From Gammaproteobacteria bacterium (lineage in GTDB: Bacteria; Pseudomonadota; Gammaproteobacteria; Pseudomonadales; Azotimanducaceae): a stretch of DNA of 64,000 nt. Below the pieces are notes generated by a model. That model had not been told where the DNA came from. It searched no databases and was given only the letters and a program-made list of their open reading frames with translations. Every line of letters begins with the position of its first letter. Within the stretch, counting starts at the first letter, position 1. Position numbers and translations under genes: made by a program. Where the stretch lies: NCBI GenBank assembly GCA_009843635.1, contig VYDB01000033.1, positions 62,001 through 126,000 on the forward strand, given 5' to 3'. This document shows positions 1 through 64,000 of this stretch, piece after piece.

Positions 1-133
1 GGATAGCAACGGCATCGAGGTAATTTTCTGCTGTATCTTCACACCATGACACATATTGTGTGTTCGCTTTGATCATGGATCAACGCATATCGACAACAGC
101 CCGGTGTGCCCGGCATGGCCGGTCCCCAAGGCG

Positions 134-1336
134 ATGTCCGGCCTAGTCCAACTGCTCGCGAGCGCGGCCAGGCTCAGCGCGCTGCTGGTGTGGGAACGCT
201 GCTCGAACCCGAAGGTGTGGCGGGCGGGCGAAACCCCGCCCAACGAGCGGGCCCTGACGGCCGAGTGGTTTACCGATGTGCTCTGTTCGGACCGGCCCGG
301 GGTCGAAGTGACGGGCATCGAGCGGGGCACCGCAAGTTCCGGTACGACGGTGCGCCGCCAGTTCCGTCTGACGTACAACGCACGGGGCGAGGAACAGGTG
401 TCGGCGGAACTCGGCCAACGTGGTGGTTTGCCGAGGAGCGTGTTCGCCAAGCTGACGCCGACGTTGAGAGCAAGGCTGGCCTACGGCAGTGGCGCCATGG
501 TCGACGAGTCCCTGTTTTTGAACGCGTTGCGGCCGCAACTCGGGCCGGCCTTCGAGGCGCCTTGGGGCTATTTCGCGAGCTACGACCTGCGCACATGCAG
601 ATCGATCCAGATGATGGAAGACCTGGTGGCGACTCGTGACGCATCATTTGGCACGCCGGCAACCCAGATTTCCAGGGCACAGGCCGAAGAGGTGATCACC
701 ACGCTCGCCACCCTGCATGGCACGTTCAACCGCGACCCCCGGCTGGACACCCGCTACACCACGTTGCGAACCGTAGGACAGTGGTACCGCTCAGCGGAAC
801 CCTTCCGTCTCGACAAGTACCACGGGCTGGCGATGAACAAGGCCGCCCACGTCATCCCGCCACGCCTCCATCGGCGCCGTGCCGAGACTTGGCCAGCGTT
901 CATGCGTTCGGTAGCACGACATGCCGAATTGCCGCAAACGCTGCTGCACTCCGACGTGCATCTGGGCAACTGGTACATGACCGGCGACGGGCACATGGGG
1001 CTGGGCGACTGGGGATGCGTGATGAAAGGCAACTGGGCACGGGACGTTGCCTACGCCTTGTCGGGCACGCTGACAGTGGAGAATCGACGGGCTTGGGAAC
1101 GCGACCTGATATCCCTTTACATTGAAGCAGTTCGGGTTGCGGGCGGCGACGATCTCTCCTTCGATAATGCTTGGCTTCTCTACCGGCAGCAACTGTTCCA
1201 AGGGTTGTTGATGTGGACGCCAACGTTGTGCCACTCTCCGCTCCTGCCGGACATGCAGCCTGAGCATGTCGCGCTGGAGATGATCAAGCGAACGGCAACG
1301 GCGATCGATGATCTCGATGCGCTCGACGCGGTTTGA
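134..1336 (+). CDS. Aminoglycoside phosphotransferase-like (APH/EcKinase-type) small-molecule kinase
   Basis: Protein-kinase-like phosphotransferase that probably phosphorylates a small hydroxylated metabolite; the substrate is unknown. The Brenner-type catalytic loop HSDVHLGN (catalytic Asp and metal-binding Asn) lies about 100 residues from the C-terminus, followed by GDWG, which replaces the DFG motif. The N-terminal lobe contains a glycine/serine-rich turn (GTASSGTTVRRQF). This ATG gives 400 aa. The frame stays open upstream to a TTG at 56, but neither start has a convincing ribosome-binding site, so the N-terminus is uncertain. The next gene starts 30 bp downstream on the same strand and is probably co-transcribed. 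Members of this broad family are often found beside acyl-CoA or hydrolase genes. Family assignment is fairly sure, the role is not. Confidence 0.75.
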   Translation: MSGLVQLLASAARLSALLVWERCSNPKVWRAGETPPNERALTAEWFTDVLCSDRPGVEVTGIERGTASSGTTVRRQFRLTYNARGEEQVSAELGQRGGLPRSVFAKLTPTLRARLAYGSGAMVDESLFLNALRPQLGPAFEAPWGYFASYDLRTCRSIQMMEDLVATRDASFGTPATQISRAQAEEVITTLATLHGTFNRDPRLDTRYTTLRTVGQWYRSAEPFRLDKYHGLAMNKAAHVIPPRLHRRRAETWPAFMRSVARHAELPQTLLHSDVHLGNWYMTGDGHMGLGDWGCVMKGNWARDVAYALSGTLTVENRRAWERDLISLYIEAVRVAGGDDLSFDNAWLLYRQQLFQGLLMWTPTLCHSPLLPDMQPEHVALEMIKRTATAIDDLDALDAV

Positions 1337-1366
1337 GATTCGCCGATACCACCGAAAAGAATAAGC

Positions 1367-3079
1367 ATGACCTTCGATCTCATCGTCAAGAACGGAACCG
1401 TCATCGACGGAACCGGCAACGATCGCTTCAAGGCGGACCTCGGAATCAAGCATGGCCTCATTGCCGAGATCGCGCCCAAGCTCGACGCCTGGCAGGCACG
1501 CCGCACCATCGACGCGAGCGGCCGCATCGTTGCGCCGGGGGTGATCGACGTCCACACCCACTACGATGCCCAGATTCACTGGGACCCCTATTGCACGGGC
1601 TCGAGTTGGCACGGCACGACCACCGTGGTGGTGGGCAACTGCGGCTTCGGCTTCGCCCCCTGCGCCGCGGATCCGGAGGTTCGGGATCGCTACATGCTGA
1701 TGATGCAGAACACCGAACAGGTGCCCTACGCGGCGATGCGTGAGGCGCTCGGCTGGGATTGGACCACCTTTCCGGAATACATGGAACACCTCAGGAATGT
1801 TCCGAAGGGCGTCAACGTGGCGACCTACCTGCCCATGAACCCGCTCATGATCTATGTGATGGGCATTGATGCGGCGAAAAGCCGACCTGCCACCGAGACT
1901 GAGCGCGCCCGCATGCGGCAATTGCTCAACGAGGCGATGGACGCGGGGGCGATAGGCTTCGCCTTCTCCTACCTCCAAGAACACAACACGCACGTGGACT
2001 TCGACGGGAGCGTCATGCCTTCGGATGGCATGGCGATCGAGGAAGCCTACAACCTCGCGCAGGTTCTGCGGGAGCGGGGCGATGGCATGATCCATGCGCT
2101 CGTCGAGGTGCCTGGCGCAGTCAACCATCGGGAAATCGCTGCCAAGCTGGCTCGAATCAGCGGGCGCCCGGTGCTCCACAACATCATCACGCCGTTCGAT
2201 TCCCTCGACACGCATCGCGACGTGCTGGCGTTTCTGGATGACTGCGCCGACGAGGGCCTTGAGGTGTACAGCCAGTCCTTCTCGCACCGCTCATGGACGG
2301 AGTTCAACGCCATCGACAACAGCGGTTGGGACTTCAATCCCCAGTTGCGTGAGTTCACGAGCTGCGGTGATGCCCAAGACAAGGTGCGCAAGGCGGCGGA
2401 CCCCGACTTTCGAAGGCGCATGCGGGAGAACTACGATCCCGCCGTCATGATCCCGGCGGGTGGCCCGATCGACACCTGGCTGCTGGTCGATGCCCACGGC
2501 TCGAAACGCTTCGGCCCCTATGAAGGCGCCCTGCTCGGCGAGGTCGCTAGGCGCGAGGGGCTGCACATCACCGATGCCTTCTTCGAGATTGTCGATGACA
2601 GCAACGGCCTCGCCGACTTTCGGACCAGCGAAGCCATGAGCCATGACCTGAAGATGCACGAGGAGATCCTGCGCAACGAGCGGGTGATCCCGGGCACGTC
2701 GGACGGCGGCGCCCACGTGAAGTTCTACTCGGGAGGGCAATACTCCACGGACCTGCTGACTTGGATGGCCCGCGATGAGCAGCGATTCACGCTTGAGCAG
2801 ATCCACTGGCGCCTCTCAAGCCTTCCGGCACGGGTAGTCGGCCTCTCGAAGCGCGGCGAACTCCGCGAAGGCTACGCCGCCGATCTAATCGTTTACGACC
2901 TCGACCGGCTGGGCTTCAACCGCGACCGCTACGACTTGGTGCGAGACTTGCCGGGCGGCGAGTACCGACGCATCTGCCGTGCCCAAGGCATTGACCATGT
3001 CATTGTCGGCGGCGAATCGATCGTCGAGGCGGGCAACTGCACGACGGCGCTGCCGGGAACCATCCTCACCAACCACTGA
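1367..3079 (+). CDS. N-acyl-D-amino-acid deacylase (D-aminoacylase) family amidohydrolase
   Basis: Metal-dependent amidohydrolase of the D-aminoacylase/amidohydrolase-3 group, 570 aa. The N-terminal beta-sandwich starts with the usual FDLIVKNGTVIDG. The metal site HTHYD is at residues 63-67 and is followed by GNCGFGFAPC, matching the D-aminoacylase region that supplies the metal-binding Cys. A late SDGGAH motif carries the catalytic Asp. A C-terminal EGYAADLIVYD strand closes the small domain. It probably hydrolyses N-acyl-D-amino acids or a related cyclic or linear amide in the cytoplasm. The start ATG follows the upstream kinase gene by 30 bp, suggesting one transcript. The exact substrate cannot be read from the sequence; many members are annotated only as amidohydrolases. 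Confidence 0.85.
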   Translation: MTFDLIVKNGTVIDGTGNDRFKADLGIKHGLIAEIAPKLDAWQARRTIDASGRIVAPGVIDVHTHYDAQIHWDPYCTGSSWHGTTTVVVGNCGFGFAPCAADPEVRDRYMLMMQNTEQVPYAAMREALGWDWTTFPEYMEHLRNVPKGVNVATYLPMNPLMIYVMGIDAAKSRPATETERARMRQLLNEAMDAGAIGFAFSYLQEHNTHVDFDGSVMPSDGMAIEEAYNLAQVLRERGDGMIHALVEVPGAVNHREIAAKLARISGRPVLHNIITPFDSLDTHRDVLAFLDDCADEGLEVYSQSFSHRSWTEFNAIDNSGWDFNPQLREFTSCGDAQDKVRKAADPDFRRRMRENYDPAVMIPAGGPIDTWLLVDAHGSKRFGPYEGALLGEVARREGLHITDAFFEIVDDSNGLADFRTSEAMSHDLKMHEEILRNERVIPGTSDGGAHVKFYSGGQYSTDLLTWMARDEQRFTLEQIHWRLSSLPARVVGLSKRGELREGYAADLIVYDLDRLGFNRDRYDLVRDLPGGEYRRICRAQGIDHVIVGGESIVEAGNCTTALPGTILTNH

Positions 3080-3081
3080 CG

Positions 3082-3109
3082 GCGACGCTCGTCGCTTTAG
3101 CGAAACGCT
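3082..3109. terminator. Paired short hairpins between convergent genes
   Basis: GCGAC/GTCGC (5 bp, loop GCTC) is followed by TTT, then AGCG-AAA-CGCT. The site lies in the 44-bp gap between the amidohydrolase and the converging membrane-protein gene, so it could end transcription from the left. The stems are short, so this is tentative. Confidence 0.35.
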
Positions 3110-3123
3110 GTGATGGCTGAGGA

Positions 3124-3660
3124 TCAGTCGCTGCCCCAGTGATCGCGGATCGTGCGAACCGCGCAGCGCGATCCCGCCACAAGCAACAGCCCCAGTCCAA
3201 GGACCATGTAAACTGGGATAATCCAGCCCTTAACCATGGTGAAGGCCGACGCCCAAGCCACCTGGGTGGTGCCGACGTTGGGGTACTGGAGAAGCATGGC
3301 GGTGATCTGGGCGTTCTCCGCCAAGTCCCCGAGGCCGGCGATAACCGGGATGAACGCCAGAATCCACGTCCCCTCCGTCAGCCGGAAGCGGTAGATCAGG
3401 CCGGCAAAGAACGTGACGTAGAAGATGGGCAAGAGCGTGTCGAGCACGGCGCTTGCCCAGGCGTAGGTGGTCCTGCCGTCCGGCCCGTACTCCGCCATCG
3501 ACGCCATCGCCTCCTCGTGCGAGTAGCCGGGCTTCATGTCGAGCATCTCGCCGCCGATTGGAAGACTAGGGAACACCACAACCAGGAACGCCGCCGTGGC
3601 GGCGAAGGTTACGGCCAGCGTGCGGGTCCGGCCGGCGAATTCAAAATAGGATCTCATCAT
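3124..3660 (-). CDS. Four-helix integral membrane protein of unknown function
   Basis: 178 aa with about four predicted transmembrane segments: residues 12-32, 69-90, 98-118 and 140-163. Between the first two is a polar loop (YSHEEAMASMAEYGPDG) that probably faces the periplasm. I do not recognise a named family. The start is a double ATG with a GGGAAG sequence just upstream. It begins 13 bp after the stop of the serine hydrolase, so the two genes are very probably one operon; the protein may be a membrane partner or simply share regulation. Confidence 0.65.
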   Translation of the reverse strand: MMRSYFEFAGRTRTLAVTFAATAAFLVVVFPSLPIGGEMLDMKPGYSHEEAMASMAEYGPDGRTTYAWASAVLDTLLPIFYVTFFAGLIYRFRLTEGTWILAFIPVIAGLGDLAENAQITAMLLQYPNVGTTQVAWASAFTMVKGWIIPVYMVLGLGLLLVAGSRCAVRTIRDHWGSD

Positions 3661-3673
3661 GTCTTCCCGAAAG

Positions 3674-4960
3674 TCAGGCCAGCGCCTCGAAGGTGAGTTT
3701 CTCGAACCGCTCCCCTAGGTTCGCCTTGGGGAGGAACTGGTACATGAACACCTGGGTGAAGAACAGGCCGGCCAGGTCCTCCGCGGGGTCTACGAAGAAG
3801 TAGGTGCCAGCGGCGCCGCCCCAACCGAATTGGCCGGGCGAGCCGGGCGTGAACGAGCCGCCAATGTCCTTGCGCACCGAATAGCCGAAACCGAAGCCGT
3901 AGTTGGGCCCGGTCGCCAGATCGATGTTCCGGGTGCCGATGTGGTTCGTGGTCATCAGGTCCACGGTCTTGCGCCCCAGGATGCGCACGCCGTCGAGTTC
4001 GCCGCCGTTCAGCAGCATCTGGGCAAAGCGCGCGAAATCCGCGGGCGTGCTGAGAATGCCGCCGAACATGCCGTTGCCGGACCTGAGCGGGCGATTGGAA
4101 CCGCCCGCCTTCTCGGCGTCCTCCGGCCGTTCGCGGACCTTGAGGTTTTCATCCTCGTCCCACTCGTACTCGGTGGCCAGCCGCCCTAGGTCCTGCTCAG
4201 TGCAGTAGAAGCCGCTGTCCGCCATGCCCAGGGGCTCGAAGATGCGTTCGCGGAACAGCGTGTCGAGATCCTGGCCGGTGAGCCGGGTGAGGAACAGGCT
4301 CAAGACGTCGAAATCCGACGCGTAGTTCCAGGTCTCGCCCGGTTGCGCGAAAAGCGGCGCTTCGGCGATGGCCAGCACCTTTTCCTCGTAGCTGTGCTCG
4401 GGATGGTTGACCCGCTCGGCCGGGCCGAAGAAACCCGTCCCCTCCCAAGTGGCCTCCATCAGCGGGCCATAGGCGACGGGCGTGCGGTTGATGGCCGGCA
4501 GCCCGGAGGTCATCGTCAGCAGGTCGAACAGGGTGATCTCCCGGCGGGCCGGCACCGTGGCCTCCACCGAGAGCCCGCTGCGCACCCGCTCATCCGCGCC
4601 CGGATAGGCGGCGACCCGGGGGTCTTCGAACTCCGGCAGCCACTTCGACACCGGCTCGTCGAGGAAGAAGGCCCCCTCCTCGAAGAGCGACATCACCACG
4701 GCGGCCGTGACCGGCTTGGTCTGCGAATACATGCGGAACAGCGAGTCCATCGAGACCGGCGCCTCCCGGTCCATGTCCAGGCGTCCCGAAGCGTGTCGAT
4801 GCACAACCTGGCCGTGGCGCAGGACCACCGTCGCCGTTCCCGGGACGTCACCGGCCTCGACGGCCGCGTCCATGGCGGGTCCGATGCGCCCGAGCCGGTC
4901 GGCGCAGAAGCCCGCTTCATGCGGCGCAGCGATGGGAAGTCCGGCAAATTCCTGGGTCAT
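3674..4960 (-). CDS. Serine beta-lactamase-like hydrolase (class C/esterase EstB family)
   Basis: 428-aa member of the beta-lactamase/transpeptidase-like family (COG1680). The catalytic SxxK motif is SQTK at residues 79-82 within MYSQTKPVT, and a YAS triplet (WNYASDF) stands in for the YxN motif, which favours an esterase or D-aminopeptidase-type enzyme over a true beta-lactamase. A Gly-rich C-terminal stretch (GQFGWGGAAGTYF) matches the region of the KTG-like strand, with WGG in place of KTG. No clear signal peptide follows the chosen start, so it may be cytoplasmic. The start at 4960 is favoured by AGGAGG 5 bp upstream; the longer open frame to 5059 has an implausible N-terminus. Divergent from the sigma factor gene. 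Confidence 0.85.
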   Translation of the reverse strand: MTQEFAGLPIAAPHEAGFCADRLGRIGPAMDAAVEAGDVPGTATVVLRHGQVVHRHASGRLDMDREAPVSMDSLFRMYSQTKPVTAAVVMSLFEEGAFFLDEPVSKWLPEFEDPRVAAYPGADERVRSGLSVEATVPARREITLFDLLTMTSGLPAINRTPVAYGPLMEATWEGTGFFGPAERVNHPEHSYEEKVLAIAEAPLFAQPGETWNYASDFDVLSLFLTRLTGQDLDTLFRERIFEPLGMADSGFYCTEQDLGRLATEYEWDEDENLKVRERPEDAEKAGGSNRPLRSGNGMFGGILSTPADFARFAQMLLNGGELDGVRILGRKTVDLMTTNHIGTRNIDLATGPNYGFGFGYSVRKDIGGSFTPGSPGQFGWGGAAGTYFFVDPAEDLAGLFFTQVFMYQFLPKANLGERFEKLTFEALA

Positions 4961-5070
4961 CGAAGCCTCCTGTGGGTGAGTTTTTGCCCGTCGCTTCACC
5001 TTGACGGGAAAGACAGGGAGTTTAGCAGGGGCAATTCTGTAATAAATTCCGACTGGCATCGTATAACCGA

Positions 5071-5613
5071 TTGAATGTTCGGAAATCGACAGTGGCGAGA
5101 AACGCAGCCTTCGAGATTCTCTATCGAGAGTACTACGTTCGTGTGCTTGGGCTGTGCCGCCGACTGTTGAATTCGAACGAATTGGCAGAGGATGCGACCC
5201 AAGAGGCGTTCATGCGCGCGTACAAGAGCTTTCGCAAGTACCGTTCGGAACAGCCGTTCTGGCAGTGGATCGCGGCGATCGCCAGCAACCACTGCATCGA
5301 TGTTTTGCGACAGCAAAACCGTGCGAACCTGGCCTTGGATGATGAAGCGGCCGAAGTGGAGCAACTTGCCGGAGCACAAGCGCCGGTGTTAAGCGACCTC
5401 ATCTCGCTTCAGGAAGCCGAGTCGCTCAACCGGGCGGTTGGGAAACTGAGCGCGAAGTACCGGGTGCCATTGGTGCTGGCCTACTTCAATCAGTGCAGCT
5501 ACGACGAGATCGCCACCCAGCTACAGATCAGCCGCAACCACGTTGGGGTGCTGCTGCTTCGAGCGAAACAGCGGCTGCGGGCTGAACTTGAGGCTGCGGA
5601 GGGTGGCCCGTGA
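5071..5613 (+). CDS. ECF-type RNA polymerase sigma factor
   Basis: 180-aa sigma-70 family protein with only regions 2 and 4. Region 2 includes LAEDATQEAFMRAYKSF and the core-binding/-10-reading segment FWQWIAAIASNHCIDVLRQQ. Region 4 carries the helix-turn-helix CSYDEIATQLQISRNHVGVL. It directs RNA polymerase to a dedicated promoter set, probably in response to an envelope signal relayed by its anti-sigma partner. The start is TTG at 5071 or GTG at 5092; no ATG is in frame. The stop overlaps the GTG of the anti-sigma gene (GTGA), so the two are translationally coupled. The 110-bp region shared with the divergent hydrolase probably holds its own promoter. Confidence 0.88.
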   Translation: MNVRKSTVARNAAFEILYREYYVRVLGLCRRLLNSNELAEDATQEAFMRAYKSFRKYRSEQPFWQWIAAIASNHCIDVLRQQNRANLALDDEAAEVEQLAGAQAPVLSDLISLQEAESLNRAVGKLSAKYRVPLVLAYFNQCSYDEIATQLQISRNHVGVLLLRAKQRLRAELEAAEGGP

Positions 5614-7253
5614 CCCATCCAAGCGAGCTCAAGCTGTCGATGTACGCCGACGAAGCGTTGGCTGCGGAGGAGGCGGCCTCGCTCCGACAGCACGTCGATT
5701 CGTGCGCGACATGCCAGGCGGCGTTGGCCGCCGTGCGTGACGAAGCGCAGCTCATTGGCGCCGCGCTCAAGATCGAGGAGCCCGGCATGGTCGCTGCGAC
5801 CACGGTGCCGAAGTTCTCCAAGCCGACGAGCTTGAGCGGGTTCGCGCTGGCCAACGTAGCGGCCGGGTTGGCCGTGTGGCTGGCCCAGTTTCTGTGGAAA
5901 ACCGTGTTCGGTGAGTTGGTCTTTAACGCGGCCTCTTGGGTCGCATCCATCTACCTGCCCGATGTTTACGCGATGGCAAGCGCCACCGCCTTGCACTTGA
6001 TAGAGGAAGGAACGGCCATGTTCGATGCATATGTAGGCTTTGTTGCCGTAAGTTTGTTGACTGTCGCGACGCTCGTGCTGCTGGTGCGCTACCGGAAGAC
6101 GCACCACGCGCCGACCGCGTGCCTGCTCGTTTTCGGCGCCATCTTGGCGATGCCCGCGCCGGTGAGCGCCTTGGACATCCGGGGCGACCGAGCCGTGGTA
6201 ACCATTGGTGCCAGCGAGACCGTGGACGACACGCTCATCGTGGCGGCCGAGACGGTGTTGATCGAAGGCACGGTTACCGGTGATGTTGTTGCGGCGGCGC
6301 GCAGGATCGAGGTCTCCGGCACGGTCGAAGGCAACCTGTTGGGCTTTTCGGAGACGGTTGCCGTGAGCGGCGTGGTAAACGGCGCGGTGCTGGGTGCCGC
6401 TTCTTCGCTCGACTTCCTCGGCTCGGCATTGGGCGGCGATCTATGGGTGGCGGGCGAGACGCTGCGAATCGACGATGACGCGCGCATCGAGGGCAACGCG
6501 ACCGTGGCGTCCCGGATGACGTCCATGGACGGGTTTGTTGCCAAGGATCTTTACGCTTTCGGCGAGACTGTCGAAGTAGGCGGCACGCTCGGCCAAGACC
6601 TCGAGGCATTCGCGGCTCGCGTGCGCTTGCTTGGCGAGTCGCAGGTTGGCGGCGATGTGCGATATCGCACCGAGGATGAGGACAATTTGCACGTCGCGGA
6701 CGCTGTGCAAGTGGGCGGCGATGTGCAGTTCTTGGGCGTTCCGGAAGCGCTGCGGGATCGCAGCCCCTACGCCACGGGCATGTTCTACTTGTGGGAATTG
6801 GCGTGGTTGGCCGGGGGGTTCATTGTGGGTCTGATCTTCCTGTGGTTGGCGCCAGGCGCTCGTTCGCTCTCCCTCGGCGCGGGTGTCGATGCCTTGAAGA
6901 CCTCGGGCGTCGGACTTCTCACGTTGGTGGGCGTGCCCATCATGGCCGTGTTGGCGGGCATAACGCTAGTTGGACTGCCGCTCTCGTTGATCGTGATCGT
7001 CGCTTGGGCATTGGCCATCTACCTTGCCAAGATCGTCGTCGCTTCGATGGTTGGGCGGATGCTCCTGAGTGGGAGTGATAGCTTGGCGTGGACGTTGTTG
7101 GCGGGGCTCGTTGTCGTCACCGTGGCGGTCAACCTGCCATTCATCGGCGGCATCATCAGCTTCGTGCTGACCATCGTCGGCCTAGGGTTGCTGCTCCAAT
7201 TTCTCCTCGGCGTTTTGCCTAGACGTGCATCGGACGATCCGGCGCCGGTTTAG
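5610..7253 (+). CDS. Zinc-finger anti-sigma factor fused to bactofilin-like solenoid and membrane domain
   Basis: 547-aa multi-domain membrane protein. Residues 1-45 form an anti-sigma zinc-binding domain with H28-x3-C32-x2-C35, which should hold the upstream ECF sigma factor. Hydrophobic segments follow at about 76-97, 140-160 and 168-187. Residues about 190-375 are a beta-solenoid of repeated short strands (VLIEGTVTGDVVAAARRIEVSG style) resembling bactofilin/polymer-forming domains, probably periplasmic. The C-terminus (395-535) has four to five further transmembrane helices and ends in PRRASDDPAPV. The start is the GTG overlapping the sigma stop. This layout suggests an envelope or surface-polymer sensor that releases the sigma factor. 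The domain reading is clear; the sensing role is inferred. Confidence 0.8.
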   Translation: MTHPSELKLSMYADEALAAEEAASLRQHVDSCATCQAALAAVRDEAQLIGAALKIEEPGMVAATTVPKFSKPTSLSGFALANVAAGLAVWLAQFLWKTVFGELVFNAASWVASIYLPDVYAMASATALHLIEEGTAMFDAYVGFVAVSLLTVATLVLLVRYRKTHHAPTACLLVFGAILAMPAPVSALDIRGDRAVVTIGASETVDDTLIVAAETVLIEGTVTGDVVAAARRIEVSGTVEGNLLGFSETVAVSGVVNGAVLGAASSLDFLGSALGGDLWVAGETLRIDDDARIEGNATVASRMTSMDGFVAKDLYAFGETVEVGGTLGQDLEAFAARVRLLGESQVGGDVRYRTEDEDNLHVADAVQVGGDVQFLGVPEALRDRSPYATGMFYLWELAWLAGGFIVGLIFLWLAPGARSLSLGAGVDALKTSGVGLLTLVGVPIMAVLAGITLVGLPLSLIVIVAWALAIYLAKIVVASMVGRMLLSGSDSLAWTLLAGLVVVTVAVNLPFIGGIISFVLTIVGLGLLLQFLLGVLPRRASDDPAPV

Positions 7254-7355
7254 CCAGTCGCGGCGGAGCGCTGGGGGGTTGTGTTGGCCTTGCGCATTGT
7301 TTTTGTAGTGATAGCATTCGCAGCTTTATCGGGTTCAACCATAAGGAGAGAGAGA

Positions 7356-9986
7356 ATGAACCTACCTTGCAGTCTTTCATTCGCTTCGCGGCGAACCACT
7401 GGCGCCTTGGCGGCGATTCTGACGGCCCTGCTGCCTTGGGCTGGGCCCTCGGCGGCCGTAGCCGAAGAGGCGCAAGCCGGGGTGCTAGAGGAGATCATCG
7501 TCACCGGCACCAAAAGGGAAGCCAGCCAGCAGGATACGCCGATCGCGATTTCCACCATTACCGCCAACGATATCGCCAAGACCTACGGCAATGACATTCG
7601 CGCTGTGGGCGACCTGTCTCCAAACGTCAACCTCACCCTGCAGACCGGTTTCAACGCTTTGGCGGGTGGCATTCGCGGCACCGGCACCATATCCATTCTG
7701 ACCACCCAGGACCCGAGCGTTGGCCTGCTCATCGATGAATTCGCACTGAACCACGTGCAGACGCAGTTCGTTGAGCTTTTCGACTTGGAGCAGGTGGAAA
7801 TCTACCGCGGCCCCCAAGGCACCCTGTTCGGCAAGAACAGCACGGGCGGCACCATCGCCATTACGTCGAAGCGGCCGGACCTTGACAACTACGGCTCCAC
7901 GGTGCGGCTGTCCACGGGAGGCTATGACGGCGGATCTGACAACTACAAGGCCCAAGTGGCGGTGGACGTGCCGCTGATTCAGGGCCAGTTGGGGTTCCGG
8001 TTCGCTGGCTCGTATGTGAGCGAGCAGGGCTTTTACACCAACGATAAGGATACGGCCACCTTCCCGAACTCCCCCCTTTACGGAGTGCTTGGCCTTACTC
8101 CGGATCTGCTGCCGCCGGAACTCAGCCTAGTGACCAGTGGAGCTGGCGAGCGAATAAGCGGCAAAGACGTGCTCGCAGCCAAGTCGAAGCTGCTTTGGCA
8201 GCCAAACGACCAGTACGAAGCCTATTTCATCTGGGAGATCGTGCGGGACGACTCGGATTCTCCGGCCAACATCAATGAAACACCCGCAGGGGAAGGATTC
8301 CTATTCGAACTGCTAGGCTTCCCCGGAATCCATGCCGCGGGGCACAAGAACCCCTTCAGCACTGGCGTTACCCAGCAGGGCAACGGCATCAACATCCCAG
8401 ACGGCCACCGGGTGGACGTGGATGGCTACTATCTGACCCAGACGTTGAGCTTCGACCAGTTCAGCATCAAGTCCATCACTGGCCTGCGGGAGCAGGAGGA
8501 GACGTTGCCGAGCAGCTACACCGGCGAGGCGTTCCTGTCCCTGTTCGACGCCACCCGCAACTTGGAGCGGGAGCAGCTTCAGCAGGAGGTGCGCCTGATC
8601 AGCGAGCTTGACGGTCCGTTGAATTTCGTGGTGGGCGGCATCTACATCAGCGATGAGCTGGATTTCCGCGCTTACTCAACCGTCGGGCTGTCGTCGCTGT
8701 TTCCCACCGGGCTTAACCCCGCCTTTCCGTTCTTCGATGAGCGCGGCTACGTCAATATGGACCTGCGCGGCATCACCAATAACCCTAATCACGGCATCGT
8801 CAAGCAGGATCGCAAGTCTTGGGCAGCTTATGCGGACGGCACTTTCGTCATTAACGACCAGTTCAGCGTTACGGCCGGTGTGCGCTACACCAAGGACAAA
8901 AAGGACTTCTACAAGCCCACCGGCGGTGGCGGCCCCTGCAACCAGTACACCGAGCTTCGTGATGCGCAGCCTGCGGACCCGAGCAAGCCGCTCGACCTCG
9001 CGACCAACTGCATCGATGCGCTTTCCGCCACCGTAAGCCGTGCCGGCTTGGAAGGCTCCCAGATCGATCAGCGCAGGCAGGTCTTGCCTGATTCGGCGTA
9101 CCGGTTCATCGCCGACAGCACCGAGAAGTGGTCCGAGGCGACTTGGCGGGTGGTGCTTGACTACAAGCCGAACAACGACCAACTGTGGTACGCCAGCGTG
9201 GCCACTGGCTTCTTGGCCGGCGGATTTAGCGAAACCTGCTCGCAAGAGCCCACCTGCATCGCCTACGACCCGGAAAAGAACATCAACTACGAAGTGGGTT
9301 TCAAGGCGGATTTGCTTGAGAGCCGGTTGCGATTCAACGTGGCTGCCTTCTACACGGACTTTGAAGATCTGCAGCGCAACCAAGTGTTCCGGTTCACTGA
9401 TCCGGTAAGCGGCGTGGAAGGGCAGGAGACCATCACGCTGAACGCCGGGGAATCCAACGCCAAGGGCGTGGAGATTGAAACCACTTGGCTGGTCACCGAG
9501 AACCTACAGGTGAAAGGCTCTCTCGGATTCCTGGATGCGAGCTACGACGTCTTCGAATTTGAAGGCTTGGATCTCACCGATTTGGACATCCCCTTCGCCT
9601 CGAAATGGCAGGTAGGTGGCCAGATCACCTACGACCACCCATTGGGCAATGGTGGCCACATGACGTTTGCGGCCAGCGTCCACTATCAGAGTGATGCCGA
9701 AATGAGCCCCTTCGACCCGAACGCGGCCACGGGCACCAATCCGAAGTTCGCTGGCAACGTTGCCCGTCATCCCACCTACACCCAGTTGGAGGAACGCACC
9801 CTGATCGATGCCGCGATCACGTACAACAGCCCGGATGAGCGGTGGTTTGCGAGCCTGTTCGGCAAAAACCTGCTCAATGAGGAGTACCGCGTGTCGGCCA
9901 ACTCGGTGGGTGGCTTGTGGAACTTCAGCCAATACGGCGCTCCTTTGCAATGGGGTGTTGAGCTTGGCTTCCTATTCGGCAACTAA
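7356..9986 (+). CDS. TonB-dependent outer-membrane receptor
   Basis: 876-aa TonB-dependent receptor for active uptake of a ligand across the outer membrane. A signal peptide (residues 1-38, ending AVAEE) precedes a TonB-box-like EEIIVTGTKR and the plug (QDTPIAISTITANDI... VEIYRGPQGTLFGKNSTGG). The rest is a 22-strand-type barrel ending in the expected aromatic residue region (WGVELGFLFGN). The start at 7356 is fixed by AAGGAG 7 bp upstream and by the signal peptide; an open frame to 7281 is not needed. The SDR gene follows after 57 bp, so the receptor probably imports the substrate of the downstream oxidative enzymes. The family resembles the broad Caulobacter/Sphingomonas-like receptors common in marine degraders. 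Confidence 0.93.
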   Translation: MNLPCSLSFASRRTTGALAAILTALLPWAGPSAAVAEEAQAGVLEEIIVTGTKREASQQDTPIAISTITANDIAKTYGNDIRAVGDLSPNVNLTLQTGFNALAGGIRGTGTISILTTQDPSVGLLIDEFALNHVQTQFVELFDLEQVEIYRGPQGTLFGKNSTGGTIAITSKRPDLDNYGSTVRLSTGGYDGGSDNYKAQVAVDVPLIQGQLGFRFAGSYVSEQGFYTNDKDTATFPNSPLYGVLGLTPDLLPPELSLVTSGAGERISGKDVLAAKSKLLWQPNDQYEAYFIWEIVRDDSDSPANINETPAGEGFLFELLGFPGIHAAGHKNPFSTGVTQQGNGINIPDGHRVDVDGYYLTQTLSFDQFSIKSITGLREQEETLPSSYTGEAFLSLFDATRNLEREQLQQEVRLISELDGPLNFVVGGIYISDELDFRAYSTVGLSSLFPTGLNPAFPFFDERGYVNMDLRGITNNPNHGIVKQDRKSWAAYADGTFVINDQFSVTAGVRYTKDKKDFYKPTGGGGPCNQYTELRDAQPADPSKPLDLATNCIDALSATVSRAGLEGSQIDQRRQVLPDSAYRFIADSTEKWSEATWRVVLDYKPNNDQLWYASVATGFLAGGFSETCSQEPTCIAYDPEKNINYEVGFKADLLESRLRFNVAAFYTDFEDLQRNQVFRFTDPVSGVEGQETITLNAGESNAKGVEIETTWLVTENLQVKGSLGFLDASYDVFEFEGLDLTDLDIPFASKWQVGGQITYDHPLGNGGHMTFAASVHYQSDAEMSPFDPNAATGTNPKFAGNVARHPTYTQLEERTLIDAAITYNSPDERWFASLFGKNLLNEEYRVSANSVGGLWNFSQYGAPLQWGVELGFLFGN

Positions 9987-10043
9987 GCGCGCATCGATAG
10001 ACGGCTCAGTCAGCGGCAGTAGCTGATAAAGGGAGGGATGAGG

Positions 10044-10832
10044 ATGTCCAGGCTCCTTGAAGGCAAGGTCGCCGTCGTCACCGGCTCCGCGGTCGGCATC
10101 GGCCGCGGGGTTGCGGTGCGGCTGGCGGAAGAGGGGGCTGACATCGTCGCCCTGGACATTGACAGCGTCGAGAACCGGGCTACCGCTGAAGCGGTGCGCG
10201 CCACGGGCCGGGAGTGCTTGCCCATTGCCTGCGATTTGGCGGACCGGCTGCAGGTGCGCAGCGCCATCGACGCGGGCTTGCAGGCCTTCGGGCGCATCGA
10301 CGTGCTGGTCAACAACGCCGCGGTCTGGGATGACTCCTCGCTCCTGAACGGCACCTATGAGACCCAGACCGCCGCCTTCGAGGCCTCCATGGGCGCTTGC
10401 GCGATGGGCAGCTACTACTGCGCCCGGGCCTGTGTGCCCGCAATGGTCCAAGCGGGCGGCGGGCACATCATCAACAACATCACTGAACATGTGAAGGAAG
10501 GCCACTACATCACCGGCATGCCGGCGCTCGGCTACGACTGCGCCAAGTTCTCGCAATGGCGGCAGACCGAAACCTGGGCGATGGAATTGGCGGACGTCAA
10601 CATTCGCGTCAACGGGCTCTGCTTTGGCGCCACCGACAGCCCCATGCTGCGGGGCGCCGCGCCGGAATTGGCGGATTCGGCCATGAAGCCGGAGGACATT
10701 GGCCAAGCCATCATCAACCTGATCGCCCACGGCGACGGCGGGCCGAGCGGGGAAACCTACCTGTTCGGTACTTCGGGCACTCCGAGGGAGGAGAGCTTGG
10801 CCGCCATCGCGGCGCTGGCGCCGACCGGCTAG
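10044..10832 (+). CDS. Short-chain dehydrogenase/reductase (SDR), atypical active site
   Basis: 262-aa Rossmann-fold SDR. The nucleotide-binding motif TGSAVGIG is at residues 13-20, the NNA motif is in VLVNNAAVW, and the catalytic pair YDCAK (YxxxK) is present. The position of the usual catalytic Ser after the beta-5 strand reads INNITEHVKEG, so the Ser seems replaced by Thr or Glu. An acidic residue ends beta-2 (VALDID), predicting NAD(H) preference. Start: GGGAGG lies 7 bp before the ATG at 10044; the ATG at 10038 is too close to it. It is the second gene of the receptor-SDR-reductase-monooxygenase run and probably interconverts an alcohol and a ketone of the imported compound. Confidence 0.85.
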   Translation: MSRLLEGKVAVVTGSAVGIGRGVAVRLAEEGADIVALDIDSVENRATAEAVRATGRECLPIACDLADRLQVRSAIDAGLQAFGRIDVLVNNAAVWDDSSLLNGTYETQTAAFEASMGACAMGSYYCARACVPAMVQAGGGHIINNITEHVKEGHYITGMPALGYDCAKFSQWRQTETWAMELADVNIRVNGLCFGATDSPMLRGAAPELADSAMKPEDIGQAIINLIAHGDGGPSGETYLFGTSGTPREESLAAIAALAPTG

Positions 10833-10868
10833 CCTGCGCAATCAACAGGTCTTGCAAGGGAGGGAGCC

Positions 10869-11900
10869 ATGACGGACCCATCGGCTAACGAGGGCGTCAA
10901 CCAGCAGGTCTATCTGAAGCAGGTGCCGGAAGGCATTGCCGGGCCGGATGACTTCGAGGTGCGCAGCGCGCCCATGCCGGAAATCGGTCCCGGTGAGGTG
11001 CTGGTCGCAGCCCACTACTTGGGTGTCGATGCCGCCCTGCGGCTGATCGTTCGTGACAGCGACGAATTCCTCTTTCGGGTGCGCCCCGGCGACTTGGTGC
11101 GCGGCTCCATGGCCGGCCAGGTCATTGAGTCCAACCATTCGGACTACCAAGTGGGCGACTACGTGCTCGCCTCCCAAGGCGTGCAGAACTACGCCGTCAG
11201 CAATGGCGACGACTTGGAGAAGTGCGATGTCAGCCAAGCTCCCTTGAGCGCTTGGCTGGGCGGCTTTGGCGTTTCCGGGCTGACGGCCTACTTCGCCATC
11301 ACAGAGGAGTGCAAGCCGCAGCCGGGCCAGACCGTGTTGGTGAACGGCGCTGCAGGCGCTGTGGGCTCCATCGCCGGCCAGATCGCCCGCTTGGCGGGAG
11401 CACGGGTCATTGGCTTGACCAGCAGCACCGAGAAGTGCCGGTGGCTGACCGAGACGCTCGGCTACGATGTGGCCATCAACTACAAGGAGGGCAACCTCTA
11501 CGAGCGTTTGGCGGAAGCGGCCCCGGACCGCCTCGACGTCATCTTCGACAACGTCGGCGGCACCATCCTTGATGAGAGCCTTAAGCTCATCGCCATGCGC
11601 GGCGTGGTGCTGCTGTGCGGCTCCACCTCCCAATACGCCGCTGAGACCATGACCGGCCCCAACAACTACATCTGGCTCGGCACCATGCGCGCCCGCATGC
11701 AGGGCTTCGTGATCTTCGACTACGCCGACCGCTACGCCGAGGCCCGCGCGCGCATGGCCCGCTGGATCGCCAGCGGCGACCTCAAGCTCGCCGAACACGT
11801 CGTCGATGGCGACGTGGCTGACTTCCCCCGCGCCTTCCAACAACTCTACGAAGGCCAAAACCTCGGCAAGATGCTGGTCCGGCTGCCTGCGGGTCGCTAA
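10869..11900 (+). CDS. NADP-dependent MDR oxidoreductase, CurA/prostaglandin-reductase type
   Basis: 343-aa medium-chain reductase without the catalytic or structural zinc Cys sets. It has the LVRGSMAGQVIES segment typical of the CurA/PTGR/YncB group and the dinucleotide-binding motif VNGAAGAVGSIAG (residues about 158-170). These enzymes reduce the C=C bond of alpha,beta-unsaturated ketones or aldehydes with NADPH. A strong AGGGAGG ribosome-binding site precedes the ATG. Its place between an SDR and a Baeyer-Villiger monooxygenase, 36 bp after the SDR stop, fits a pathway in which an enone is saturated before ring oxidation. The substrate is not known. Confidence 0.85.
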   Translation: MTDPSANEGVNQQVYLKQVPEGIAGPDDFEVRSAPMPEIGPGEVLVAAHYLGVDAALRLIVRDSDEFLFRVRPGDLVRGSMAGQVIESNHSDYQVGDYVLASQGVQNYAVSNGDDLEKCDVSQAPLSAWLGGFGVSGLTAYFAITEECKPQPGQTVLVNGAAGAVGSIAGQIARLAGARVIGLTSSTEKCRWLTETLGYDVAINYKEGNLYERLAEAAPDRLDVIFDNVGGTILDESLKLIAMRGVVLLCGSTSQYAAETMTGPNNYIWLGTMRARMQGFVIFDYADRYAEARARMARWIASGDLKLAEHVVDGDVADFPRAFQQLYEGQNLGKMLVRLPAGR

Positions 11901-11954
11901 GCGGGCCGCCGCTTGGGGGGCCGGACAGGATCGAACCATTTGAGGGAACCCACC

Positions 11955-13610
11955 ATGCCGCAAGAGCCAGTTGAGCAACTGGACGCATTGGTCATCGGGG
12001 CGGGGTTCTCCGGCCTTTACGCCCTGCACCACCTGCGCGGAATGGATTTGTCGGTAGCCGTGTGCGATGGCGCGGGCGGCATCGGCGGCACTTGGTGGTA
12101 CAACGGCTATCCCGGTGCCCGGGTCGATGGGCCCGGCAGCCCCTTCTATTGCTACACCTTCGCGGACGAACTCATGCAGGAGTGGGACTGGGCCGACACC
12201 CAACCCTCGCAGGCGGAAGTGCTGGCTTACTTGGAGCATGTAGCCGACCGGTTCGACCTGACGCGCCACATCCGGCTCAACACCTGGATACGCAATCCCC
12301 GCTACGACGAGGCAGCACAGCGTTGGACGGTTGACACCAGCACCGGAGGGCGAATCTCCGCCCAGTTCCTCATCTGCGCGGTCGGCGCCCTGTCCACCGC
12401 CAACCGGCCGGACATTCCCGGCATTGACGAGTTTGCCGGCGAGTGCCACCACACCGGCAACTGGCCCCACGAGCCGGTTCGCTTCGCAGGCAAGCGGGTG
12501 GGCGTGATTGGCACAGGTTCCTCGGGCATTCAGGCGATTCCGGAGATTGCCAAGGAAGCGGTGCACCTCACCGTATTCCAGCGTACGCCGCAGTTCAGCT
12601 TCCCGGCCCGCAACCAGCCCCTCACCGCTGAGGAGCTGGCCAGCGTCCGCGACAATTGGGACGCCCTCAAAGCCAATATGCGCAACTTCAACGGGGGCTT
12701 CCCTTGGCCGCGCAATCTACGTACCGCCGCGGAGGACACGCCGGCGGAGCGCCAGGCCCTGTTCGAGAGGCTCTGGCAGGAAGGCACCCTCAAATTCATC
12801 GTTGACAACTACTCGGACCTGCTGACCAACAAGGAGACCAACGGCATGGTCGCCGATTTCGTGCGCGGCAAGATCCGCGAAATCGTGCGCGACCCGGCCA
12901 CCGCCGACAAGCTGATGCCAGACCACTACGTGGCCACCAAGCGTCCGGTGCTCGACAACGGCTACTTCGAGGCCTACAACCGCGAGAACGTGACCCTGGT
13001 TGACCTGCGGGAGGACCCCATCGAACGCATCACCCCATCCGGGGTATGCACGGCGACTGGCGTGCACCCCTTGGACATGCTGGTGCTGGCCACCGGATTC
13101 GATGCCATCAGCGGCACCTTCCTGCGCCTCAACCCGAAGGGGCGCGCTGGCATGAGCCTCAAGGAGCGGTGGCGCGAGCGCTACCACAACTATTTGGGCC
13201 TCATGATCTCGGGTTTCCCCAACCTGTTCATGGTGCATGGCCCCGGCACGCCCGGGGTGCTCTACAACATGCCGCTCGGCGCGGAGCGCGAAATCGAATG
13301 GGTGGGCAATTGCATAGCGCATCTGCGCGGCGAGAGCCTGGGTGCGGTGGAGGCCACGCCTGCCGCCGAGACAGCTTGGGCCGAGGAGGTGGCGGGCATC
13401 GCCAATCGCACCCTCTATCCGCTCACCGATTCTTGGTACACCGGCGCCAACATCCCCGGCAAACCGCGCCAGTTCCCCGTTCACTTGGGCGGTCCACACT
13501 ACTTTGAGCGCCTCGCCCAAGTGGCCGCCAGCGACTATGAGGGGATTGAGTTTGAGGCCGCTCGCAACGCGCCACGATCAGCGACTTCCTTGGGGACATC
13601 CATCGCGTGA
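11955..13610 (+). CDS. Flavin-containing Baeyer-Villiger monooxygenase
   Basis: 551-aa class B flavoprotein monooxygenase that inserts oxygen next to a ketone, giving an ester or lactone, using FAD and NADPH. Two Rossmann motifs are present: GAGFSG at residues 15-20 (FAD) and GTGSSG at 186-191 (NADPH). Between them is a perfect Baeyer-Villiger fingerprint FxGxxxHxxxWP, read as FAGECHHTGNWP at 160-171. GGTWWYNGYPGARVDGP matches the cyclohexanone/phenylacetone monooxygenase subgroup. The start ATG at 11955 follows GAGGGA by 7 bp; the longer open frame to 11913 lacks a site. Co-directional with the receptor, SDR and reductase genes, suggesting catabolism of a cyclic ketone or terpenoid. Confidence 0.92.
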   Translation: MPQEPVEQLDALVIGAGFSGLYALHHLRGMDLSVAVCDGAGGIGGTWWYNGYPGARVDGPGSPFYCYTFADELMQEWDWADTQPSQAEVLAYLEHVADRFDLTRHIRLNTWIRNPRYDEAAQRWTVDTSTGGRISAQFLICAVGALSTANRPDIPGIDEFAGECHHTGNWPHEPVRFAGKRVGVIGTGSSGIQAIPEIAKEAVHLTVFQRTPQFSFPARNQPLTAEELASVRDNWDALKANMRNFNGGFPWPRNLRTAAEDTPAERQALFERLWQEGTLKFIVDNYSDLLTNKETNGMVADFVRGKIREIVRDPATADKLMPDHYVATKRPVLDNGYFEAYNRENVTLVDLREDPIERITPSGVCTATGVHPLDMLVLATGFDAISGTFLRLNPKGRAGMSLKERWRERYHNYLGLMISGFPNLFMVHGPGTPGVLYNMPLGAEREIEWVGNCIAHLRGESLGAVEATPAAETAWAEEVAGIANRTLYPLTDSWYTGANIPGKPRQFPVHLGGPHYFERLAQVAASDYEGIEFEAARNAPRSATSLGTSIA

Positions 13611-13681
13611 AAGATCGGCGCTGTCTGATGTAATTGATTGCGCTAGAGTTCGCGTCTTTGAACGCCGATAGGAGCAGTGGC

Positions 13682-16498
13682 ATGTCAATCTCGACCGAAC
13701 GCTTGTGGCCCGTCCGCGGCCAGCGCAACGGGCTCCGCAAGATGGCCTTCCGGCGGGCAATGGCCCTTCTGGCAGTGGTACCCCTCGTTGCGCTCGCCAG
13801 CGAGAACGGACAGGTCATTGAAATTCCCTACCAGAAGTTCGTCCTCGACAACGGCCTGACCCTCATCGTTCACGAGGACCGCAAGGCCCCTGTGGTAGCG
13901 GTGAACGTTTGGTATCACGTCGGCTCCAAGAACGAACAGCCGGGCAAGACCGGGTTCGCCCATCTCTTTGAACACCTGATGTTCAACGGCACGGAGAACT
14001 ATCCCGGCGAGTTTTTCGAGCCCTTCGAGCGGGTGGGCGCCACGGGCATGAACGGCACCACCAACGTTGACCGCACCAACTACTTTGAAGTCGTCCCCAA
14101 GAACGCGCTCGATCTCGCGCTGTGGATGGAGTCCGACCGCATGGGCCACTTGCTCGGCGCGGTGGATCAGGCGCGCCTCGATGAGCAGCGCGGCGTCGTG
14201 CAGAACGAGAAGCGGCAGCGGGAGAACCAGCCCTACGGCCGGGTCTATGACGTCCTGTTCGAGAACCTGTTTCCCGAAGGCCATCCATACGCTTGGTCGG
14301 TCATCGGCAGCATGGAGGATTTGAACGCCGCATCGCTCGATGACGTCAGGGACTGGTTCAACCGGTACTACGGCGCCGCCAATGCCGTGCTGGTCATCGC
14401 CGGTGACGTTGAGGCCGAAGCGGCGAAGGCCCGGGTCGAGCATTACTTCGGCCACATTCCTGCCGGTCCGCCGCTGGAGCGCCAAGCCGCTTGGGTGCCG
14501 GAAGTGCAGGGCAAGCGCCGGGTGGTGATGCAGGACCGCGTGCCCCAAGCCCGCCTGTACAAGGCCTGGACCATGCCCCGGTACGGCACCCTCGACGCCA
14601 ACCACTTGGATCTCGTGGCGGGGGTATTGAGCGAAGGCAAGACTTCGCGGCTCTACAAGCGCCTTGTTTACGATGAGCGCATCGCCTCTGACGTGAGCGC
14701 GTTCGCCTTTCCCATGGAGATCGCCGGCCTATTCGGCATTGTCGCCACCGCTCTGCCGGGGCACAGCCTCGCCGAACTCGATGCCGCCATCGAAGAGGAA
14801 GTAGCCGCCTTGGTCGCTGAAGGGCCAACGCGGGAGGAATTGGAGCGCATGGTGACCACCCGCCGCGCCGACTTCATTCACGGCATTGAACGGGTCGGCG
14901 GTTTTGGCGGCAAAAGCGATCAGTTGGCGCGCAACGAGACCTACATGGGCGACCCGGCGTTTCACGAGACCACGCTGGCTCGCTGGAGCGATGCGACGGC
15001 CGCCGAACTCCAGGCCGCCGCCAAGCGTTGGATGACCGGGGGGCAAGTCAACCTGGAGGTGGTGCCATTCCCGCCCACATCGGTCAGCGAAGCTCGCGCC
15101 GACCGCTCCCGCTTGCCGGACACGGGTGTGCCGCCCGAGGCCCCGTTCGATTCGTTCGAGCGGTTTGCGCTGGACAACGGCTTGGAGGTGCTGCTTGCTG
15201 AGCGGCATGCGATTCCCGTGGTGGAGATGAATCTCCTCGTCGATGCCGGCTTTGCGGCGGACCAGTACGCCGCGCCAGGTACCGCCAGCTTGGCGCTCGC
15301 CATGTTGGACGAGGGCACCAAGACCCGTAGCGCCCTTGAAATCAGCGATGAATCGCAGCGTTTGGGCGCTGGCCTCAGTGCGGGTGCCGACCTCGACACT
15401 TCCTATGTCAGCCTCTCCGCCCTTAAGGAAAACTTGGCCGAGTCGCTCGATCTCTATGCCGACATCATCCTCAACCCGTCGTTCCCCGAGGCGGATTTCG
15501 AGCGCCTTCAGCAACTGCAGCTCGTTGGCATTCAACAAGAGAAGGTGCGCCCCCGCACCTTGGCCCTGCGCCTGTTCCCGCGCATTCTCTATGGCGATGG
15601 GCACGCCTACAGCCTGCCGTTCACCGGTTCCGGCGATGAGGCCTCGGTGGCGGCGCTTAAGCCGGCGGATTTGGCGGCCTTCCACGAAGCCTGGTTCAAA
15701 CCGGGCAACGCGACGCTCATCGTCGTGGGCGACACCACGCGCGAAGAAATTGAGCCACTGCTCGCTGAGTGTTTTTCTGCTTGGGCGCCGGGCAAGGTGC
15801 CGAGCAAGCGCCTCGACGCGGTCGCCCATCGCGACGAAGCCGTCGTTTACTTGGTGGATCGCCCGGATTCCGAGCAATCCGTCATCATCGCCGGCCACAT
15901 CGCCCCGCCGCGCAATCACGAGGCGGACTTGGCCATCAGGGCCATGAACCAAGTGCTTGGCGGCGACTTCACCGCCCGCGTCAACATGAATCTGCGTGAG
16001 GACAAGGGCTGGTCGTACGGGGCCCGCACGCAAATCGTGGCCGCTCGGGGGCAGCGACCCTTCATGGCGGTGGCGCCGGTGCAAACCGACAAGACCAGCG
16101 CGGCGATGGTGGAGTTGAAGCGCGAGATCGAGTCGATTCGCGGGGCTCGGCCCCCGGAGGCGGAGGAGATCGCCAAGGTGAAGGACCGGCGCACGCTGTC
16201 GCTGCCAGGCCGCTGGGAGACCGCTTCGGCTGTCGCGGGCTCCCTTTCCGAGATCGTGCGGTTTGGGTTGCCGGAAGACTATTGGCACACCTACGCGGAT
16301 GCGGTTCGCGGCCTGAGCGAAGCGGAAATCCGTCAAGCCGCAGTGGACGTGGTGCGCCCCGAGGGCCTGATATGGATCGTTGTGGGGGATCGAAGCCGCA
16401 TCGAGGAGGGCATCCGGGAGCTCGGCATCGGCGAGGTTGTGCTGCTCGACGCGGATGGCAATCCTGCGTCTCCCGATGTGCGTCCAGCCGGTGAGTGA
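13682..16498 (+). CDS. M16 family (pitrilysin/insulinase-like) zinc peptidase, secreted, two-domain
   Basis: 938-aa M16 metallopeptidase. An N-terminal segment with a hydrophobic stretch (MALLAVVPLVALAS) suggests export to the periplasm. The inverted zinc motif HLFEH is at residues 94-98, with the third ligand Glu near 176 (NEKRQR). A second M16 domain begins near residue 480 (FERFALDNGLEVLLAERHAIP) and lacks HxxEH, so it is the usual inactive partner half. Together they should form the clam-shell that degrades short peptides. The start at 13682 has AGGAG 7 bp upstream; the TTG at 13634 does not. It follows the monooxygenase by 71 bp but is functionally unrelated. Confidence 0.92.
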   Translation: MSISTERLWPVRGQRNGLRKMAFRRAMALLAVVPLVALASENGQVIEIPYQKFVLDNGLTLIVHEDRKAPVVAVNVWYHVGSKNEQPGKTGFAHLFEHLMFNGTENYPGEFFEPFERVGATGMNGTTNVDRTNYFEVVPKNALDLALWMESDRMGHLLGAVDQARLDEQRGVVQNEKRQRENQPYGRVYDVLFENLFPEGHPYAWSVIGSMEDLNAASLDDVRDWFNRYYGAANAVLVIAGDVEAEAAKARVEHYFGHIPAGPPLERQAAWVPEVQGKRRVVMQDRVPQARLYKAWTMPRYGTLDANHLDLVAGVLSEGKTSRLYKRLVYDERIASDVSAFAFPMEIAGLFGIVATALPGHSLAELDAAIEEEVAALVAEGPTREELERMVTTRRADFIHGIERVGGFGGKSDQLARNETYMGDPAFHETTLARWSDATAAELQAAAKRWMTGGQVNLEVVPFPPTSVSEARADRSRLPDTGVPPEAPFDSFERFALDNGLEVLLAERHAIPVVEMNLLVDAGFAADQYAAPGTASLALAMLDEGTKTRSALEISDESQRLGAGLSAGADLDTSYVSLSALKENLAESLDLYADIILNPSFPEADFERLQQLQLVGIQQEKVRPRTLALRLFPRILYGDGHAYSLPFTGSGDEASVAALKPADLAAFHEAWFKPGNATLIVVGDTTREEIEPLLAECFSAWAPGKVPSKRLDAVAHRDEAVVYLVDRPDSEQSVIIAGHIAPPRNHEADLAIRAMNQVLGGDFTARVNMNLREDKGWSYGARTQIVAARGQRPFMAVAPVQTDKTSAAMVELKREIESIRGARPPEAEEIAKVKDRRTLSLPGRWETASAVAGSLSEIVRFGLPEDYWHTYADAVRGLSEAEIRQAAVDVVRPEGLIWIVVGDRSRIEEGIRELGIGEVVLLDADGNPASPDVRPAGE

Positions 16499-16530
16499 AG
16501 CACATGCTTGCCTCTCGCATGAGTTAGGGC

Positions 16531-16557
16531 TATGGTATGGCCATATTTCTGATATGG
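16531..16557. promoter_or_regulatory. TATGG/CCATA pentamer array upstream of vapB (candidate autoregulatory operator)
   Basis: Four copies of the pentamer TATGG (or its complement CCATA) occur in 27 bp: 16531-16535, 16536-16540, 16541-16545 (inverted) and 16553-16557. They form a 10-bp palindrome TATGGCCATA and the inverted repeat CCATAT-N5-ATATGG, ending 9 bp before the antitoxin ATG. Antitoxins of this kind usually repress their own promoter through such repeats. Confidence 0.55.
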
Positions 16558-16566
16558 GCGACCCGT

Positions 16567-16812
16567 ATGAAGACCACCATAGAGCTTCCCGACGAGTTGC
16601 TTGAGCAGGCGCGGCGCGTAGCTCAGCGGGAGGGCGCCACTCTTCGGCGGTTGGTCGAGGAGGGTCTGCAGCGCAGTCTCGAGGCCCGCCGTAAGGCGGT
16701 GCGGCAGGAACTTGACTTTCCGAGCTATGGAGGCAGTGGGCTCACGGCGGAGTTTCGGGGTGCCCCGTGGAATCGGCTCCGGGATGAGATCTATCGCGAG
16801 CATGGAGCGTGA
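16567..16812 (+). CDS. Antitoxin, VapB-like (ribbon-helix-helix type)
   Basis: 81-aa small protein starting MKTTIELPDELLEQARRVA, the usual strand plus first helix of ribbon-helix-helix DNA-binding antitoxins, with LRRLVEEGLQ as the second helix. The charged C-terminal tail (WNRLRDEIYREHGA) probably wraps around the toxin. It should neutralise the PIN-domain ribonuclease encoded next and repress the operon. The start at 16567 matches the conserved domain; an open frame to 16537 would translate the operator. The stop overlaps the toxin's GTG (GTGA), giving coupled translation. Confidence 0.85.
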   Translation: MKTTIELPDELLEQARRVAQREGATLRRLVEEGLQRSLEARRKAVRQELDFPSYGGSGLTAEFRGAPWNRLRDEIYREHGA

Positions 16813-17246
16813 TTGCCATCGACACCAATCTACTGGTTTATGCGCATCGTCCCGAAATGCCTTTTCACGAGCGCGCCCGACAGGTGCTGGCCGACGCTGT
16901 GGGCGGGCCTGAACCCCTGTCCGTTCCTTGGCCATGCGTTCACGAGTTTCTTGCGGTTGTCTCGAACCCACGTATCTTCAAGAACCCCACACCGATGGAA
17001 ATGGCCTTGGATGCGGTAGGACGGCTTCTCAACAGTCTAACCGGTGGATTCCTAGCCGAAGGGGAAGGTTACCTAGATACCTTGGAGCGGGTCTCCCGGC
17101 CAGCGCATTTGCAGGGCGCGGTCGTGCACGATGCTAGGATTGCCGCGCTTTGCTTGTATCACGGCGTGAGAGTGCTTTGGTCCGCCGACCGCGACTTCTC
17201 GCGCTTCCCGAGTCTCACAGTGACCAACCCGCTCCCGGTGAGTTGA
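16809..17246 (+). CDS. vapC: PIN-domain ribonuclease toxin VapC
   Basis: 145-aa PIN-domain protein. Acidic active-site residues are visible in order: Asp5 in IAIDTNLLVYA, Glu in CVHEFLAVV, Asp in GAVVHDARIAAL and Asp in WSADRDFSRF. VapC toxins cut specific RNAs, often tRNA or rRNA, and inhibit translation when freed from the antitoxin. The start is the GTG overlapping the antitoxin stop by 4 bp. The subgroup (TA-system VapC with NPRIF motif, similar to 'VapC36/37' types) fits its RHH partner. The target RNA is unknown. Confidence 0.88.
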   Translation: MIAIDTNLLVYAHRPEMPFHERARQVLADAVGGPEPLSVPWPCVHEFLAVVSNPRIFKNPTPMEMALDAVGRLLNSLTGGFLAEGEGYLDTLERVSRPAHLQGAVVHDARIAALCLYHGVRVLWSADRDFSRFPSLTVTNPLPVS

Positions 17247-17353
17247 AGACCTGACAAGTGCGGTGCGTCATCCGTTGGTGCCGATAGCTGGTGCCGCCGC
17301 GTTCAGCCCAGTTCGTCGCAGCCGCTTCGGTCGTTCGCCGTCAACTCAGGATT

Positions 17354-17382
17354 CCAATCGAGGGCGGGACGCCCTCGCTCCG
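17354..17382. repeat. 29-bp palindromic repeat, copy A (REP-like hairpin)
   Basis: The core hairpin is CGAGGGCG-GGA-CGCCCTCG, an 8-bp perfect stem with a 3-nt loop. The full 29 bp recur exactly, in inverted orientation, at 30942-30970. This copy lies in the 199-bp gap between the convergent vapC and membrane-anchored protein genes. I see nothing else in that gap. Confidence 0.75.
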
Positions 17383-17445
17383 GGGGCTACACCAATCCCC
17401 CGCATGTCCGCGCCCAGGTGCCCTAGGGTCGAAACTCCTATTGCC

Positions 17446-18114
17446 TCACCTTGGGCGTGGAACCTTCTCCGTCTCCGGCAAGGTGCAGATGCGATCCATT
17501 CGTGTGACGCTGCCGTCGGCGTATTCCCACACGAGCTGTTCACCATCAAGGTAGCGCCGCACCACCACGGGGCCCCAACCGAACACGTGGAAGTCCAGGA
17601 CCCCTTGGTTCCAGATCATGCTGGCGGATGTCCGCGGGCAATAGGGTTTGCCGCCGATTCTGAAGGCCACGGACCCCTCGGTGTCGTTGGTGTTCTCGCC
17701 TAGGGTGCTGTTCGGGCCGTAATCGTGAATGATGCCGCTGCTGGTGACGACCACCCGGCGCCCGCACTGTTCGACGCGTTCCACGTGCCCGACGTGTCCG
17801 CCTTCCACCCCTAGCCACAGCCCCCGTATGTCATCGGCGTCAGCCACCAGCGGTTCGGTGCACTCCGCCAGAATCGGCAACGGGAAGTGGGCGTAGCTGC
17901 AGCCGGGGGTGTTGCCCTTGGGTATGTCCGCCGCCAGCTTGCCGCTGCCATCAAGCGGGGGGAGTTCGCAGTAGTCGATCAGGCTGCCGTCGCCGGCGAG
18001 CGTCGCCGGATCGGTAGTGAGCGGTGGCCTCGGTGAAAGGAATATCGCCCAGAACGCCAACAGGAAGCAGACGATGAGGGCGGCTGCGGACCAAAGCAGG
18101 ATCTTGGTGACCAT
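17446..18114 (-). CDS. Membrane-anchored periplasmic protein of unknown function
   Basis: 222 aa. Residues 4-27 form one transmembrane anchor or uncleaved signal (LLWSAAALIVCFLLAFWAIFL). The rest is a soluble, probably periplasmic domain with several Cys (SLIDYCELPPL, GCSYAHFPL, ECTEPL, RVEQCGRRV, YCPRTS, RICTLP), which could form disulfides. I do not recognise the family and see no catalytic motif. The gene is monocistronic in appearance: the next gene on the same strand upstream ends 3' of it on the other side of a 54-bp gap. Confidence 0.6.
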   Translation of the reverse strand: MVTKILLWSAAALIVCFLLAFWAIFLSPRPPLTTDPATLAGDGSLIDYCELPPLDGSGKLAADIPKGNTPGCSYAHFPLPILAECTEPLVADADDIRGLWLGVEGGHVGHVERVEQCGRRVVVTSSGIIHDYGPNSTLGENTNDTEGSVAFRIGGKPYCPRTSASMIWNQGVLDFHVFGWGPVVVRRYLDGEQLVWEYADGSVTRMDRICTLPETEKVPRPR

Positions 18115-18168
18115 CGTGCGGATTCCAGTTTGTGCCCGATGCGCGTCGTCGGCCGGCGCTGCTATCGG

Positions 18169-19230
18169 TCAGGTGCTGCGAATGAGATCGACAATGGCTC
18201 TCGTCACCTGATCCGGGCAGTTCTCCTGCACGAAGTGTCCACCACCTTGAATGGTAGTGTGGGGCAGCCCCTGTGCTCCCGGCACCCGTTCCTTGAACTG
18301 GGCCTCTCCGCCCCGCGTCACCGGATCATTGTCCGCAAACGCGCACAGGAAGGGCTTGTCGAAACCGGAGAAGAACGCCCAGGCCTTGCGCTGGGCCTCC
18401 AAGGAGGGATCCGTTGGGAGTGTGGGCACCTGGCTCGGCATGGCCCGCGGCCCCATCTTGTAGCTGGGATCCGGGAAGGGCGCATCGTAAGCCCTCGCCA
18501 ATTCCGAAGGGAAGGGCGACCCTATCCCTAAGTTGTGCAGCAGGAACCGCGCCGCCCGCGACAGATTGGACCGCTTTTCCATCATCATCGACATCATGAA
18601 ACCGATGGGCATGTCCTCCGTCTCCCAACAGAACTTCTGCCAATAGGCGAACTTGGTCGCCGGGTTTCCGGGCATCTGACTTAACGCCTTCTGCATCTGA
18701 ACCAAGGTCGGCGTGGGCGCATCCGCGCGGAACTTCTCCACTTCCTTGACCACCTCGTCGGGCAGGTCCGGGTTGTAGGGCAAGCCGGTGTTGGAGATCA
18801 CGACGCGATCAAATCGGTCCGCGTGGTCCACCACGAGGCGCAGCCCGATGAGCCCGCCCCAGTCCTGGCCAAAGAAAGTGATGCCGGATAAGTCGTTTTG
18901 CTCAAGCCAACGCCCCATCCAGTCAACCTGCCGCTGGTAGCTGTAGTCTTCCCGCGCGGCCGGCTTATCGGACTTGCCGTAACCGGGCAGGTCCGGGGCG
19001 ATCACCCGCATTCCCTCCCCAACCAGCAAGGGGATCATCTTTCGGTAGAGGTAACTCCAAACCGGCTGGCCATGCATGCACAGCACCAGCGGGCCATCCC
19101 TGGGGCCCTCGTCCACGTGGTGAATGCGCAAGTCGCTGCCGTCATCGGTGCGAACCGTCGTGTAGTTGGGATCGAATGGGTAGTCCACCAGATTCGCGAA
19201 ACGGGACTCGGGGGTTCTCAATATTTTCAT
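18169..19230 (-). CDS. Haloalkane dehalogenase (DhlA-like, subfamily I) or close alpha/beta hydrolase
   Basis: 353-aa alpha/beta hydrolase that aligns along its length with DhlA-type dehalogenases, which replace a halogen with hydroxyl through an alkyl-enzyme ester. The nucleophile is Asp123 with adjacent halide-binding Trp124 in GQDWGG (DhlA Asp124/Trp125). The acid is probably Asp302 (FADNDPVT) and the base is His332 (GGGHFVQEN). The oxyanion region reads HGQPVW, with Gln where Glu or Asn is usual. The cap is about 40 residues longer than in DhlA, and a second halide-binding Trp could be W197 or W202. The start at 19230 avoids overlap with the transporter upstream and begins MKILRTPESRFANL as in DhlA. 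Confidence 0.85.
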   Translation of the reverse strand: MKILRTPESRFANLVDYPFDPNYTTVRTDDGSDLRIHHVDEGPRDGPLVLCMHGQPVWSYLYRKMIPLLVGEGMRVIAPDLPGYGKSDKPAAREDYSYQRQVDWMGRWLEQNDLSGITFFGQDWGGLIGLRLVVDHADRFDRVVISNTGLPYNPDLPDEVVKEVEKFRADAPTPTLVQMQKALSQMPGNPATKFAYWQKFCWETEDMPIGFMMSMMMEKRSNLSRAARFLLHNLGIGSPFPSELARAYDAPFPDPSYKMGPRAMPSQVPTLPTDPSLEAQRKAWAFFSGFDKPFLCAFADNDPVTRGGEAQFKERVPGAQGLPHTTIQGGGHFVQENCPDQVTRAIVDLIRST

Positions 19231-19255
19231 AACGGCTTGTTTCCGATGGCGATGT

Positions 19256-20617
19256 TCACTGTCCAGCATTGTAGCCAGCCCGCACCGCCCTTGCTTCCCG
19301 CCGTTCCAAGGCGGCCAACAGCCGCGAATGCCGCTCGTTGGTCAACGGGTAGTTCCAGACTAGGTACGACGCCAACAGGAAGAAGAACGTTGGAATGACT
19401 GCGTATTCCAACCGGATCATCCAAAGCCCCGCGGCATTGGGATCAACCTGCGGGTCGTAGCCGGTGAGGTTGAGCACCTGCAGCGCAATGAACAGGCCCA
19501 CGGCGATGCCGATCTTGTCGATGGCGCCGAACACCGCGAAATACAGACCAGCGCGCTTCTGCCGCGTGACCGCGGTGTCCACGTCCACCACGTCGGCAAG
19601 AATCGCGAGCGGCAGGTAGGCGAACGCGCCGAAGCTCGCACCCTTCAGAACGTAGAAGACCAGGAACGTGTTGTAGTCGCCCGCGCCGAGGAATGCGGTG
19701 GCAAGCACCATGAGCGCGGAAAGGGTCATGGCGATCGCTAGCGAGCGGTGTTTGCCGTAGCGGCGCGCAAGGTACTGCCACAGCGGTATGGCGGCGACGC
19801 CCATAAGGTAGTAGAGAATGAAGGTTCGCCCGATGCGATCGCCCGCCTGCAGCACGTCCTCCATGAAAAAGACGAGCACGGCGTGACGGGAGGCTTCGCC
19901 GATCACGATGGCGAACGCCACATAGACCATGCGCCGGAACGGCCCGATCCTCAGCATGCTGGACAGCTCGCGCCACCAGGCCCGTTGCCGGGGCGGAGTG
20001 GGGACTTCCCGCTCCGGGACCAGCAGCAGCAACAACCCAACCGAGATCGGCAAAAGGACCAGGAGCGTCCAGGCGATGCCTGCTAGCACCTCTCCGGAAT
20101 CAGTGCGATCAAGCCACTCCTGGTAGATCCAGATGACGACGCTGGCGCCGATGAGACCGGCGATCACGTACACCTGGCGGGTCGCCGTGATGCTGGCCCG
20201 CACCATGTAGCTTTCGGAAAGCTCTGCGCCCCAGGCGCTGTACGGCAGCACGACGATGGTCCAGCCCAGATACACCACCATGTTCCAGAGCAGCATGTAG
20301 CCGATGCCCACCGGCGGCTCCGGCATGAAGAGCTTCCAGATGCCGAGCATCATCACCGGCAGGCCAATCAGCAGATAGGGCTTGCGCCGGCCGAAACGGG
20401 TGCGCGTGCGGTCGCTGATCCAGCCCATCAGCGGATCGGTGATGAAGTCGGTCAGCCGGGAGATGAGCAGCACGGTGCTGATGGCGGCGAGCCCCAGGCC
20501 GAGTTCGCCCGCGTAGTAGGGATGCAGGAACAGGGTCATGGGGTAGCCCAGCACCGCGATGGGCAGCCCCAAGCTGCCGTAAGCGAGCAACGTCTTCTGG
20601 TCTATGCCTGCGCTCAT
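19256..20617 (-). CDS. GPH/MelB-type major facilitator transporter
   Basis: 453-aa inner-membrane transporter with about 12 transmembrane helices. The segment LTDFITDPLMGWISDRTRTRFGRR is split here as LTDFITDP and DRTRTRFGRRKPYL; it is the hallmark of the glycoside-pentoside-hexuronide:cation symporter family. Despite the name, many environmental members carry non-sugar substrates. It is transcribed toward the dehalogenase gene with a 25-bp gap, so a shared transcript and a role in importing or exporting the dehalogenase substrate are possible. The ATG start gives a normal N-terminus (MSAGIDQKTLLAYG). Confidence 0.85.
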   Translation of the reverse strand: MSAGIDQKTLLAYGSLGLPIAVLGYPMTLFLHPYYAGELGLGLAAISTVLLISRLTDFITDPLMGWISDRTRTRFGRRKPYLLIGLPVMMLGIWKLFMPEPPVGIGYMLLWNMVVYLGWTIVVLPYSAWGAELSESYMVRASITATRQVYVIAGLIGASVVIWIYQEWLDRTDSGEVLAGIAWTLLVLLPISVGLLLLLVPEREVPTPPRQRAWWRELSSMLRIGPFRRMVYVAFAIVIGEASRHAVLVFFMEDVLQAGDRIGRTFILYYLMGVAAIPLWQYLARRYGKHRSLAIAMTLSALMVLATAFLGAGDYNTFLVFYVLKGASFGAFAYLPLAILADVVDVDTAVTRQKRAGLYFAVFGAIDKIGIAVGLFIALQVLNLTGYDPQVDPNAAGLWMIRLEYAVIPTFFFLLASYLVWNYPLTNERHSRLLAALERREARAVRAGYNAGQ

Positions 20618-20668
20618 TGAGATCGGCTCATGAGGATAGGTTTATCCAAATCTACGCAGGCCCGGGAA

Positions 20669-20698
20669 TTGAGACGCGAGCGTAGTCTAGGCTAGAGT
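20669..20698 (+). promoter_or_regulatory. Candidate sigma-70 promoter of the esterase gene
   Basis: TTGAGA at 20669-20674 and TAGAGT at 20693-20698 with an 18-bp spacer, placing the transcript start about 28 bp before the ATG. It lies in the intergenic region shared with the divergent transporter. Read by eye only. Confidence 0.35.
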
Positions 20699-20732
20699 CC
20701 CCCGAATTGCATTGATGAGGAAGGATGCCGAA

Positions 20733-21665
20733 ATGCGATTGGCCCATGCATTGCGATTGAGTGTTGGATGGTTGGCCCTCATGGCTGCCGCATCGGTGAC
20801 GGCCAGCGAGGCATCGAGCTGGGCGGTTCGGATGGCCAGCCAGTATCAGGTCACGCCGAACCTGACCTATCTGACGGCGGACGGCTACGAGTCGAAGCTC
20901 GACGTGATCGCACCGAGCGACCCGCCGGAACAGCTCCCGACCCTGCTGTACATTCACGGCGGCGGCTGGGTGGGAGGCACCAAGGAGCGGGCGATGCTGC
21001 GGCTGCTGCCGTATCTGGAAATGGGGTTCGCGGTGGTCAACGTCGAATACCGCTTGGCATCTGTCGCGCTTGCCCCGGCCGCAGTGGAAGATGGGCGCTG
21101 CGCACTACGTTGGGTGCTGAGCAACGCGGACAGCTACGGCTTCGACCCCGACCGGATTGTCGTCAGCGGACACTCGGCTGGCGGCCACCTAGCGCTGACC
21201 ACCGGCATATTGCCGGCCAGCGCCGGATTGGACCGACGCTGCCCGGCGCGGAATCCCGCTGGCGGACGGGCGGACGCCCATGAGCCGGAGATGCGCGTCG
21301 CCGCGATAGTCAACTGGTACGGGATCACCGACGTCGCCGATTTGGTGCACGGCCCCAACGCCAAGACCTATGCAGTCGCTTGGATGGCGGGCCTCACAGA
21401 TTGGCAGGCGGTGGCGGAACGGGTTTCGCCTTTGAGCCATGTGCGCAGCGGGCTCCCGCCGATTCTAACCATCCACGGTGACGCCGACGCCATCGTCCCG
21501 TTCGATCATGCGGTGCGGCTTCACCAAGCCTTGGACGGGGCTGCGGTGCCCGCCAAGCTGCACGTGATAGAAGGGGGCGGACATGGCCGCTTTACCGATG
21601 CGGAGTCGTTGGGGGCTTATCAAGCCATTCGCGAGTTTCTGATTGGGCAAGGGGTGATTGAGTGA
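20733..21665 (+). CDS. Secreted alpha/beta-hydrolase esterase (HSL/BD-FAE-like)
   Basis: 310-aa alpha/beta hydrolase with a cleavable signal peptide (residues 1-24, VTASEA region), so it probably acts in the periplasm. The oxyanion motif HGGGW is at 75-79, the nucleophile Ser148 is in GHSAGG, the acid is in HGDADAIVPF and the base is in GGGHGRF. This arrangement fits the hormone-sensitive-lipase/carboxylesterase group, which hydrolyses short-chain or aryl esters. The start at 20733 has AGGAAGG 8 bp upstream; TTG and ATG codons at 20712 and 20715 lie before that site. Two Cys (RCALRW, RRCPARN) may bond. Confidence 0.85.
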   Translation: MRLAHALRLSVGWLALMAAASVTASEASSWAVRMASQYQVTPNLTYLTADGYESKLDVIAPSDPPEQLPTLLYIHGGGWVGGTKERAMLRLLPYLEMGFAVVNVEYRLASVALAPAAVEDGRCALRWVLSNADSYGFDPDRIVVSGHSAGGHLALTTGILPASAGLDRRCPARNPAGGRADAHEPEMRVAAIVNWYGITDVADLVHGPNAKTYAVAWMAGLTDWQAVAERVSPLSHVRSGLPPILTIHGDADAIVPFDHAVRLHQALDGAAVPAKLHVIEGGGHGRFTDAESLGAYQAIREFLIGQGVIE

Positions 21666-21692
21666 ATGGAAACCCCATGATGTTGCATGGTT

Positions 21693-21785
21693 TGGCGGAA
21701 GAGGTAGGAGTCGAACCCACCAGGCGCGATTTCGCGCCTCAACGGCTTTGAAGGCCGCGCGCCCCACCGGAGACGATGCTCTTCC
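21693..21785 (-). tRNA. selC: tRNA-Sec (anticodon TCA), CCA encoded
   Basis: 93-nt tRNA gene with all hallmarks of selenocysteine tRNA: first bases GGAAGAG, a 6-bp D stem (CGTCTC/GGGGCG, loop CGGT), an anticodon loop CTTCAAA with TCA, a long variable arm with a 7-bp stem (AGGCGCG/CGCGCCT), a T loop TTCGACT, discriminator G and encoded CCA. The T stem GTGGG/CCTAC and acceptor GGAAGAG/CTCTTCC total 12 pairs, one fewer than the 8+5 of E. coli. It is charged with Ser, converted by SelA and delivered by SelB to UGA codons; both genes lie just upstream on the same strand. Confidence 0.95.
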
Positions 21786-21877
21786 TGAATGCCCGTTAGC
21801 GACGGTGACGCCGCCAACCCTACCGCAACCGGGGTTCTTAGACCACAGGAGTAGGGCAGGGCGCCTAGGCCGCCCGT

Positions 21878-22222
21878 CTAGAATAACGGGCCGAAGAGCA
21901 AGCTGCCCGCAACGCCTGCCATGCCGAGCGCCATGGCCAGCATCAGGTTGAACAGCCTCGATGAGTCCGTCCGCTGCTCCGCACGCATGTCGTCAATGCG
22001 CCGATTGACGTCGTTGAAGCGCTGGTCCATCTCTGCCTTGATGCGCTCGTACTGCGCCTGCAGGGACGCCTCAAGGGTCTCCCGCAGCTGCTCCGGGGTG
22101 ACCGCGAACTTCTCGATCGAGTTGGCGATGGCCTCAAGGGTCGCCCCCGCCTGCCGCCGGTCAACTCCCGTGGCCTCAAGGCTTGTGGCCATGTCCGAAA
22201 TTTCCTTTAGTGCCCGTTTCAT
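21878..22222 (-). CDS. Small coiled-coil protein with C-terminal membrane anchor (DUF1640-like)
   Basis: 114 aa. Residues about 35-85 are a heptad-rich amphipathic helix (LRETLEASLQAQYERIKAEM... RFNDVNRRIDDMRAE), followed by a single C-terminal transmembrane segment (LMLAMALGMAGVAGSLLFG). The plan is that of DUF1640/CCDC90-type tail-anchored coiled-coil proteins; the function is unknown. It sits between selB and tRNA-Sec on the same strand, 156 bp after selB. No selenium-linked role is known for this family, so the location may be incidental. The start ATG has no strong ribosome-binding site. The 156-bp gap upstream shows nothing I recognise. Confidence 0.65.
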   Translation of the reverse strand: MKRALKEISDMATSLEATGVDRRQAGATLEAIANSIEKFAVTPEQLRETLEASLQAQYERIKAEMDQRFNDVNRRIDDMRAEQRTDSSRLFNLMLAMALGMAGVAGSLLFGPLF

Positions 22223-22378
22223 GAGTATATGACTTCCGTTCAGGTTTGAAAGGGGTCATTCAACCCTCACTGGGGTGCCGCTGTCGTTGGCCAATCTCCC
22301 AACACCTTGTAGGAAATTGTCGATGCCTGCGGAAAACTCGAGCCAATCCCACCGGTGCGAGGGCGGGTCACCTTGCCG

Positions 22379-24229
22379 CTACTTCAGTTCCCCCACCACC
22401 GTTCGGGCATCGCCGTGGCGGCGGGTGTAGCCGCGGCGGTCGAAGTACTCCAGCAGTTCGATGGCAATGTTGCGGCCGATGCCGGTATGGTCCCGGAAGC
22501 GCCGCACCGTCAGCGGTTCCTGGTTGGCGAGGGTGGCCACTTGACCTGCGATGGCGGTCAGCCGTTCGGGCAGGTAGAAGCGCTTGGGCGAAATCTGCAC
22601 TAGCAGGCCGCGCTGGGCGAGGCTCTTCAGGCCGGATTCGAGCGGTGCCAAGGGCGTTTGCAGGGCCTTGGCCAAGTCGCCCAGGCTGGGCGCTTGGTCT
22701 TGGTCCAAGCGGGGCCGCACGCGGTTGAAAAGCGCCTTCTGCTGTGGCGGCAGTTCGGCGACGTGCGCGGGCAGGTGGTAGGTGCCGGCGGTGAGCTGCA
22801 GGCGCTTCTCGGAAAGCAGCTCGTTGAGAACGGGGACTTGGAAGCGGTCCGGCATGGTGCTTGGCAGGCGGTTGGGCGCGAATCCGGGCGCAGCTGGATG
22901 CTCGCGTTGGTGCTGGGCGGCGAAGTCAAGGGCGATGCGGCGCCAGTCCGACCAGAGTGCCTGCCGCATGGCTTCCCCTTCGTGCATCTTTAGTTCGAAA
23001 CCGCCCAAGGCTTCCTTGAGCTCGTCGTCGGCGAGCCCTAGGGTGTTCTGCAATCGGTCCACGGCCAGCGGACCCTGTGCGAGGAGGTCAGCGACGATGC
23101 GGGATCGATCATCGGCCTTGAATGCCTCGATCATGGCGAGGCGGGCTGGGTCGCGCCGCCGCGCGGAGGGCTTCAGATCGGTGAGCACGCGTCCGCCGCC
23201 CAAGGTGCGGTCCAAGCCGTGGTCGCGCAGCACTAAGTGGTCGCCGTGGCGGGCGCTTAAAGGTTCGTCGGTCACGATTTCCACCGTTCGGCGCTCTCCG
23301 GGCAGCGCCTTGCCGGCGTCCAGCAACGCCAAGCGGCCAGTGCTGTGGGAGGTGGCGTGGTAGATGTGGACTGGCAGCCAGTGCTTCAGCGGGCGTGGGA
23401 AGTCGTGGAGGATGCGCAGGTCCACCGCGAAGTTGCGCCACGATGGCGTCGGGGTGGCGGTCAGCCAGCAGCCGCGCCGGACTTCGTCCAAGCCAACGCC
23501 CGCCAGGTTGATCGCTGCCCGGTCGCCCAAGGCGGCGCGGTCAGCGGTCGCCTCCTGCGCCCTTAGGCCGCGCACCCGGGCGGTTTGGTTGCCGGGGAAG
23601 ATGTGGACCTCGTCGCCTTGGCGGACCGTCCCGGAGTGAACGGTGCCGGTAGCCACCAAGCCAGCGCCTTGGATGTTGAAGGCGCGGTCGACCGCGAGGC
23701 GGAATTGGCCTTGGGCTCGAGAGGATGGGGAGGTATCGGCTGCCGCCCAAAGCGCTTGCTTCAATTCAGGGATGCCGGTGCCGGTGCTGGCGGATGTGCG
23801 GACGATCGGCGCGTTTTCGAGAAAGGTGCCTTGCAGGAAGGCGCGCAGTTCGGCCTCGGCCTGCTCGATGCGTTCGACAGATGCCCGGTCGCACTTGGTC
23901 AGCGCCACGAGGCCCCGGCCTACGCCGGTGAGCGTGAGGATTTGCAGGTGTTCCCGGGTCTGGGGCATGGGGCCGTCGTCGGCACTCACCACCAGCAGCG
24001 CGAATTGCATGGCCGCTACACCGGCCACCATGTTGTGGATGAAGCGATGGTGGCCAGGCACGTCGATAAAGCCGAGCACGTCGCCGTTTTGGCGCTGATA
24101 GGCAAAGCCGAGGTCGATGGTGAGGCCGCGGCGGCGCTCATCTTCCAACACGTCGGTGTCCACCCCGGTCAGGGCCTTCACCAGGCTGGTCTTGCCGTGG
24201 TCCACATGGCCGGCCAGGGTTACGATCAT
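22379..24229 (-). CDS. selB: Selenocysteine-specific translation elongation factor SelB
   Basis: 616-aa GTPase that carries selenocysteyl-tRNA to UGA codons marked by a SECIS hairpin. The G domain starts at the N-terminus: GHVDHGKT (residues 7-14), DVPGH (56-60) and TKCD (111-114). EF-Tu-like domains 2-3 follow (QFRLAVDRAFNIQGAGLVATGTV), then the C-terminal winged-helix repeats that bind SECIS RNA, ending FRDHTGIGRNIAIELLEYFDRRGYTRR, a classic SelB C-terminal helix set. The length is normal. The ATG overlaps the selA stop by 4 bp (ATGA), so it is translated with selA. Confidence 0.97.
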   Translation of the reverse strand: MIVTLAGHVDHGKTSLVKALTGVDTDVLEDERRRGLTIDLGFAYQRQNGDVLGFIDVPGHHRFIHNMVAGVAAMQFALLVVSADDGPMPQTREHLQILTLTGVGRGLVALTKCDRASVERIEQAEAELRAFLQGTFLENAPIVRTSASTGTGIPELKQALWAAADTSPSSRAQGQFRLAVDRAFNIQGAGLVATGTVHSGTVRQGDEVHIFPGNQTARVRGLRAQEATADRAALGDRAAINLAGVGLDEVRRGCWLTATPTPSWRNFAVDLRILHDFPRPLKHWLPVHIYHATSHSTGRLALLDAGKALPGERRTVEIVTDEPLSARHGDHLVLRDHGLDRTLGGGRVLTDLKPSARRRDPARLAMIEAFKADDRSRIVADLLAQGPLAVDRLQNTLGLADDELKEALGGFELKMHEGEAMRQALWSDWRRIALDFAAQHQREHPAAPGFAPNRLPSTMPDRFQVPVLNELLSEKRLQLTAGTYHLPAHVAELPPQQKALFNRVRPRLDQDQAPSLGDLAKALQTPLAPLESGLKSLAQRGLLVQISPKRFYLPERLTAIAGQVATLANQEPLTVRRFRDHTGIGRNIAIELLEYFDRRGYTRRHGDARTVVGELK

Positions 24230-25584
24230 TCGAGATGGAACTCCGCCAAGCGGGAAAGCGCCCCATCGAAATCCGCCACGGAGCGCAGGTCGAGCCAGAG
24301 GGCGTCGCGCCGCAACCGCCCGATGATTTGCTGGGTGCGCCGCAGGCCTTGCTCAAGCCGGCGCACCTCGGCGGCATCTGCATGTCGGATGACCAGCGCG
24401 CGGCTTTCGATGCGCGTATCCGGCAGCGCGCCGCTGCCGATTTGGCCTTCGCTCGGCTGGCATTGGAGGTCGTAGCCGGGCAGTTTCTCGGCAAGGGCGC
24501 TGCGTAGCTGTTCCGCCCGATGCGCCAAGGCTTCAACGGGCCGGGTGAGCATTTGCAAAACTGGCAGGGCATTGGGCAACCGTTCGGGGTCTTCGTGCAG
24601 CTTGAGCACCTCGTTGAGCAGGGCCAGCGTGATCTTGTCGGCCCGCAGCGCCCGCTTCAAGGGGTTGGCGTTGAGTTGCGCGATCAGGTCCGTACGGCCA
24701 ACGATCAAGCCCGCCTGAACGCCGCCCATAAGCTTGTCGCCGCTGAAGGTTACGAGGTCGGCGCCTTGGTCGAGCACCTTGCGCGGCATGAGTTCGTAGG
24801 GCTGCTCGAAGCGGGTCAGGTCCACCAACGCGCCGCTGCCCAGGTCCACGCAGAAGGGCAGGCCCTCGGCGTGCGCCAGCTCGGCCAGTTGCGCCGTGTC
24901 CACTTCGCTGGTGAATCCGGAGATGGCGTAGTTGCTCGGATGCACCTTGAGGAACAGCGCCGTTTCCTCAGCGGTGGCGGCGTAGTCGCGCAGGTGGGTG
25001 CGGTTGGTGGTGCCCACTTCCAGCAAGCGGCAGCCGGAGCGCGCCATGAGTTCGGGCAGGCGGAAACTGCCGCCGATCTCGATCAGCTCGCCCCGGGAGA
25101 CGGTCACGGGCCGATTGAGCGCCAAGGCGTTGAGCACCAGCAGCAGGGCGGCGGCGTTGTTGTTGACCACGGTGGCGGCCTCGCCGCCGGTAAGCCCCGC
25201 CAAGCGCTCCGCGACGATGCCTTCCCGGTTGCCGCGCTGGCCGGAATCCAAGTCGTACTCCAAGTTCATCGACCCGGTGACCAAGGGCTTGATCGCGTCC
25301 CAAGCCGCTTTGTCCAACGGCGACCGGCCGAGATTGGTGTGGATGATGGTGCCCGTGAAGTTGTGCACGGCCTGGTAGCCGCGTCCGGCCAGCGCAGCGT
25401 CGATGCGCTTGGCGTACTCTCCCGGCGTTCCGGCCCAAGCGGGCACCTCGCCGCTTTGCCGGGCCGCTTGCTGCAATGCCCGCAAGCGTTCCTTGACGGC
25501 GATGGCGCCGTGCCGGATGGCCAGCGCCTGAAGTTCCGGCGCCTCAAGCAGTTTACTGATGGCGGGCAATTGGCGTGGTTGCAT
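24226..25584 (-). CDS. selA: L-seryl-tRNA(Sec) selenium transferase SelA
   Basis: 452-aa PLP enzyme that converts Ser-tRNA-Sec to Sec-tRNA-Sec with selenophosphate. The PLP lysine is Lys284 in TFSGDKLMGGVQAG, the SelA signature. Other conserved blocks are INxTGxIIHTNLGR (here VHNFTGTIIHTNLGR), GQRGNRE and VGTTNRTHLRDY. The length is normal. It is the first gene of the selA-selB unit and is divergent from nadK across 98 bp. selD, which makes selenophosphate, is not in the window, and no obvious UGA-containing selenoprotein gene is here either. Confidence 0.97.
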   Translation of the reverse strand: MQPRQLPAISKLLEAPELQALAIRHGAIAVKERLRALQQAARQSGEVPAWAGTPGEYAKRIDAALAGRGYQAVHNFTGTIIHTNLGRSPLDKAAWDAIKPLVTGSMNLEYDLDSGQRGNREGIVAERLAGLTGGEAATVVNNNAAALLLVLNALALNRPVTVSRGELIEIGGSFRLPELMARSGCRLLEVGTTNRTHLRDYAATAEETALFLKVHPSNYAISGFTSEVDTAQLAELAHAEGLPFCVDLGSGALVDLTRFEQPYELMPRKVLDQGADLVTFSGDKLMGGVQAGLIVGRTDLIAQLNANPLKRALRADKITLALLNEVLKLHEDPERLPNALPVLQMLTRPVEALAHRAEQLRSALAEKLPGYDLQCQPSEGQIGSGALPDTRIESRALVIRHADAAEVRRLEQGLRRTQQIIGRLRRDALWLDLRSVADFDGALSRLAEFHLE

Positions 25585-25646
25585 CCTAGTGCCGTCGTGG
25601 CGTAAGCATTGCGCGGCAGTTTAACGCGGATGGTGGCCAATTCTGC

Positions 25647-25676
25647 TTGGCTAGAACTAAGCCGGTCGTGTAGGGT
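25647..25676 (+). promoter_or_regulatory. Candidate promoter of nadK, nearly leaderless
   Basis: TTGGCT at 25647-25652 and TAGGGT at 25671-25676, spacer 18 bp. The predicted transcript start would fall at about the nadK ATG (25683), implying a leaderless or very short leader. Weak match, read by eye. Confidence 0.25.
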
Positions 25677-25682
25677 GCGGGC

Positions 25683-26579
25683 ATGGGCAAGAGCGAGAAT
25701 ACGGCGTTCAACACCGTCGGCCTGATCGGGCGGCGGCACAGCGCCCACGTGGCCGATACTCTAAGCGTGGTGGTCAAGTGCCTGGCTGGGCATGGCGTTC
25801 GCATCTTGGTCGAGGATCAAACCGCCGCCCTGCTCGAGGGCGAGGGTTATGGCATGTGTTCACGGCAGGCGCTTGGCGAGCGCTGCGGCCTGATTGTCGT
25901 AGTCGGTGGCGATGGCAGCCTGCTCAGCGTGGGGCGGGACTTGGCCCATGCCGGCGTTCCGGTGGTCGGCATCAATCGCGGCGGATTGGGCTTCTTGGCT
26001 GACATCGCCCCCAAGCGCATCGACGAGCAACTCGGCGCGGTGCTGGCCGGTGAGTACCGCGTGGAGGACCACTTTCTGCTGGAAGCCAAGGTGCTGCGCG
26101 GATCGCAGGAACTCGCGCGTTCCCCGGCACTGAACGACGTGGTGGTCAATCCCGGCAGCTTGGCCCGCATGATGGAGTTCTCCTTGGCGGTCAACGGCGA
26201 GTTCGTGTACGACCAGCGCTCCGACGGCTTGATCGTGGCGTCACCCACCGGGTCCACGGCCTATGCGCTCTCCGCCGGCGGGCCGATCATGCACCCCTCC
26301 CTGGACGCCATCGTCATCGTGCCCATGTATCCCCACACGCTCACTTCGCGGCCCTTGGTGGTGCGGGGCGATTCAACCATCATGGTGACCTTGGGCGCGG
26401 TGGAACGGGCGCAGGTGAGCTGCGACTCCCAGGTCACCTTCGACCTGGAAAGTGGCGATCAAATAGCCATCGAGAAGTACGCATCGCCGCTGCGCTTGGT
26501 GTACGCCTACGGGCACAGCTTTTACGAGTCCTGCCGCAGCAAGCTCGATTGGGCGACACGGCTGGGCGGACAGCGATAA
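25683..26579 (+). CDS. nadK: NAD kinase
   Basis: 298-aa cytoplasmic kinase that phosphorylates NAD to NADP. The catalytic GGDGS motif (usually GGDGT) is at residues 75-79 in VVVGGDGSLLSVGR, followed by VPVVGINRGGLGFLADI. ALNDVVVNPG carries the NAD-binding NxD region, and SPTGSTAYALSAGGPI is the second family signature. The length is typical of proteobacterial NadK. It is divergent from selA, and its 3' end faces the mocA-like gene 17 bp away. Confidence 0.96.
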   Translation: MGKSENTAFNTVGLIGRRHSAHVADTLSVVVKCLAGHGVRILVEDQTAALLEGEGYGMCSRQALGERCGLIVVVGGDGSLLSVGRDLAHAGVPVVGINRGGLGFLADIAPKRIDEQLGAVLAGEYRVEDHFLLEAKVLRGSQELARSPALNDVVVNPGSLARMMEFSLAVNGEFVYDQRSDGLIVASPTGSTAYALSAGGPIMHPSLDAIVIVPMYPHTLTSRPLVVRGDSTIMVTLGAVERAQVSCDSQVTFDLESGDQIAIEKYASPLRLVYAYGHSFYESCRSKLDWATRLGGQR

Positions 26580-26596
26580 CCGGGAGGGCACCGATG

Positions 26597-27169
26597 TTAA
26601 GGCGGAACGTCGAGGTCGCGAATCACCCCTGCATCGACAACATCGAAGGCGATGATGCGCTGCCGGTTTTGGTCGAGCACCACTTTGGCGCCTTGGTCGC
26701 CGCTTAGGTTCATCAACGCCCCGAAGTGGTCTTGACCGAACCCGACTGGATGGCCGGGACTTCCGTTGTGGAACGGACGGACAATCGCGCAGTGGTCGTT
26801 CAATCCCCGGCGCAGTGTCCCAAGGGTGGACGCCTCGACCCAAGGCATGTCGCCCAAGGCAACAAAGGCACCGTCGAAGCCCTTTGCGGCAGCGATGCCT
26901 GCCGCCAACGAATGGCCCATGCCCAAGTGCGCCTCGGCGGCAAAGACCCTCGTGCAGCCACCGAGACCCTGCGCCCAGTCATTGTCTTCGGGACGCAGAA
27001 CCAGGAAAACCGACTCAAAACCGTTGTAGAGGGCGAGGGTGCTTTCCAGCAGGGTGCGCCCGTCTGGCATCGGCCATTGCCGTTTGTCGCTGCCGAAGCG
27101 CCGCGCGAATCCCGCCGCCAGAATGACAGCGGCGCAGGAAAAGCCTCGTTCAGGCCCTAGCGCGTTCAA
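26597..27169 (-). CDS. MocA/MobA-like molybdenum cofactor nucleotidyltransferase
   Basis: 190-aa NTP-transferase-3 protein that probably attaches CMP (MocA) or GMP (MobA) to molybdopterin. The nucleotide-binding loop AVILAAGFARRFGSDK is near residues 14-29, and ALGDMPWVEAS carries the metal-binding Asp. The sequence GHPVGFGQDHFGALMNLSGDQG is of the MocA/NifU-like xanthine-dehydrogenase type rather than classical MobA; I give it in parts as GHPVGFG and LSGDQGAK. It overlaps the end of xdhC by 20 bp and is co-transcribed with it, which supports cytosine-type cofactor for a xanthine-dehydrogenase-family enzyme that lies outside the window. Confidence 0.82.
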   Translation of the reverse strand: MNALGPERGFSCAAVILAAGFARRFGSDKRQWPMPDGRTLLESTLALYNGFESVFLVLRPEDNDWAQGLGGCTRVFAAEAHLGMGHSLAAGIAAAKGFDGAFVALGDMPWVEASTLGTLRRGLNDHCAIVRPFHNGSPGHPVGFGQDHFGALMNLSGDQGAKVVLDQNRQRIIAFDVVDAGVIRDLDVPP

Positions 27170-28148
27170 GCGTTTGGCGGCTCTCGGCCCCCAGTCCCTT
27201 CTGCACGGCGATGATTTCCGCCATCACGGCGACGGCGATTTCCGGCGGGGTCTTGCTGCCGATGGGCAGGCCGATGGGGGCGTGCAGGCGTTCGAGTTCA
27301 GCTTCGCCCAGGTCCAGCGCCCGCAAGCGCTCGCGACGGCTGGCCGAGGTGCGGCTTGATCCCATGGCGCCGACGTAGAAGGCTTCGGTGGTTAGCGCCT
27401 CCATCAGGCCCATGTCGTCGATGCGGGGATCGTGGGTGAGGGCGACGATGGCGGAGGAGGGGTCTCGGGCGTGGGCCCGCACCGCATCGTCGGGCATGTC
27501 GTTGATCAACCGCACGCCGGGGACGTTGAAGTCCTGCAGCAGGTGGTCGCGCGGGTCGCAGACCGTGACTTCGTAATCCAGGGTCTGCGCCATGTCGGCT
27601 AGGTACCTGGAAACCATGCCGGCGCCGATGATGAAGAGCTGGCGGCGCGGGCCGTAGGTATGCTCAAGCACTTCGCTTGCCGGGTCCCACTCGAGGGGTT
27701 CGTGAGCCTCCACATCCCGATGGCTGAAGTCGCCGTGACGCAGATCCACCCGTCGCCGCACCGGACGCCGTTCGGCCAAGCGATTCTTCAGATGCTGGAA
27801 ATGGGACAGCCAAGGCTCGACGGCCTGCAGCGGCTCGACCACGATGTAGAGGTGGCCGCCGCAGGGCAGGCCCAGCTTCTCGGTTTCCTCGGCGGTGATG
27901 CCGTACTGAAAGAACTGCGCCTGCTTGGCGGCGAGTTCGCCCCGGGTGAGCTTCTCCAAGAGGTCGTCCTCGACGCAGCCCCCGGACAGGGAGCCTGAGA
28001 CTTGGCCTCGGGGATTGCAGGCGAACAGGGAGCCGATGGGGCGGGGCGATGAGCCCCAAGTCTGCACTACCGTGGCCAGCCAGCACGGCTGGCCGCCGTG
28101 CAGCCAGGCGGCGACTTGGTTCAGCACTTCGTTATCGACAGCCTGCAT
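27150..28148 (-). CDS. xdhC: XdhC/CoxI family molybdenum cofactor chaperone
   Basis: 332-aa XdhC-family protein that binds sulfurated molybdenum cofactor and delivers it to xanthine-dehydrogenase-type enzymes. The N-terminal XdhC/CoxI domain has TWGSSPRPIGS and GSLSGGCVEDDL. The C-terminal Rossmann domain has IIGAGMVSRYLA, ALTHDPRIDDMGLM and GAMGSSRTSASRRERL. The ATG at 28148 fits the family's usual start; the open frame to 28262 adds an unlikely extension that overlaps the pepN upstream region. It is transcribed with the mocA-like gene and divergent from pepN. Confidence 0.9.
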   Translation of the reverse strand: MQAVDNEVLNQVAAWLHGGQPCWLATVVQTWGSSPRPIGSLFACNPRGQVSGSLSGGCVEDDLLEKLTRGELAAKQAQFFQYGITAEETEKLGLPCGGHLYIVVEPLQAVEPWLSHFQHLKNRLAERRPVRRRVDLRHGDFSHRDVEAHEPLEWDPASEVLEHTYGPRRQLFIIGAGMVSRYLADMAQTLDYEVTVCDPRDHLLQDFNVPGVRLINDMPDDAVRAHARDPSSAIVALTHDPRIDDMGLMEALTTEAFYVGAMGSSRTSASRRERLRALDLGEAELERLHAPIGLPIGSKTPPEIAVAVMAEIIAVQKGLGAESRQTLERARA

Positions 28149-28250
28149 GGGTAGAATAGTGAGTCGTTCGACGCAGCCCAAAAATTCTAGCATGGGTTGG
28201 GTTTGTGCCCGAACTCCCCCCAGCTTGCCAAAGACACGAGGAGCCCGCTC

Positions 28251-30908
28251 TTGCCATCCCAAGCCCTACCCGCACCCACATTTCTCAAGGATTACCAGCC
28301 GCCCGCCTACCGCACCGAGGAAACCGAGCTCGCCTTTGACATTCGTGACGGCGCGACCACGGTGCGCTCCAGGCTGCGCATTCGGCGCACCGCCGATGCG
28401 GCCGCCGATGCGCCGCTCGTGCTCGATGGCAAGGAACTCGAACTGCTTGCCGTCCGCTTGGATGGCGAGGCGTTAAGCGGCAACGAATACCAGGTGGACG
28501 ATGAGTCCCTGACCATTCATGCGCCGCCGTCGGCGTTCGAACTGGAAGTCGAAACCCGCATCAAGCCCGAGGACAACAGTTCCCTGCTGGGGCTGTACAA
28601 GTCGCAGGCGATGTACTGCACCCAATGCGAGGCCCAGGGCTTTCGCAAGATCACCTACTACCAGGATCGGCCCGACGTGCTGGCCAAGTTCACCACCACC
28701 ATCACCGCCGACGCCGAACGCTTCCCGGTGCTGCTGTCCAACGGCAACCTGGTGGCGGACGATGAGGGTGCCGAGCGGCGCACGGTCGCTTGGCAGGATC
28801 CCTTCCCCAAGCCCTCTTACCTGTTTGCCCTAGTGGCCGGCGATCTGGCCTGCATGACCGATCACTTCATCACCATGAGCGGGCGGCGGGTGGAACTGCG
28901 CATTTACTCCGAGCCGCACAACATCAGCCAATGCGAGTACGCCATGGGGGCCGTGAAGCGGGCCATGCGCTGGGATGAGGAGACCTTCGGGCGCGAGTAC
29001 GACCTGGACATCTTCATGATCGTGGCGGTGGAGGACTTCAACGCCGGAGCCATGGAGAACAAGGGCTTGAACATCTTCAACACCACCTGCGTTCTGGCCT
29101 CTCCGGATACCGCTTCGGACGCCACCTACGAGCGGGTGGAGGCGATCATCGCCCACGAGTACTTCCACAACTGGTCCGGCAACCGGGTCACCTGCCGGGA
29201 TTGGTTCCAGCTCAGCCTCAAGGAGGGCTTCACGGTGTTCCGGGATGCGGAATTCACGTCCGACATGCACTCTAGGACCGTGAAGCGCATCGAGGACGTA
29301 TCGCTCCTGCGGGCGGTGCAGTTCGCCGAGGACAGCGGCCCCATGGCCCATTCCGTGCGTCCGGATTCCTACATCGAGATCTCCAATTTCTACACCCCCA
29401 CCGTCTATGAGAAGGGCGCCGAGGTGGTGGGCATGGCCCAGCGCCTGGTGGGGCGTGAAGGGTTCCGCAAGGGCTGCGACCTGTACTTCGACCGCCACGA
29501 CGGCCAGGCCGTGACCACCGAGGATTTCGTGGCCGCCATGGAGGACGCCAACGGCGTCGATTTGGGCCAATTCCGGCGCTGGTACGCCCAAGCGGGCACC
29601 CCGGTCCTGAAGGTGGGCACCGAGTGGCAGGACGGCACGTTCCGCATCGAGATCGAACAGCAATGCCCAGAGACGCCGGGCCAGCCGGAGAAGGCGCCCT
29701 TCCACATCCCGGTCCTGATGGGATTGCTAGGTGCCGACGGCCGGGAGCTCACCGTGTCGGATTTGCGCATTGCCAGCGATGACGCCACCGTCGAGGTGCG
29801 CGGCGCCAGCCTCTTGGCGCACTTGCGCGAACCAACGACGACCTTGGAGGTGGACGGCTTGGCCACACCGCCGGCGGTCAGCTTCCTGCGGGGCTTCTCT
29901 GCCCCGGTGCGGGTACGCTATCCCCGTTCGCCCGAGGCCCTGGCCTTCCTGGCCCGCCACGACAGCGACGGCTTCGCCCGCTGGGACGCCATGCAGAGCC
30001 TGTTGCTCGACGAGTTGGACCGAATGGGCGGTGGGGCCGAGGTCAGTGAAGCCGTGCTGAACCTGTTCCGCGCCCTGATCGGCGATGCAGCCGAGGCGGA
30101 GGACGCCGAGGCCGGCTCCATGCTCCGGGAGATGCTGCGGCTGCCCAGCGAGGCCTATGTGTTCGAACAGGTGGAGTCGATCGACGTGGAGGCGATCATC
30201 GCCGCCCGGGACCGGCTGCTTGAGACCTTGGCCAAGGAACTGGCCGATGGTTGGCGTCAACTCTATGAACGCCACGCACCCCAAGGCCCCTACCAGCCTG
30301 ACGCACTGGGCATGGCGCGCCGGGGCCTGAACAACCTCGCCTTGGGCTACCTGGCCCACTCCGGGGCGGAGGATGTCAACCGCTTGCTGAAGGCCCATCT
30401 GGACACCGCCGACAACCTGACCGACCGTTTGGGGGCGCTGCGCCAGATCGCCGACCGCGGCGCCTGTCCCAACCGGGCGGAGGTGCTGGACGACTTCTAC
30501 CAACGCTGGCAGCACGAGAGCCTGGTGGTCAATCAATGGTTCGGTATTCAGGCCAGCGCCCGCGGCACGGATGTGGCGGCGGTTCGGGAACTGGAGGCCC
30601 ACCCCGGCTTCGATCCCAGCAACCCCAACAAGCTACGCTCGCTCTACGGCGCGTTTACCCGTCAAAACAGCCGCAACTTCCATGTTGCCGATGGCTCCGG
30701 ATACGATTTTCTAGCCAATGTCATTGCCAGCCTCGACGCCAAGAACCCGCAGATGGCCTCGCGCCTGCTGACGCCCCTAACCCAGTGGAAGAAGTTTGAC
30801 GCGGCCCGCCAACGGCTCATGAGGGCTGGCTTGGAACGCTTGGAAGCCAAGGAAGGATTATCCAAGGACGTGTTCGAGGTGGTGACCAAGAGCTTGGCGC
30901 AGGCCTGA
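28251..30908 (+). CDS. pepN: Aminopeptidase N
   Basis: 885-aa M1 zinc aminopeptidase that removes N-terminal residues from peptides in the cytoplasm. With the chosen start, GAMEN is at residues 266-270 and the zinc site H302-E303-x2-H306 with E325 (HEYFHNW, 18-residue spacing) matches E. coli PepN with an offset of five. The C-terminal helical domain (residues about 540-885) is complete. Start: a TTG at 28251 (MPSQALPAPTFL) preceded by GAGGAG 8-9 bp upstream; the frame is open to 28197 but there is no site there. No in-frame ATG exists near the N-terminus. Confidence 0.96.
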   Translation: MPSQALPAPTFLKDYQPPAYRTEETELAFDIRDGATTVRSRLRIRRTADAAADAPLVLDGKELELLAVRLDGEALSGNEYQVDDESLTIHAPPSAFELEVETRIKPEDNSSLLGLYKSQAMYCTQCEAQGFRKITYYQDRPDVLAKFTTTITADAERFPVLLSNGNLVADDEGAERRTVAWQDPFPKPSYLFALVAGDLACMTDHFITMSGRRVELRIYSEPHNISQCEYAMGAVKRAMRWDEETFGREYDLDIFMIVAVEDFNAGAMENKGLNIFNTTCVLASPDTASDATYERVEAIIAHEYFHNWSGNRVTCRDWFQLSLKEGFTVFRDAEFTSDMHSRTVKRIEDVSLLRAVQFAEDSGPMAHSVRPDSYIEISNFYTPTVYEKGAEVVGMAQRLVGREGFRKGCDLYFDRHDGQAVTTEDFVAAMEDANGVDLGQFRRWYAQAGTPVLKVGTEWQDGTFRIEIEQQCPETPGQPEKAPFHIPVLMGLLGADGRELTVSDLRIASDDATVEVRGASLLAHLREPTTTLEVDGLATPPAVSFLRGFSAPVRVRYPRSPEALAFLARHDSDGFARWDAMQSLLLDELDRMGGGAEVSEAVLNLFRALIGDAAEAEDAEAGSMLREMLRLPSEAYVFEQVESIDVEAIIAARDRLLETLAKELADGWRQLYERHAPQGPYQPDALGMARRGLNNLALGYLAHSGAEDVNRLLKAHLDTADNLTDRLGALRQIADRGACPNRAEVLDDFYQRWQHESLVVNQWFGIQASARGTDVAAVRELEAHPGFDPSNPNKLRSLYGAFTRQNSRNFHVADGSGYDFLANVIASLDAKNPQMASRLLTPLTQWKKFDAARQRLMRAGLERLEAKEGLSKDVFEVVTKSLAQA

Positions 30909-30941
30909 AAAGCAATGGATCGCCGGGTTCAAGCGGGATTT

Positions 30942-30970
30942 CGGAGCGAGGGCGTCCCGCCCTCGATTGG
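30942..30970. repeat. 29-bp palindromic repeat, copy B (REP-like hairpin)
   Basis: Exact inverted copy of the 29-bp repeat at 17354-17382; the same 8-bp stem CGAGGGCG/CGCCCTCG with a 3-nt loop. It sits 33 bp after the pepN stop in the 131-bp gap before the next gene and could also help end the pepN transcript, although no T-run follows. Confidence 0.75.
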
Positions 30971-31039
30971 GCCGGTGGAATGCGCTTTCCATTGCGGACG
31001 GATCCTGGCTACGAAAACGGCAATTGGGGGGCATGACCT

Positions 31040-31789
31040 TTGATCGACGGATTGGGCGCGGGGATTCGCGCCAGCTACCGCACGTCGTGGGATTTGGTCA
31101 GGAGCGCTGCTTGGCTTTGGGTTGGTGTGGCGGCGTTCGAGCTACTGCAGCACGGGGTTGAGTGGAATTTGGGCATCTACGCGCCGGGTGGCGACATCGA
31201 AGCTGCTGCGGAGTCACGCGCCTTCTGGGTTGCCGCGTATGCGAAAGCGGCTGCGGTGGCGGTCTGCGCCTATCTCGTTCCAAGATACCTGTTCCAAGGC
31301 CGCGCTTGGCCCCAGGTTCTGCGAGTGGATGGGATGCTGCTTAAGGGCATCGCGGTGGTGGCTGGCATTTACGCCTTGAACTTGGGCTTCCCTGAGGCGT
31401 TGACGTCAACGGCTAAGGGACTCGACTTAATGGACCCATCCAGTGCGGCGATATGGGGACAGGTGATTGGATTTGTGTTGGTCATTCCGCTGATGGCCGT
31501 GGCGCCTTGGGGCATCGGCTTGGTTGCTGGAGACCGGTCGATGACCCTTGGAAAGTCGATTCGCGCCATGCGCCGACGCTGGATCTGGGCGGTCCTGCTT
31601 ATCTGGGGCTGCTGCCTCCCGGTGCTGATCGCGCACTTCGCCTTGAACGAACTTGCCATTGGTGCGCCTGCCGTGCTGTCGGGGACGCTGCTCGTCCTGG
31701 ATTCGACATTGGTGGGCTACATCGCGCTATTGCTCGGCAGCGCGCAGTGGGCGCTGTACCGGATGCGTGCGCTCGAAGCGTCACCTTAA
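31040..31789 (+). CDS. Integral membrane protein of unknown function (about six helices)
   Basis: 249 aa, with about six hydrophobic segments: residues 24-40, 63-83, 105-121, 139-160, 185-208 and 212-240. Between helices 4 and 5 is a basic loop (TLGKSIRAMRRRW) that should face the cytoplasm. No family signature is recognised. A TGA lies 4 bp before the chosen TTG start, and GGGGGG about 8 bp upstream acts as a plausible ribosome-binding site, so TTG is the best choice. The gene stands alone between pepN and the convergent toxin gene. Confidence 0.65.
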   Translation: MIDGLGAGIRASYRTSWDLVRSAAWLWVGVAAFELLQHGVEWNLGIYAPGGDIEAAAESRAFWVAAYAKAAAVAVCAYLVPRYLFQGRAWPQVLRVDGMLLKGIAVVAGIYALNLGFPEALTSTAKGLDLMDPSSAAIWGQVIGFVLVIPLMAVAPWGIGLVAGDRSMTLGKSIRAMRRRWIWAVLLIWGCCLPVLIAHFALNELAIGAPAVLSGTLLVLDSTLVGYIALLLGSAQWALYRMRALEASP

Positions 31790-31821
31790 GTGAATGGCCG
31801 AGGCTGGCTTGCCGGCGGGCA

Positions 31822-32202
31822 TCAAACTCGAAAGCTCAGGTGTGCGGCCACCGCCTGCTGCTTCTTGTCGAGCGTCACGAAGGACAGTTCGCTGGGATCG
31901 GGCGCGATATAGAGCGCGGTGGCCAGATGCCAGAGGTCCGCACCGCGCACATGTCCCGCATCAAGAACTGCGGCAATTTCCGGCGATAGCGATCGATTCG
32001 GCATGATCCATTCGATTCGTGCGATGCGGTCCGCTTCAAAGGGGCGATCTTCACGGGAATAGACCGACCGCAACTCCGCTTCGAGTAGATTGGAGGACAG
32101 GATGGTGGTGCAGGCATTCAGGCGCTGTGCGACAGCAGGAGCCTCCGGCTCGCCGAAAGCCACCGCGACCAAGGCAGAGGTGTCCACGTACGCGATGGTC
32201 AT
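31822..32202 (-). CDS. vapC: PIN-domain toxin (VapC-like)
   Basis: 126-aa PIN-domain ribonuclease. The acidic residues expected in the active site are seen in IAYVDTSALVAV (Asp7), NLLEAELRSVY (Glu), RGADLWHLATAL (Asp) and SFVTLDKKQQ (Asp). It differs from the other VapC in the window (15-20 residues shorter, different motifs), so the two are not recent duplicates. Its ATG overlaps the antitoxin stop by 4 bp. Expected role: RNA cleavage and growth arrest when the antitoxin is lost. Confidence 0.88.
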   Translation of the reverse strand: MTIAYVDTSALVAVAFGEPEAPAVAQRLNACTTILSSNLLEAELRSVYSREDRPFEADRIARIEWIMPNRSLSPEIAAVLDAGHVRGADLWHLATALYIAPDPSELSFVTLDKKQQAVAAHLSFRV

Positions 32203-32471
32203 TCATTGCGCTCGGAAAGGAACCGATCAAGCGCTCCCGGCTGTGGCTCTCCGGGAGTGAGTTCTGTGTGAGATCCTTTGGAGCGAGTGAGTATCCCCCG
32301 TCGTCTCAGGTTCTCAAGCCGGGCTGCAAAGGACTCGGGCTTTCGTGCGGGGCGGATTTCCGCCACGGGCTCTCCCCGATAGGAGATAGTGATCGTTCTG
32401 CCTTCGCGCACCTGACGAATCACTTCGGAGAAGCGCGTTTTAGCTTCGTAAACGGAAAGCAGGTCTGTCAT
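32199..32471 (-). CDS. Phd/YefM-family antitoxin
   Basis: 90-aa antitoxin starting MTDLLSVYEAKTRFSEVIRQ, with ITISYRGEPVAEIRP, the standard Phd/YefM DNA-binding fold (helix, strand-turn-strand). The acidic/proline-rich C-terminus (TPGEPQPGALDRFLSERNE) probably binds and blocks the PIN toxin. GCAGGAG lies 7 bp upstream of the ATG. It is the first gene of the pair and probably represses their promoter. Confidence 0.87.
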   Translation of the reverse strand: MTDLLSVYEAKTRFSEVIRQVREGRTITISYRGEPVAEIRPARKPESFAARLENLRRRGILTRSKGSHTELTPGEPQPGALDRFLSERNE

Positions 32472-32500
32472 GGTGTCGCTCCTGCAAAGTTGGACGAGTC

Positions 32501-32514
32501 GGTCTTATACAACC
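32501..32514 (-). promoter_or_regulatory. Candidate promoter -10/operator of the Phd-VapC pair
   Basis: On the minus strand the region reads GGTTGTATAAGACC: a -10-like TATAAG inside an imperfect palindrome (10 of 14 positions symmetric), 30 bp before the antitoxin ATG. This is where a Phd-type repressor would be expected to bind. Tentative. Confidence 0.35.
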
Positions 32515-32594
32515 TAGTCTAACCAGTCAGGCCAAGTTTCGCTAGTGCCGTTTCCAACCCCATGCCACCCTTGCCTGCTTCGAGGAATCTGTCC

Positions 32595-34265
32595 TCATCC
32601 GTTCAAAGCGGACAGCGGGGGCGCGGTTCGCTCGGCCTCCTGTTCTTCCTTCACCAGCGCACGGGTGGCGCCTAGGAGTTCCTGGCCGCTGATCTCCCCG
32701 CTGGGGTCGCTGGCGTAGAGGGCGCGGTTGAGGCGCTCGAGCAGTTCTCGGGCCTTGGGCGTTCGGCGGATGCGGGCCAAGGTGTTGGGGGCCGAAAGCT
32801 GCCAATGGGCGCTTAGGTGCTTGAGCCAAGCGTTGCGCATGGCTTCCATTCGGCCGGTTTTGCAGGCTTGGTTGAGGGCCTTCCACGCAATGGCGGCCGC
32901 ATCGGGCGGCGCTGGGGCTGGGGCGGGTCTGCGGCGGTGGCGCATGAGCAGCCAAGTGGCCATCCAACCAACAAATCCGGCGGCGGTGAGCGCCAACAGC
33001 CAAACGGGATAGGAGGCGTTGCTGGACGAGGGAGCGTCGGTTTCCGGGTCGGGAACTGGCTGGGCGTTCGCCGGTTCGCTGCGCTGTGGTTCCTGCACGG
33101 GTTCTGGATCCGCCGGCGCCTCGCCGGTAATGCGCAGGGTTCTCCCCGGCAGGACAGCCTGCTGCACCCGCTCGTTAACACTGTCCCACCAAGTGAGCTT
33201 GAGGGTTGGGAGCGTCGCTTCGCCGGGATACACAGGGATGATGGAGTGGGTCTCTTGGCGGCTGCCTTGGGCGTCAAGGCCGGAATTGCCGTCGTCGAGG
33301 CGCACGGGTTCCGGGTATTGCTTGAAGAACCGCTCGGACAGGTTCAGGTTCAGGGGCGGCACGGCGGAGCCGGTGTTGCCCACCACGTTGACCCTGATGG
33401 TCCGTTGCACCGGTTCGCCGACGTGGAAGCGTGGGTCGGCGGGCTGCCAAGCCTCGGCGATGGAGACGGCTTCGGCGGGCAGCCAAGGCTGGTCGGCAGG
33501 GTAGTCAGGGGGGATGGGCAGCACGTCAACTTGGATTTCCGGGGTGCTCACGCGGATGCCGGAGCGCCGTCCGCCCGCCGGTCCGGGCAGGCGCACCGAG
33601 CTCATTACCGAGATTTCGGGGATGCGCAGGCGGCCCTTCTGCTCCGGGAATACGGCGTAGCGCTGTTCGAGCACCCCGTAGGGCCGGCCTTGGCGGATGG
33701 CGGTGGCGGAGCGATTCTCGCCCAAGGGGATGACCAGGGCGCCTGGAATTTCGGGGGCCGCCGGCAGGTCGCTATAGATTTGGACGCCGTTGGCGTAGAA
33801 CAGGCTTCGGGTGAGTATGGTTTGCGCTTGAACGCGCACCGGGTTGGGGGAGGCTTCGGACTCGAAGAAGATCATGGCTTCGATGGCGTCGCGCACGCCG
33901 GCATCCAATGGAATCACTTGCAGGCGCAGGGGCGGGCTCTGCTGGCCACCGAGGCTGAGCGGCGGGATGTCCAGCGAGCCGCTTCGCTTGGGACGCAAGT
34001 TGATCTGGTACTCGACCCATTGGCTGACTTGGCCGTTGACGCGGCGGAATTGGGTGGTGGTGTTGGTGCCGAGCACCTCGAAGGCGCCTTCCAACGGGCT
34101 GACATCGAGCTCCTCGGCTTGGCTGGCGCCTTCCGCGAGCAGGGTGAGTTGGACGGTGCTCAGCTCGTCGATGGCTTGGCGGTCCAAAGTCGCCGTGATG
34201 GCGGCGTTGACGTTGCCGGTGAAGACGACGGCCAACAGCCAGAGCAATCGGAAGGCTCGATTCAC
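32595..34265 (-). CDS. batD: BatD-like oxygen-tolerance protein
   Basis: 556-aa envelope protein of the Bacteroides aerotolerance (bat) operon type. A signal peptide is at residues 1-22 (LLWLLAVVFTGNVNAA). Repeated Ig-like beta domains follow (ATLDRQAIDELSTVQLTL, VVGNTGSAVPPLNLNL), and there is a transmembrane helix near residues 425-445 (YPVWLLALTAAGFVGWMATWLL split as WLLALTAAGFVGW) with a cytoplasmic C-terminal tail. The start is a GTG overlapping the stop of batBC (GTGA), which fits translational coupling; the longer frame to 34382 has no signal peptide at its start. It is the last gene of the operon. Confidence 0.87.
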   Translation of the reverse strand: MNRAFRLLWLLAVVFTGNVNAAITATLDRQAIDELSTVQLTLLAEGASQAEELDVSPLEGAFEVLGTNTTTQFRRVNGQVSQWVEYQINLRPKRSGSLDIPPLSLGGQQSPPLRLQVIPLDAGVRDAIEAMIFFESEASPNPVRVQAQTILTRSLFYANGVQIYSDLPAAPEIPGALVIPLGENRSATAIRQGRPYGVLEQRYAVFPEQKGRLRIPEISVMSSVRLPGPAGGRRSGIRVSTPEIQVDVLPIPPDYPADQPWLPAEAVSIAEAWQPADPRFHVGEPVQRTIRVNVVGNTGSAVPPLNLNLSERFFKQYPEPVRLDDGNSGLDAQGSRQETHSIIPVYPGEATLPTLKLTWWDSVNERVQQAVLPGRTLRITGEAPADPEPVQEPQRSEPANAQPVPDPETDAPSSSNASYPVWLLALTAAGFVGWMATWLLMRHRRRPAPAPAPPDAAAIAWKALNQACKTGRMEAMRNAWLKHLSAHWQLSAPNTLARIRRTPKARELLERLNRALYASDPSGEISGQELLGATRALVKEEQEAERTAPPLSALNG

Positions 34266-35992
34266 CAGATCTTCTCTTGCTCGCGGTTGCGGTAGTCGCC
34301 CTGACGTAGCCGTTGGTTGGTTTCGTACTGAAACTTGCGCCTCAAGAGGCCGCCGGGGTCGTCGGGCACTCGGCGCAGCCATTGCTCCAAGGCCTCCTGC
34401 TGCTCGTCGCGACCCCCCTCGGCGTCGGCGGTTTCGGCGTTTGACTGCGGCTCGCCAGCGTTGGTTTCCTCCTGCTGGCCCGTTCCTTGGCTGCTTTCCG
34501 CTTCGGAGGGGTCCGAGCCCGCCTCACTCTGCTGCGGCCCGTCGGCGCTTTGGCCGTCTTGCTGGGGCGGCTGGTTCTCGTCTTCGCCGGGGCTCGGCTG
34601 GTTGCCGGACTGCGCCTCCTCGCCCGCCTGCTGTTCGAGAAGCTGTTCCATGAGCGCCTTGTTGAAGGCGGCGTCCTCGTGGTCCGGCGCACCGGACAGG
34701 GCTTGGTCATAGGCGGCGATGGCGGCTTGGTAGTCGCCAAGCTGGGCCAAGGCGTTGCCGAGGTTGTAGTGGTCGGTGAGGGTTTGGGCTGCCATCCAGC
34801 CCTGGGCTGCGCCTTGGTAATCCTGGCTGCGGTAGCGGGCCGCGTTGCGCCAATCCCGGTCTTCGAAGAGTTCGGCGGCCGCTTCCGGGCTTCCGTCCTC
34901 CAGCGCTTGCCAGCCCTGTTGATCGCGGCGTTGCCACAGGTCGTCCCAGAGGCCGGCACTGGCGGGGAAGGGCAGCAGGCAGACGAGGGCGCAGGCCAGG
35001 ACGCCGCGGCGGAAGCCGAGCAGCAGAACCGGCAGCAGGAGCACCGCGCCCCAATAGCCGACATCCGCCCAGACGTCGAATTCCCGGTCGAGTTCCTGGC
35101 TTGCGGCCTCACCGGGCAGGGGCGTCGCCAGCAGGTGGCTGATGTCCCCATCGCCCACCCCGATGGGGCGATAACGTCCGTGGCAGAGATCCGCCACGGT
35201 GGCCAGCCGGTCGCCGTCTAAGGACGCTCGAACGATTTGGCCTTGGCTGTCCACCAGTTGCTGGCCTGGTTGATTGGCGAACTCCAGTGGAATGGGTGCC
35301 CCCGCAGCCGTGCCGACGCCGAGGATGGACAGCGGAAAGCGGCGACTGCAGCGGGCGGTGACTTCGCCAACCCGATCAATGCCGTCGGTCACCATGAGCA
35401 GCCGACCCTGCGCCATGCGGGCGTTGGCGAGAAGTTCGAGCGCTAGGTCCAAGGCGCTTGCCGGATTGCTGCCGAACACCGGCATCATGGCCGGGTTCAG
35501 CGCCGTCAGCAGATTCTCAATGGTTCGCACGTCGTCGGTCAGCGGGGCGACCACGTGGCCGTCCCCGGCATAGGCCACCAGCGCGGTGAAGCCTTCGTCG
35601 CGGACGCGGAGCACATCGGCGATCTTGTGGCCAGCCCGCGCCAGCCTTGAGGGGCTGAGGTCCTCGGCATACATGGACAGCGACAGGTCGAACAGGATGA
35701 CCAAGCCGTCCTCCTTCTGCTCGACCGGCTGCGGCAGGCGCTGCCATGTAGGACCGGCCAACGCGGCGCTGCCGACCAGCAATGCCAGCGCCGCCGCCCA
35801 GGCGGTCCAGCGGTGCCGGCTTTCCTGGGCGCGCTCGAGCAGCGCATCAAGCAGGCGGGGCTCCACGGCGTCCTGCCAATGGGAGCCAGCGAGGTGCTTG
35901 CGCGCCCAAAGCACTGCCAGCGCCAAGGCTGGCAAGGCGCCGAGCAGCCACCAGGGCCGTAGAAAGTGGAAGTCCTGCCAAGCTTCAATCAT
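34262..35992 (-). CDS. BatB-BatC fusion: von Willebrand A domain plus TPR protein
   Basis: 576 aa. Two N-terminal transmembrane helices (15-31, 62-82) precede a VWA domain with the metal-ion-dependent adhesion motif DLSLS at residues 102-106. A third/fourth hydrophobic region (312-345) returns the chain to the membrane. The rest is a periplasmic TPR region (DHYNLGNALAQLGDYQAAIAAY in parts: HYNLGNALAQLGDY) and a Gln/Glu/Ser-rich low-complexity tail (about 440-540). BatB and BatC are separate genes in Bacteroidetes; the fusion is common in proteobacteria. It overlaps batA by 8 bp and batD by 4 bp. Role: membrane scaffold or chaperone partner of the MoxR ATPase. Confidence 0.88.
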   Translation of the reverse strand: MIEAWQDFHFLRPWWLLGALPALALAVLWARKHLAGSHWQDAVEPRLLDALLERAQESRHRWTAWAAALALLVGSAALAGPTWQRLPQPVEQKEDGLVILFDLSLSMYAEDLSPSRLARAGHKIADVLRVRDEGFTALVAYAGDGHVVAPLTDDVRTIENLLTALNPAMMPVFGSNPASALDLALELLANARMAQGRLLMVTDGIDRVGEVTARCSRRFPLSILGVGTAAGAPIPLEFANQPGQQLVDSQGQIVRASLDGDRLATVADLCHGRYRPIGVGDGDISHLLATPLPGEAASQELDREFDVWADVGYWGAVLLLPVLLLGFRRGVLACALVCLLPFPASAGLWDDLWQRRDQQGWQALEDGSPEAAAELFEDRDWRNAARYRSQDYQGAAQGWMAAQTLTDHYNLGNALAQLGDYQAAIAAYDQALSGAPDHEDAAFNKALMEQLLEQQAGEEAQSGNQPSPGEDENQPPQQDGQSADGPQQSEAGSDPSEAESSQGTGQQEETNAGEPQSNAETADAEGGRDEQQEALEQWLRRVPDDPGGLLRRKFQYETNQRLRQGDYRNREQEKIW

Positions 35993-36989
35993 GTTGGAAC
36001 CGTCCTGGGACCGGCACCAGCAACGCGCAGATCAGCACCCACGCCAAGGCCAAGGGCCAGAAATACAGGGCGGAGATGGGACGGTAGGTTTCCGGATCCT
36101 GCTCAATGATTTCAAGGGCGTCGATGATGTCGTAGATTTCCAGCAGCTTGGCGGTGTTGCGGGCGCGGAAGTAGCGGCCACCCGTGGCGTCGGCGATTCG
36201 TGTCAGGGTGTCTTCGTCCAACTCCGCGGAGGGATTGATCAGTCTTGACCCGAGGGCGCCGAAGATGCCCGGCATGCGCATCTGCTCAGCGCCCACGCCG
36301 ATGGTGTAGATGCGAATGGCTTCGGCGGCGGCGAGTTCAGCGGCCTTGGTGGGCGCCACTTTGCCGACGTTGTTGGCCCCGTCGGTCAGCAGAATCAGCA
36401 CCCGGTCGCCGTCCGGGTGCGCGCGCAGGCGTTTGACGGCTAGGCCGATGGCATCGCCAATGGCGGTCTTGCCGCCGGCAATGCCCACCGGCGCCTCGTT
36501 CAGCAGCCGCTCGACACTGGCGAGGTCAAAAGTCAGGGGCGCTTGCAGGTAGGCGTTGGTGCCGAACAGGATCAATCCCACCCGATCGCCTTGGCGGGCC
36601 GCGACAAAGTCCGCGACAACCTGCTTGACCACCGTGAGACGGTCCACCAACTGGTCAGCAAGCTGCATGTCCTCGGTGCCCATGCTGCCGGAAATGTCCA
36701 CCGCCAGCATCAAGTCCCGCCCGGTGGTCGGCAGGGTCACCGGCTCGCCGGTCCACTGCGGCCGGGCAGCGGCGGTCAATAGCGCCAGCCAGGCCAGCCA
36801 CAGCAGCGCCGGACGCCAATGCAAGCGGCGGGTCCGCCCGGTCAAGGCGCTCTCCGGCTGCAGGCGGAACGAGCTGACGTCAGGGACCGTCAGGGCGGCT
36901 TGGCGGTTGGCTAGCGGGCGCCAGAGCCAGCGCAGCAAGGCGGGGAGCGGCGCTAGCAGCAGGACGTAAGGCCAGACCCATTCGATCAC
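35985..36989 (-). CDS. batA: BatA-like von Willebrand A membrane protein
   Basis: 334-aa membrane protein. Helices at about residues 5-22 and 60-76 precede a VWA domain with a complete MIDAS motif DISGS at 98-102 and the downstream TDGANNVG. A C-terminal helix (308-328) anchors the other end. VWA proteins in this operon work with the MoxR AAA+ ATPase as a metal-dependent chaperone or assembly system. The start is the GTG at 36989, overlapping the DUF4381 stop (GTGA). An open frame to 37217 is the shadow of the upstream gene. Overlaps batBC by 8 bp. Confidence 0.9.
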   Translation of the reverse strand: MIEWVWPYVLLLAPLPALLRWLWRPLANRQAALTVPDVSSFRLQPESALTGRTRRLHWRPALLWLAWLALLTAAARPQWTGEPVTLPTTGRDLMLAVDISGSMGTEDMQLADQLVDRLTVVKQVVADFVAARQGDRVGLILFGTNAYLQAPLTFDLASVERLLNEAPVGIAGGKTAIGDAIGLAVKRLRAHPDGDRVLILLTDGANNVGKVAPTKAAELAAAEAIRIYTIGVGAEQMRMPGIFGALGSRLINPSAELDEDTLTRIADATGGRYFRARNTAKLLEIYDIIDALEIIEQDPETYRPISALYFWPLALAWVLICALLVPVPGRFQHD

Positions 36990-37540
36990 GGCGGTCCTCC
37001 CCCAGGTTGCTTGGCAGCATCGTCCCGCCGGGATGTTGGCGGAAGGGAAAAACGCCAAAAGCGACGGCACTCCCGATCGAGCAGGCGCCCGATCAAGCCG
37101 TCCAGCGCTTGGACGTCCACCTCGGCCGTGCGGCGGAACCGGGCTTGGCCGAGGCTGCGGCCCGCGCCCTTGGAAAAGGCGGGTTCGCCGTAGCGGCCGT
37201 CCAAGTAGCGCAGCCAATCATCGCCCCAGGCGCGGATCATCTCGCGGTGGCCGAGCCCGTGGACGGCCAGGCGCTTAAGCACTTCGTTGGTCCGGTGCAA
37301 CCAAGCCATTGGCGTGATCGACTGATCAAGCAGCTCAAGGGTCAGCCCACGATGCAGTTGCCTTGCCGTGCGCGCCGGCCGAAAGCGTCGCCAGCGCCGC
37401 CACAGCCGGGCCGCGCCCCAAGCGAGCAGACAGAGCGCCAGCGCTGCCAAGACCCACCACCCGGGAGCCGGCGGCCACCACACCGGCGCTTGGGGCAGGT
37501 GGATGTCGCGGAGCTGATTCAGCAGTTCCTGCTCCATCAC
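36986..37540 (-). CDS. DUF4381 family membrane protein of the bat operon
   Basis: 184 aa with one transmembrane helix near residues 27-46 (GWWVLAALALCLLAWGA) after a short proline/tryptophan-rich N-terminus (LPQAPVWWPPAPG), then a basic cytoplasmic domain. This is the layout of DUF4381, a protein found between DUF58 and BatA genes in gammaproteobacteria. The function is unknown; it probably joins the VWA complex. Its ATG overlaps the DUF58 stop by 4 bp and its stop overlaps the batA start. Confidence 0.85.
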   Translation of the reverse strand: MMEQELLNQLRDIHLPQAPVWWPPAPGWWVLAALALCLLAWGAARLWRRWRRFRPARTARQLHRGLTLELLDQSITPMAWLHRTNEVLKRLAVHGLGHREMIRAWGDDWLRYLDGRYGEPAFSKGAGRSLGQARFRRTAEVDVQALDGLIGRLLDRECRRFWRFSLPPTSRRDDAAKQPGGGPP

Positions 37541-38439
37541 AGGAACCCTACGGCGGGATCATCGTCCGTCATCACGGCGATGAAGCGGGCGGCGTGATTG
37601 GCGCACAGGCTCATCAGCGCTTGATCGCGGCTTTCAAACTGATCGGCGTAGGCGGTGCGCAGCCGGCGGTTGCCGCTGTGAAACTGCCAGCGTTCGGAAC
37701 CATCGGTGATGCTGTAGCGTTCCGCCTTGGGCAACGCCCGCTCCAATGGGTCGGCAATGCGCACCAGGGTCAGCTCGTTGTGGCGGGCCAGGTTGGGCAC
37801 CAAGTCGTGCCAAGCGTCGGCACTGGTCAGGAAGTCGGAAATCAGCACGATGCGGAAGCTGTTGGGTGCCAGGCGGCGGATGCGTTGCAGGCTGTCGCGG
37901 TAACGGGCCGGATTCAGCAGCCGGGTATGGCGGCTCAGGGCTTGGTTTTGCTGGGCCAGATCGGCCAGCAGCCGTGCCACCGCCTTGACGCTGCGCAACG
38001 GCTTATGGACGGGGGTGCGCTCGTTGCCGAGGATCAAGCCGCCCACCCGGTCGTTGTGGGCGAGCGCCCGCCAGGCGGCGCTGGCGCCGAATTCGGCGCC
38101 AGCCACGGACTTGAGCCGCACCCGGCTGCCGAAAAACAGGCTCTGGGACTGATCGATCACCACTAGGGTGGGCCGCTCCCGTTCCTCGCGGAAGACCTTG
38201 GTGTGGGGCTTGTTTTTGCGGGCGGTCACCCGCCATTCGATGCTGCGCACGTCGTCGCCCGGCTGGTAGAGGCGCACCTCGCTGAAGTCCACGCCGCGCC
38301 CGCGCAGCTTCGACAGGCGGGAACCGGCTTGGTGGCCGCGGCGCAGGCTGGCTTGCTGCCGGCTTGGGGCACGGTGATGGCGCAAGGCGAGCAGGTCGCT
38401 CAGTTCAACGTGGGCGCCTCTCAGGACCGGAGCGTTCAT
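37537..38439 (-). CDS. DUF58 domain protein of the MoxR/bat operon
   Basis: 300-aa soluble protein with the DUF58 signature RLYQPGDDVRSIEWRVTAR followed by HTKVFREERERPTLVVIDQS (given in parts: FREERERPTLVVIDQS). DUF58 is a degenerate VWA-like domain; the DQSQS in VVIDQSQS occupies the MIDAS position. These proteins are always linked to MoxR ATPases and are thought to be their substrates or adaptors. It follows moxR by 23 bp and overlaps the DUF4381 gene by 4 bp. Confidence 0.9.
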   Translation of the reverse strand: MNAPVLRGAHVELSDLLALRHHRAPSRQQASLRRGHQAGSRLSKLRGRGVDFSEVRLYQPGDDVRSIEWRVTARKNKPHTKVFREERERPTLVVIDQSQSLFFGSRVRLKSVAGAEFGASAAWRALAHNDRVGGLILGNERTPVHKPLRSVKAVARLLADLAQQNQALSRHTRLLNPARYRDSLQRIRRLAPNSFRIVLISDFLTSADAWHDLVPNLARHNELTLVRIADPLERALPKAERYSITDGSERWQFHSGNRRLRTAYADQFESRDQALMSLCANHAARFIAVMTDDDPAVGFL

Positions 38440-38462
38440 GGCGGCGGGATGAGATTGGTGGG

Positions 38463-39449
<987 letters not shown>

Positions 39450-39504
39450 GAGAGTCCGTTGGGTTCGCGCAGGGAGCCGTATTCTACGTTGATAACGCGG
39501 TGCC

Positions 39505-40626
39505 TCAAGCCAGCCCGAACGCTGCCGCGCCGTTGTCCCAGAAGATCTTACGGATGCTGGCCTCCGGCAGGGGCTGGCTCTCCAAGTCCGCCAGGCCCGC
39601 CGGCCAAGTGCCGTCGGGGTGTGGGTAGTCGGTGTTGAAGGTCACGTAGTCGTCCCCCACCAGATCGCAAACCGCCGGCAGGGTTCGCTCGTCGCCTCGG
39701 CAGGCCACCAGGAAGTTGGACTTGAAATAAGCCGTCGGGCGTTGCTTAAGCAGCGGATGCTCGGCGTTGCCGGAGAATTCCCAGTGCTGCTCCATGCGCT
39801 GCAGCCAATAGGGGAGCCAGCCGGCGTCCGCTTCGACATGCACCACCGTAAGAAGCGGATGGCGTTCGATCACGCCGTACCAGATGAGGCTCATCATCGC
39901 CACCATGGCTTCGAAGGGATGGGCGATGATGTGGCCGGAGGTGTGGGTCTCCATGCGCTCGCCGAAGGAGGGCAGATAGGGCGAGCCCGAATCGTGAATG
40001 CACACCGGTTTGCCGAGGGCCTCAATGGCGTTCCACAGGCCTTCGTTGGCCTCGTGATGCAGGTTGCGTCCGCAGACCGGATTGGGGCGCACGTAAAAGG
40101 CGCTCGCGCCCAGCTCGGCGGTGCGCCGGGCTTCCTCGATGGCAAGGTCCGGCGCCTGCATGGGCAGCATGGCCGCCATGCGCAGGCGCTCGGGAGCGGC
40201 GGCGCAGTAGTCGAGGCTCCAGTCGTTGTAGGCTCGGCAGACGGCGGCGAGCAGTTCCAGGTCACGGAACTCCTTGCCGAGCATCTGCCCGCCGACGGTG
40301 GGGTAGAGCACTTGGGCATCAACCCCGTAACTGTCCATGTCGCTCAGCCGCGCCGCCGGGCTGAAGCCTTCGGCCCGGGACTGCTCATGCTTTTCCATGC
40401 CGCGCGCTGCGGCTTGCAGGAACTCCTCGGAGTGCATGGGGTAGCTGCCGTCCTGCTTGGTGATGGGCTCGCCTTCGACCACCATGCCGGTGCGGCCTTG
40501 GCCTAAGTCGCTCATCCGCGGCGCCCGGTCGGCAAAGGCCGAGTCGATGCACTCCCGCCAGATGCTCGGCGGCTCCATCTGGTGGGCATCGGTGTCGAGC
40601 ACTGACAAGCCGTTACGCATGTCCAT
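39505..40626 (-). CDS. ACMSD-like amidohydrolase/decarboxylase (amidohydrolase-2 family)
   Basis: 373-aa TIM-barrel metal enzyme of the amidohydrolase-2 (COG2159) group. The metal-binding region near the N-terminus is LDTDAHQMEPPSIW; later blocks are YPTVGGQMLG, VCIHDSGSPY, VVHVEADAGWLPYWLQR and FNTDYPHPDGTWP, the last being typical of the family. Members hydrate or decarboxylate aromatic ring-derived acids (for example ACMSD). It lies 55 bp upstream of moxR on the same strand but is not functionally linked to it, and is divergent from a hydratase-dehydrogenase pair with which it may share a pathway. The substrate is unknown. Confidence 0.83.
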   Translation of the reverse strand: MDMRNGLSVLDTDAHQMEPPSIWRECIDSAFADRAPRMSDLGQGRTGMVVEGEPITKQDGSYPMHSEEFLQAAARGMEKHEQSRAEGFSPAARLSDMDSYGVDAQVLYPTVGGQMLGKEFRDLELLAAVCRAYNDWSLDYCAAAPERLRMAAMLPMQAPDLAIEEARRTAELGASAFYVRPNPVCGRNLHHEANEGLWNAIEALGKPVCIHDSGSPYLPSFGERMETHTSGHIIAHPFEAMVAMMSLIWYGVIERHPLLTVVHVEADAGWLPYWLQRMEQHWEFSGNAEHPLLKQRPTAYFKSNFLVACRGDERTLPAVCDLVGDDYVTFNTDYPHPDGTWPAGLADLESQPLPEASIRKIFWDNGAAAFGLA

Positions 40627-40686
40627 TTCCGTGAGTCGAATGGGGCCATGTTAGCCTATTGATTGGTCGTTGTTTGGAGATTCCAC

Positions 40687-41379
40687 ATGCCGGACCGGCG
40701 GCAACTCGAGGCGGGTTTGCAGCGTCAGTTGGATGCGTTGGGGGCTGATGCGCCGGCGGGTTGGAAGGTGGGTCTCACTTCTGGGGCAGCCCGGGACAGC
40801 ATGGGCGAGGGCTTCCGGCCTTTTGGCCACATCCGCGCCGATCGGGTGTTCGACAGCGGTGCCCGCATCCCCTTGGCTGGGATGCGAACACCCGGCATCG
40901 AGAATGAACTCTGCTTCCGGCTGGGCCGGGCGCTGGAAGGCGAAGTGAGTCGCAGCCAAGTGCTTGACGCGGTCGCGTCCGTCGCCCCGGCCTTTGAACT
41001 CATTGAACGCCGTTTGCCGTCAAGCGCAGGCCAAGATGAGCACATCGCCGACAATCTGGCCCAATGGGGCATCGTGGTGGGGAAGGAGCGGCAATTCGAC
41101 TGGGAACGCTTCCCGTTCTCAGGCCTCTCCGTCACCCTGCATCGAGATGGCGAAGCGGTCCAGCAGGTCGCCGCCGATGGCCACATCGACGACCATTTTG
41201 CGTCCATTGCTGCGCTTGCCGTCCAACTGGCCGCCTTTGGACGCCGAATCGAAGCCGGGGCGCGGATCATCACCGGCTCCTTCACCAAGCAGGCCGTTGC
41301 CGGTCCCTGCCGCTACGAAGGGGACTTTGACGCGGGTGAGATTCAAGGTCTAGGGCGCGTTGCCATGGAGTACACATGA
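40687..41379 (+). CDS. 2-keto-4-pentenoate hydratase/FAA-hydrolase-fold enzyme
   Basis: 230-aa member of the MhpD/HpaH hydratase-decarboxylase family. Visible blocks are AGWKVGLTSGAARDSMG, the metal-region ENELCFRLGR and AFELIERRLP, and a late IITGSFTKQAVAGP. These enzymes hydrate 2-hydroxypenta-2,4-dienoates or decarboxylate oxalocrotonate-type acids from aromatic ring cleavage. GGAG lies 8 bp before the ATG at 40687. Its stop overlaps the ATG of the dehydrogenase by 4 bp, so the two are co-translated. Confidence 0.82.
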   Translation: MPDRRQLEAGLQRQLDALGADAPAGWKVGLTSGAARDSMGEGFRPFGHIRADRVFDSGARIPLAGMRTPGIENELCFRLGRALEGEVSRSQVLDAVASVAPAFELIERRLPSSAGQDEHIADNLAQWGIVVGKERQFDWERFPFSGLSVTLHRDGEAVQQVAADGHIDDHFASIAALAVQLAAFGRRIEAGARIITGSFTKQAVAGPCRYEGDFDAGEIQGLGRVAMEYT

Positions 41380-42338
41380 AGATACTGGTATTGCCAGGGC
41401 TGACCCTGCCGGAAGTGAGCGCCGCCGACCTCGAGCGCATGGCCGAAGCGGGCGGCGGCGCGACAGTGGTGGTTCGGGACTATGCCGAGGCGGATCAGGA
41501 TATCGACGATGCGGACGTGGTGCTGGGCTTCATCTCCCGGCGGCTGTTCCGGCGCGCCCGCAAGCTCCGCTGGCTGCATGCCATCGCTTCGGGCGTGGAT
41601 GCGCTGCTGTTTGACGAATTTCGCAACAGCGAGGTCATCCTGACCAGCGAGAAGGGCTTGGTTGGCGAGCACTTGGCGGATCACGCCTTCGGGCTGCTGC
41701 TGATGCTCACCCGGCAGTTGGCCACCGCCCATCGCTTGGGGGCCGACTGCTGGAATCACCGTCCCGAGATGCGGGCACAGGAAATCGAGCTGACCGGCGC
41801 CACCATGGGACTGTGGGGTTTTGGCGGCACCGGTCGGGCCATGGCTCGGCGGGCGGCGGCCTTCGGCATGAAGGTTGTTGCCATGGATCGGGAGGTGGTG
41901 CCTGCCTCGCCGGAAGTGCAGCGGGTGGAAGGGCCGGACTTCTTTGACGAATTGCTGGCGCGCTCAGATGTGCTCGCCATTTGCACGCCGCTGACCCCGG
42001 AGACTCGCAACAAGTTCAACCGCGCCGCCTTCCGCGCCATGCAGGACTCCGCCATTCTGGTCAACGTTACCCGGGGTGAGGTCATGGTGGAGGATGATCT
42101 CGTGGAGGCGTTGGCCAGCGGCCAGATTCGAGGGGCGGCTCTGGACGTCGCCCCGCGTGAGCCCCTGCCTGCGGACAGCCCGCTGTGGACGTTGCCCAAC
42201 GTGGTGATGACGCCCCATACCGCCGGCGCCAGCCAGTTTCGCGCCGCTCGCAACATCGACCGCTTTGTCGAGAACCTCAAGCGCCTGCGACGCGGCGAGC
42301 CGCTCGAAGGCGTTATCGACAAGCAATTGGGTTACTGA
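41376..42338 (+). CDS. D-2-hydroxyacid dehydrogenase (NAD-dependent)
   Basis: 320-aa D-isomer-specific 2-hydroxyacid dehydrogenase. The coenzyme motif is GFGGTG (148-153) with Asp171 ending beta-2, which predicts NAD rather than NADP. The catalytic triad is complete: Arg233 (VTRGE), Glu262 (PREP) and His281 (TPHTAG). It reduces a 2-oxoacid or oxidises a D-2-hydroxyacid. The substrate may come from the overlapping hydratase gene. The 3' end faces nhaB 13 bp away. Confidence 0.87.
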   Translation: MKILVLPGLTLPEVSAADLERMAEAGGGATVVVRDYAEADQDIDDADVVLGFISRRLFRRARKLRWLHAIASGVDALLFDEFRNSEVILTSEKGLVGEHLADHAFGLLLMLTRQLATAHRLGADCWNHRPEMRAQEIELTGATMGLWGFGGTGRAMARRAAAFGMKVVAMDREVVPASPEVQRVEGPDFFDELLARSDVLAICTPLTPETRNKFNRAAFRAMQDSAILVNVTRGEVMVEDDLVEALASGQIRGAALDVAPREPLPADSPLWTLPNVVMTPHTAGASQFRAARNIDRFVENLKRLRRGEPLEGVIDKQLGY

Positions 42339-42351
42339 GGTGGTGTCCGCT

Positions 42352-43854
42352 TCACGCGAGGAAGTAGTGGACTGCCACCCAACCAGTCACGCCCATAACC
42401 ACCGTGTAGGGCAGCGCCATCAGCACCATGCGCAGGTAGGACAACCGGATCAGCGGTGCCACCGACGAGGTCAGCAGGAATAGAAAGGCGGCTTGGCCGT
42501 TGGGCGTGGCGATGCTGGGAATGTTGGTGCCGGTGTTGATGGCCACCGCCATGAGTTCGAAGTGCGCCCTACTAATGTCGCCGGCGTCGAACGCCGCCTT
42601 GATCTCGTTGATGTAAACCGTCGCCACGAACACGTTGTCGCTGATGGCTGAGAGCACGCCGTTGGCGATGTAGAACATGCCTGGCTGCACCGAAAGGTCT
42701 AGGCTCAGCACGTATTCGATGACCGGCTGGAACAGGTGCTGGTCATGGATCACCGCGACGATGACGAAGAAGACGACCAGCAGCGAGGTGAAGGGCAGCG
42801 CCTCCTCGAACGCCTTGCCCAACTGATGCTCCCGCACGATGCCGTTGAAGGCGGTTTGGATGACGATCACCATCAGCCCGATGAAGCCCACTTCAGCCAC
42901 ATGGAAGGCGAGGGCGAAGACCAGCGAGATGCCGGCGATGGCTTGGATAATGAGGCGGGCCGAATCCCGGTTGGTGCGCTTTTGGGTTTCCGCAGCGTCG
43001 AAGTCCTCTAGTATGTGCCGCACGTTGTCGGGCATTTCGACGCCGTAGCCGAACAGCTTGAGTTTCTCCAGCAGGACGCAGGTGATGAGCCCGACCACCA
43101 GGACAGGCTGGGTTACCGGCGCCATGTTCAGAAAGAACTCGATGAACTCCCAGCCGAGCTTGTTGGCGATGAGCAGGTTCTGCGGCTCGCCAACGGTGGT
43201 GCAGACGCCGCCGAGGGCCGTGCCGACCGCCCCGTGCATCAGCAGGGTGCGCAGGAAGGCGCGGAACTGATCCAAGTGATCGCGGTGATGTTCGTGCACG
43301 CCTTGGTCGTCGCCGTGTTCGTGGTCCTCATCGTGAAAGGTCTTGCCCGACGCCACCTTGTGATAGACGCCGTAGAAGCCAACGGCGACGCTGATGATCA
43401 CCGCGGTCACCGTCAGCGCATCGAGAAAGGCGGAAAGAACCGCGGCCACCGCTGAAAACAGCAGGGCGAGCAGGGCCTTGGAGCGGATGCCGAGCAATAT
43501 CTTGGTGAAGGTGAACAGCAGCAGTTCCTTCATGAAGAAGATGCCCGCCACCATGAACATCAGCAGCAGGATGACCGGGAAGTTGCTGAACACCTCCGCC
43601 CGAATGGTGTCCGGCGAGGTCATGCCAAGCACCACGGCCTCCAAGGCCAGCAGGCCACCCGGCTGCAGCGGATAGCAGCTCAACGCCATCGCCAAGGTGA
43701 AGATGAACTCAAGCACTAGCGCCCAACCGGCGACCTCGGGCCCGGCGACCACTAGGAGGATTGGGTTGATGGCCAGAAAGGTGACGATGGTCAGCTTGTA
43801 CCAGCGCGGCGTATGGCCGAGAAAGTTCTGCCAAAAGGCGTTTGCGGTGTTAAT
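42352..43854 (-). CDS. nhaB: Na+/H+ antiporter NhaB, probable ATT start
   Basis: 500-aa inner-membrane antiporter exporting Na+ for H+; about 12 helices. It aligns well with E. coli NhaB from the first residues: [20 protein letters not shown], then [19 protein letters not shown] and [20 protein letters not shown]. The alignment starts at an ATT codon (43854-43852) with AAGGGGG 4 bp upstream. No ATG, GTG or TTG is available near the N-terminus. The open frame continues to 44133, but that part translates hairpin repeats and has no homology. It is convergent with the dehydrogenase gene. Initiation at ATT is an inference from alignment. Confidence 0.92.
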
Positions 43855-43965
43855 GGTGCCCCCTTGAGTTCTTTTTCCCTTGGTGGCTGCCGATGTGGGC
43901 CGCCCAAGCCAAGGGGTGTGGCTGTTGGGGCGCGTAGTTTGGTGGAGTTGTCGATTCTGGGCAAG

Positions 43966-44055
43966 AGCCTTCAGCTGGGGAGCGCGAGGGGCCCGCCCCT
44001 CGCATGAAGGAGCCTTCAGCCGGGGAGCGCGAGGGGTCCGCCCCTCGCATGAAAG
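43966..44055. repeat. Tandem 45-bp direct repeats, each with a GC-rich hairpin
   Basis: Units 43966-44010 and 44011-44055 differ at only three positions. Each contains GCGAGGGG-N4-CCCCTCGC, an 8-bp perfect stem. The stems resemble, but do not equal, the CGAGGGCG hairpins at 17354 and 30942, suggesting one broad repeat family. Confidence 0.8.
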
Positions 44056-44062
44056 AGCTAGT

Positions 44063-44085
44063 GCGTCGCCTTCGGCGACGCTTTT
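44063..44085 (+). terminator. Strong hairpin followed by TTTT
   Basis: GCGTCGCC-TTC-GGCGACGC, an 8-bp perfect stem followed by TTTT on the plus strand. It has intrinsic-terminator form, but no plus-strand gene ends nearby, so it may instead be part of the repeat cluster. Confidence 0.4.
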
Positions 44086-44102
44086 GAGTTGCTTTGCAAC
44101 TC
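44086..44102. repeat. Perfect hairpin GAGTTGC-TTT-GCAACTC
   Basis: A 7-bp stem with 3-nt loop directly after the preceding hairpin's T-run. It is the fourth hairpin in 130 bp of the nhaB/sohB divergent region. Confidence 0.5.
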
Positions 44103-44174
44103 GGTACCCAATGGATGGTAGCTTAGAGCGCACTCTGCCAGTAAAGTAAGCCGCTTTTCCACGATCAGGCCCAC

Positions 44175-45266
44175 ATGACCTATCTATACGACTACTTGGT
44201 TTTCTTGGCCCAGGCCGCCACGGTTGTTGCTGCCGTTTTGGTGGTGCTCAGCGCCATGGCGACATTCAGCGCCCGTCGCCGCCACGCGCCTAGGGGCGCT
44301 CTGGAGGTGATTCGGCTCAACGACTACCTTGACGACCTGCGGCACGGCCTTGAGCAGGCCATGCTCACCCGGGGGCAATACCGCAAGGCGGCGCGCCAGG
44401 AGGCCAAGCAGGCACGCCGTAAGGCCAAGAAGGAGGCCAAGCAGGCGACGCAGAGCCAGGATGCGCCCCAGGCGGCTGCCGATAGCGATACGGGCGACGC
44501 GCAGGCGGAAGAGCCGAGCAAGAGCCGCGTCTACGCGCTCACCTTTGAGGGCGACTTGGATGCCACCAAGGTTTCCCATCTGCGCCACGAGATCAACGCC
44601 GTGCTCACCAAGGCCAGCAGCGGCGATGAGGTGGTGGTGCGGGTCAAGAGCTTCGGTGGCCGGGTGCATGGCTACGGACTGGCGGCATCGCAGTTGCAGC
44701 GGGTGCGTCAGCACGGCCTGAATCTGGTGGTGGCAGTGGACCAGGTGGCGGCTAGCGGCGGCTACTTGATGGCGGCGGTGGCCAACAAGGTCATCGCGGC
44801 GCCCTTCGCGGTGGTGGGCTCCATCGGCGTGGTGGCGGAGATTCCCAATGTCCATCGCTTGCTGAAGAAGAACGATGTGGACGTGGAGGTCATTACCGCC
44901 GGACGCTACAAGCGCACCCTGACCGTGCTCGGCGAGAACACCGACGAGGGACGCCGCAAGTTCACCGAGGAGCTCGAGGACCTGCATGTGCTGTTCCAGG
45001 AATTCGTTAACGAACAGCGCCCGGGCGTGGAGTTGGAGAAGGTGGCCACCGGCGAGGCTTGGTACGGACGGCGGGCCATCGAGTTGAACCTGGTTGATGA
45101 AATCACCACCAGTGATGAGTACCTGATGCGGCGCTGCGCGGAAGCGGATGTCTTCGAGGTGCGCTGGGTGGAGCACAAGAAGCCCTTGGAGCGGGTGCTT
45201 GGCGAGATCGAGAGCGGCGTGAAGCAACTCGTTCAATGGTTGCCCGGCAAGGGAGGCTGGCGGTGA
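44175..45266 (+). CDS. sohB: SohB inner-membrane serine protease (S49 family)
   Basis: 363-aa membrane-bound signal-peptide-peptidase-like protease. One N-terminal transmembrane helix (7-30) is followed by a highly charged Lys/Ala coil (60-95) and the S49 domain. The Ser-Lys dyad is Ser194 ([10 protein letters not shown]) and Lys246 (AGRYKRTL), 52 residues apart as in E. coli Soh[12 protein letters not shown] follows the Ser. It probably degrades membrane or exported proteins in the periplasm. Its stop overlaps the acuI GTG by 4 bp, so the two are co-translated. Confidence 0.93.
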
Positions 45267-46246
45267 CGTTCAAAGCCTATTGGGTGGAGGAGCAGGACGG
45301 CAGCTACCGCGGGTGCGTCGTCGAGCGTACGCTGGATGACCTGCCCGACGGCGATGTCTTGATCGAGGTCCGCTACTCGTCGCTCAACTACAAGGACGCC
45401 CTTTCGGCGAGTGGCAACCGGGGCGTCACCCGGCGCTATCCCCACACGCCCGGCATTGACGCCGCCGGGGTGGTGCTGGCGGGATCTGGCCCGGACTTTG
45501 CGCCCGGCGATGCGGTGGTGGTGATCGGCTTCGATCTTGGCATGAACACGCCGGGCGGCTTCGGGCAGCGCATACGGGTTCCCGCCGGCTGGGTCGTCGC
45601 CCTGCCCGCGGGGCTGTCGCTGCGGGAGAGCATGCGGCTCGGCACGGCTGGCTTCACCGCCGCCTTGGCGGTGCACAAGCTCGAAGCGCACGGCATGGCC
45701 CCTGGGCTGGGTCCGGTTCTGGTCACCGGTGCCACCGGCGGGGTCGGTTCGGTGGCGGTGAAGCTGCTGGCCCAACTCGGCTACGAGGTGGCCGCCGTGT
45801 CCGGCAAGGCGGAGCGGCACGACTGGCTGCGCGGGCTGGGCGCCGCCCAGGTGCTGACTCGAGAGCAGGCCCGGGAGGGCGCAGACAAGCCCTTGCTGCG
45901 CGAGGCCTACGCCGGCGCCATCGATGCCGTGGGCGGCGAAATCCTCTTCAATGCGGTCAAGAGCCTCAAGTACGGATGCAGCCTGGCCGCCTGCGGCTTG
46001 GTGGATTCACCGGCCATTCCAGCCACCGTGCTGCCCTTCTTGCTGCGCCATGTGAACCTGCTCGGCATCGACTCGGTGCAGTTGCCGCTTGAGCAGAAAC
46101 GGGAAATCTGGGAGAAGCTGGCCGGACCTTGGAAGATGGACTTGGCGGCGTTGGAGGAAGCGCTGACGCTGGATGCGTTGCCGGAAGCCATAGAACGCAT
46201 CTTGGCCGGACGCATGGTCGGCCGCGGCCTCGTGGTCCTGGATTGA
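45263..46246 (+). CDS. acuI: Acrylyl-CoA reductase-like MDR oxidoreductase (AcuI/YhdH)
   Basis: 327-aa NADPH-dependent medium-chain reductase of the YhdH/AcuI group, which reduces acrylyl-CoA to propionyl-CoA and protects cells from acrylate. Visible: SSLNYKDALSASG near residue 40, a YPHTPGIDAAGVV block, and the NADPH motif VTGATGGVGSVA (154-165). The start is the GTG overlapping the sohB stop, with GGGAGG 6 bp upstream; an open frame to 45236 is only overlap. Gene linkage to sohB is positional. In marine bacteria AcuI is often tied to DMSP breakdown, but no DMSP gene is in the window. Confidence 0.87.
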   Translation: MTFKAYWVEEQDGSYRGCVVERTLDDLPDGDVLIEVRYSSLNYKDALSASGNRGVTRRYPHTPGIDAAGVVLAGSGPDFAPGDAVVVIGFDLGMNTPGGFGQRIRVPAGWVVALPAGLSLRESMRLGTAGFTAALAVHKLEAHGMAPGLGPVLVTGATGGVGSVAVKLLAQLGYEVAAVSGKAERHDWLRGLGAAQVLTREQAREGADKPLLREAYAGAIDAVGGEILFNAVKSLKYGCSLAACGLVDSPAIPATVLPFLLRHVNLLGIDSVQLPLEQKREIWEKLAGPWKMDLAALEEALTLDALPEAIERILAGRMVGRGLVVLD

Positions 46247-46254
46247 TCTAAAAT

Positions 46255-47427
46255 CTAATCACGCCGCAGGTCGGCGCTCATGGCAATGGGGCTGGGGAAG
46301 CGGAAGACGACCAAGTAGCTCGAGGCGATCAGGGTCAGGATGGTGGCGCCTTGGATGAGGTAGGCCGCATCGGTGCCGATTAGCCCGGCCCCCACGGCGA
46401 CGTAGCTCAGCAGCAGGGAGAATTCCGACGCCTGCCCGAGCCGAAACCCCGTTTCCCAGGAATCGGCCTTGGACTCCCCCTGCCAACGCAGCAGATAGGC
46501 GAATGTGGGGGGTTTCAAAGCGATCAGCAGGCCCGCCAGCAGCAGAATGGGAACCGCCATTTGCAGCGCCGCGCCGATGTCGAGTTCCGCTCCCACGGAG
46601 AAGAAGAAGAGCACGAGGAAGAAGTCCCGGATGGGGCGCAGGCTTTCGGCGATGTATTGGGAGACCGGATGAATTGCCAAGGTGACGCCGGCGAGGAAGG
46701 CGCCGATCTCCAATGAGAGCCCGGCGGCGCCGGCGGCGAAGGCGACGCTGAAGCACCAGCCGATCGCCAGCAGGAAGATGAACTCGTGGAAGGCGTCGAA
46801 GCGGGCGATCAGCGGCAGCAACACCTTGCGCACCACCAGGAAGGCGGCCCAGGCCAGCGCCGGAAAGGCGATGACGATGGTGCCGAGGCTCGTCAGGGTG
46901 GCCTCAAGGCTCCCCCCGTAGCCGGCCACCAGCACCAGGGCAACGATCGCCAGCACATCCTGTATCAGCAGCAGGCCAACCACGATTTCGCCGATGTGCC
47001 GGTGGTGCAACACCGTGGTGGGCAGCAGCTTCACGCCCAGGATGGTGCTCGAAAAGGTCACCGCCACGCCCGCGACCAACGCCTCGGCAATGCTGAAGCC
47101 AAACGCCAGCGTCAGCCCGAAGCCGACCGCGAAAAACGCCGCCGAGGTGCCTAGCGCGGTCATTAGGGACTTGCCCAGCATGGTCTTCAGCGTGGAGGGC
47201 TGCATGTCCAGCCCGATCAGGAAGAGCAGGAAGATGATGCCGAACTCGGCGATTTCGGCGAGCAGTTGCGCATCGCTCACCACGGCCACCCCGTGCGGGC
47301 CGAGCAGGCAGCCGATGGCGATGTAGGCGACTAATAGGGGTTGGCGGCTGTACAGGGCGAAGGTGGCTAGCACCGCCGCCCCGGCGAAGATCAGGAAAAA
47401 CGATGCGACTATGTCGGAATGTTCGAT
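46255..47427 (-). CDS. CPA2-family cation/proton antiporter (Kef-type), probable ATC start
   Basis: 390-aa membrane protein with about 11-12 helices and no RCK/TrkA-N domain. Family motifs: LLVAYIAIGCLLGPHG, FLLFLIGLDM, LLLIQDVLAIVAL (the Gln-Asp pair of CPA2 exchangers) and LSLEIGAFLAGVTLA. It probably exchanges K+ or Na+ for H+. The first helix is complete only if translation begins at the ATC at 47427 (IEHSDIVASFFLIF), which follows GAGAGG by 3-4 bp; the first standard codon, GTG at 47373, would cut helix 1. An in-frame stop lies 36 bp upstream of the ATC. The start is nested in the end of the DUF934 gene, implying coupling. Confidence 0.87.
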   Translation of the reverse strand: MEHSDIVASFFLIFAGAAVLATFALYSRQPLLVAYIAIGCLLGPHGVAVVSDAQLLAEIAEFGIIFLLFLIGLDMQPSTLKTMLGKSLMTALGTSAAFFAVGFGLTLAFGFSIAEALVAGVAVTFSSTILGVKLLPTTVLHHRHIGEIVVGLLLIQDVLAIVALVLVAGYGGSLEATLTSLGTIVIAFPALAWAAFLVVRKVLLPLIARFDAFHEFIFLLAIGWCFSVAFAAGAAGLSLEIGAFLAGVTLAIHPVSQYIAESLRPIRDFFLVLFFFSVGAELDIGAALQMAVPILLLAGLLIALKPPTFAYLLRWQGESKADSWETGFRLGQASEFSLLLSYVAVGAGLIGTDAAYLIQGATILTLIASSYLVVFRFPSPIAMSADLRRD

Positions 47428-47867
47428 GGTCCTCTCTCTATTCGGAAACGGCCCGGCTCGGGCTCAATGGCGCAAGCCTGATAGTAATCCGAATAGGGTG
47501 CAAGGGTTTGCGGGTCGGGAACGTCGCCGCCCGGCAGCACCGCGGCCGTGAAGCCGCAGCGGCGCATGTAGTGCAGGATGTCGGGCTGCACCGCGCCGGT
47601 GGCGACTAGGTCGCCTTGGTAGCCGTGGCGGCTGCGCAGCAGCACCGCTTGGGAGAGCCCCCGGCCGTCATTGAAGGCTGGGAACTCGATGCCGATCTGC
47701 GGTGCGGCCAGAAACCGCTCCTCGATCTCCTGGTCCACGCTGAGTTCAACGCCCATGCCGGACTCCGCTGTCCATTGGCCCGCCGGCTCAAGTTGCGGCG
47801 GCGTGCCATTGGTTGCGCCGTTGGTGGCCCCGTTGGCGTCGTCATTCAATCTAAGCAGCTTTGGCAT
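47409..47867 (-). CDS. DUF934 family protein associated with sulfite reductase
   Basis: 152-aa DUF934 protein. Family blocks seen are GVELSVDQEIEERFL, IGIEFPAFNDGRGLSQAVLLR (in parts: IEFPAFNDGRGLSQA), TGAVQPDILHYMRRCGF and PYSDYYQA. It is almost always encoded directly after cysI-type sulfite reductase and is thought to act in sulfite reduction, possibly as an electron-transfer or assembly partner. Its start overlaps the cysI stop by 17 bp and its end overlaps the antiporter start by 19 bp. A short Asn/Gly/Thr repeat (NGATNGATNG) near residue 12 is an odd low-complexity insertion. Confidence 0.88.
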   Translation of the reverse strand: MPKLLRLNDDANGATNGATNGTPPQLEPAGQWTAESGMGVELSVDQEIEERFLAAPQIGIEFPAFNDGRGLSQAVLLRSRHGYQGDLVATGAVQPDILHYMRRCGFTAAVLPGGDVPDPQTLAPYSDYYQACAIEPEPGRFRIERGPSNIPT

Positions 47868-49506
47868 AAACCTCTACCTTGAAGGGTTCGACGCCGATGC
47901 GTCGAACGCAGTGCAGGAAGCTCTCGTTTTCCACGCGCTCGGCGAGGTAAACATCGAAGATGCGGCGGATGACCCTGGGAACGTCGTCGCGGAAGAAGGA
48001 TGGCCCGATGATCTGGCCGACGGAAGCGTCGTTGCCGGCATGGCCGCCAATGGAGACTTGGTAGTACTCGCGGCCTTTCTTGTCCACGCCGAGAATGCCG
48101 ATGTGGCCGACGTGGTGGTGGCCGCAGGCGTTCATGCAGCCGGAGATGTTGATGTCGAGCTCGCCTAGGTCATGCAGGTAGTCGTAGTCCTCAAGCTGGG
48201 CCTGGATGGCCTCCGCCACCGGAATGGACTTGGCGTTGGCCAGGGAGCAGTAGTCGCCGCCGGGGCAGCAGATGATGTCGGTGGCCAAGCCTCGGTTGGG
48301 CGCGGCGAGCCGCTCGCCCTGCGCCGCCTGCCAGAGTGCGTAAAGCTGGTCCTGGCCAACGTCCGGCAGCACGAAGTTCTGCTGGTGGGAGATGCGGATC
48401 TCGCCGAAGCCGTAAGCCTCGGCCCAATCGGCCACCGCTTCCATCTGGCGGTCGGAGACGTCGCCGGGCGGGGTGCCGGTTTCCTTCGTGGAGAGGGTGG
48501 CGATCGCGTAGCCGGCTTGCTTGTGCGGCGACACGTTGTGCCGCACCCACCGGGCGAAGTCCGCATCCTTGAGCCGGTCCGCTGCCAAGGCGGCTGCGGC
48601 GCCGGGCCGTTCGACGTAGGCGGGCGGCCGGAAGTGGGCCTCCATGCCTGCCACCTGTTCATCCGTCAAGGTGCTGGGCGAACCCTTCAGGTGTGACCAC
48701 TCCTCATCGACTCGGGCCTTGAACCCCTCGGCGGTCATGGCCCGAACCAGGATCTTGATGCGCGCCTTGTACTTGTTGTCACGGCGGCCGTAGCGGTTGT
48801 ACACCCGCATCATGGCTTCGAGGTAGGTGAGCAGATGGCGGACCGGCAGCGCCTCCCGGATGAGTGAGCCGATGACCGGGGTGCGGCCGAGGCCACCGCC
48901 GGCCAAGACGTCGAAGACGGTCTCGCCGCTGCGCCGCCGCACCAGCAAGCCGATGTCGTGGACGTTGACCGCAGCCCGGTCGTCTTCGGCGCCGCTGATG
49001 GCGATCTTGAACTTGCGCGGCAGCCAGTCGAATTCCGGATGCGAGGTGGACCATTGGCGGATCAGCTCGCAGTAGGGGCGGGGATCGACCGCCTCATCAG
49101 CCGCCACCCCCGAGAACTCATCGGCGGTGACGTTGCGGATGCAGTTGCCGCTGGTCTGGATGGCGTGCATCTGCACGGTGGCGAGATCGGCCAGTATATC
49201 GGGCACTTCGGCCAATTCCGGCCAATTGAACTGCATGTTCTGGCGGGTGCTAAGGTGGCCATAGCCGCGATCGTAATGCCGGGCGATGTGGGCGAGCATC
49301 CGTAATTGGCGGCTCGACAGGGTGCCGTAGGGCACCGCCACCCGCAGCATGGGTGCCAAGCGCTGAATGTAGAGGCCATTGCGCAGGCGTAGCTGCAGGA
49401 ACTCATCGTCGCTGAGTTCGCCCGCCAAGTAGCGCTCGGTCTGGCTGCGAAAGTGCGCCACCCGTTCGTCAACAAACTGCTGGTCGAAGGTGTCGTAGCG
49501 GTACAT
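47851..49506 (-). CDS. cysI: Sulfite reductase hemoprotein subunit (CysI-type)
   Basis: 551-aa siroheme/4Fe-4S enzyme that reduces sulfite to sulfide for cysteine synthesis. The cluster/siroheme ligands are C414-x5-C420 (CCPGGDYC) and C457-x3-C461 (SGCMNACGHHH). Both ferredoxin-like halves are present: LSTRQNMQFNWP in the N-half and ISHQQNFVLPDV in the C-half. The DUF934 neighbour supports assimilatory sulfite rather than nitrite reductase. The ATG at 49506 is used; the TTG at 49530 is also open. No flavoprotein subunit gene is adjacent. Confidence 0.92.
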   Translation of the reverse strand: MYRYDTFDQQFVDERVAHFRSQTERYLAGELSDDEFLQLRLRNGLYIQRLAPMLRVAVPYGTLSSRQLRMLAHIARHYDRGYGHLSTRQNMQFNWPELAEVPDILADLATVQMHAIQTSGNCIRNVTADEFSGVAADEAVDPRPYCELIRQWSTSHPEFDWLPRKFKIAISGAEDDRAAVNVHDIGLLVRRRSGETVFDVLAGGGLGRTPVIGSLIREALPVRHLLTYLEAMMRVYNRYGRRDNKYKARIKILVRAMTAEGFKARVDEEWSHLKGSPSTLTDEQVAGMEAHFRPPAYVERPGAAAALAADRLKDADFARWVRHNVSPHKQAGYAIATLSTKETGTPPGDVSDRQMEAVADWAEAYGFGEIRISHQQNFVLPDVGQDQLYALWQAAQGERLAAPNRGLATDIICCPGGDYCSLANAKSIPVAEAIQAQLEDYDYLHDLGELDINISGCMNACGHHHVGHIGILGVDKKGREYYQVSIGGHAGNDASVGQIIGPSFFRDDVPRVIRRIFDVYLAERVENESFLHCVRRIGVEPFKVEVYAKAA

Positions 49507-49628
49507 CGGTTTCTGCAAGGTGCGAAGCAACCCGTAACGCTAGCACCGGCGGCGGCCTAGCTGAATGCACAATTGCGCCTATGGATAGAACCAAAACCGC
49601 GCTTGAGGGAGCGGCGCTATGTCGAACT

Positions 49629-50996
49629 CTAATCGCCCGTTTGCAACGCCACGTCAAAGTCAGCGGCGGTCTTCGATCGAATGTCTTCAACCGCAGCGCC
49701 CGGCATAAGCTTGACCAGTGCAAGTCGGCGATGACTGCCGCTCTTGAGAAAGTGGAATACAGCCAGTTCCGTGATCACCACATCGACAACCGCCTTTGCG
49801 GTGAGGGGCAGCGAACAACGGGGCACCAACTTCGGTGCGCCATTGCGGTCAGTGTGCGTCATCGTCACCACGATTTTCCTTGCGCCCGTGGCGAGGTCCA
49901 TCGCCCCGCCAACACCGAGCAGTGGTTTGCCGGGCACCGCCCAATTGGCTAGGTTGCCGAGTTCGTCAACCTGGAGACCACCCATGATGGCCACATCCAC
50001 ATGCCCGCCGCGAATCATAGCGAAGGAAGTGGCGCTGTCGAAGTAACTCGCGCCGGGCAACGCCGTCACTGGTGTCTTTCCCGCATTCACCGGGTAGTCC
50101 AGCGCACCGCCAGCCGCAGGTTCCGGGCCGACGCCGAGCATCCCGTTCTCCGTGTGAATCACGATGCCCGCCTCGACATCGATGAGATCGGCCACCAGCG
50201 TGGGAATGCCGATTCCCAGATTCACCACGTCACCCGGCCGCAATTCGGCGAGCGCCGTGGCTGCAATTAGACGACGGGAATCATCGGCTGACTTGGCGCT
50301 TGCGGACACCGATGCCGAAGACCCAAGGTCTTCAGGACGCAGTCGAGCTTCAACGAGGTAGTCCACGTAACAACCCGGCGTGTGAATCGTGTCGGGGTCC
50401 AGTGTGCCCGCCGGAACAATTTCCTCCACTTCGGCGATGACCAAGTCAGCGGCCGTGGCTATGGCTTCGTTGAAATTCCGCTCCGTCATGCGGTATTGAA
50501 GGTTTCCCGCAGTATCGGCGCGCCATGCGCGCACAAAGCCCACGTCGCCACGAAGACCCTTAACGAACACCATCTCTTTCCCATCGATGGTGCGAATTTC
50601 CTTCCCCTCCGACAGGGGCGTGCCTGCGGATGTTGGTGTGTAGAAGCCGCCAATGCCAGCGCCGCCAGCGCGAAGGGCTTCACCCAGCGATCCCTGGGGC
50701 AGCAGTTCCACTTCTAGCTCGTTGGATTGCGCGGCCCGCACAGCCTCTGGATTGGAAGTGAAGAAAGACCCGATGGCCCGCTTCAGTTGGCCATTGCGCA
50801 GCAGTTTCCCGCCGCCGAGCCCCGGTTCGCCAACATTGTTGCCGACGTAGGTCAGATCGCCGGTTCCGCACGCAGCAAGCGCGTCAAGCAAGTGCACCGG
50901 GTTGCCGGTCATGCCGAAGCCGCCAACCAGTAGCACGTCACCCGGCTGCACCATGGCAGCAGCCCGACTCACGTTGATCCGAGTCACCGTCTTCAT
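49629..50996 (-). CDS. 3-oxoadipate/3-oxoacid CoA-transferase, fused alpha-beta subunits
   Basis: 455-aa family I CoA-transferase in which the two subunits are one chain. The alpha half (1-220) has the glycine motif [12 protein letters not shown]; the linker is Ala/Ser-rich (222-240); the beta half has [12 protein letters not shown] and the catalytic Glu283 in [10 protein letters not shown]. It transfers CoA from succinyl-CoA to 3-oxoadipate, the product of the maleylacetate reductase encoded just upstream with a 4-bp overlap. Other 3-oxoacids are possible substrates. The fused form differs from the separate LinG/LinH or PcaI/PcaJ subunits. Confidence 0.9.
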
Positions 50997-52096
50997 GCGG
51001 GTTGCGATGTCCGCGCGCCCGTTGCAATCGCGGAACCTGAGCCAAGCAGTTGCCCATCGAACGCCCGAACGAGCAGTTCATGCAACTCGTCCGGGGAAAC
51101 AGGTCTTGCGTTGTCCAAGGGCGCCGCCAGCGCTAGGCGCACGGCTTTTTCGATATCGCTTCGACCCACGCCAATCTCGCTCAAGCTCAGGGGTGCGCCC
51201 ACTGACTCGGCCAATAGCCGCAGCCCTCCCGCAGCCGAATCACTGCCCAAGGCCTCGGCCACTCGGCTGGTTGCTTTCGGGATGGCGCTCGCGTTGAAGT
51301 CCACGCTGTATGGCAGCAACACGGCATGCGTTTCCGCATGGGGCGTATTGAAGGCACCGCCGAATGCGTGGCACAGCCGATGGTGGAGACTGGTGGTTCC
51401 GGTGCCGAGCGCAGCCGCAGCGAGGCTTGCGCCATAAAGGGCACCCGTACGCGCCTCCAGATCGTCCCCGTTACGCATGATCAGTGGCAGGTTCTGCGCC
51501 AATGTGCGTATGGCATCAGCCGCCATTGCCCCCACCATGGGATTCGGACGATGGGTGGCAACATTCACTACCGCTTGGGCCATCGCGTTCATGCCGCTTG
51601 CCGCGGCAAACTTGGGGGGGAGCGAGAGCGTAAGCTTGGGATCGTAGATCGTGAGAGTCGGCACCGCTCGCACATCCCTCTTTGTCACCTTGCGGTCACC
51701 TTCGGTCACCGCCCAGATGTCGGTCATTTCAGAACCGGCGTAGGTGGTGGGAATGGCCACGTTGGCAAGACCGTTCTTGACGGCCAAGGCCTTCCCCAAG
51801 CCGGTGGTTGAACCGCCGCCCAAAGCGACTGTGCATCGGGCATCGACCGCCTTGGCCATATGCGTGGCCGCGGCCAACGTGCCCGAGGGCACGTGCATGA
51901 CAGCCTCGCTGAACAACCCGACCGCCCGATGGGCCAGTTGCCGCTTCAGTTGTTCGCCTTGCCGGGCTTGATTTGGCGTCGTCAGCACTAGCGCGCGTTC
52001 CAAACCGCGCTGGTCCATTTCGTCAGGCAGGCGCCTGGCCGCGTCAACGCCAAAGACGATATCCCAAGGCAGGCCGCGATAGGCGTAGTTGAGCAT
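50993..52096 (-). CDS. Maleylacetate reductase (iron-containing ADH superfamily)
   Basis: 367-aa NAD(P)H enzyme that reduces maleylacetate to 3-oxoadipate. The nucleotide loop is [15 protein letters not shown], followed by [16 protein letters not shown], a signature of maleylacetate reductases. The His-rich block [21 protein letters not shown] is present, but the usual metal-binding Asp/His pair reads GMNAMAQAV (Asn and Gln), as expected for a reductase that may not need iron; that link is inference. It overlaps the CoA-transferase by 4 bp and follows the dioxygenase by 12 bp. Homologues: LinF, PcpE, MacA. Confidence 0.92.
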
Positions 52097-52108
52097 CGGC
52101 GCGGCGGG

Positions 52109-53083
52109 TTAGCCTTTCACCTCGCCGATGAACGCGAGAACCTCTTCGCGATTCGCCTCGATCTGTGGCGAGATCATCAGTGCGGTTCCTAGGGAATCCT
52201 CCGGCTCGTCACACAAGAAGGAGGGATCGTGAGAAACCGTCGCCTCGAACAAGGCGCCCGACGGCGTTCGCACGTAAATGGAATCGAAATATCCCCGGTC
52301 CTTTACGTCTGAGAAATCGGTGTAGCCGAGCCCCTCCACGTAAAACTTGATCGCATCCTGGGTCTCTCGATCCGGACAATCGTAGGCTGTATGGTGGATT
52401 GCGCCTTCGCCTACAGTCCAACTGCCTGGTTGCAGATTGGGTTCGATCACGAAGTCGGTGAAGGTTCCGGTGCCTCCGGCGCCCATTTCGTAGCGCATCC
52501 GATTGCCGTCGGTATCCACCAGCCGGCTTCCCCACGCCACTTCCAGAAACTCGCTCATCAGTTCCATTTCCCGTGCCGAGACGCCGATGGCATGGGTGCC
52601 GCGAATCATGTGTTCGGCGGGAACCGGCCCCGACCAGTGCGCTGTGCGGGGGTCCGCATCCACACCCACTAGATTGTGGCGAATGTTGTGCGGCGAGCGG
52701 AATTCCAAGCGACGCTCCCCGAAGTGTTCGGCTTCGTTGACCTCGAAGCCCATGCTGTGGAGCCGGGCCTTCCAGTAGTTCAGAGAGGTTGCGGGCACGG
52801 ACAGGTCGATGTGGCGAACTTGGCCGGATCCCTCCCTGGCCCTGACGCCCGTGTGGGCCATGGGAAAGGTGGTCAGCAAAGTGCCCTCATCGCCGAGATT
52901 GTTGCCGTAGTAAAAGTGATACACGGGCGTGGCGCCATCGTAGAAGAGGGTGCGTTTCACGCAACGCAGCCCTAACGCCTTGGTATGGAAATCGAAATCC
53001 TCCTGCGGGTTTCCGGTGCCTGTCGTCACATGATGATGACCGCTCAGCGCCCTGCTGGGACTTTCAGGTGCCTCGAATTTCAT
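52109..53083 (-). CDS. Hydroquinone ring-cleaving dioxygenase (PcpA/LinE-type, VOC fold)
   Basis: 324-aa Fe(II) extradiol dioxygenase of the vicinal-oxygen-chelate fold. It closely follows PcpA/LinE: SGHHHVTTGTGNPQEDFDFH, KRTLFYDGATPVYHFYYG, TDFSDVKDRGYFDSIYVRTP and SGALFEAT. The metal ligands should be a His in HHH (16-18), a His in AIHHTAYD and the Glu in LFEAT. It opens hydroquinone or chlorohydroquinone to maleylacetate-type products. The start at 53083 has GGGAG 8 bp upstream; the frame to 53197 runs through the operator region. It is the first gene of the three-gene catabolic unit. Confidence 0.93.
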   Translation of the reverse strand: MKFEAPESPSRALSGHHHVTTGTGNPQEDFDFHTKALGLRCVKRTLFYDGATPVYHFYYGNNLGDEGTLLTTFPMAHTGVRAREGSGQVRHIDLSVPATSLNYWKARLHSMGFEVNEAEHFGERRLEFRSPHNIRHNLVGVDADPRTAHWSGPVPAEHMIRGTHAIGVSAREMELMSEFLEVAWGSRLVDTDGNRMRYEMGAGGTGTFTDFVIEPNLQPGSWTVGEGAIHHTAYDCPDRETQDAIKFYVEGLGYTDFSDVKDRGYFDSIYVRTPSGALFEATVSHDPSFLCDEPEDSLGTALMISPQIEANREEVLAFIGEVKG

Positions 53084-53209
53084 GAATGATCTCCCTTGAT
53101 TCCCGCTTTCTCGATTTCCAGGGGCGGCAACGCCAATGCCGCGGTAGTGGTGCCCTCTATGATTCGCGGGTGGGGCGTGGCGCACAACGCAGGGCAAGGC
53201 ATATGCACA

Positions 53210-53224
53210 ATTCAGTTATTGAAT
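53210..53224. promoter_or_regulatory. LysR-type operator (T-N11-A) in the hydroquinone cluster
   Basis: ATTCAGTTATTGAAT is a perfect inverted repeat ATTCA-N5-TGAAT that satisfies the LysR T-N11-A rule. It lies 48 bp before the lysR ATG and 126 bp before the dioxygenase ATG, where the regulator should both activate the catabolic genes and repress itself. Confidence 0.6.
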
Positions 53225-53272
53225 TTCTCCGCCGGCATGGGTTCTACTTCCCATGGGCTAGGAGTTCCGACC

Positions 53273-54232
53273 ATGGAAATAGATGACTTGGATTTCCGCC
53301 ACATTCGGTTGTTGGATGCCCTTCTACGCAAACGGAGCGTCAGTGGCGCCGCGCGCCACTTGGACATCCCGCAACCCACCGCCAGCCATGGTCTCGCGCG
53401 GCTGCGGGACGCGTTGAACGACCGGCTGCTGGTGCGCGTCCGCGGAGGCATGGAGCCGACGCCAAAGGCTCGCGCCATCGCCAAGGAAGTGGACCAACTC
53501 CTCAGGTTGCGTCAACGCTTGGTGGAGGGCGGCCTGGACTTTGATTCCACGGCGTTGGATCGTGAATTCGTGATCGCCGCATCTGACATCGGCCAGTTGA
53601 TGGCGCTGTCCACCCTCTATGAGGTGCTGCACCCGGAAGCGCCGGGCGTGCGGTTTCGAGGCACCACGCTCGACGCAGACGAGATGCGCAGGGCGCTGGA
53701 AAGCGGGGAAGCCGATCTGGTGCTCGGGCCCTATCCTGAGTTGGTGGCGGGGATCCACGCACAGAGCCTGTATGAGGAGCGGTATCGCTGTTTTGCCCGG
53801 CCCGATCACCCTTACGTGAAATCCGGCACCGAGGCGGATTTTCTTGACGCGCATCACGTCGTCGCCTCGACGCGCGGGCTGGCGCACGCGCACCGCGTGG
53901 CCGAGCGGGCGCTGATTGAAACGATCGACCCGGCACACCGGTACATCATCACAGGCAGTTTTCTGGTGGCCTTGCTTACCGCCCGCCGCACCAACTTGAT
54001 CGTAACCCTGCCCGGCCGGATCCTGGAGCCGCTCGCCCGCGAACTCGGCCTAGTGTGCGCTGAGCCGCCGTTTGAGTTAGCGGGCTTCGACGTCAAGCAG
54101 TACTGGCACGCACGAAACCATCAGGACCCAGCCCACCGGTGGCTGCGGCAGTCACTGTACCGAGCCCTCGATGGCGCGATCGCTCCCAGGCCGGCGATGC
54201 CCTCGCATGGGGTCGTTGCCCTCAAAACCTGA
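53273..54232 (+). CDS. LysR-family transcriptional regulator (PcpR/LinR-like)
   Basis: 319-aa LysR regulator. The N-terminal helix-turn-helix reads LDALLRKRSVSGAARHLDIPQPTASHGLARL in parts (RSVSGAARHLDIPQPTAS), and the effector-binding domain follows from about residue 90. The divergent position next to the dioxygenase operon and the T-N11-A box between them suggest it senses hydroquinone or a pathway intermediate. The ATG at 53273 has AGGAG 8 bp upstream and matches the family N-terminus; the open frame to 53096 is non-coding leader. Its 3' end overlaps the converging receptor gene by 11 bp. Confidence 0.92.
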   Translation: MEIDDLDFRHIRLLDALLRKRSVSGAARHLDIPQPTASHGLARLRDALNDRLLVRVRGGMEPTPKARAIAKEVDQLLRLRQRLVEGGLDFDSTALDREFVIAASDIGQLMALSTLYEVLHPEAPGVRFRGTTLDADEMRRALESGEADLVLGPYPELVAGIHAQSLYEERYRCFARPDHPYVKSGTEADFLDAHHVVASTRGLAHAHRVAERALIETIDPAHRYIITGSFLVALLTARRTNLIVTLPGRILEPLARELGLVCAEPPFELAGFDVKQYWHARNHQDPAHRWLRQSLYRALDGAIAPRPAMPSHGVVALKT

Positions 54233-56480
54233 AGCCCATGCGCAGGGCGATCTGGCGCGGTGGATTGTAGGTCACCTGTTCCGGGCCTCCGCCGCCGGCA
54301 ACGTCGAGAAAGCCGATGCCGCGGAAGACATTGCCTTCCTGCTCCTCGTCCGTGAGGTTGGTGGCTGAAAGCTCGACCGTCCAGCGGTCGTCGGCGCTGT
54401 ACCAGAACATCCTCAGGTTCAGGTTCGAATAGTCATCCGCCAGATCCGAACCGCCCGCCTCTGCGAACCGGGCGTTGCGGTTGAACGCGGTGTAGTAGAT
54501 TTCGTCGGTGTAGGCGTATTCTAGGCGAACCCTGAGCGCTCCGGCATTGCCCAGTTCCCATTCATTGGCGATCCCCAGCGAGTAGGTGACGTCCGGCGTC
54601 CGCTGTACCTGGTTGCCTTCAAGCTGCACGCCGCTGATGAACTGCTCATCGAACTCCGAGTCGGTCAATCCAACTGAAGCATCGATGGTCAGGGTGTCCG
54701 ACAGCGCCGCCAGCAGTTCGGCCTCAATCCCCTGCACCTTAGCCCCTTCGGCGTTCAGCGCTTGGGGGCCGACCGCGCCGAACACTTGGAACTGCAGGTC
54801 TTCGTACTTGTTGTGGTAGGCGCTCAAGTTGAGCTGGAGGCTGCCGTTGAGCAACGTGGACTTCAACCCCACCTCGAACGCATCAACGAACTCCGGATCA
54901 TAGATTGGATTGTCAACCAGGGGATTGGTCACCTGGTTGACCCCGCCGGACTTGTAGCCGGTGGCGTAGCTGGCGTACAGCAGCACGTCATCGGAAGCGA
55001 ACCAGTCCGCTGCCAAGCGGTAGGTTGATTCGTTCCAATCATCCCCGAGTGGCCCGGTGTATCCGTTGGTGAAGGTGTAGCCCGTGTTCGTGCCCTTCTT
55101 TTCGTCCTTGGTGTGGCGTGCGCCGACGGTGAGGTTCAACCGGTCTGTCAACGAGTAAGTGAGTTGGCCAAACCCGGCGATGGACTCGGACTCCACGTCG
55201 CCGCCGACGTCAAACGCCGAGGGCACGCCAAAGGTTCTGGCGATGGCATCGAATCTGCCGCGGAAGAAAAACGAGCGGCGTGTGGCGTCCTGCTTGAAGT
55301 AGTAGAGTCCACCGATCCACTGCAGCGGCCCCGTTCCATTGGAGAGAATCTGCAACTCTTGGGAGAACTGTTCGGCCTGTTCGGAAAAGCTGGAACCCGC
55401 TAGGTCCACTGGCGACTGGTCGGCATCCTGCAGCGAGGCAAACTCGGTTTCGTTGTAGCCGCTGATCGACTTGATGGTGAACCCATCGAAGTCCATCTCG
55501 AAAGTGGCCGACAGCAGCAGAAACTCATCGTCGCTGCTCTCCCGCAGGTTCTTCGATTCCTCCAAGTGATCCAAGTCATTAACCGCCAGCGCGCCATTCA
55601 GGAAGTAGTCCCAGCCAGCCGGTATGCCCCTCGCCGGGCCGCCGGACGCGCCGAGAAACCCCGGTGGCCCGGCGAGGTGCTGGCCAGTCGTTGAACCCGG
55701 AAAGTCCTCCCGCAACTCTGACTTGCTCCCCGCTCCATCAACCTTGACGTAGGAAGCGGAAAGCAGCAGGGACGCCCGGTCGCTGACATCGAAGTTCAGA
55801 TGACCTCTGAAGCCATAGTTGTCCAAGTCGTTTGCATCGTTCCCGTCGGGATGCGCGTTGTCGGTGTAGCCGTCGCGCTCCTCCTTGAAGGCCACCAGTC
55901 TGGCGCTGACCCGATCGCTGATCGGCAGATTGACGGCGCCTCGAAAACGCATCCAGTCATAGTCCCCGTAAGTGACGTCCATTTCGCCCTCGAACTCACT
56001 GCCGGGCTTTCGGGTGACCAGATTGATGGAGCCGCCGGTCGCATTGCGCCCGTACAAGGTGCCCTGCGGTCCGCGCAGGATCTCCACGCGCTCGGCATCG
56101 AATGCCGTGAACATCGAGGCGATAGGCCGTCCCATGTAGACCCCGTCGAGGTGCATGGCGACCCCCGGATCGCCGCCTGCCGTGGTGTTCTCGCTGCCGA
56201 TGCCTCGCATCGTGACGTAGGCGATCGGACCGAAGTTGCTGACCTGCATCGAGGGCGTGGTTAGCGTCAAATCAGAGATCTGGTCGAACCCGGCGTCTTC
56301 CAGCCGGCGTTCCCCGTAGGCGGCGATCGCGATTGGCACGTCCTGGGTGCTCTCCGATCGCTTCTGCGCAGTCACAACCACCTCTTCAATCACGGCGGCG
56401 GAAGCCTCTTGGACCACAGGCCAAAATAGGACCATGCCGATGAGTCCCCACGCAGCCGACTGTCGCTTTGAACGAGCCAT
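54222..56480 (-). CDS. TonB-dependent outer-membrane receptor
   Basis: 752-aa receptor. The signal peptide (residues 8-28, ending EASAA) precedes the TonB-box-like IEEVVVTAQKR and the plug (QDVPIAIAAYG..., VEILRGPQGTLYGRNATGGS). The barrel ends in LRMGFRF, with the required terminal Phe. Compared with the receptor at 7356 it is shorter and clearly divergent. The start at 56480 has GGAG 9-10 bp upstream and gives a normal signal peptide; an open frame to 56558 would translate through a perfect inverted repeat. It converges on lysR; a role in uptake of an aromatic or related compound is possible but unproven. Confidence 0.92.
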   Translation of the reverse strand: MARSKRQSAAWGLIGMVLFWPVVQEASAAVIEEVVVTAQKRSESTQDVPIAIAAYGERRLEDAGFDQISDLTLTTPSMQVSNFGPIAYVTMRGIGSENTTAGGDPGVAMHLDGVYMGRPIASMFTAFDAERVEILRGPQGTLYGRNATGGSINLVTRKPGSEFEGEMDVTYGDYDWMRFRGAVNLPISDRVSARLVAFKEERDGYTDNAHPDGNDANDLDNYGFRGHLNFDVSDRASLLLSASYVKVDGAGSKSELREDFPGSTTGQHLAGPPGFLGASGGPARGIPAGWDYFLNGALAVNDLDHLEESKNLRESSDDEFLLLSATFEMDFDGFTIKSISGYNETEFASLQDADQSPVDLAGSSFSEQAEQFSQELQILSNGTGPLQWIGGLYYFKQDATRRSFFFRGRFDAIARTFGVPSAFDVGGDVESESIAGFGQLTYSLTDRLNLTVGARHTKDEKKGTNTGYTFTNGYTGPLGDDWNESTYRLAADWFASDDVLLYASYATGYKSGGVNQVTNPLVDNPIYDPEFVDAFEVGLKSTLLNGSLQLNLSAYHNKYEDLQFQVFGAVGPQALNAEGAKVQGIEAELLAALSDTLTIDASVGLTDSEFDEQFISGVQLEGNQVQRTPDVTYSLGIANEWELGNAGALRVRLEYAYTDEIYYTAFNRNARFAEAGGSDLADDYSNLNLRMFWYSADDRWTVELSATNLTDEEQEGNVFRGIGFLDVAGGGGPEQVTYNPPRQIALRMGFRF

Positions 56481-56518
56481 CTGTGCTTTCTCCCATGCGT
56501 CGTCGTGGAAGCCGACTA

Positions 56519-56536
56519 TTGCAATCGGGATTGCAA
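56519..56536. promoter_or_regulatory. Perfect inverted repeat TTGCAAT-N4-ATTGCAA upstream of the receptor
   Basis: TTGCAATCGGGATTGCAA, 7-bp arms with a 4-bp spacer, 38-56 bp before the receptor ATG. It has the form of a dimeric repressor or activator site (LacI/TetR-like size). No cognate regulator gene is adjacent except the LysR, whose consensus it does not fit well. Confidence 0.55.
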
Positions 56537-56624
56537 CGAGCAACGGAAGGAGGAGCATTCACCTTATTCAGAACCAGAATAGTGCGCAGCCGGACTTTCT
56601 GCCCGGCAATGGAAGTCTCCGGCT

Positions 56625-56654
56625 CCAGTCGAGGGCGCGAACGCCCGCGGTCCG
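56625..56654. repeat. Degenerate copy of the CGAGGGCG hairpin repeat
   Basis: Starts CCAGTCGAGGGCG and ends GGTCCG, close to the 29-bp repeats at 17354 and 30942, but the stem is reduced to GGGCG-CGAA-CGCCC with a mismatch outside. It lies 9 bp after the metH stop and could also act as its terminator. Confidence 0.5.
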
Positions 56655-56663
56655 AAGGAAGGC

Positions 56664-60311
<3,648 letters not shown>

Positions 60312-60369
60312 GGTCGAAGGTGGCCGAGCCGTGGGCGGCCGTGCGGCCATCAAGCGGAATTGCCGAGCG

Positions 60370-60375
60370 AGTATA
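60370..60375 (-). promoter_or_regulatory. Candidate -10 element of metH
   Basis: TATACT on the minus strand, about 60 bp before the metH ATG, without a good -35. A weak -35 is normal for MetR-activated promoters, and the MetR box is centred about 54 bp upstream of this element. Confidence 0.4.
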
Positions 60376-60419
60376 GACAGGCCCCGTTGCGGCGCGAGCC
60401 GGATTTCAAATTGCCAACC

Positions 60420-60432
60420 TGAATGGGATTCA
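60420..60432. promoter_or_regulatory. MetR-binding box TGAA-N5-TTCA
   Basis: TGAATGGGATTCA matches the MetR consensus TGAANNNNNTTCA exactly. It lies in the 203-bp gap between the LRR gene and metH, at a position suited to activation of metH by the LysR-type regulator MetR with homocysteine. No other structure or riboswitch is evident in the gap. Confidence 0.65.
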
Positions 60433-60514
60433 TGTTGGGCGAGTGGGTGTCTGCGATTGAAGCGTCCGTTACCCAGCGGATTCAATCCCAGAGTGAGCGG
60501 GGTGGTCTAGATTC

Positions 60515-63500
60515 CTAGAACCCAGCTCCCGATGACAGGTTCGTCAAATGTCCTGTAGGGCTCTCAAGCAAGTTCATGACACGCACATGTTGGTCTGCAC
60601 TGACGATCAAGCGCCACCTGCCGGCGCCATTGCCCAATCGCCCAACGAACCCAGGGTTACCTGCCTCCAACGCTTGCGCCGACAGTGTGCGAGATTTGCC
60701 CGCCGGAACGATGAGTCTGACGGTCCCGCCCGGACTCGTGCCCAGGTCGTCCATGCCCGCAATGTTCACCGATGCATCGCTGGTGCTTGGATTTACGATT
60801 CGCAACGAACTTACCTGAACTTTGTTGTCGGCCGGATTGAAGATCGGCACAAGGTGTCCGACGGGCGTTTCGGGCACAGTGTCGTGCATGCTCGTCAGGA
60901 AACCGTCGGCAGCGCGAACGAAGGTCAGCACGTCGAGGTCGGCGCTGCTCGTCAGGAGCAGCTGCCAGTGTCCCGTGCCCTCTCCGATGCCCCGAAACAC
61001 ACCCTTGGCAGGGTTGCCGAGTTCGAGGTCGTCCGCATTGAAATGCAACGCTCCTCGTGCTGGTACGGACAGTGTGATCTCGTTGAACTTGAATTCAGAT
61101 TCGTCCCGCGCTGTGACACGAACGACGGCATCTGTCACATCGCGGTTTACGATGCGCAGGAATCCTTGGCGCCTTGGGTCTCCGCCTGCTACGAACAAGG
61201 GCACACTGTGAGCGGTTTCCCCGTTTGCGACACGCTGCTTGTTGTTCGGCACCGTGGAGACATTCGTAAGGTGTCCCGATGGGTTCTTTATCAGGCTGGC
61301 CACCGCAATGGGGTTGTCCGAGGTGACAAATAAGCGCCACTTCCCGTCACCGTCGCCGAGAGCGCCGCTGAGTCCATGACCGGATTCGAGTTCCTGCGCC
61401 GTCACCGTTCGGGTTGCGCCGGTGCCAATGGACAGCGACACCGGAACACCTGGAGACCGCCCGATGGAGTCGATGCCTTCAATGTGAACATCGGCGGTTT
61501 TGTCGCCGATGTTGGCGATGCGCAGCAAGCTGACCTGACGAGTGTTGCTGCCTGGGTTGAACGTCTGAACCTCGTGCCGCCCCGCCACCATGGGGACGAG
61601 ATCATGCATCGCGGTGAGAAATCCGTCGTCCGTGCGCATGTAGGACAGCACCGCATAGTCCAGCTTGCTGTCAAACCGCAGGCGCCAGTCGCTGTTGCCA
61701 CTGCCCACGCCGTCCACGAGGCTCTTGGATGTGTTGCCCCCTTCGAGGTCATCGGAATTGAAATGCACCGCCTGCTCGGGGGCAATGGTCAGCGATGCCG
61801 GGCCAAACTCCACCCCTGTATCGTCGATAGCGGCGATGCTCACCTTGCCGCTGGCATCAGACCGGTTGATCATCCGCACGAAACCCTGCCGCATCGAATC
61901 GGATGCGTTGGGGATCAGGTGTACCCGAACGATCCCGCGCACCACCACCGCGAACATGAGTATGGCTTCATCGCCGCTCGCGTCGGTCGCGGTCACTGTA
62001 ATCTGGACCCTGCCGCCTCGGTGGCCGGGACGAACGGTCATTACCCCGTCCGCCATCCCGACTTCCGCAAAGGAACCGTCTGAGACGGTGGCGGCGCACT
62101 CAATGTCGTCGCCAAGGATCGCTGCGAAATAGCCGTTCGTATCGAACCTGATGATTTCACCCCCTGCGTCGGTGGCCAACTTCACCGTCTCTAGCGTGAC
62201 GTCGACGCCGCGTGCGAGCAGCGCGGGGACGTGTAGGTTAAGCGAATCCTCGCTTAGGGGATTGCCGTTCAAATTTATCCAAGCGCCTTCGTCGAAAGCG
62301 GCGTTGCCCACCAGCGGAGACACATCGACGATGCGATTATCGCTCAGGTCGATGCCACGTAATTTGGTCAGGTTTCCCAGAGGCGTCACGTCAACAACCC
62401 GATTGGACCCAAGAAACACCAGCGACAATTGCTCCGCCGCCTCAAGCCCGGTCAGGTCCGCTATTCCCGTCCGGTGGGCCCGCAGCGTACTAAGCCAGTA
62501 CATTGTGTCCTTAGTGATCGGCGTTTCTAGGTATCTATGGCCTGCGGCAACAGTGCGGGCGATTAGAGATTGGAGAGTTCGGTCCGGTACCAGAACCTCG
62601 GTGGCTGGTTCATCGTCCTCTTGGAATTGCCTCTTGGTGGCAGATACCCTTACCCCGCAGGAACGCAGCATCGGGATGTGTGTATCAATGGACTCAGGAC
62701 TCAACGGGTTATCGTCTAGCGTAAGGGATGCATAGTCATCGCTCCACTTGGAGCAGTCCGCCAACGGCTCGATGTCCACTATCTGGTTGTTGGAAAGCGA
62801 CAGGGACTCGAAACCGGACATCGTTCCGAGGGGCGATAGATCGACGATCGCGTTGGAATCGAGGTACAACGACCGCGGATCCCTCAATGCCGCTAAGGGA
62901 GACAGATCCTCGATTCCAAGGCCTTGCAGGCCCAGAGACTGGAGATTGGGGAAGCTCGGCAATTCCGCCAGATCCTTCAATGCGACCGGGTTGTGGCTGA
63001 CTTCCAGAATCTGCAGGTTTGGATTCGTCAGGGGTGACGGGTCCGAAATCCGGTTGTGGCTCAGATCGATACTCGTCAATTCCGTCAACTCTGCCAGCGG
63101 AGCAACATCCTCGATTCGATTGAAGGCCAGTTCTAGGTCCTCAAGCGCCGCCAAGCGGCGAAGGGGCGACAGGTCGGTAATGCCGTTGTGCCGGAGTTGG
63201 AGATGCCCAAGTTTCGGCAGACTAGGGAGCGATTGAAGGTCTATGACTGAGTTGCCATTGAGCCCAAGAAACCGCAACGCCTTGTTCCTTGCCAGTGGAG
63301 AGAAGTCTCTGACGTCGTTCCAGTCGAGCCAAAGAATTTGGAGAAGGGCTAATCCAGCCAAGGGAGTCAGATCCTTGATACCGTTGCGGCGAAGATCGAG
63401 TTCGCGGATCTGCTCCATAGATGACAGCGGCGAGAGGTCCACGATGTTGTTGGACTGCAATTTTAAGTATTGGATCGAGTCCGAACTTGATAGTGGAGAC

Positions 63501-64000
63501 AAGTCCCACATGCCGTTGTACGGCAGACTTAGGGTATTGAGAGCGCTCAAGGTCGCCAGTGGCGACGGGTCGAGGTTTCGGTTGGCGCCCAGTTCTAAGC
63601 CCCTGAGTTGTTGCAACTGCATCAGAGGCGATGGATCACTTATGCTGTTACCCCGAAGATCAAGTGTTCCGAGATTTTCTGCTAGCTCAAGGCCGTCTAG
63701 ATAGCGAATGCCCAGATACCTGCCACTTAGGTAGGTCAGTTCAGCCATGTCTGCCGCATCGATGGGCGCACCGGGTTCCTTGCCGAGCTCTTTTTCCACG
63801 GCTTGCCGCAATGCCGCATCCCGAAACGGGCCCAAGTCAGCGATCTCTTCATCCACGTTGTCCCCTACCCCGTCGCCGTCCGCATCGGCCCACTCGAGGG
63901 GATCAAGCGGGAAGGCGTCTTCCATATCGGGTACGTTGTCGTTGTCGTCGTCAGGGTCTGCGTTGTCCCCGAGCCCATCGTTGTCCTTGTCGCGCCAGTC
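60515..64000 (-). CDS. Very large secreted leucine-rich-repeat protein with Ca2+-binding repeats (partial, N-terminus outside window)
   Basis: At least 1161 aa; the frame is open through the right edge, so start and signal peptide are missing. The visible N-terminal part is an Asp-rich thrombospondin type-3-like calcium-binding run (DKDNDGLGDNADPDDDNDN). Next come about 14 internalin-type LRRs of about 21-23 residues (LSPLSSMEQIRELDLRRNGI style), a break near residue 450, then three more LRRs. The C-terminal half is four related modules of about 110-120 residues, arranged as two pairs (GFVRMINRSD..., LLRIANIGDK..., GFLRIVNRDV..., SLRIVNPSTS...), each ending in WRL/WQL plus a LTSMHD- or GHLTN-type strand. 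Probably an extracellular adhesion or recognition protein. The module family is not one I can name. Confidence 0.85.
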   Translation of the reverse strand, partial: DWRDKDNDGLGDNADPDDDNDNVPDMEDAFPLDPLEWADADGDGVGDNVDEEIADLGPFRDAALRQAVEKELGKEPGAPIDAADMAELTYLSGRYLGIRYLDGLELAENLGTLDLRGNSISDPSPLMQLQQLRGLELGANRNLDPSPLATLSALNTLSLPYNGMWDLSPLSSSDSIQYLKLQSNNIVDLSPLSSMEQIRELDLRRNGIKDLTPLAGLALLQILWLDWNDVRDFSPLARNKALRFLGLNGNSVIDLQSLPSLPKLGHLQLRHNGITDLSPLRRLAALEDLELAFNRIEDVAPLAELTELTSIDLSHNRISDPSPLTNPNLQILEVSHNPVALKDLAELPSFPNLQSLGLQGLGIEDLSPLAALRDPRSLYLDSNAIVDLSPLGTMSGFESLSLSNNQIVDIEPLADCSKWSDDYASLTLDDNPLSPESIDTHIPMLRSCGVRVSATKRQFQEDDEPATEVLVPDRTLQSLIARTVAAGHRYLETPITKDTMYWLSTLRAHRTGIADLTGLEAAEQLSLVFLGSNRVVDVTPLGNLTKLRGIDLSDNRIVDVSPLVGNAAFDEGAWINLNGNPLSEDSLNLHVPALLARGVDVTLETVKLATDAGGEIIRFDTNGYFAAILGDDIECAATVSDGSFAEVGMADGVMTVRPGHRGGRVQITVTATDASGDEAILMFAVVVRGIVRVHLIPNASDSMRQGFVRMINRSDASGKVSIAAIDDTGVEFGPASLTIAPEQAVHFNSDDLEGGNTSKSLVDGVGSGNSDWRLRFDSKLDYAVLSYMRTDDGFLTAMHDLVPMVAGRHEVQTFNPGSNTRQVSLLRIANIGDKTADVHIEGIDSIGRSPGVPVSLSIGTGATRTVTAQELESGHGLSGALGDGDGKWRLFVTSDNPIAVASLIKNPSGHLTNVSTVPNNKQRVANGETAHSVPLFVAGGDPRRQGFLRIVNRDVTDAVVRVTARDESEFKFNEITLSVPARGALHFNADDLELGNPAKGVFRGIGEGTGHWQLLLTSSADLDVLTFVRAADGFLTSMHDTVPETPVGHLVPIFNPADNKVQVSSLRIVNPSTSDASVNIAGMDDLGTSPGGTVRLIVPAGKSRTLSAQALEAGNPGFVGRLGNGAGRWRLIVSADQHVRVMNLLESPTGHLTNLSSGAGF

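Follow-up and report, generated by a model that had tools for sequence, protein, structure and literature searches.

The gene selC, on the minus strand at 21785-21693 of the 64,000-nucleotide stretch of DNA analysed here (the window), encodes a real, conserved tRNA-Sec with one base pair fewer in its acceptor/T arm than the textbook form of Escherichia coli. It very probably serves a gammaproteobacterial selABC system as its functional tRNA-Sec, and it belongs to the known 12-bp class characterised by a 7/5 partition, an additional nucleotide 7a and a bulge at position 43a.

Structure of the tRNA and of its acceptor/T branch

ARAGORN and the Rfam model RF01852 agree on the identity of the gene, the latter with 75.2 bits for a cut-off of 47, and in a covariance-model search it is the sole tRNA-Sec of the genome above the cut-off. 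Read along the minus strand from G1 at 21785, the sequence runs GGAAGAG C AT CGTCTCCGGTGGGGCG CGCGGC CTTCAAA GCCGT(T)G, followed by the variable arm and by GTGGG TTCGACT CCTAC CTCTTCC G CCA, with the discriminator G73 at 21696 and an encoded CCA at 21695-21693. All features expected of a tRNA-Sec are present: the UCA anticodon (TCA at 21751-21749, in the loop CTTCAAA of the anticodon arm at 21740-21759, as placed by ARAGORN and by comparison with relatives), a D arm with a 6-bp stem and a 4-nt loop (21760-21775, from the covariance model and the pairing in relatives), a long variable arm (21721-21739, from the sequence and the covariance model) and G73. According to the literature, the D arm is the main feature for SelA (PMC7609411) and the long variable arm is an element for SerRS.

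The sequence-only reading had counted 12 paired bases 3' of the T loop. This is borne out: CCTAC and CTCTTCC make up 12 nt, and the fold has seven acceptor and five T-stem pairs. The 5' acceptor strand GGAAGAG (21779-21785) pairs over all seven positions with CTCTTCC (21697-21703), and the next base, the C at 21778, faces a C and cannot pair, as had also been noted. This nucleotide, 7a, is the first of a 3-nt linker, C-A-T. The T arm (21704-21720) has a 5-bp stem, GTGGG/CCTAC, with a G51.U63 wobble. The acceptor pairs 1:72 to 7:66 all form in the 57 distinct 12-type sequences of relatives, and in none of them does 7a pair with the next 3' base (C-C in 45, U-C in 11 and A-C in one). The canonical 8/5 form, an 8-bp acceptor stem with a 5-bp T stem, is thus found neither here, where the eighth pair would be C-C, nor in any of these 57 relatives. 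In four other 12-type tRNAs, the extra 5' base is a bulge inside the acceptor stem, after pair 5.

How the branch is split between its two stems is ambiguous, 7+5 or 6+6, with a total of 12 either way. The thermodynamic fold has the same 12 pairs divided 6+6, G48:C66 replacing G7:C66. Pairs of both types are possible in 57/57 sequences, one of which, with A7:U66, slightly favours 7/5. The stretch from G1 to the D stem measures 10 nt in both the 12- and the 13-bp forms (7+3 versus 8+2), which indicates that it is the 3' partner that the 12-bp form has lost.

The 6-bp D stem, the long variable arm and the TCA anticodon had been described as canonical, and so they are. The anticodon stem is not fully so, as it has a bulged U that was overlooked. 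This U, position 43a at 21741 (compare the class description in PMC5330540), is required to close the sixth pair of the stem; the last anticodon-stem pair forms in all 57 distinct 12-type relatives with the bulge and in none without it. An independent-pairs test of the 12-bp branch against bulge 43a had very few independent pairs to draw on.

Losing one base would be the simplest route from 13 to 12 pairs, and the assembly is a draft in 152 contigs, so that a sequencing or assembly error might have dropped a 3'-side base from an ordinary 8+5 tRNA-Sec. However, the same 12-nt side recurs in all 42 tRNA-Sec-bearing genomes examined from the family, G001 and G006, each a single contig, among them, and other families have it too; the 7a nucleotide, unpairable in 57/57 sequences, is accompanied by the 43a bulge. 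Conservation across independent genomes refutes an error, whose probability we regard as negligible.

A described class and its spread

Santesmasses 2017 described 47 bacterial tRNA-Sec, from Gammaproteobacteria and others, with a 12-bp AT-stem partitioned 7/5, an extra 7a, a bulge 43a and a location near selA and selB (PMC5330540). The window tRNA shares with them the 7 nt that separate G73 from the T stem, the linker nucleotide 7a, the bulge 43a, the adjoining selA and selB genes and the gammaproteobacterial host, and we found no structural difference from the class as presented in the part of that paper devoted to it. The relatives have the same 7-nt spacing, with 7a in the linker in the 57 distinct sequences and as the acceptor-stem bulge in the four others. 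As the same combination of 12-bp 7/5 branch, 7a and 43a has been published, selC adds one more example to a described class and does not represent a novel type of tRNA. An accepting enzyme is also on record: the SelA of Aeromonas salmonicida is reported to work with 12-bp tRNAs, its own tRNA-Sec being of that form (reviewed in PMC10778597, PMC6267555 and PMC9961374). The likeness between the two systems, as far as the reviews describe the A. salmonicida one, lies in the 12-bp branch and, presumably, in a SelA that accepts it. Compared with E. coli tRNA-Sec (selC, 8/5), the window tRNA is alike in the 10 nt from G1 to the D stem, the D arm, the anticodon loop, G73 and the overall sequence, but the E. 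coli molecule differs in its eighth acceptor pair, C:G, in having no 43a and in the G49.U65 and C50:G64 pairs of its T stem.

The 12-bp form extends beyond the family to other families of the order (f4, f8, f12, f22, f212, f220, f221 and one genus of f224), and family f114 of the same class also has the 12-nt side. The 13-nt side occurs in families f20, f21 and f24 and in the other genus of f224. An almost identical tRNA is present in a Pseudomonadales bacterium MAG (L116). Four systems (G321, L075; G417, L080; G691, L258; and L117) have a 13-nt 3' side in which the eighth position does not pair (A-C or G-G), and may be intermediates between the 12- and 13-bp forms. The genome G622 (L236) carries tRNA-Sec in two copies of equal score, 8.6 kb apart (C1:2693448-2693535 and 2702022-2702109), both of the 12-bp type with the acceptor bulge, together with a distant SelB lineage.

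Gene neighbourhood, selenoprotein client and partner proteins

Just upstream of selC and on the same strand lie selB (22379-24229, minus strand, 616 aa; TIGR00475 with 420 bits, cut-off 242) and selA (24226-25584, minus strand, 452 aa; TIGR00474 with 505 bits, cut-off 268), which overlaps the start of selB by 4 bases; the three genes form one selA-selB-selC cluster. Between selB and selC, a 114-aa open reading frame (21878-22222, minus strand) has no match in Pfam or NCBIfam; its product is coiled-coil-like with a hydrophobic C-terminal stretch. Farther along (26597-28262, minus strand), a MocA/MobA-like nucleotidyltransferase gene overlaps an XdhC-family gene; a divergently oriented NAD kinase gene lies between these two and selA.

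The genome also contains selD and a UGA-containing selenoprotein gene, which completes the selenocysteine machinery. Formate dehydrogenase was considered as the client and rejected, as no in-frame TGA interrupts the matched stretches of its homologues in this genome. Neighbourhoods of selABC were scanned for UGA-containing genes after masking, because hits to the tRNA and to frames antisense to EF-Tu and SelA dominated the unmasked output. The masked scan found selenocysteine-type formate dehydrogenase genes near selABC in canonical 13-bp genomes and, in the 13-bp genus of f224, a UGSC gene (UGA-Gly-Ser-Cys) directly upstream of selA, a position which suggests that in this genus the client is probably part of the sel operon. 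The latter gene was seen in L247, with an in-frame TGA at 1365, and in L246. With it as the query, a UGSC gene with one in-frame TGA was found in the window genome at C58:23762-24259 (L318) and in most relatives. Its product matches NF041046 with 160.7 bits (cut-off 125), and UGSC is a known selenoprotein family (PMC2398784). In each of the 30 genes examined from relatives, the TGA has the same position, and the sequence that follows it, a GUGCA-GUU-UGCAU hairpin, is nearly invariant among them. The hairpin has no two-sided covariation among these genes, and its predicted folding is no more favourable than that of shuffled sequence (z -0.29), so that its position and its conservation are what mark it as a putative SECIS. 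We regard this UGSC gene as the probable client of the selC tRNA. A weak UGSC-like paralogue (C73:38438-38857, 25% identity) also has one in-frame TGA, and several relatives have similar second copies.

The selA-selB-selC cluster, selD and a UGSC gene with an in-frame UGA together argue that the tRNA is very probably functional. They also bear on whether it might be an allo-tRNA or a selC* tRNA-Cys that mimics a tRNA-Sec and inserts serine or cysteine. Such tRNAs resemble it in the 12-bp branch, the long variable arm, the opal anticodon and, in some, the 6-bp D stem, but by their descriptions they are partitioned 8/4 or 9/3, or 8/4 with a bulge A51a, and most have U73 or non-opal anticodons (PMC7609411). 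Here the discriminator is G73, an eighth acceptor pair is impossible in this tRNA as in all 57 relatives, and the T stem has 5 bp with no 51a bulge. Moreover, the gene is clustered with selA and selB, and it is the only tRNA-Sec in a genome that nevertheless has a UGA-containing UGSC gene. We therefore consider such a mimic highly improbable.

For a genuine tRNA-Sec, charging, conversion and delivery can be inferred from the observed structure, conservation, gene neighbourhood, SelD and UGA-containing client. SerRS would charge the tRNA with serine by means of G73 and the long variable arm. SelA would recognise the 6-bp D arm and turn serine into selenocysteine with selenophosphate from SelD, and SelB would bring the product to UGA codons with a SECIS hairpin behind them, among these the codon in the UGSC selenoprotein gene. 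The missing pair would be a trait of the lineage, inherited along with its own SelA and SelB.

It had been suggested that the local SelA and SelB may have co-adapted to the shorter branch. For SelA, A. salmonicida offers an experimental precedent, and E. coli tRNA-Sec deprived of one acceptor pair no longer supports selenocysteine read-through (PMC6267555). For SelB, the 12-bp and the canonical 13-bp systems are separate lineages, but no clear class-specific change stands out in domains 2-3. The literature places the tRNA-Sec specificity of SelB in domain 3 and the linker between domains 3 and 4 (PMC6267555). With domain limits set by homology, only one of the top 30 class-separating SelB columns falls in domains 2-3, with about 21 in the winged helices and about eight in the G domain. 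Co-adaptation of SelB at the acceptor/T branch is thus possible, but it does not show in these columns. For SelA, the columns of the N-terminal tRNA-binding part likewise did not divide cleanly by class.

SelB trees were built with 94, 71 and 47 rows. The canonical 13-bp gamma- and betaproteobacterial systems (E. coli, Pseudomonas and Paraburkholderia among them) stand apart from the 12-bp systems, nearly all of which are in SelB lineages outside the canonical clade, and the 12/13 labels are far more clustered than shuffled labels. In the more careful tree with near outgroups, all 12-bp rows and three 13-nt rows form one clade with support 88/88; two of these three have an unpaired eighth position, and one has a re-paired one. 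The two distant 12-bp systems, G622 and G751, are placed elsewhere in the larger trees. The rooting is unstable, and with distant outgroups the 12-bp systems look paraphyletic. The Pseudomonas rows group with f21 and the Halomonas row with f24; together with the almost identical tRNA of L116, this suggests that the window organism is a gammaproteobacterium of the order Pseudomonadales. Relative to the canonical clade, SelB proteins of the 12-bp lineages differ at residues 4, 549-550 and 587 (window numbering) and chiefly in the winged helices, for example with GRN for GRK. These differences may reflect another SECIS type, with a GUU apical loop, rather than the tRNA. Ala/Thr4 and Asn587 were tried as signatures of the 12-bp form and rejected, since the 13-bp genus of f224 also has Ala4 and Asn, which makes them lineage markers; E. 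coli has Ala4 as well.

Exclusion of EF-Tu and meaning of the shorter branch

The view that the 13-bp branch as such keeps EF-Tu away, on which the sequence-only reading relied, is outdated, as reviews ascribe this role to sequence antideterminants (PMC11231383). Pairs 49:65, 50:64 and 51:63 determine the affinity of EF-Tu, which E. coli tRNA-Sec repels by means of C7:G66, G49:U65 and C50:G64 (PMC11231383; PMC9976931). The E. coli set is not general, since only 7/35 fully paired 13-bp tRNAs have G49.U65. The window tRNA has G7:C66, G49:C65, U50:A64 and G51.U63. A wobble at 51:63 is present in 53 of the 61 distinct 12-type sequences (two as U.G), compared with 1/43 of the 13-type and 6/93 ordinary tRNAs collected for the comparison; the Fisher p of about 9e-20 is inflated by shared descent, as many sequences inherited the wobble together and the test overstates their independence. 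A few 12-type tRNAs do without it. Family f224 contains both forms: the 13-bp genus resembles E. coli in its G49.U65 and in an eighth pair, C:G, and in the 12-bp genus the wobble is G51.U63, as though it had shifted together with branch length. Its place in the EF-Tu-sensitive zone of the T stem suggests that the wobble may be kept as an antideterminant. Its conservation in the 12-bp class is possibly an unreported feature, being unmentioned in the section on 12-bp tRNAs (section 10) of PMC5330540.

EF-Tu favours 12-bp branches (PMC9961374), and the window tRNA lacks all three antideterminant pairs of E. coli. The shorter branch could then let EF-Tu carry the tRNA, with UGA partly read by Ser- or Sec-tRNA independently of SelB. 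This is very unlikely, as a full SelB is kept in nearly all genomes with the tRNA, unrestrained UGA suppression would be harmful, and the wobble is conserved in the very region to which EF-Tu is sensitive. We favour delivery by SelB, with EF-Tu excluded by the T-stem sequence, perhaps by the G51.U63 wobble, and not by a thirteenth pair. It is tempting, if rather doubtful, to go further and propose that the 12-bp class has its own recognition code, in which loss of the thirteenth pair went along with the unpaired 7a and the bulge 43a, and the 51:63 G.U pair took over the rejection of EF-Tu.

The 12-bp class had been described before, and selenoprotein engineering already makes use of 12-bp tRNA/SelA pairs; the interest of this tRNA, a moderate one, lies in the question of discrimination between EF-Tu and SelB. 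The textbook 13-bp rule for bacterial tRNA-Sec fails across a large gammaproteobacterial group, which offers natural sets of tRNA, SelA and SelB for learning what SelB and EF-Tu really read.
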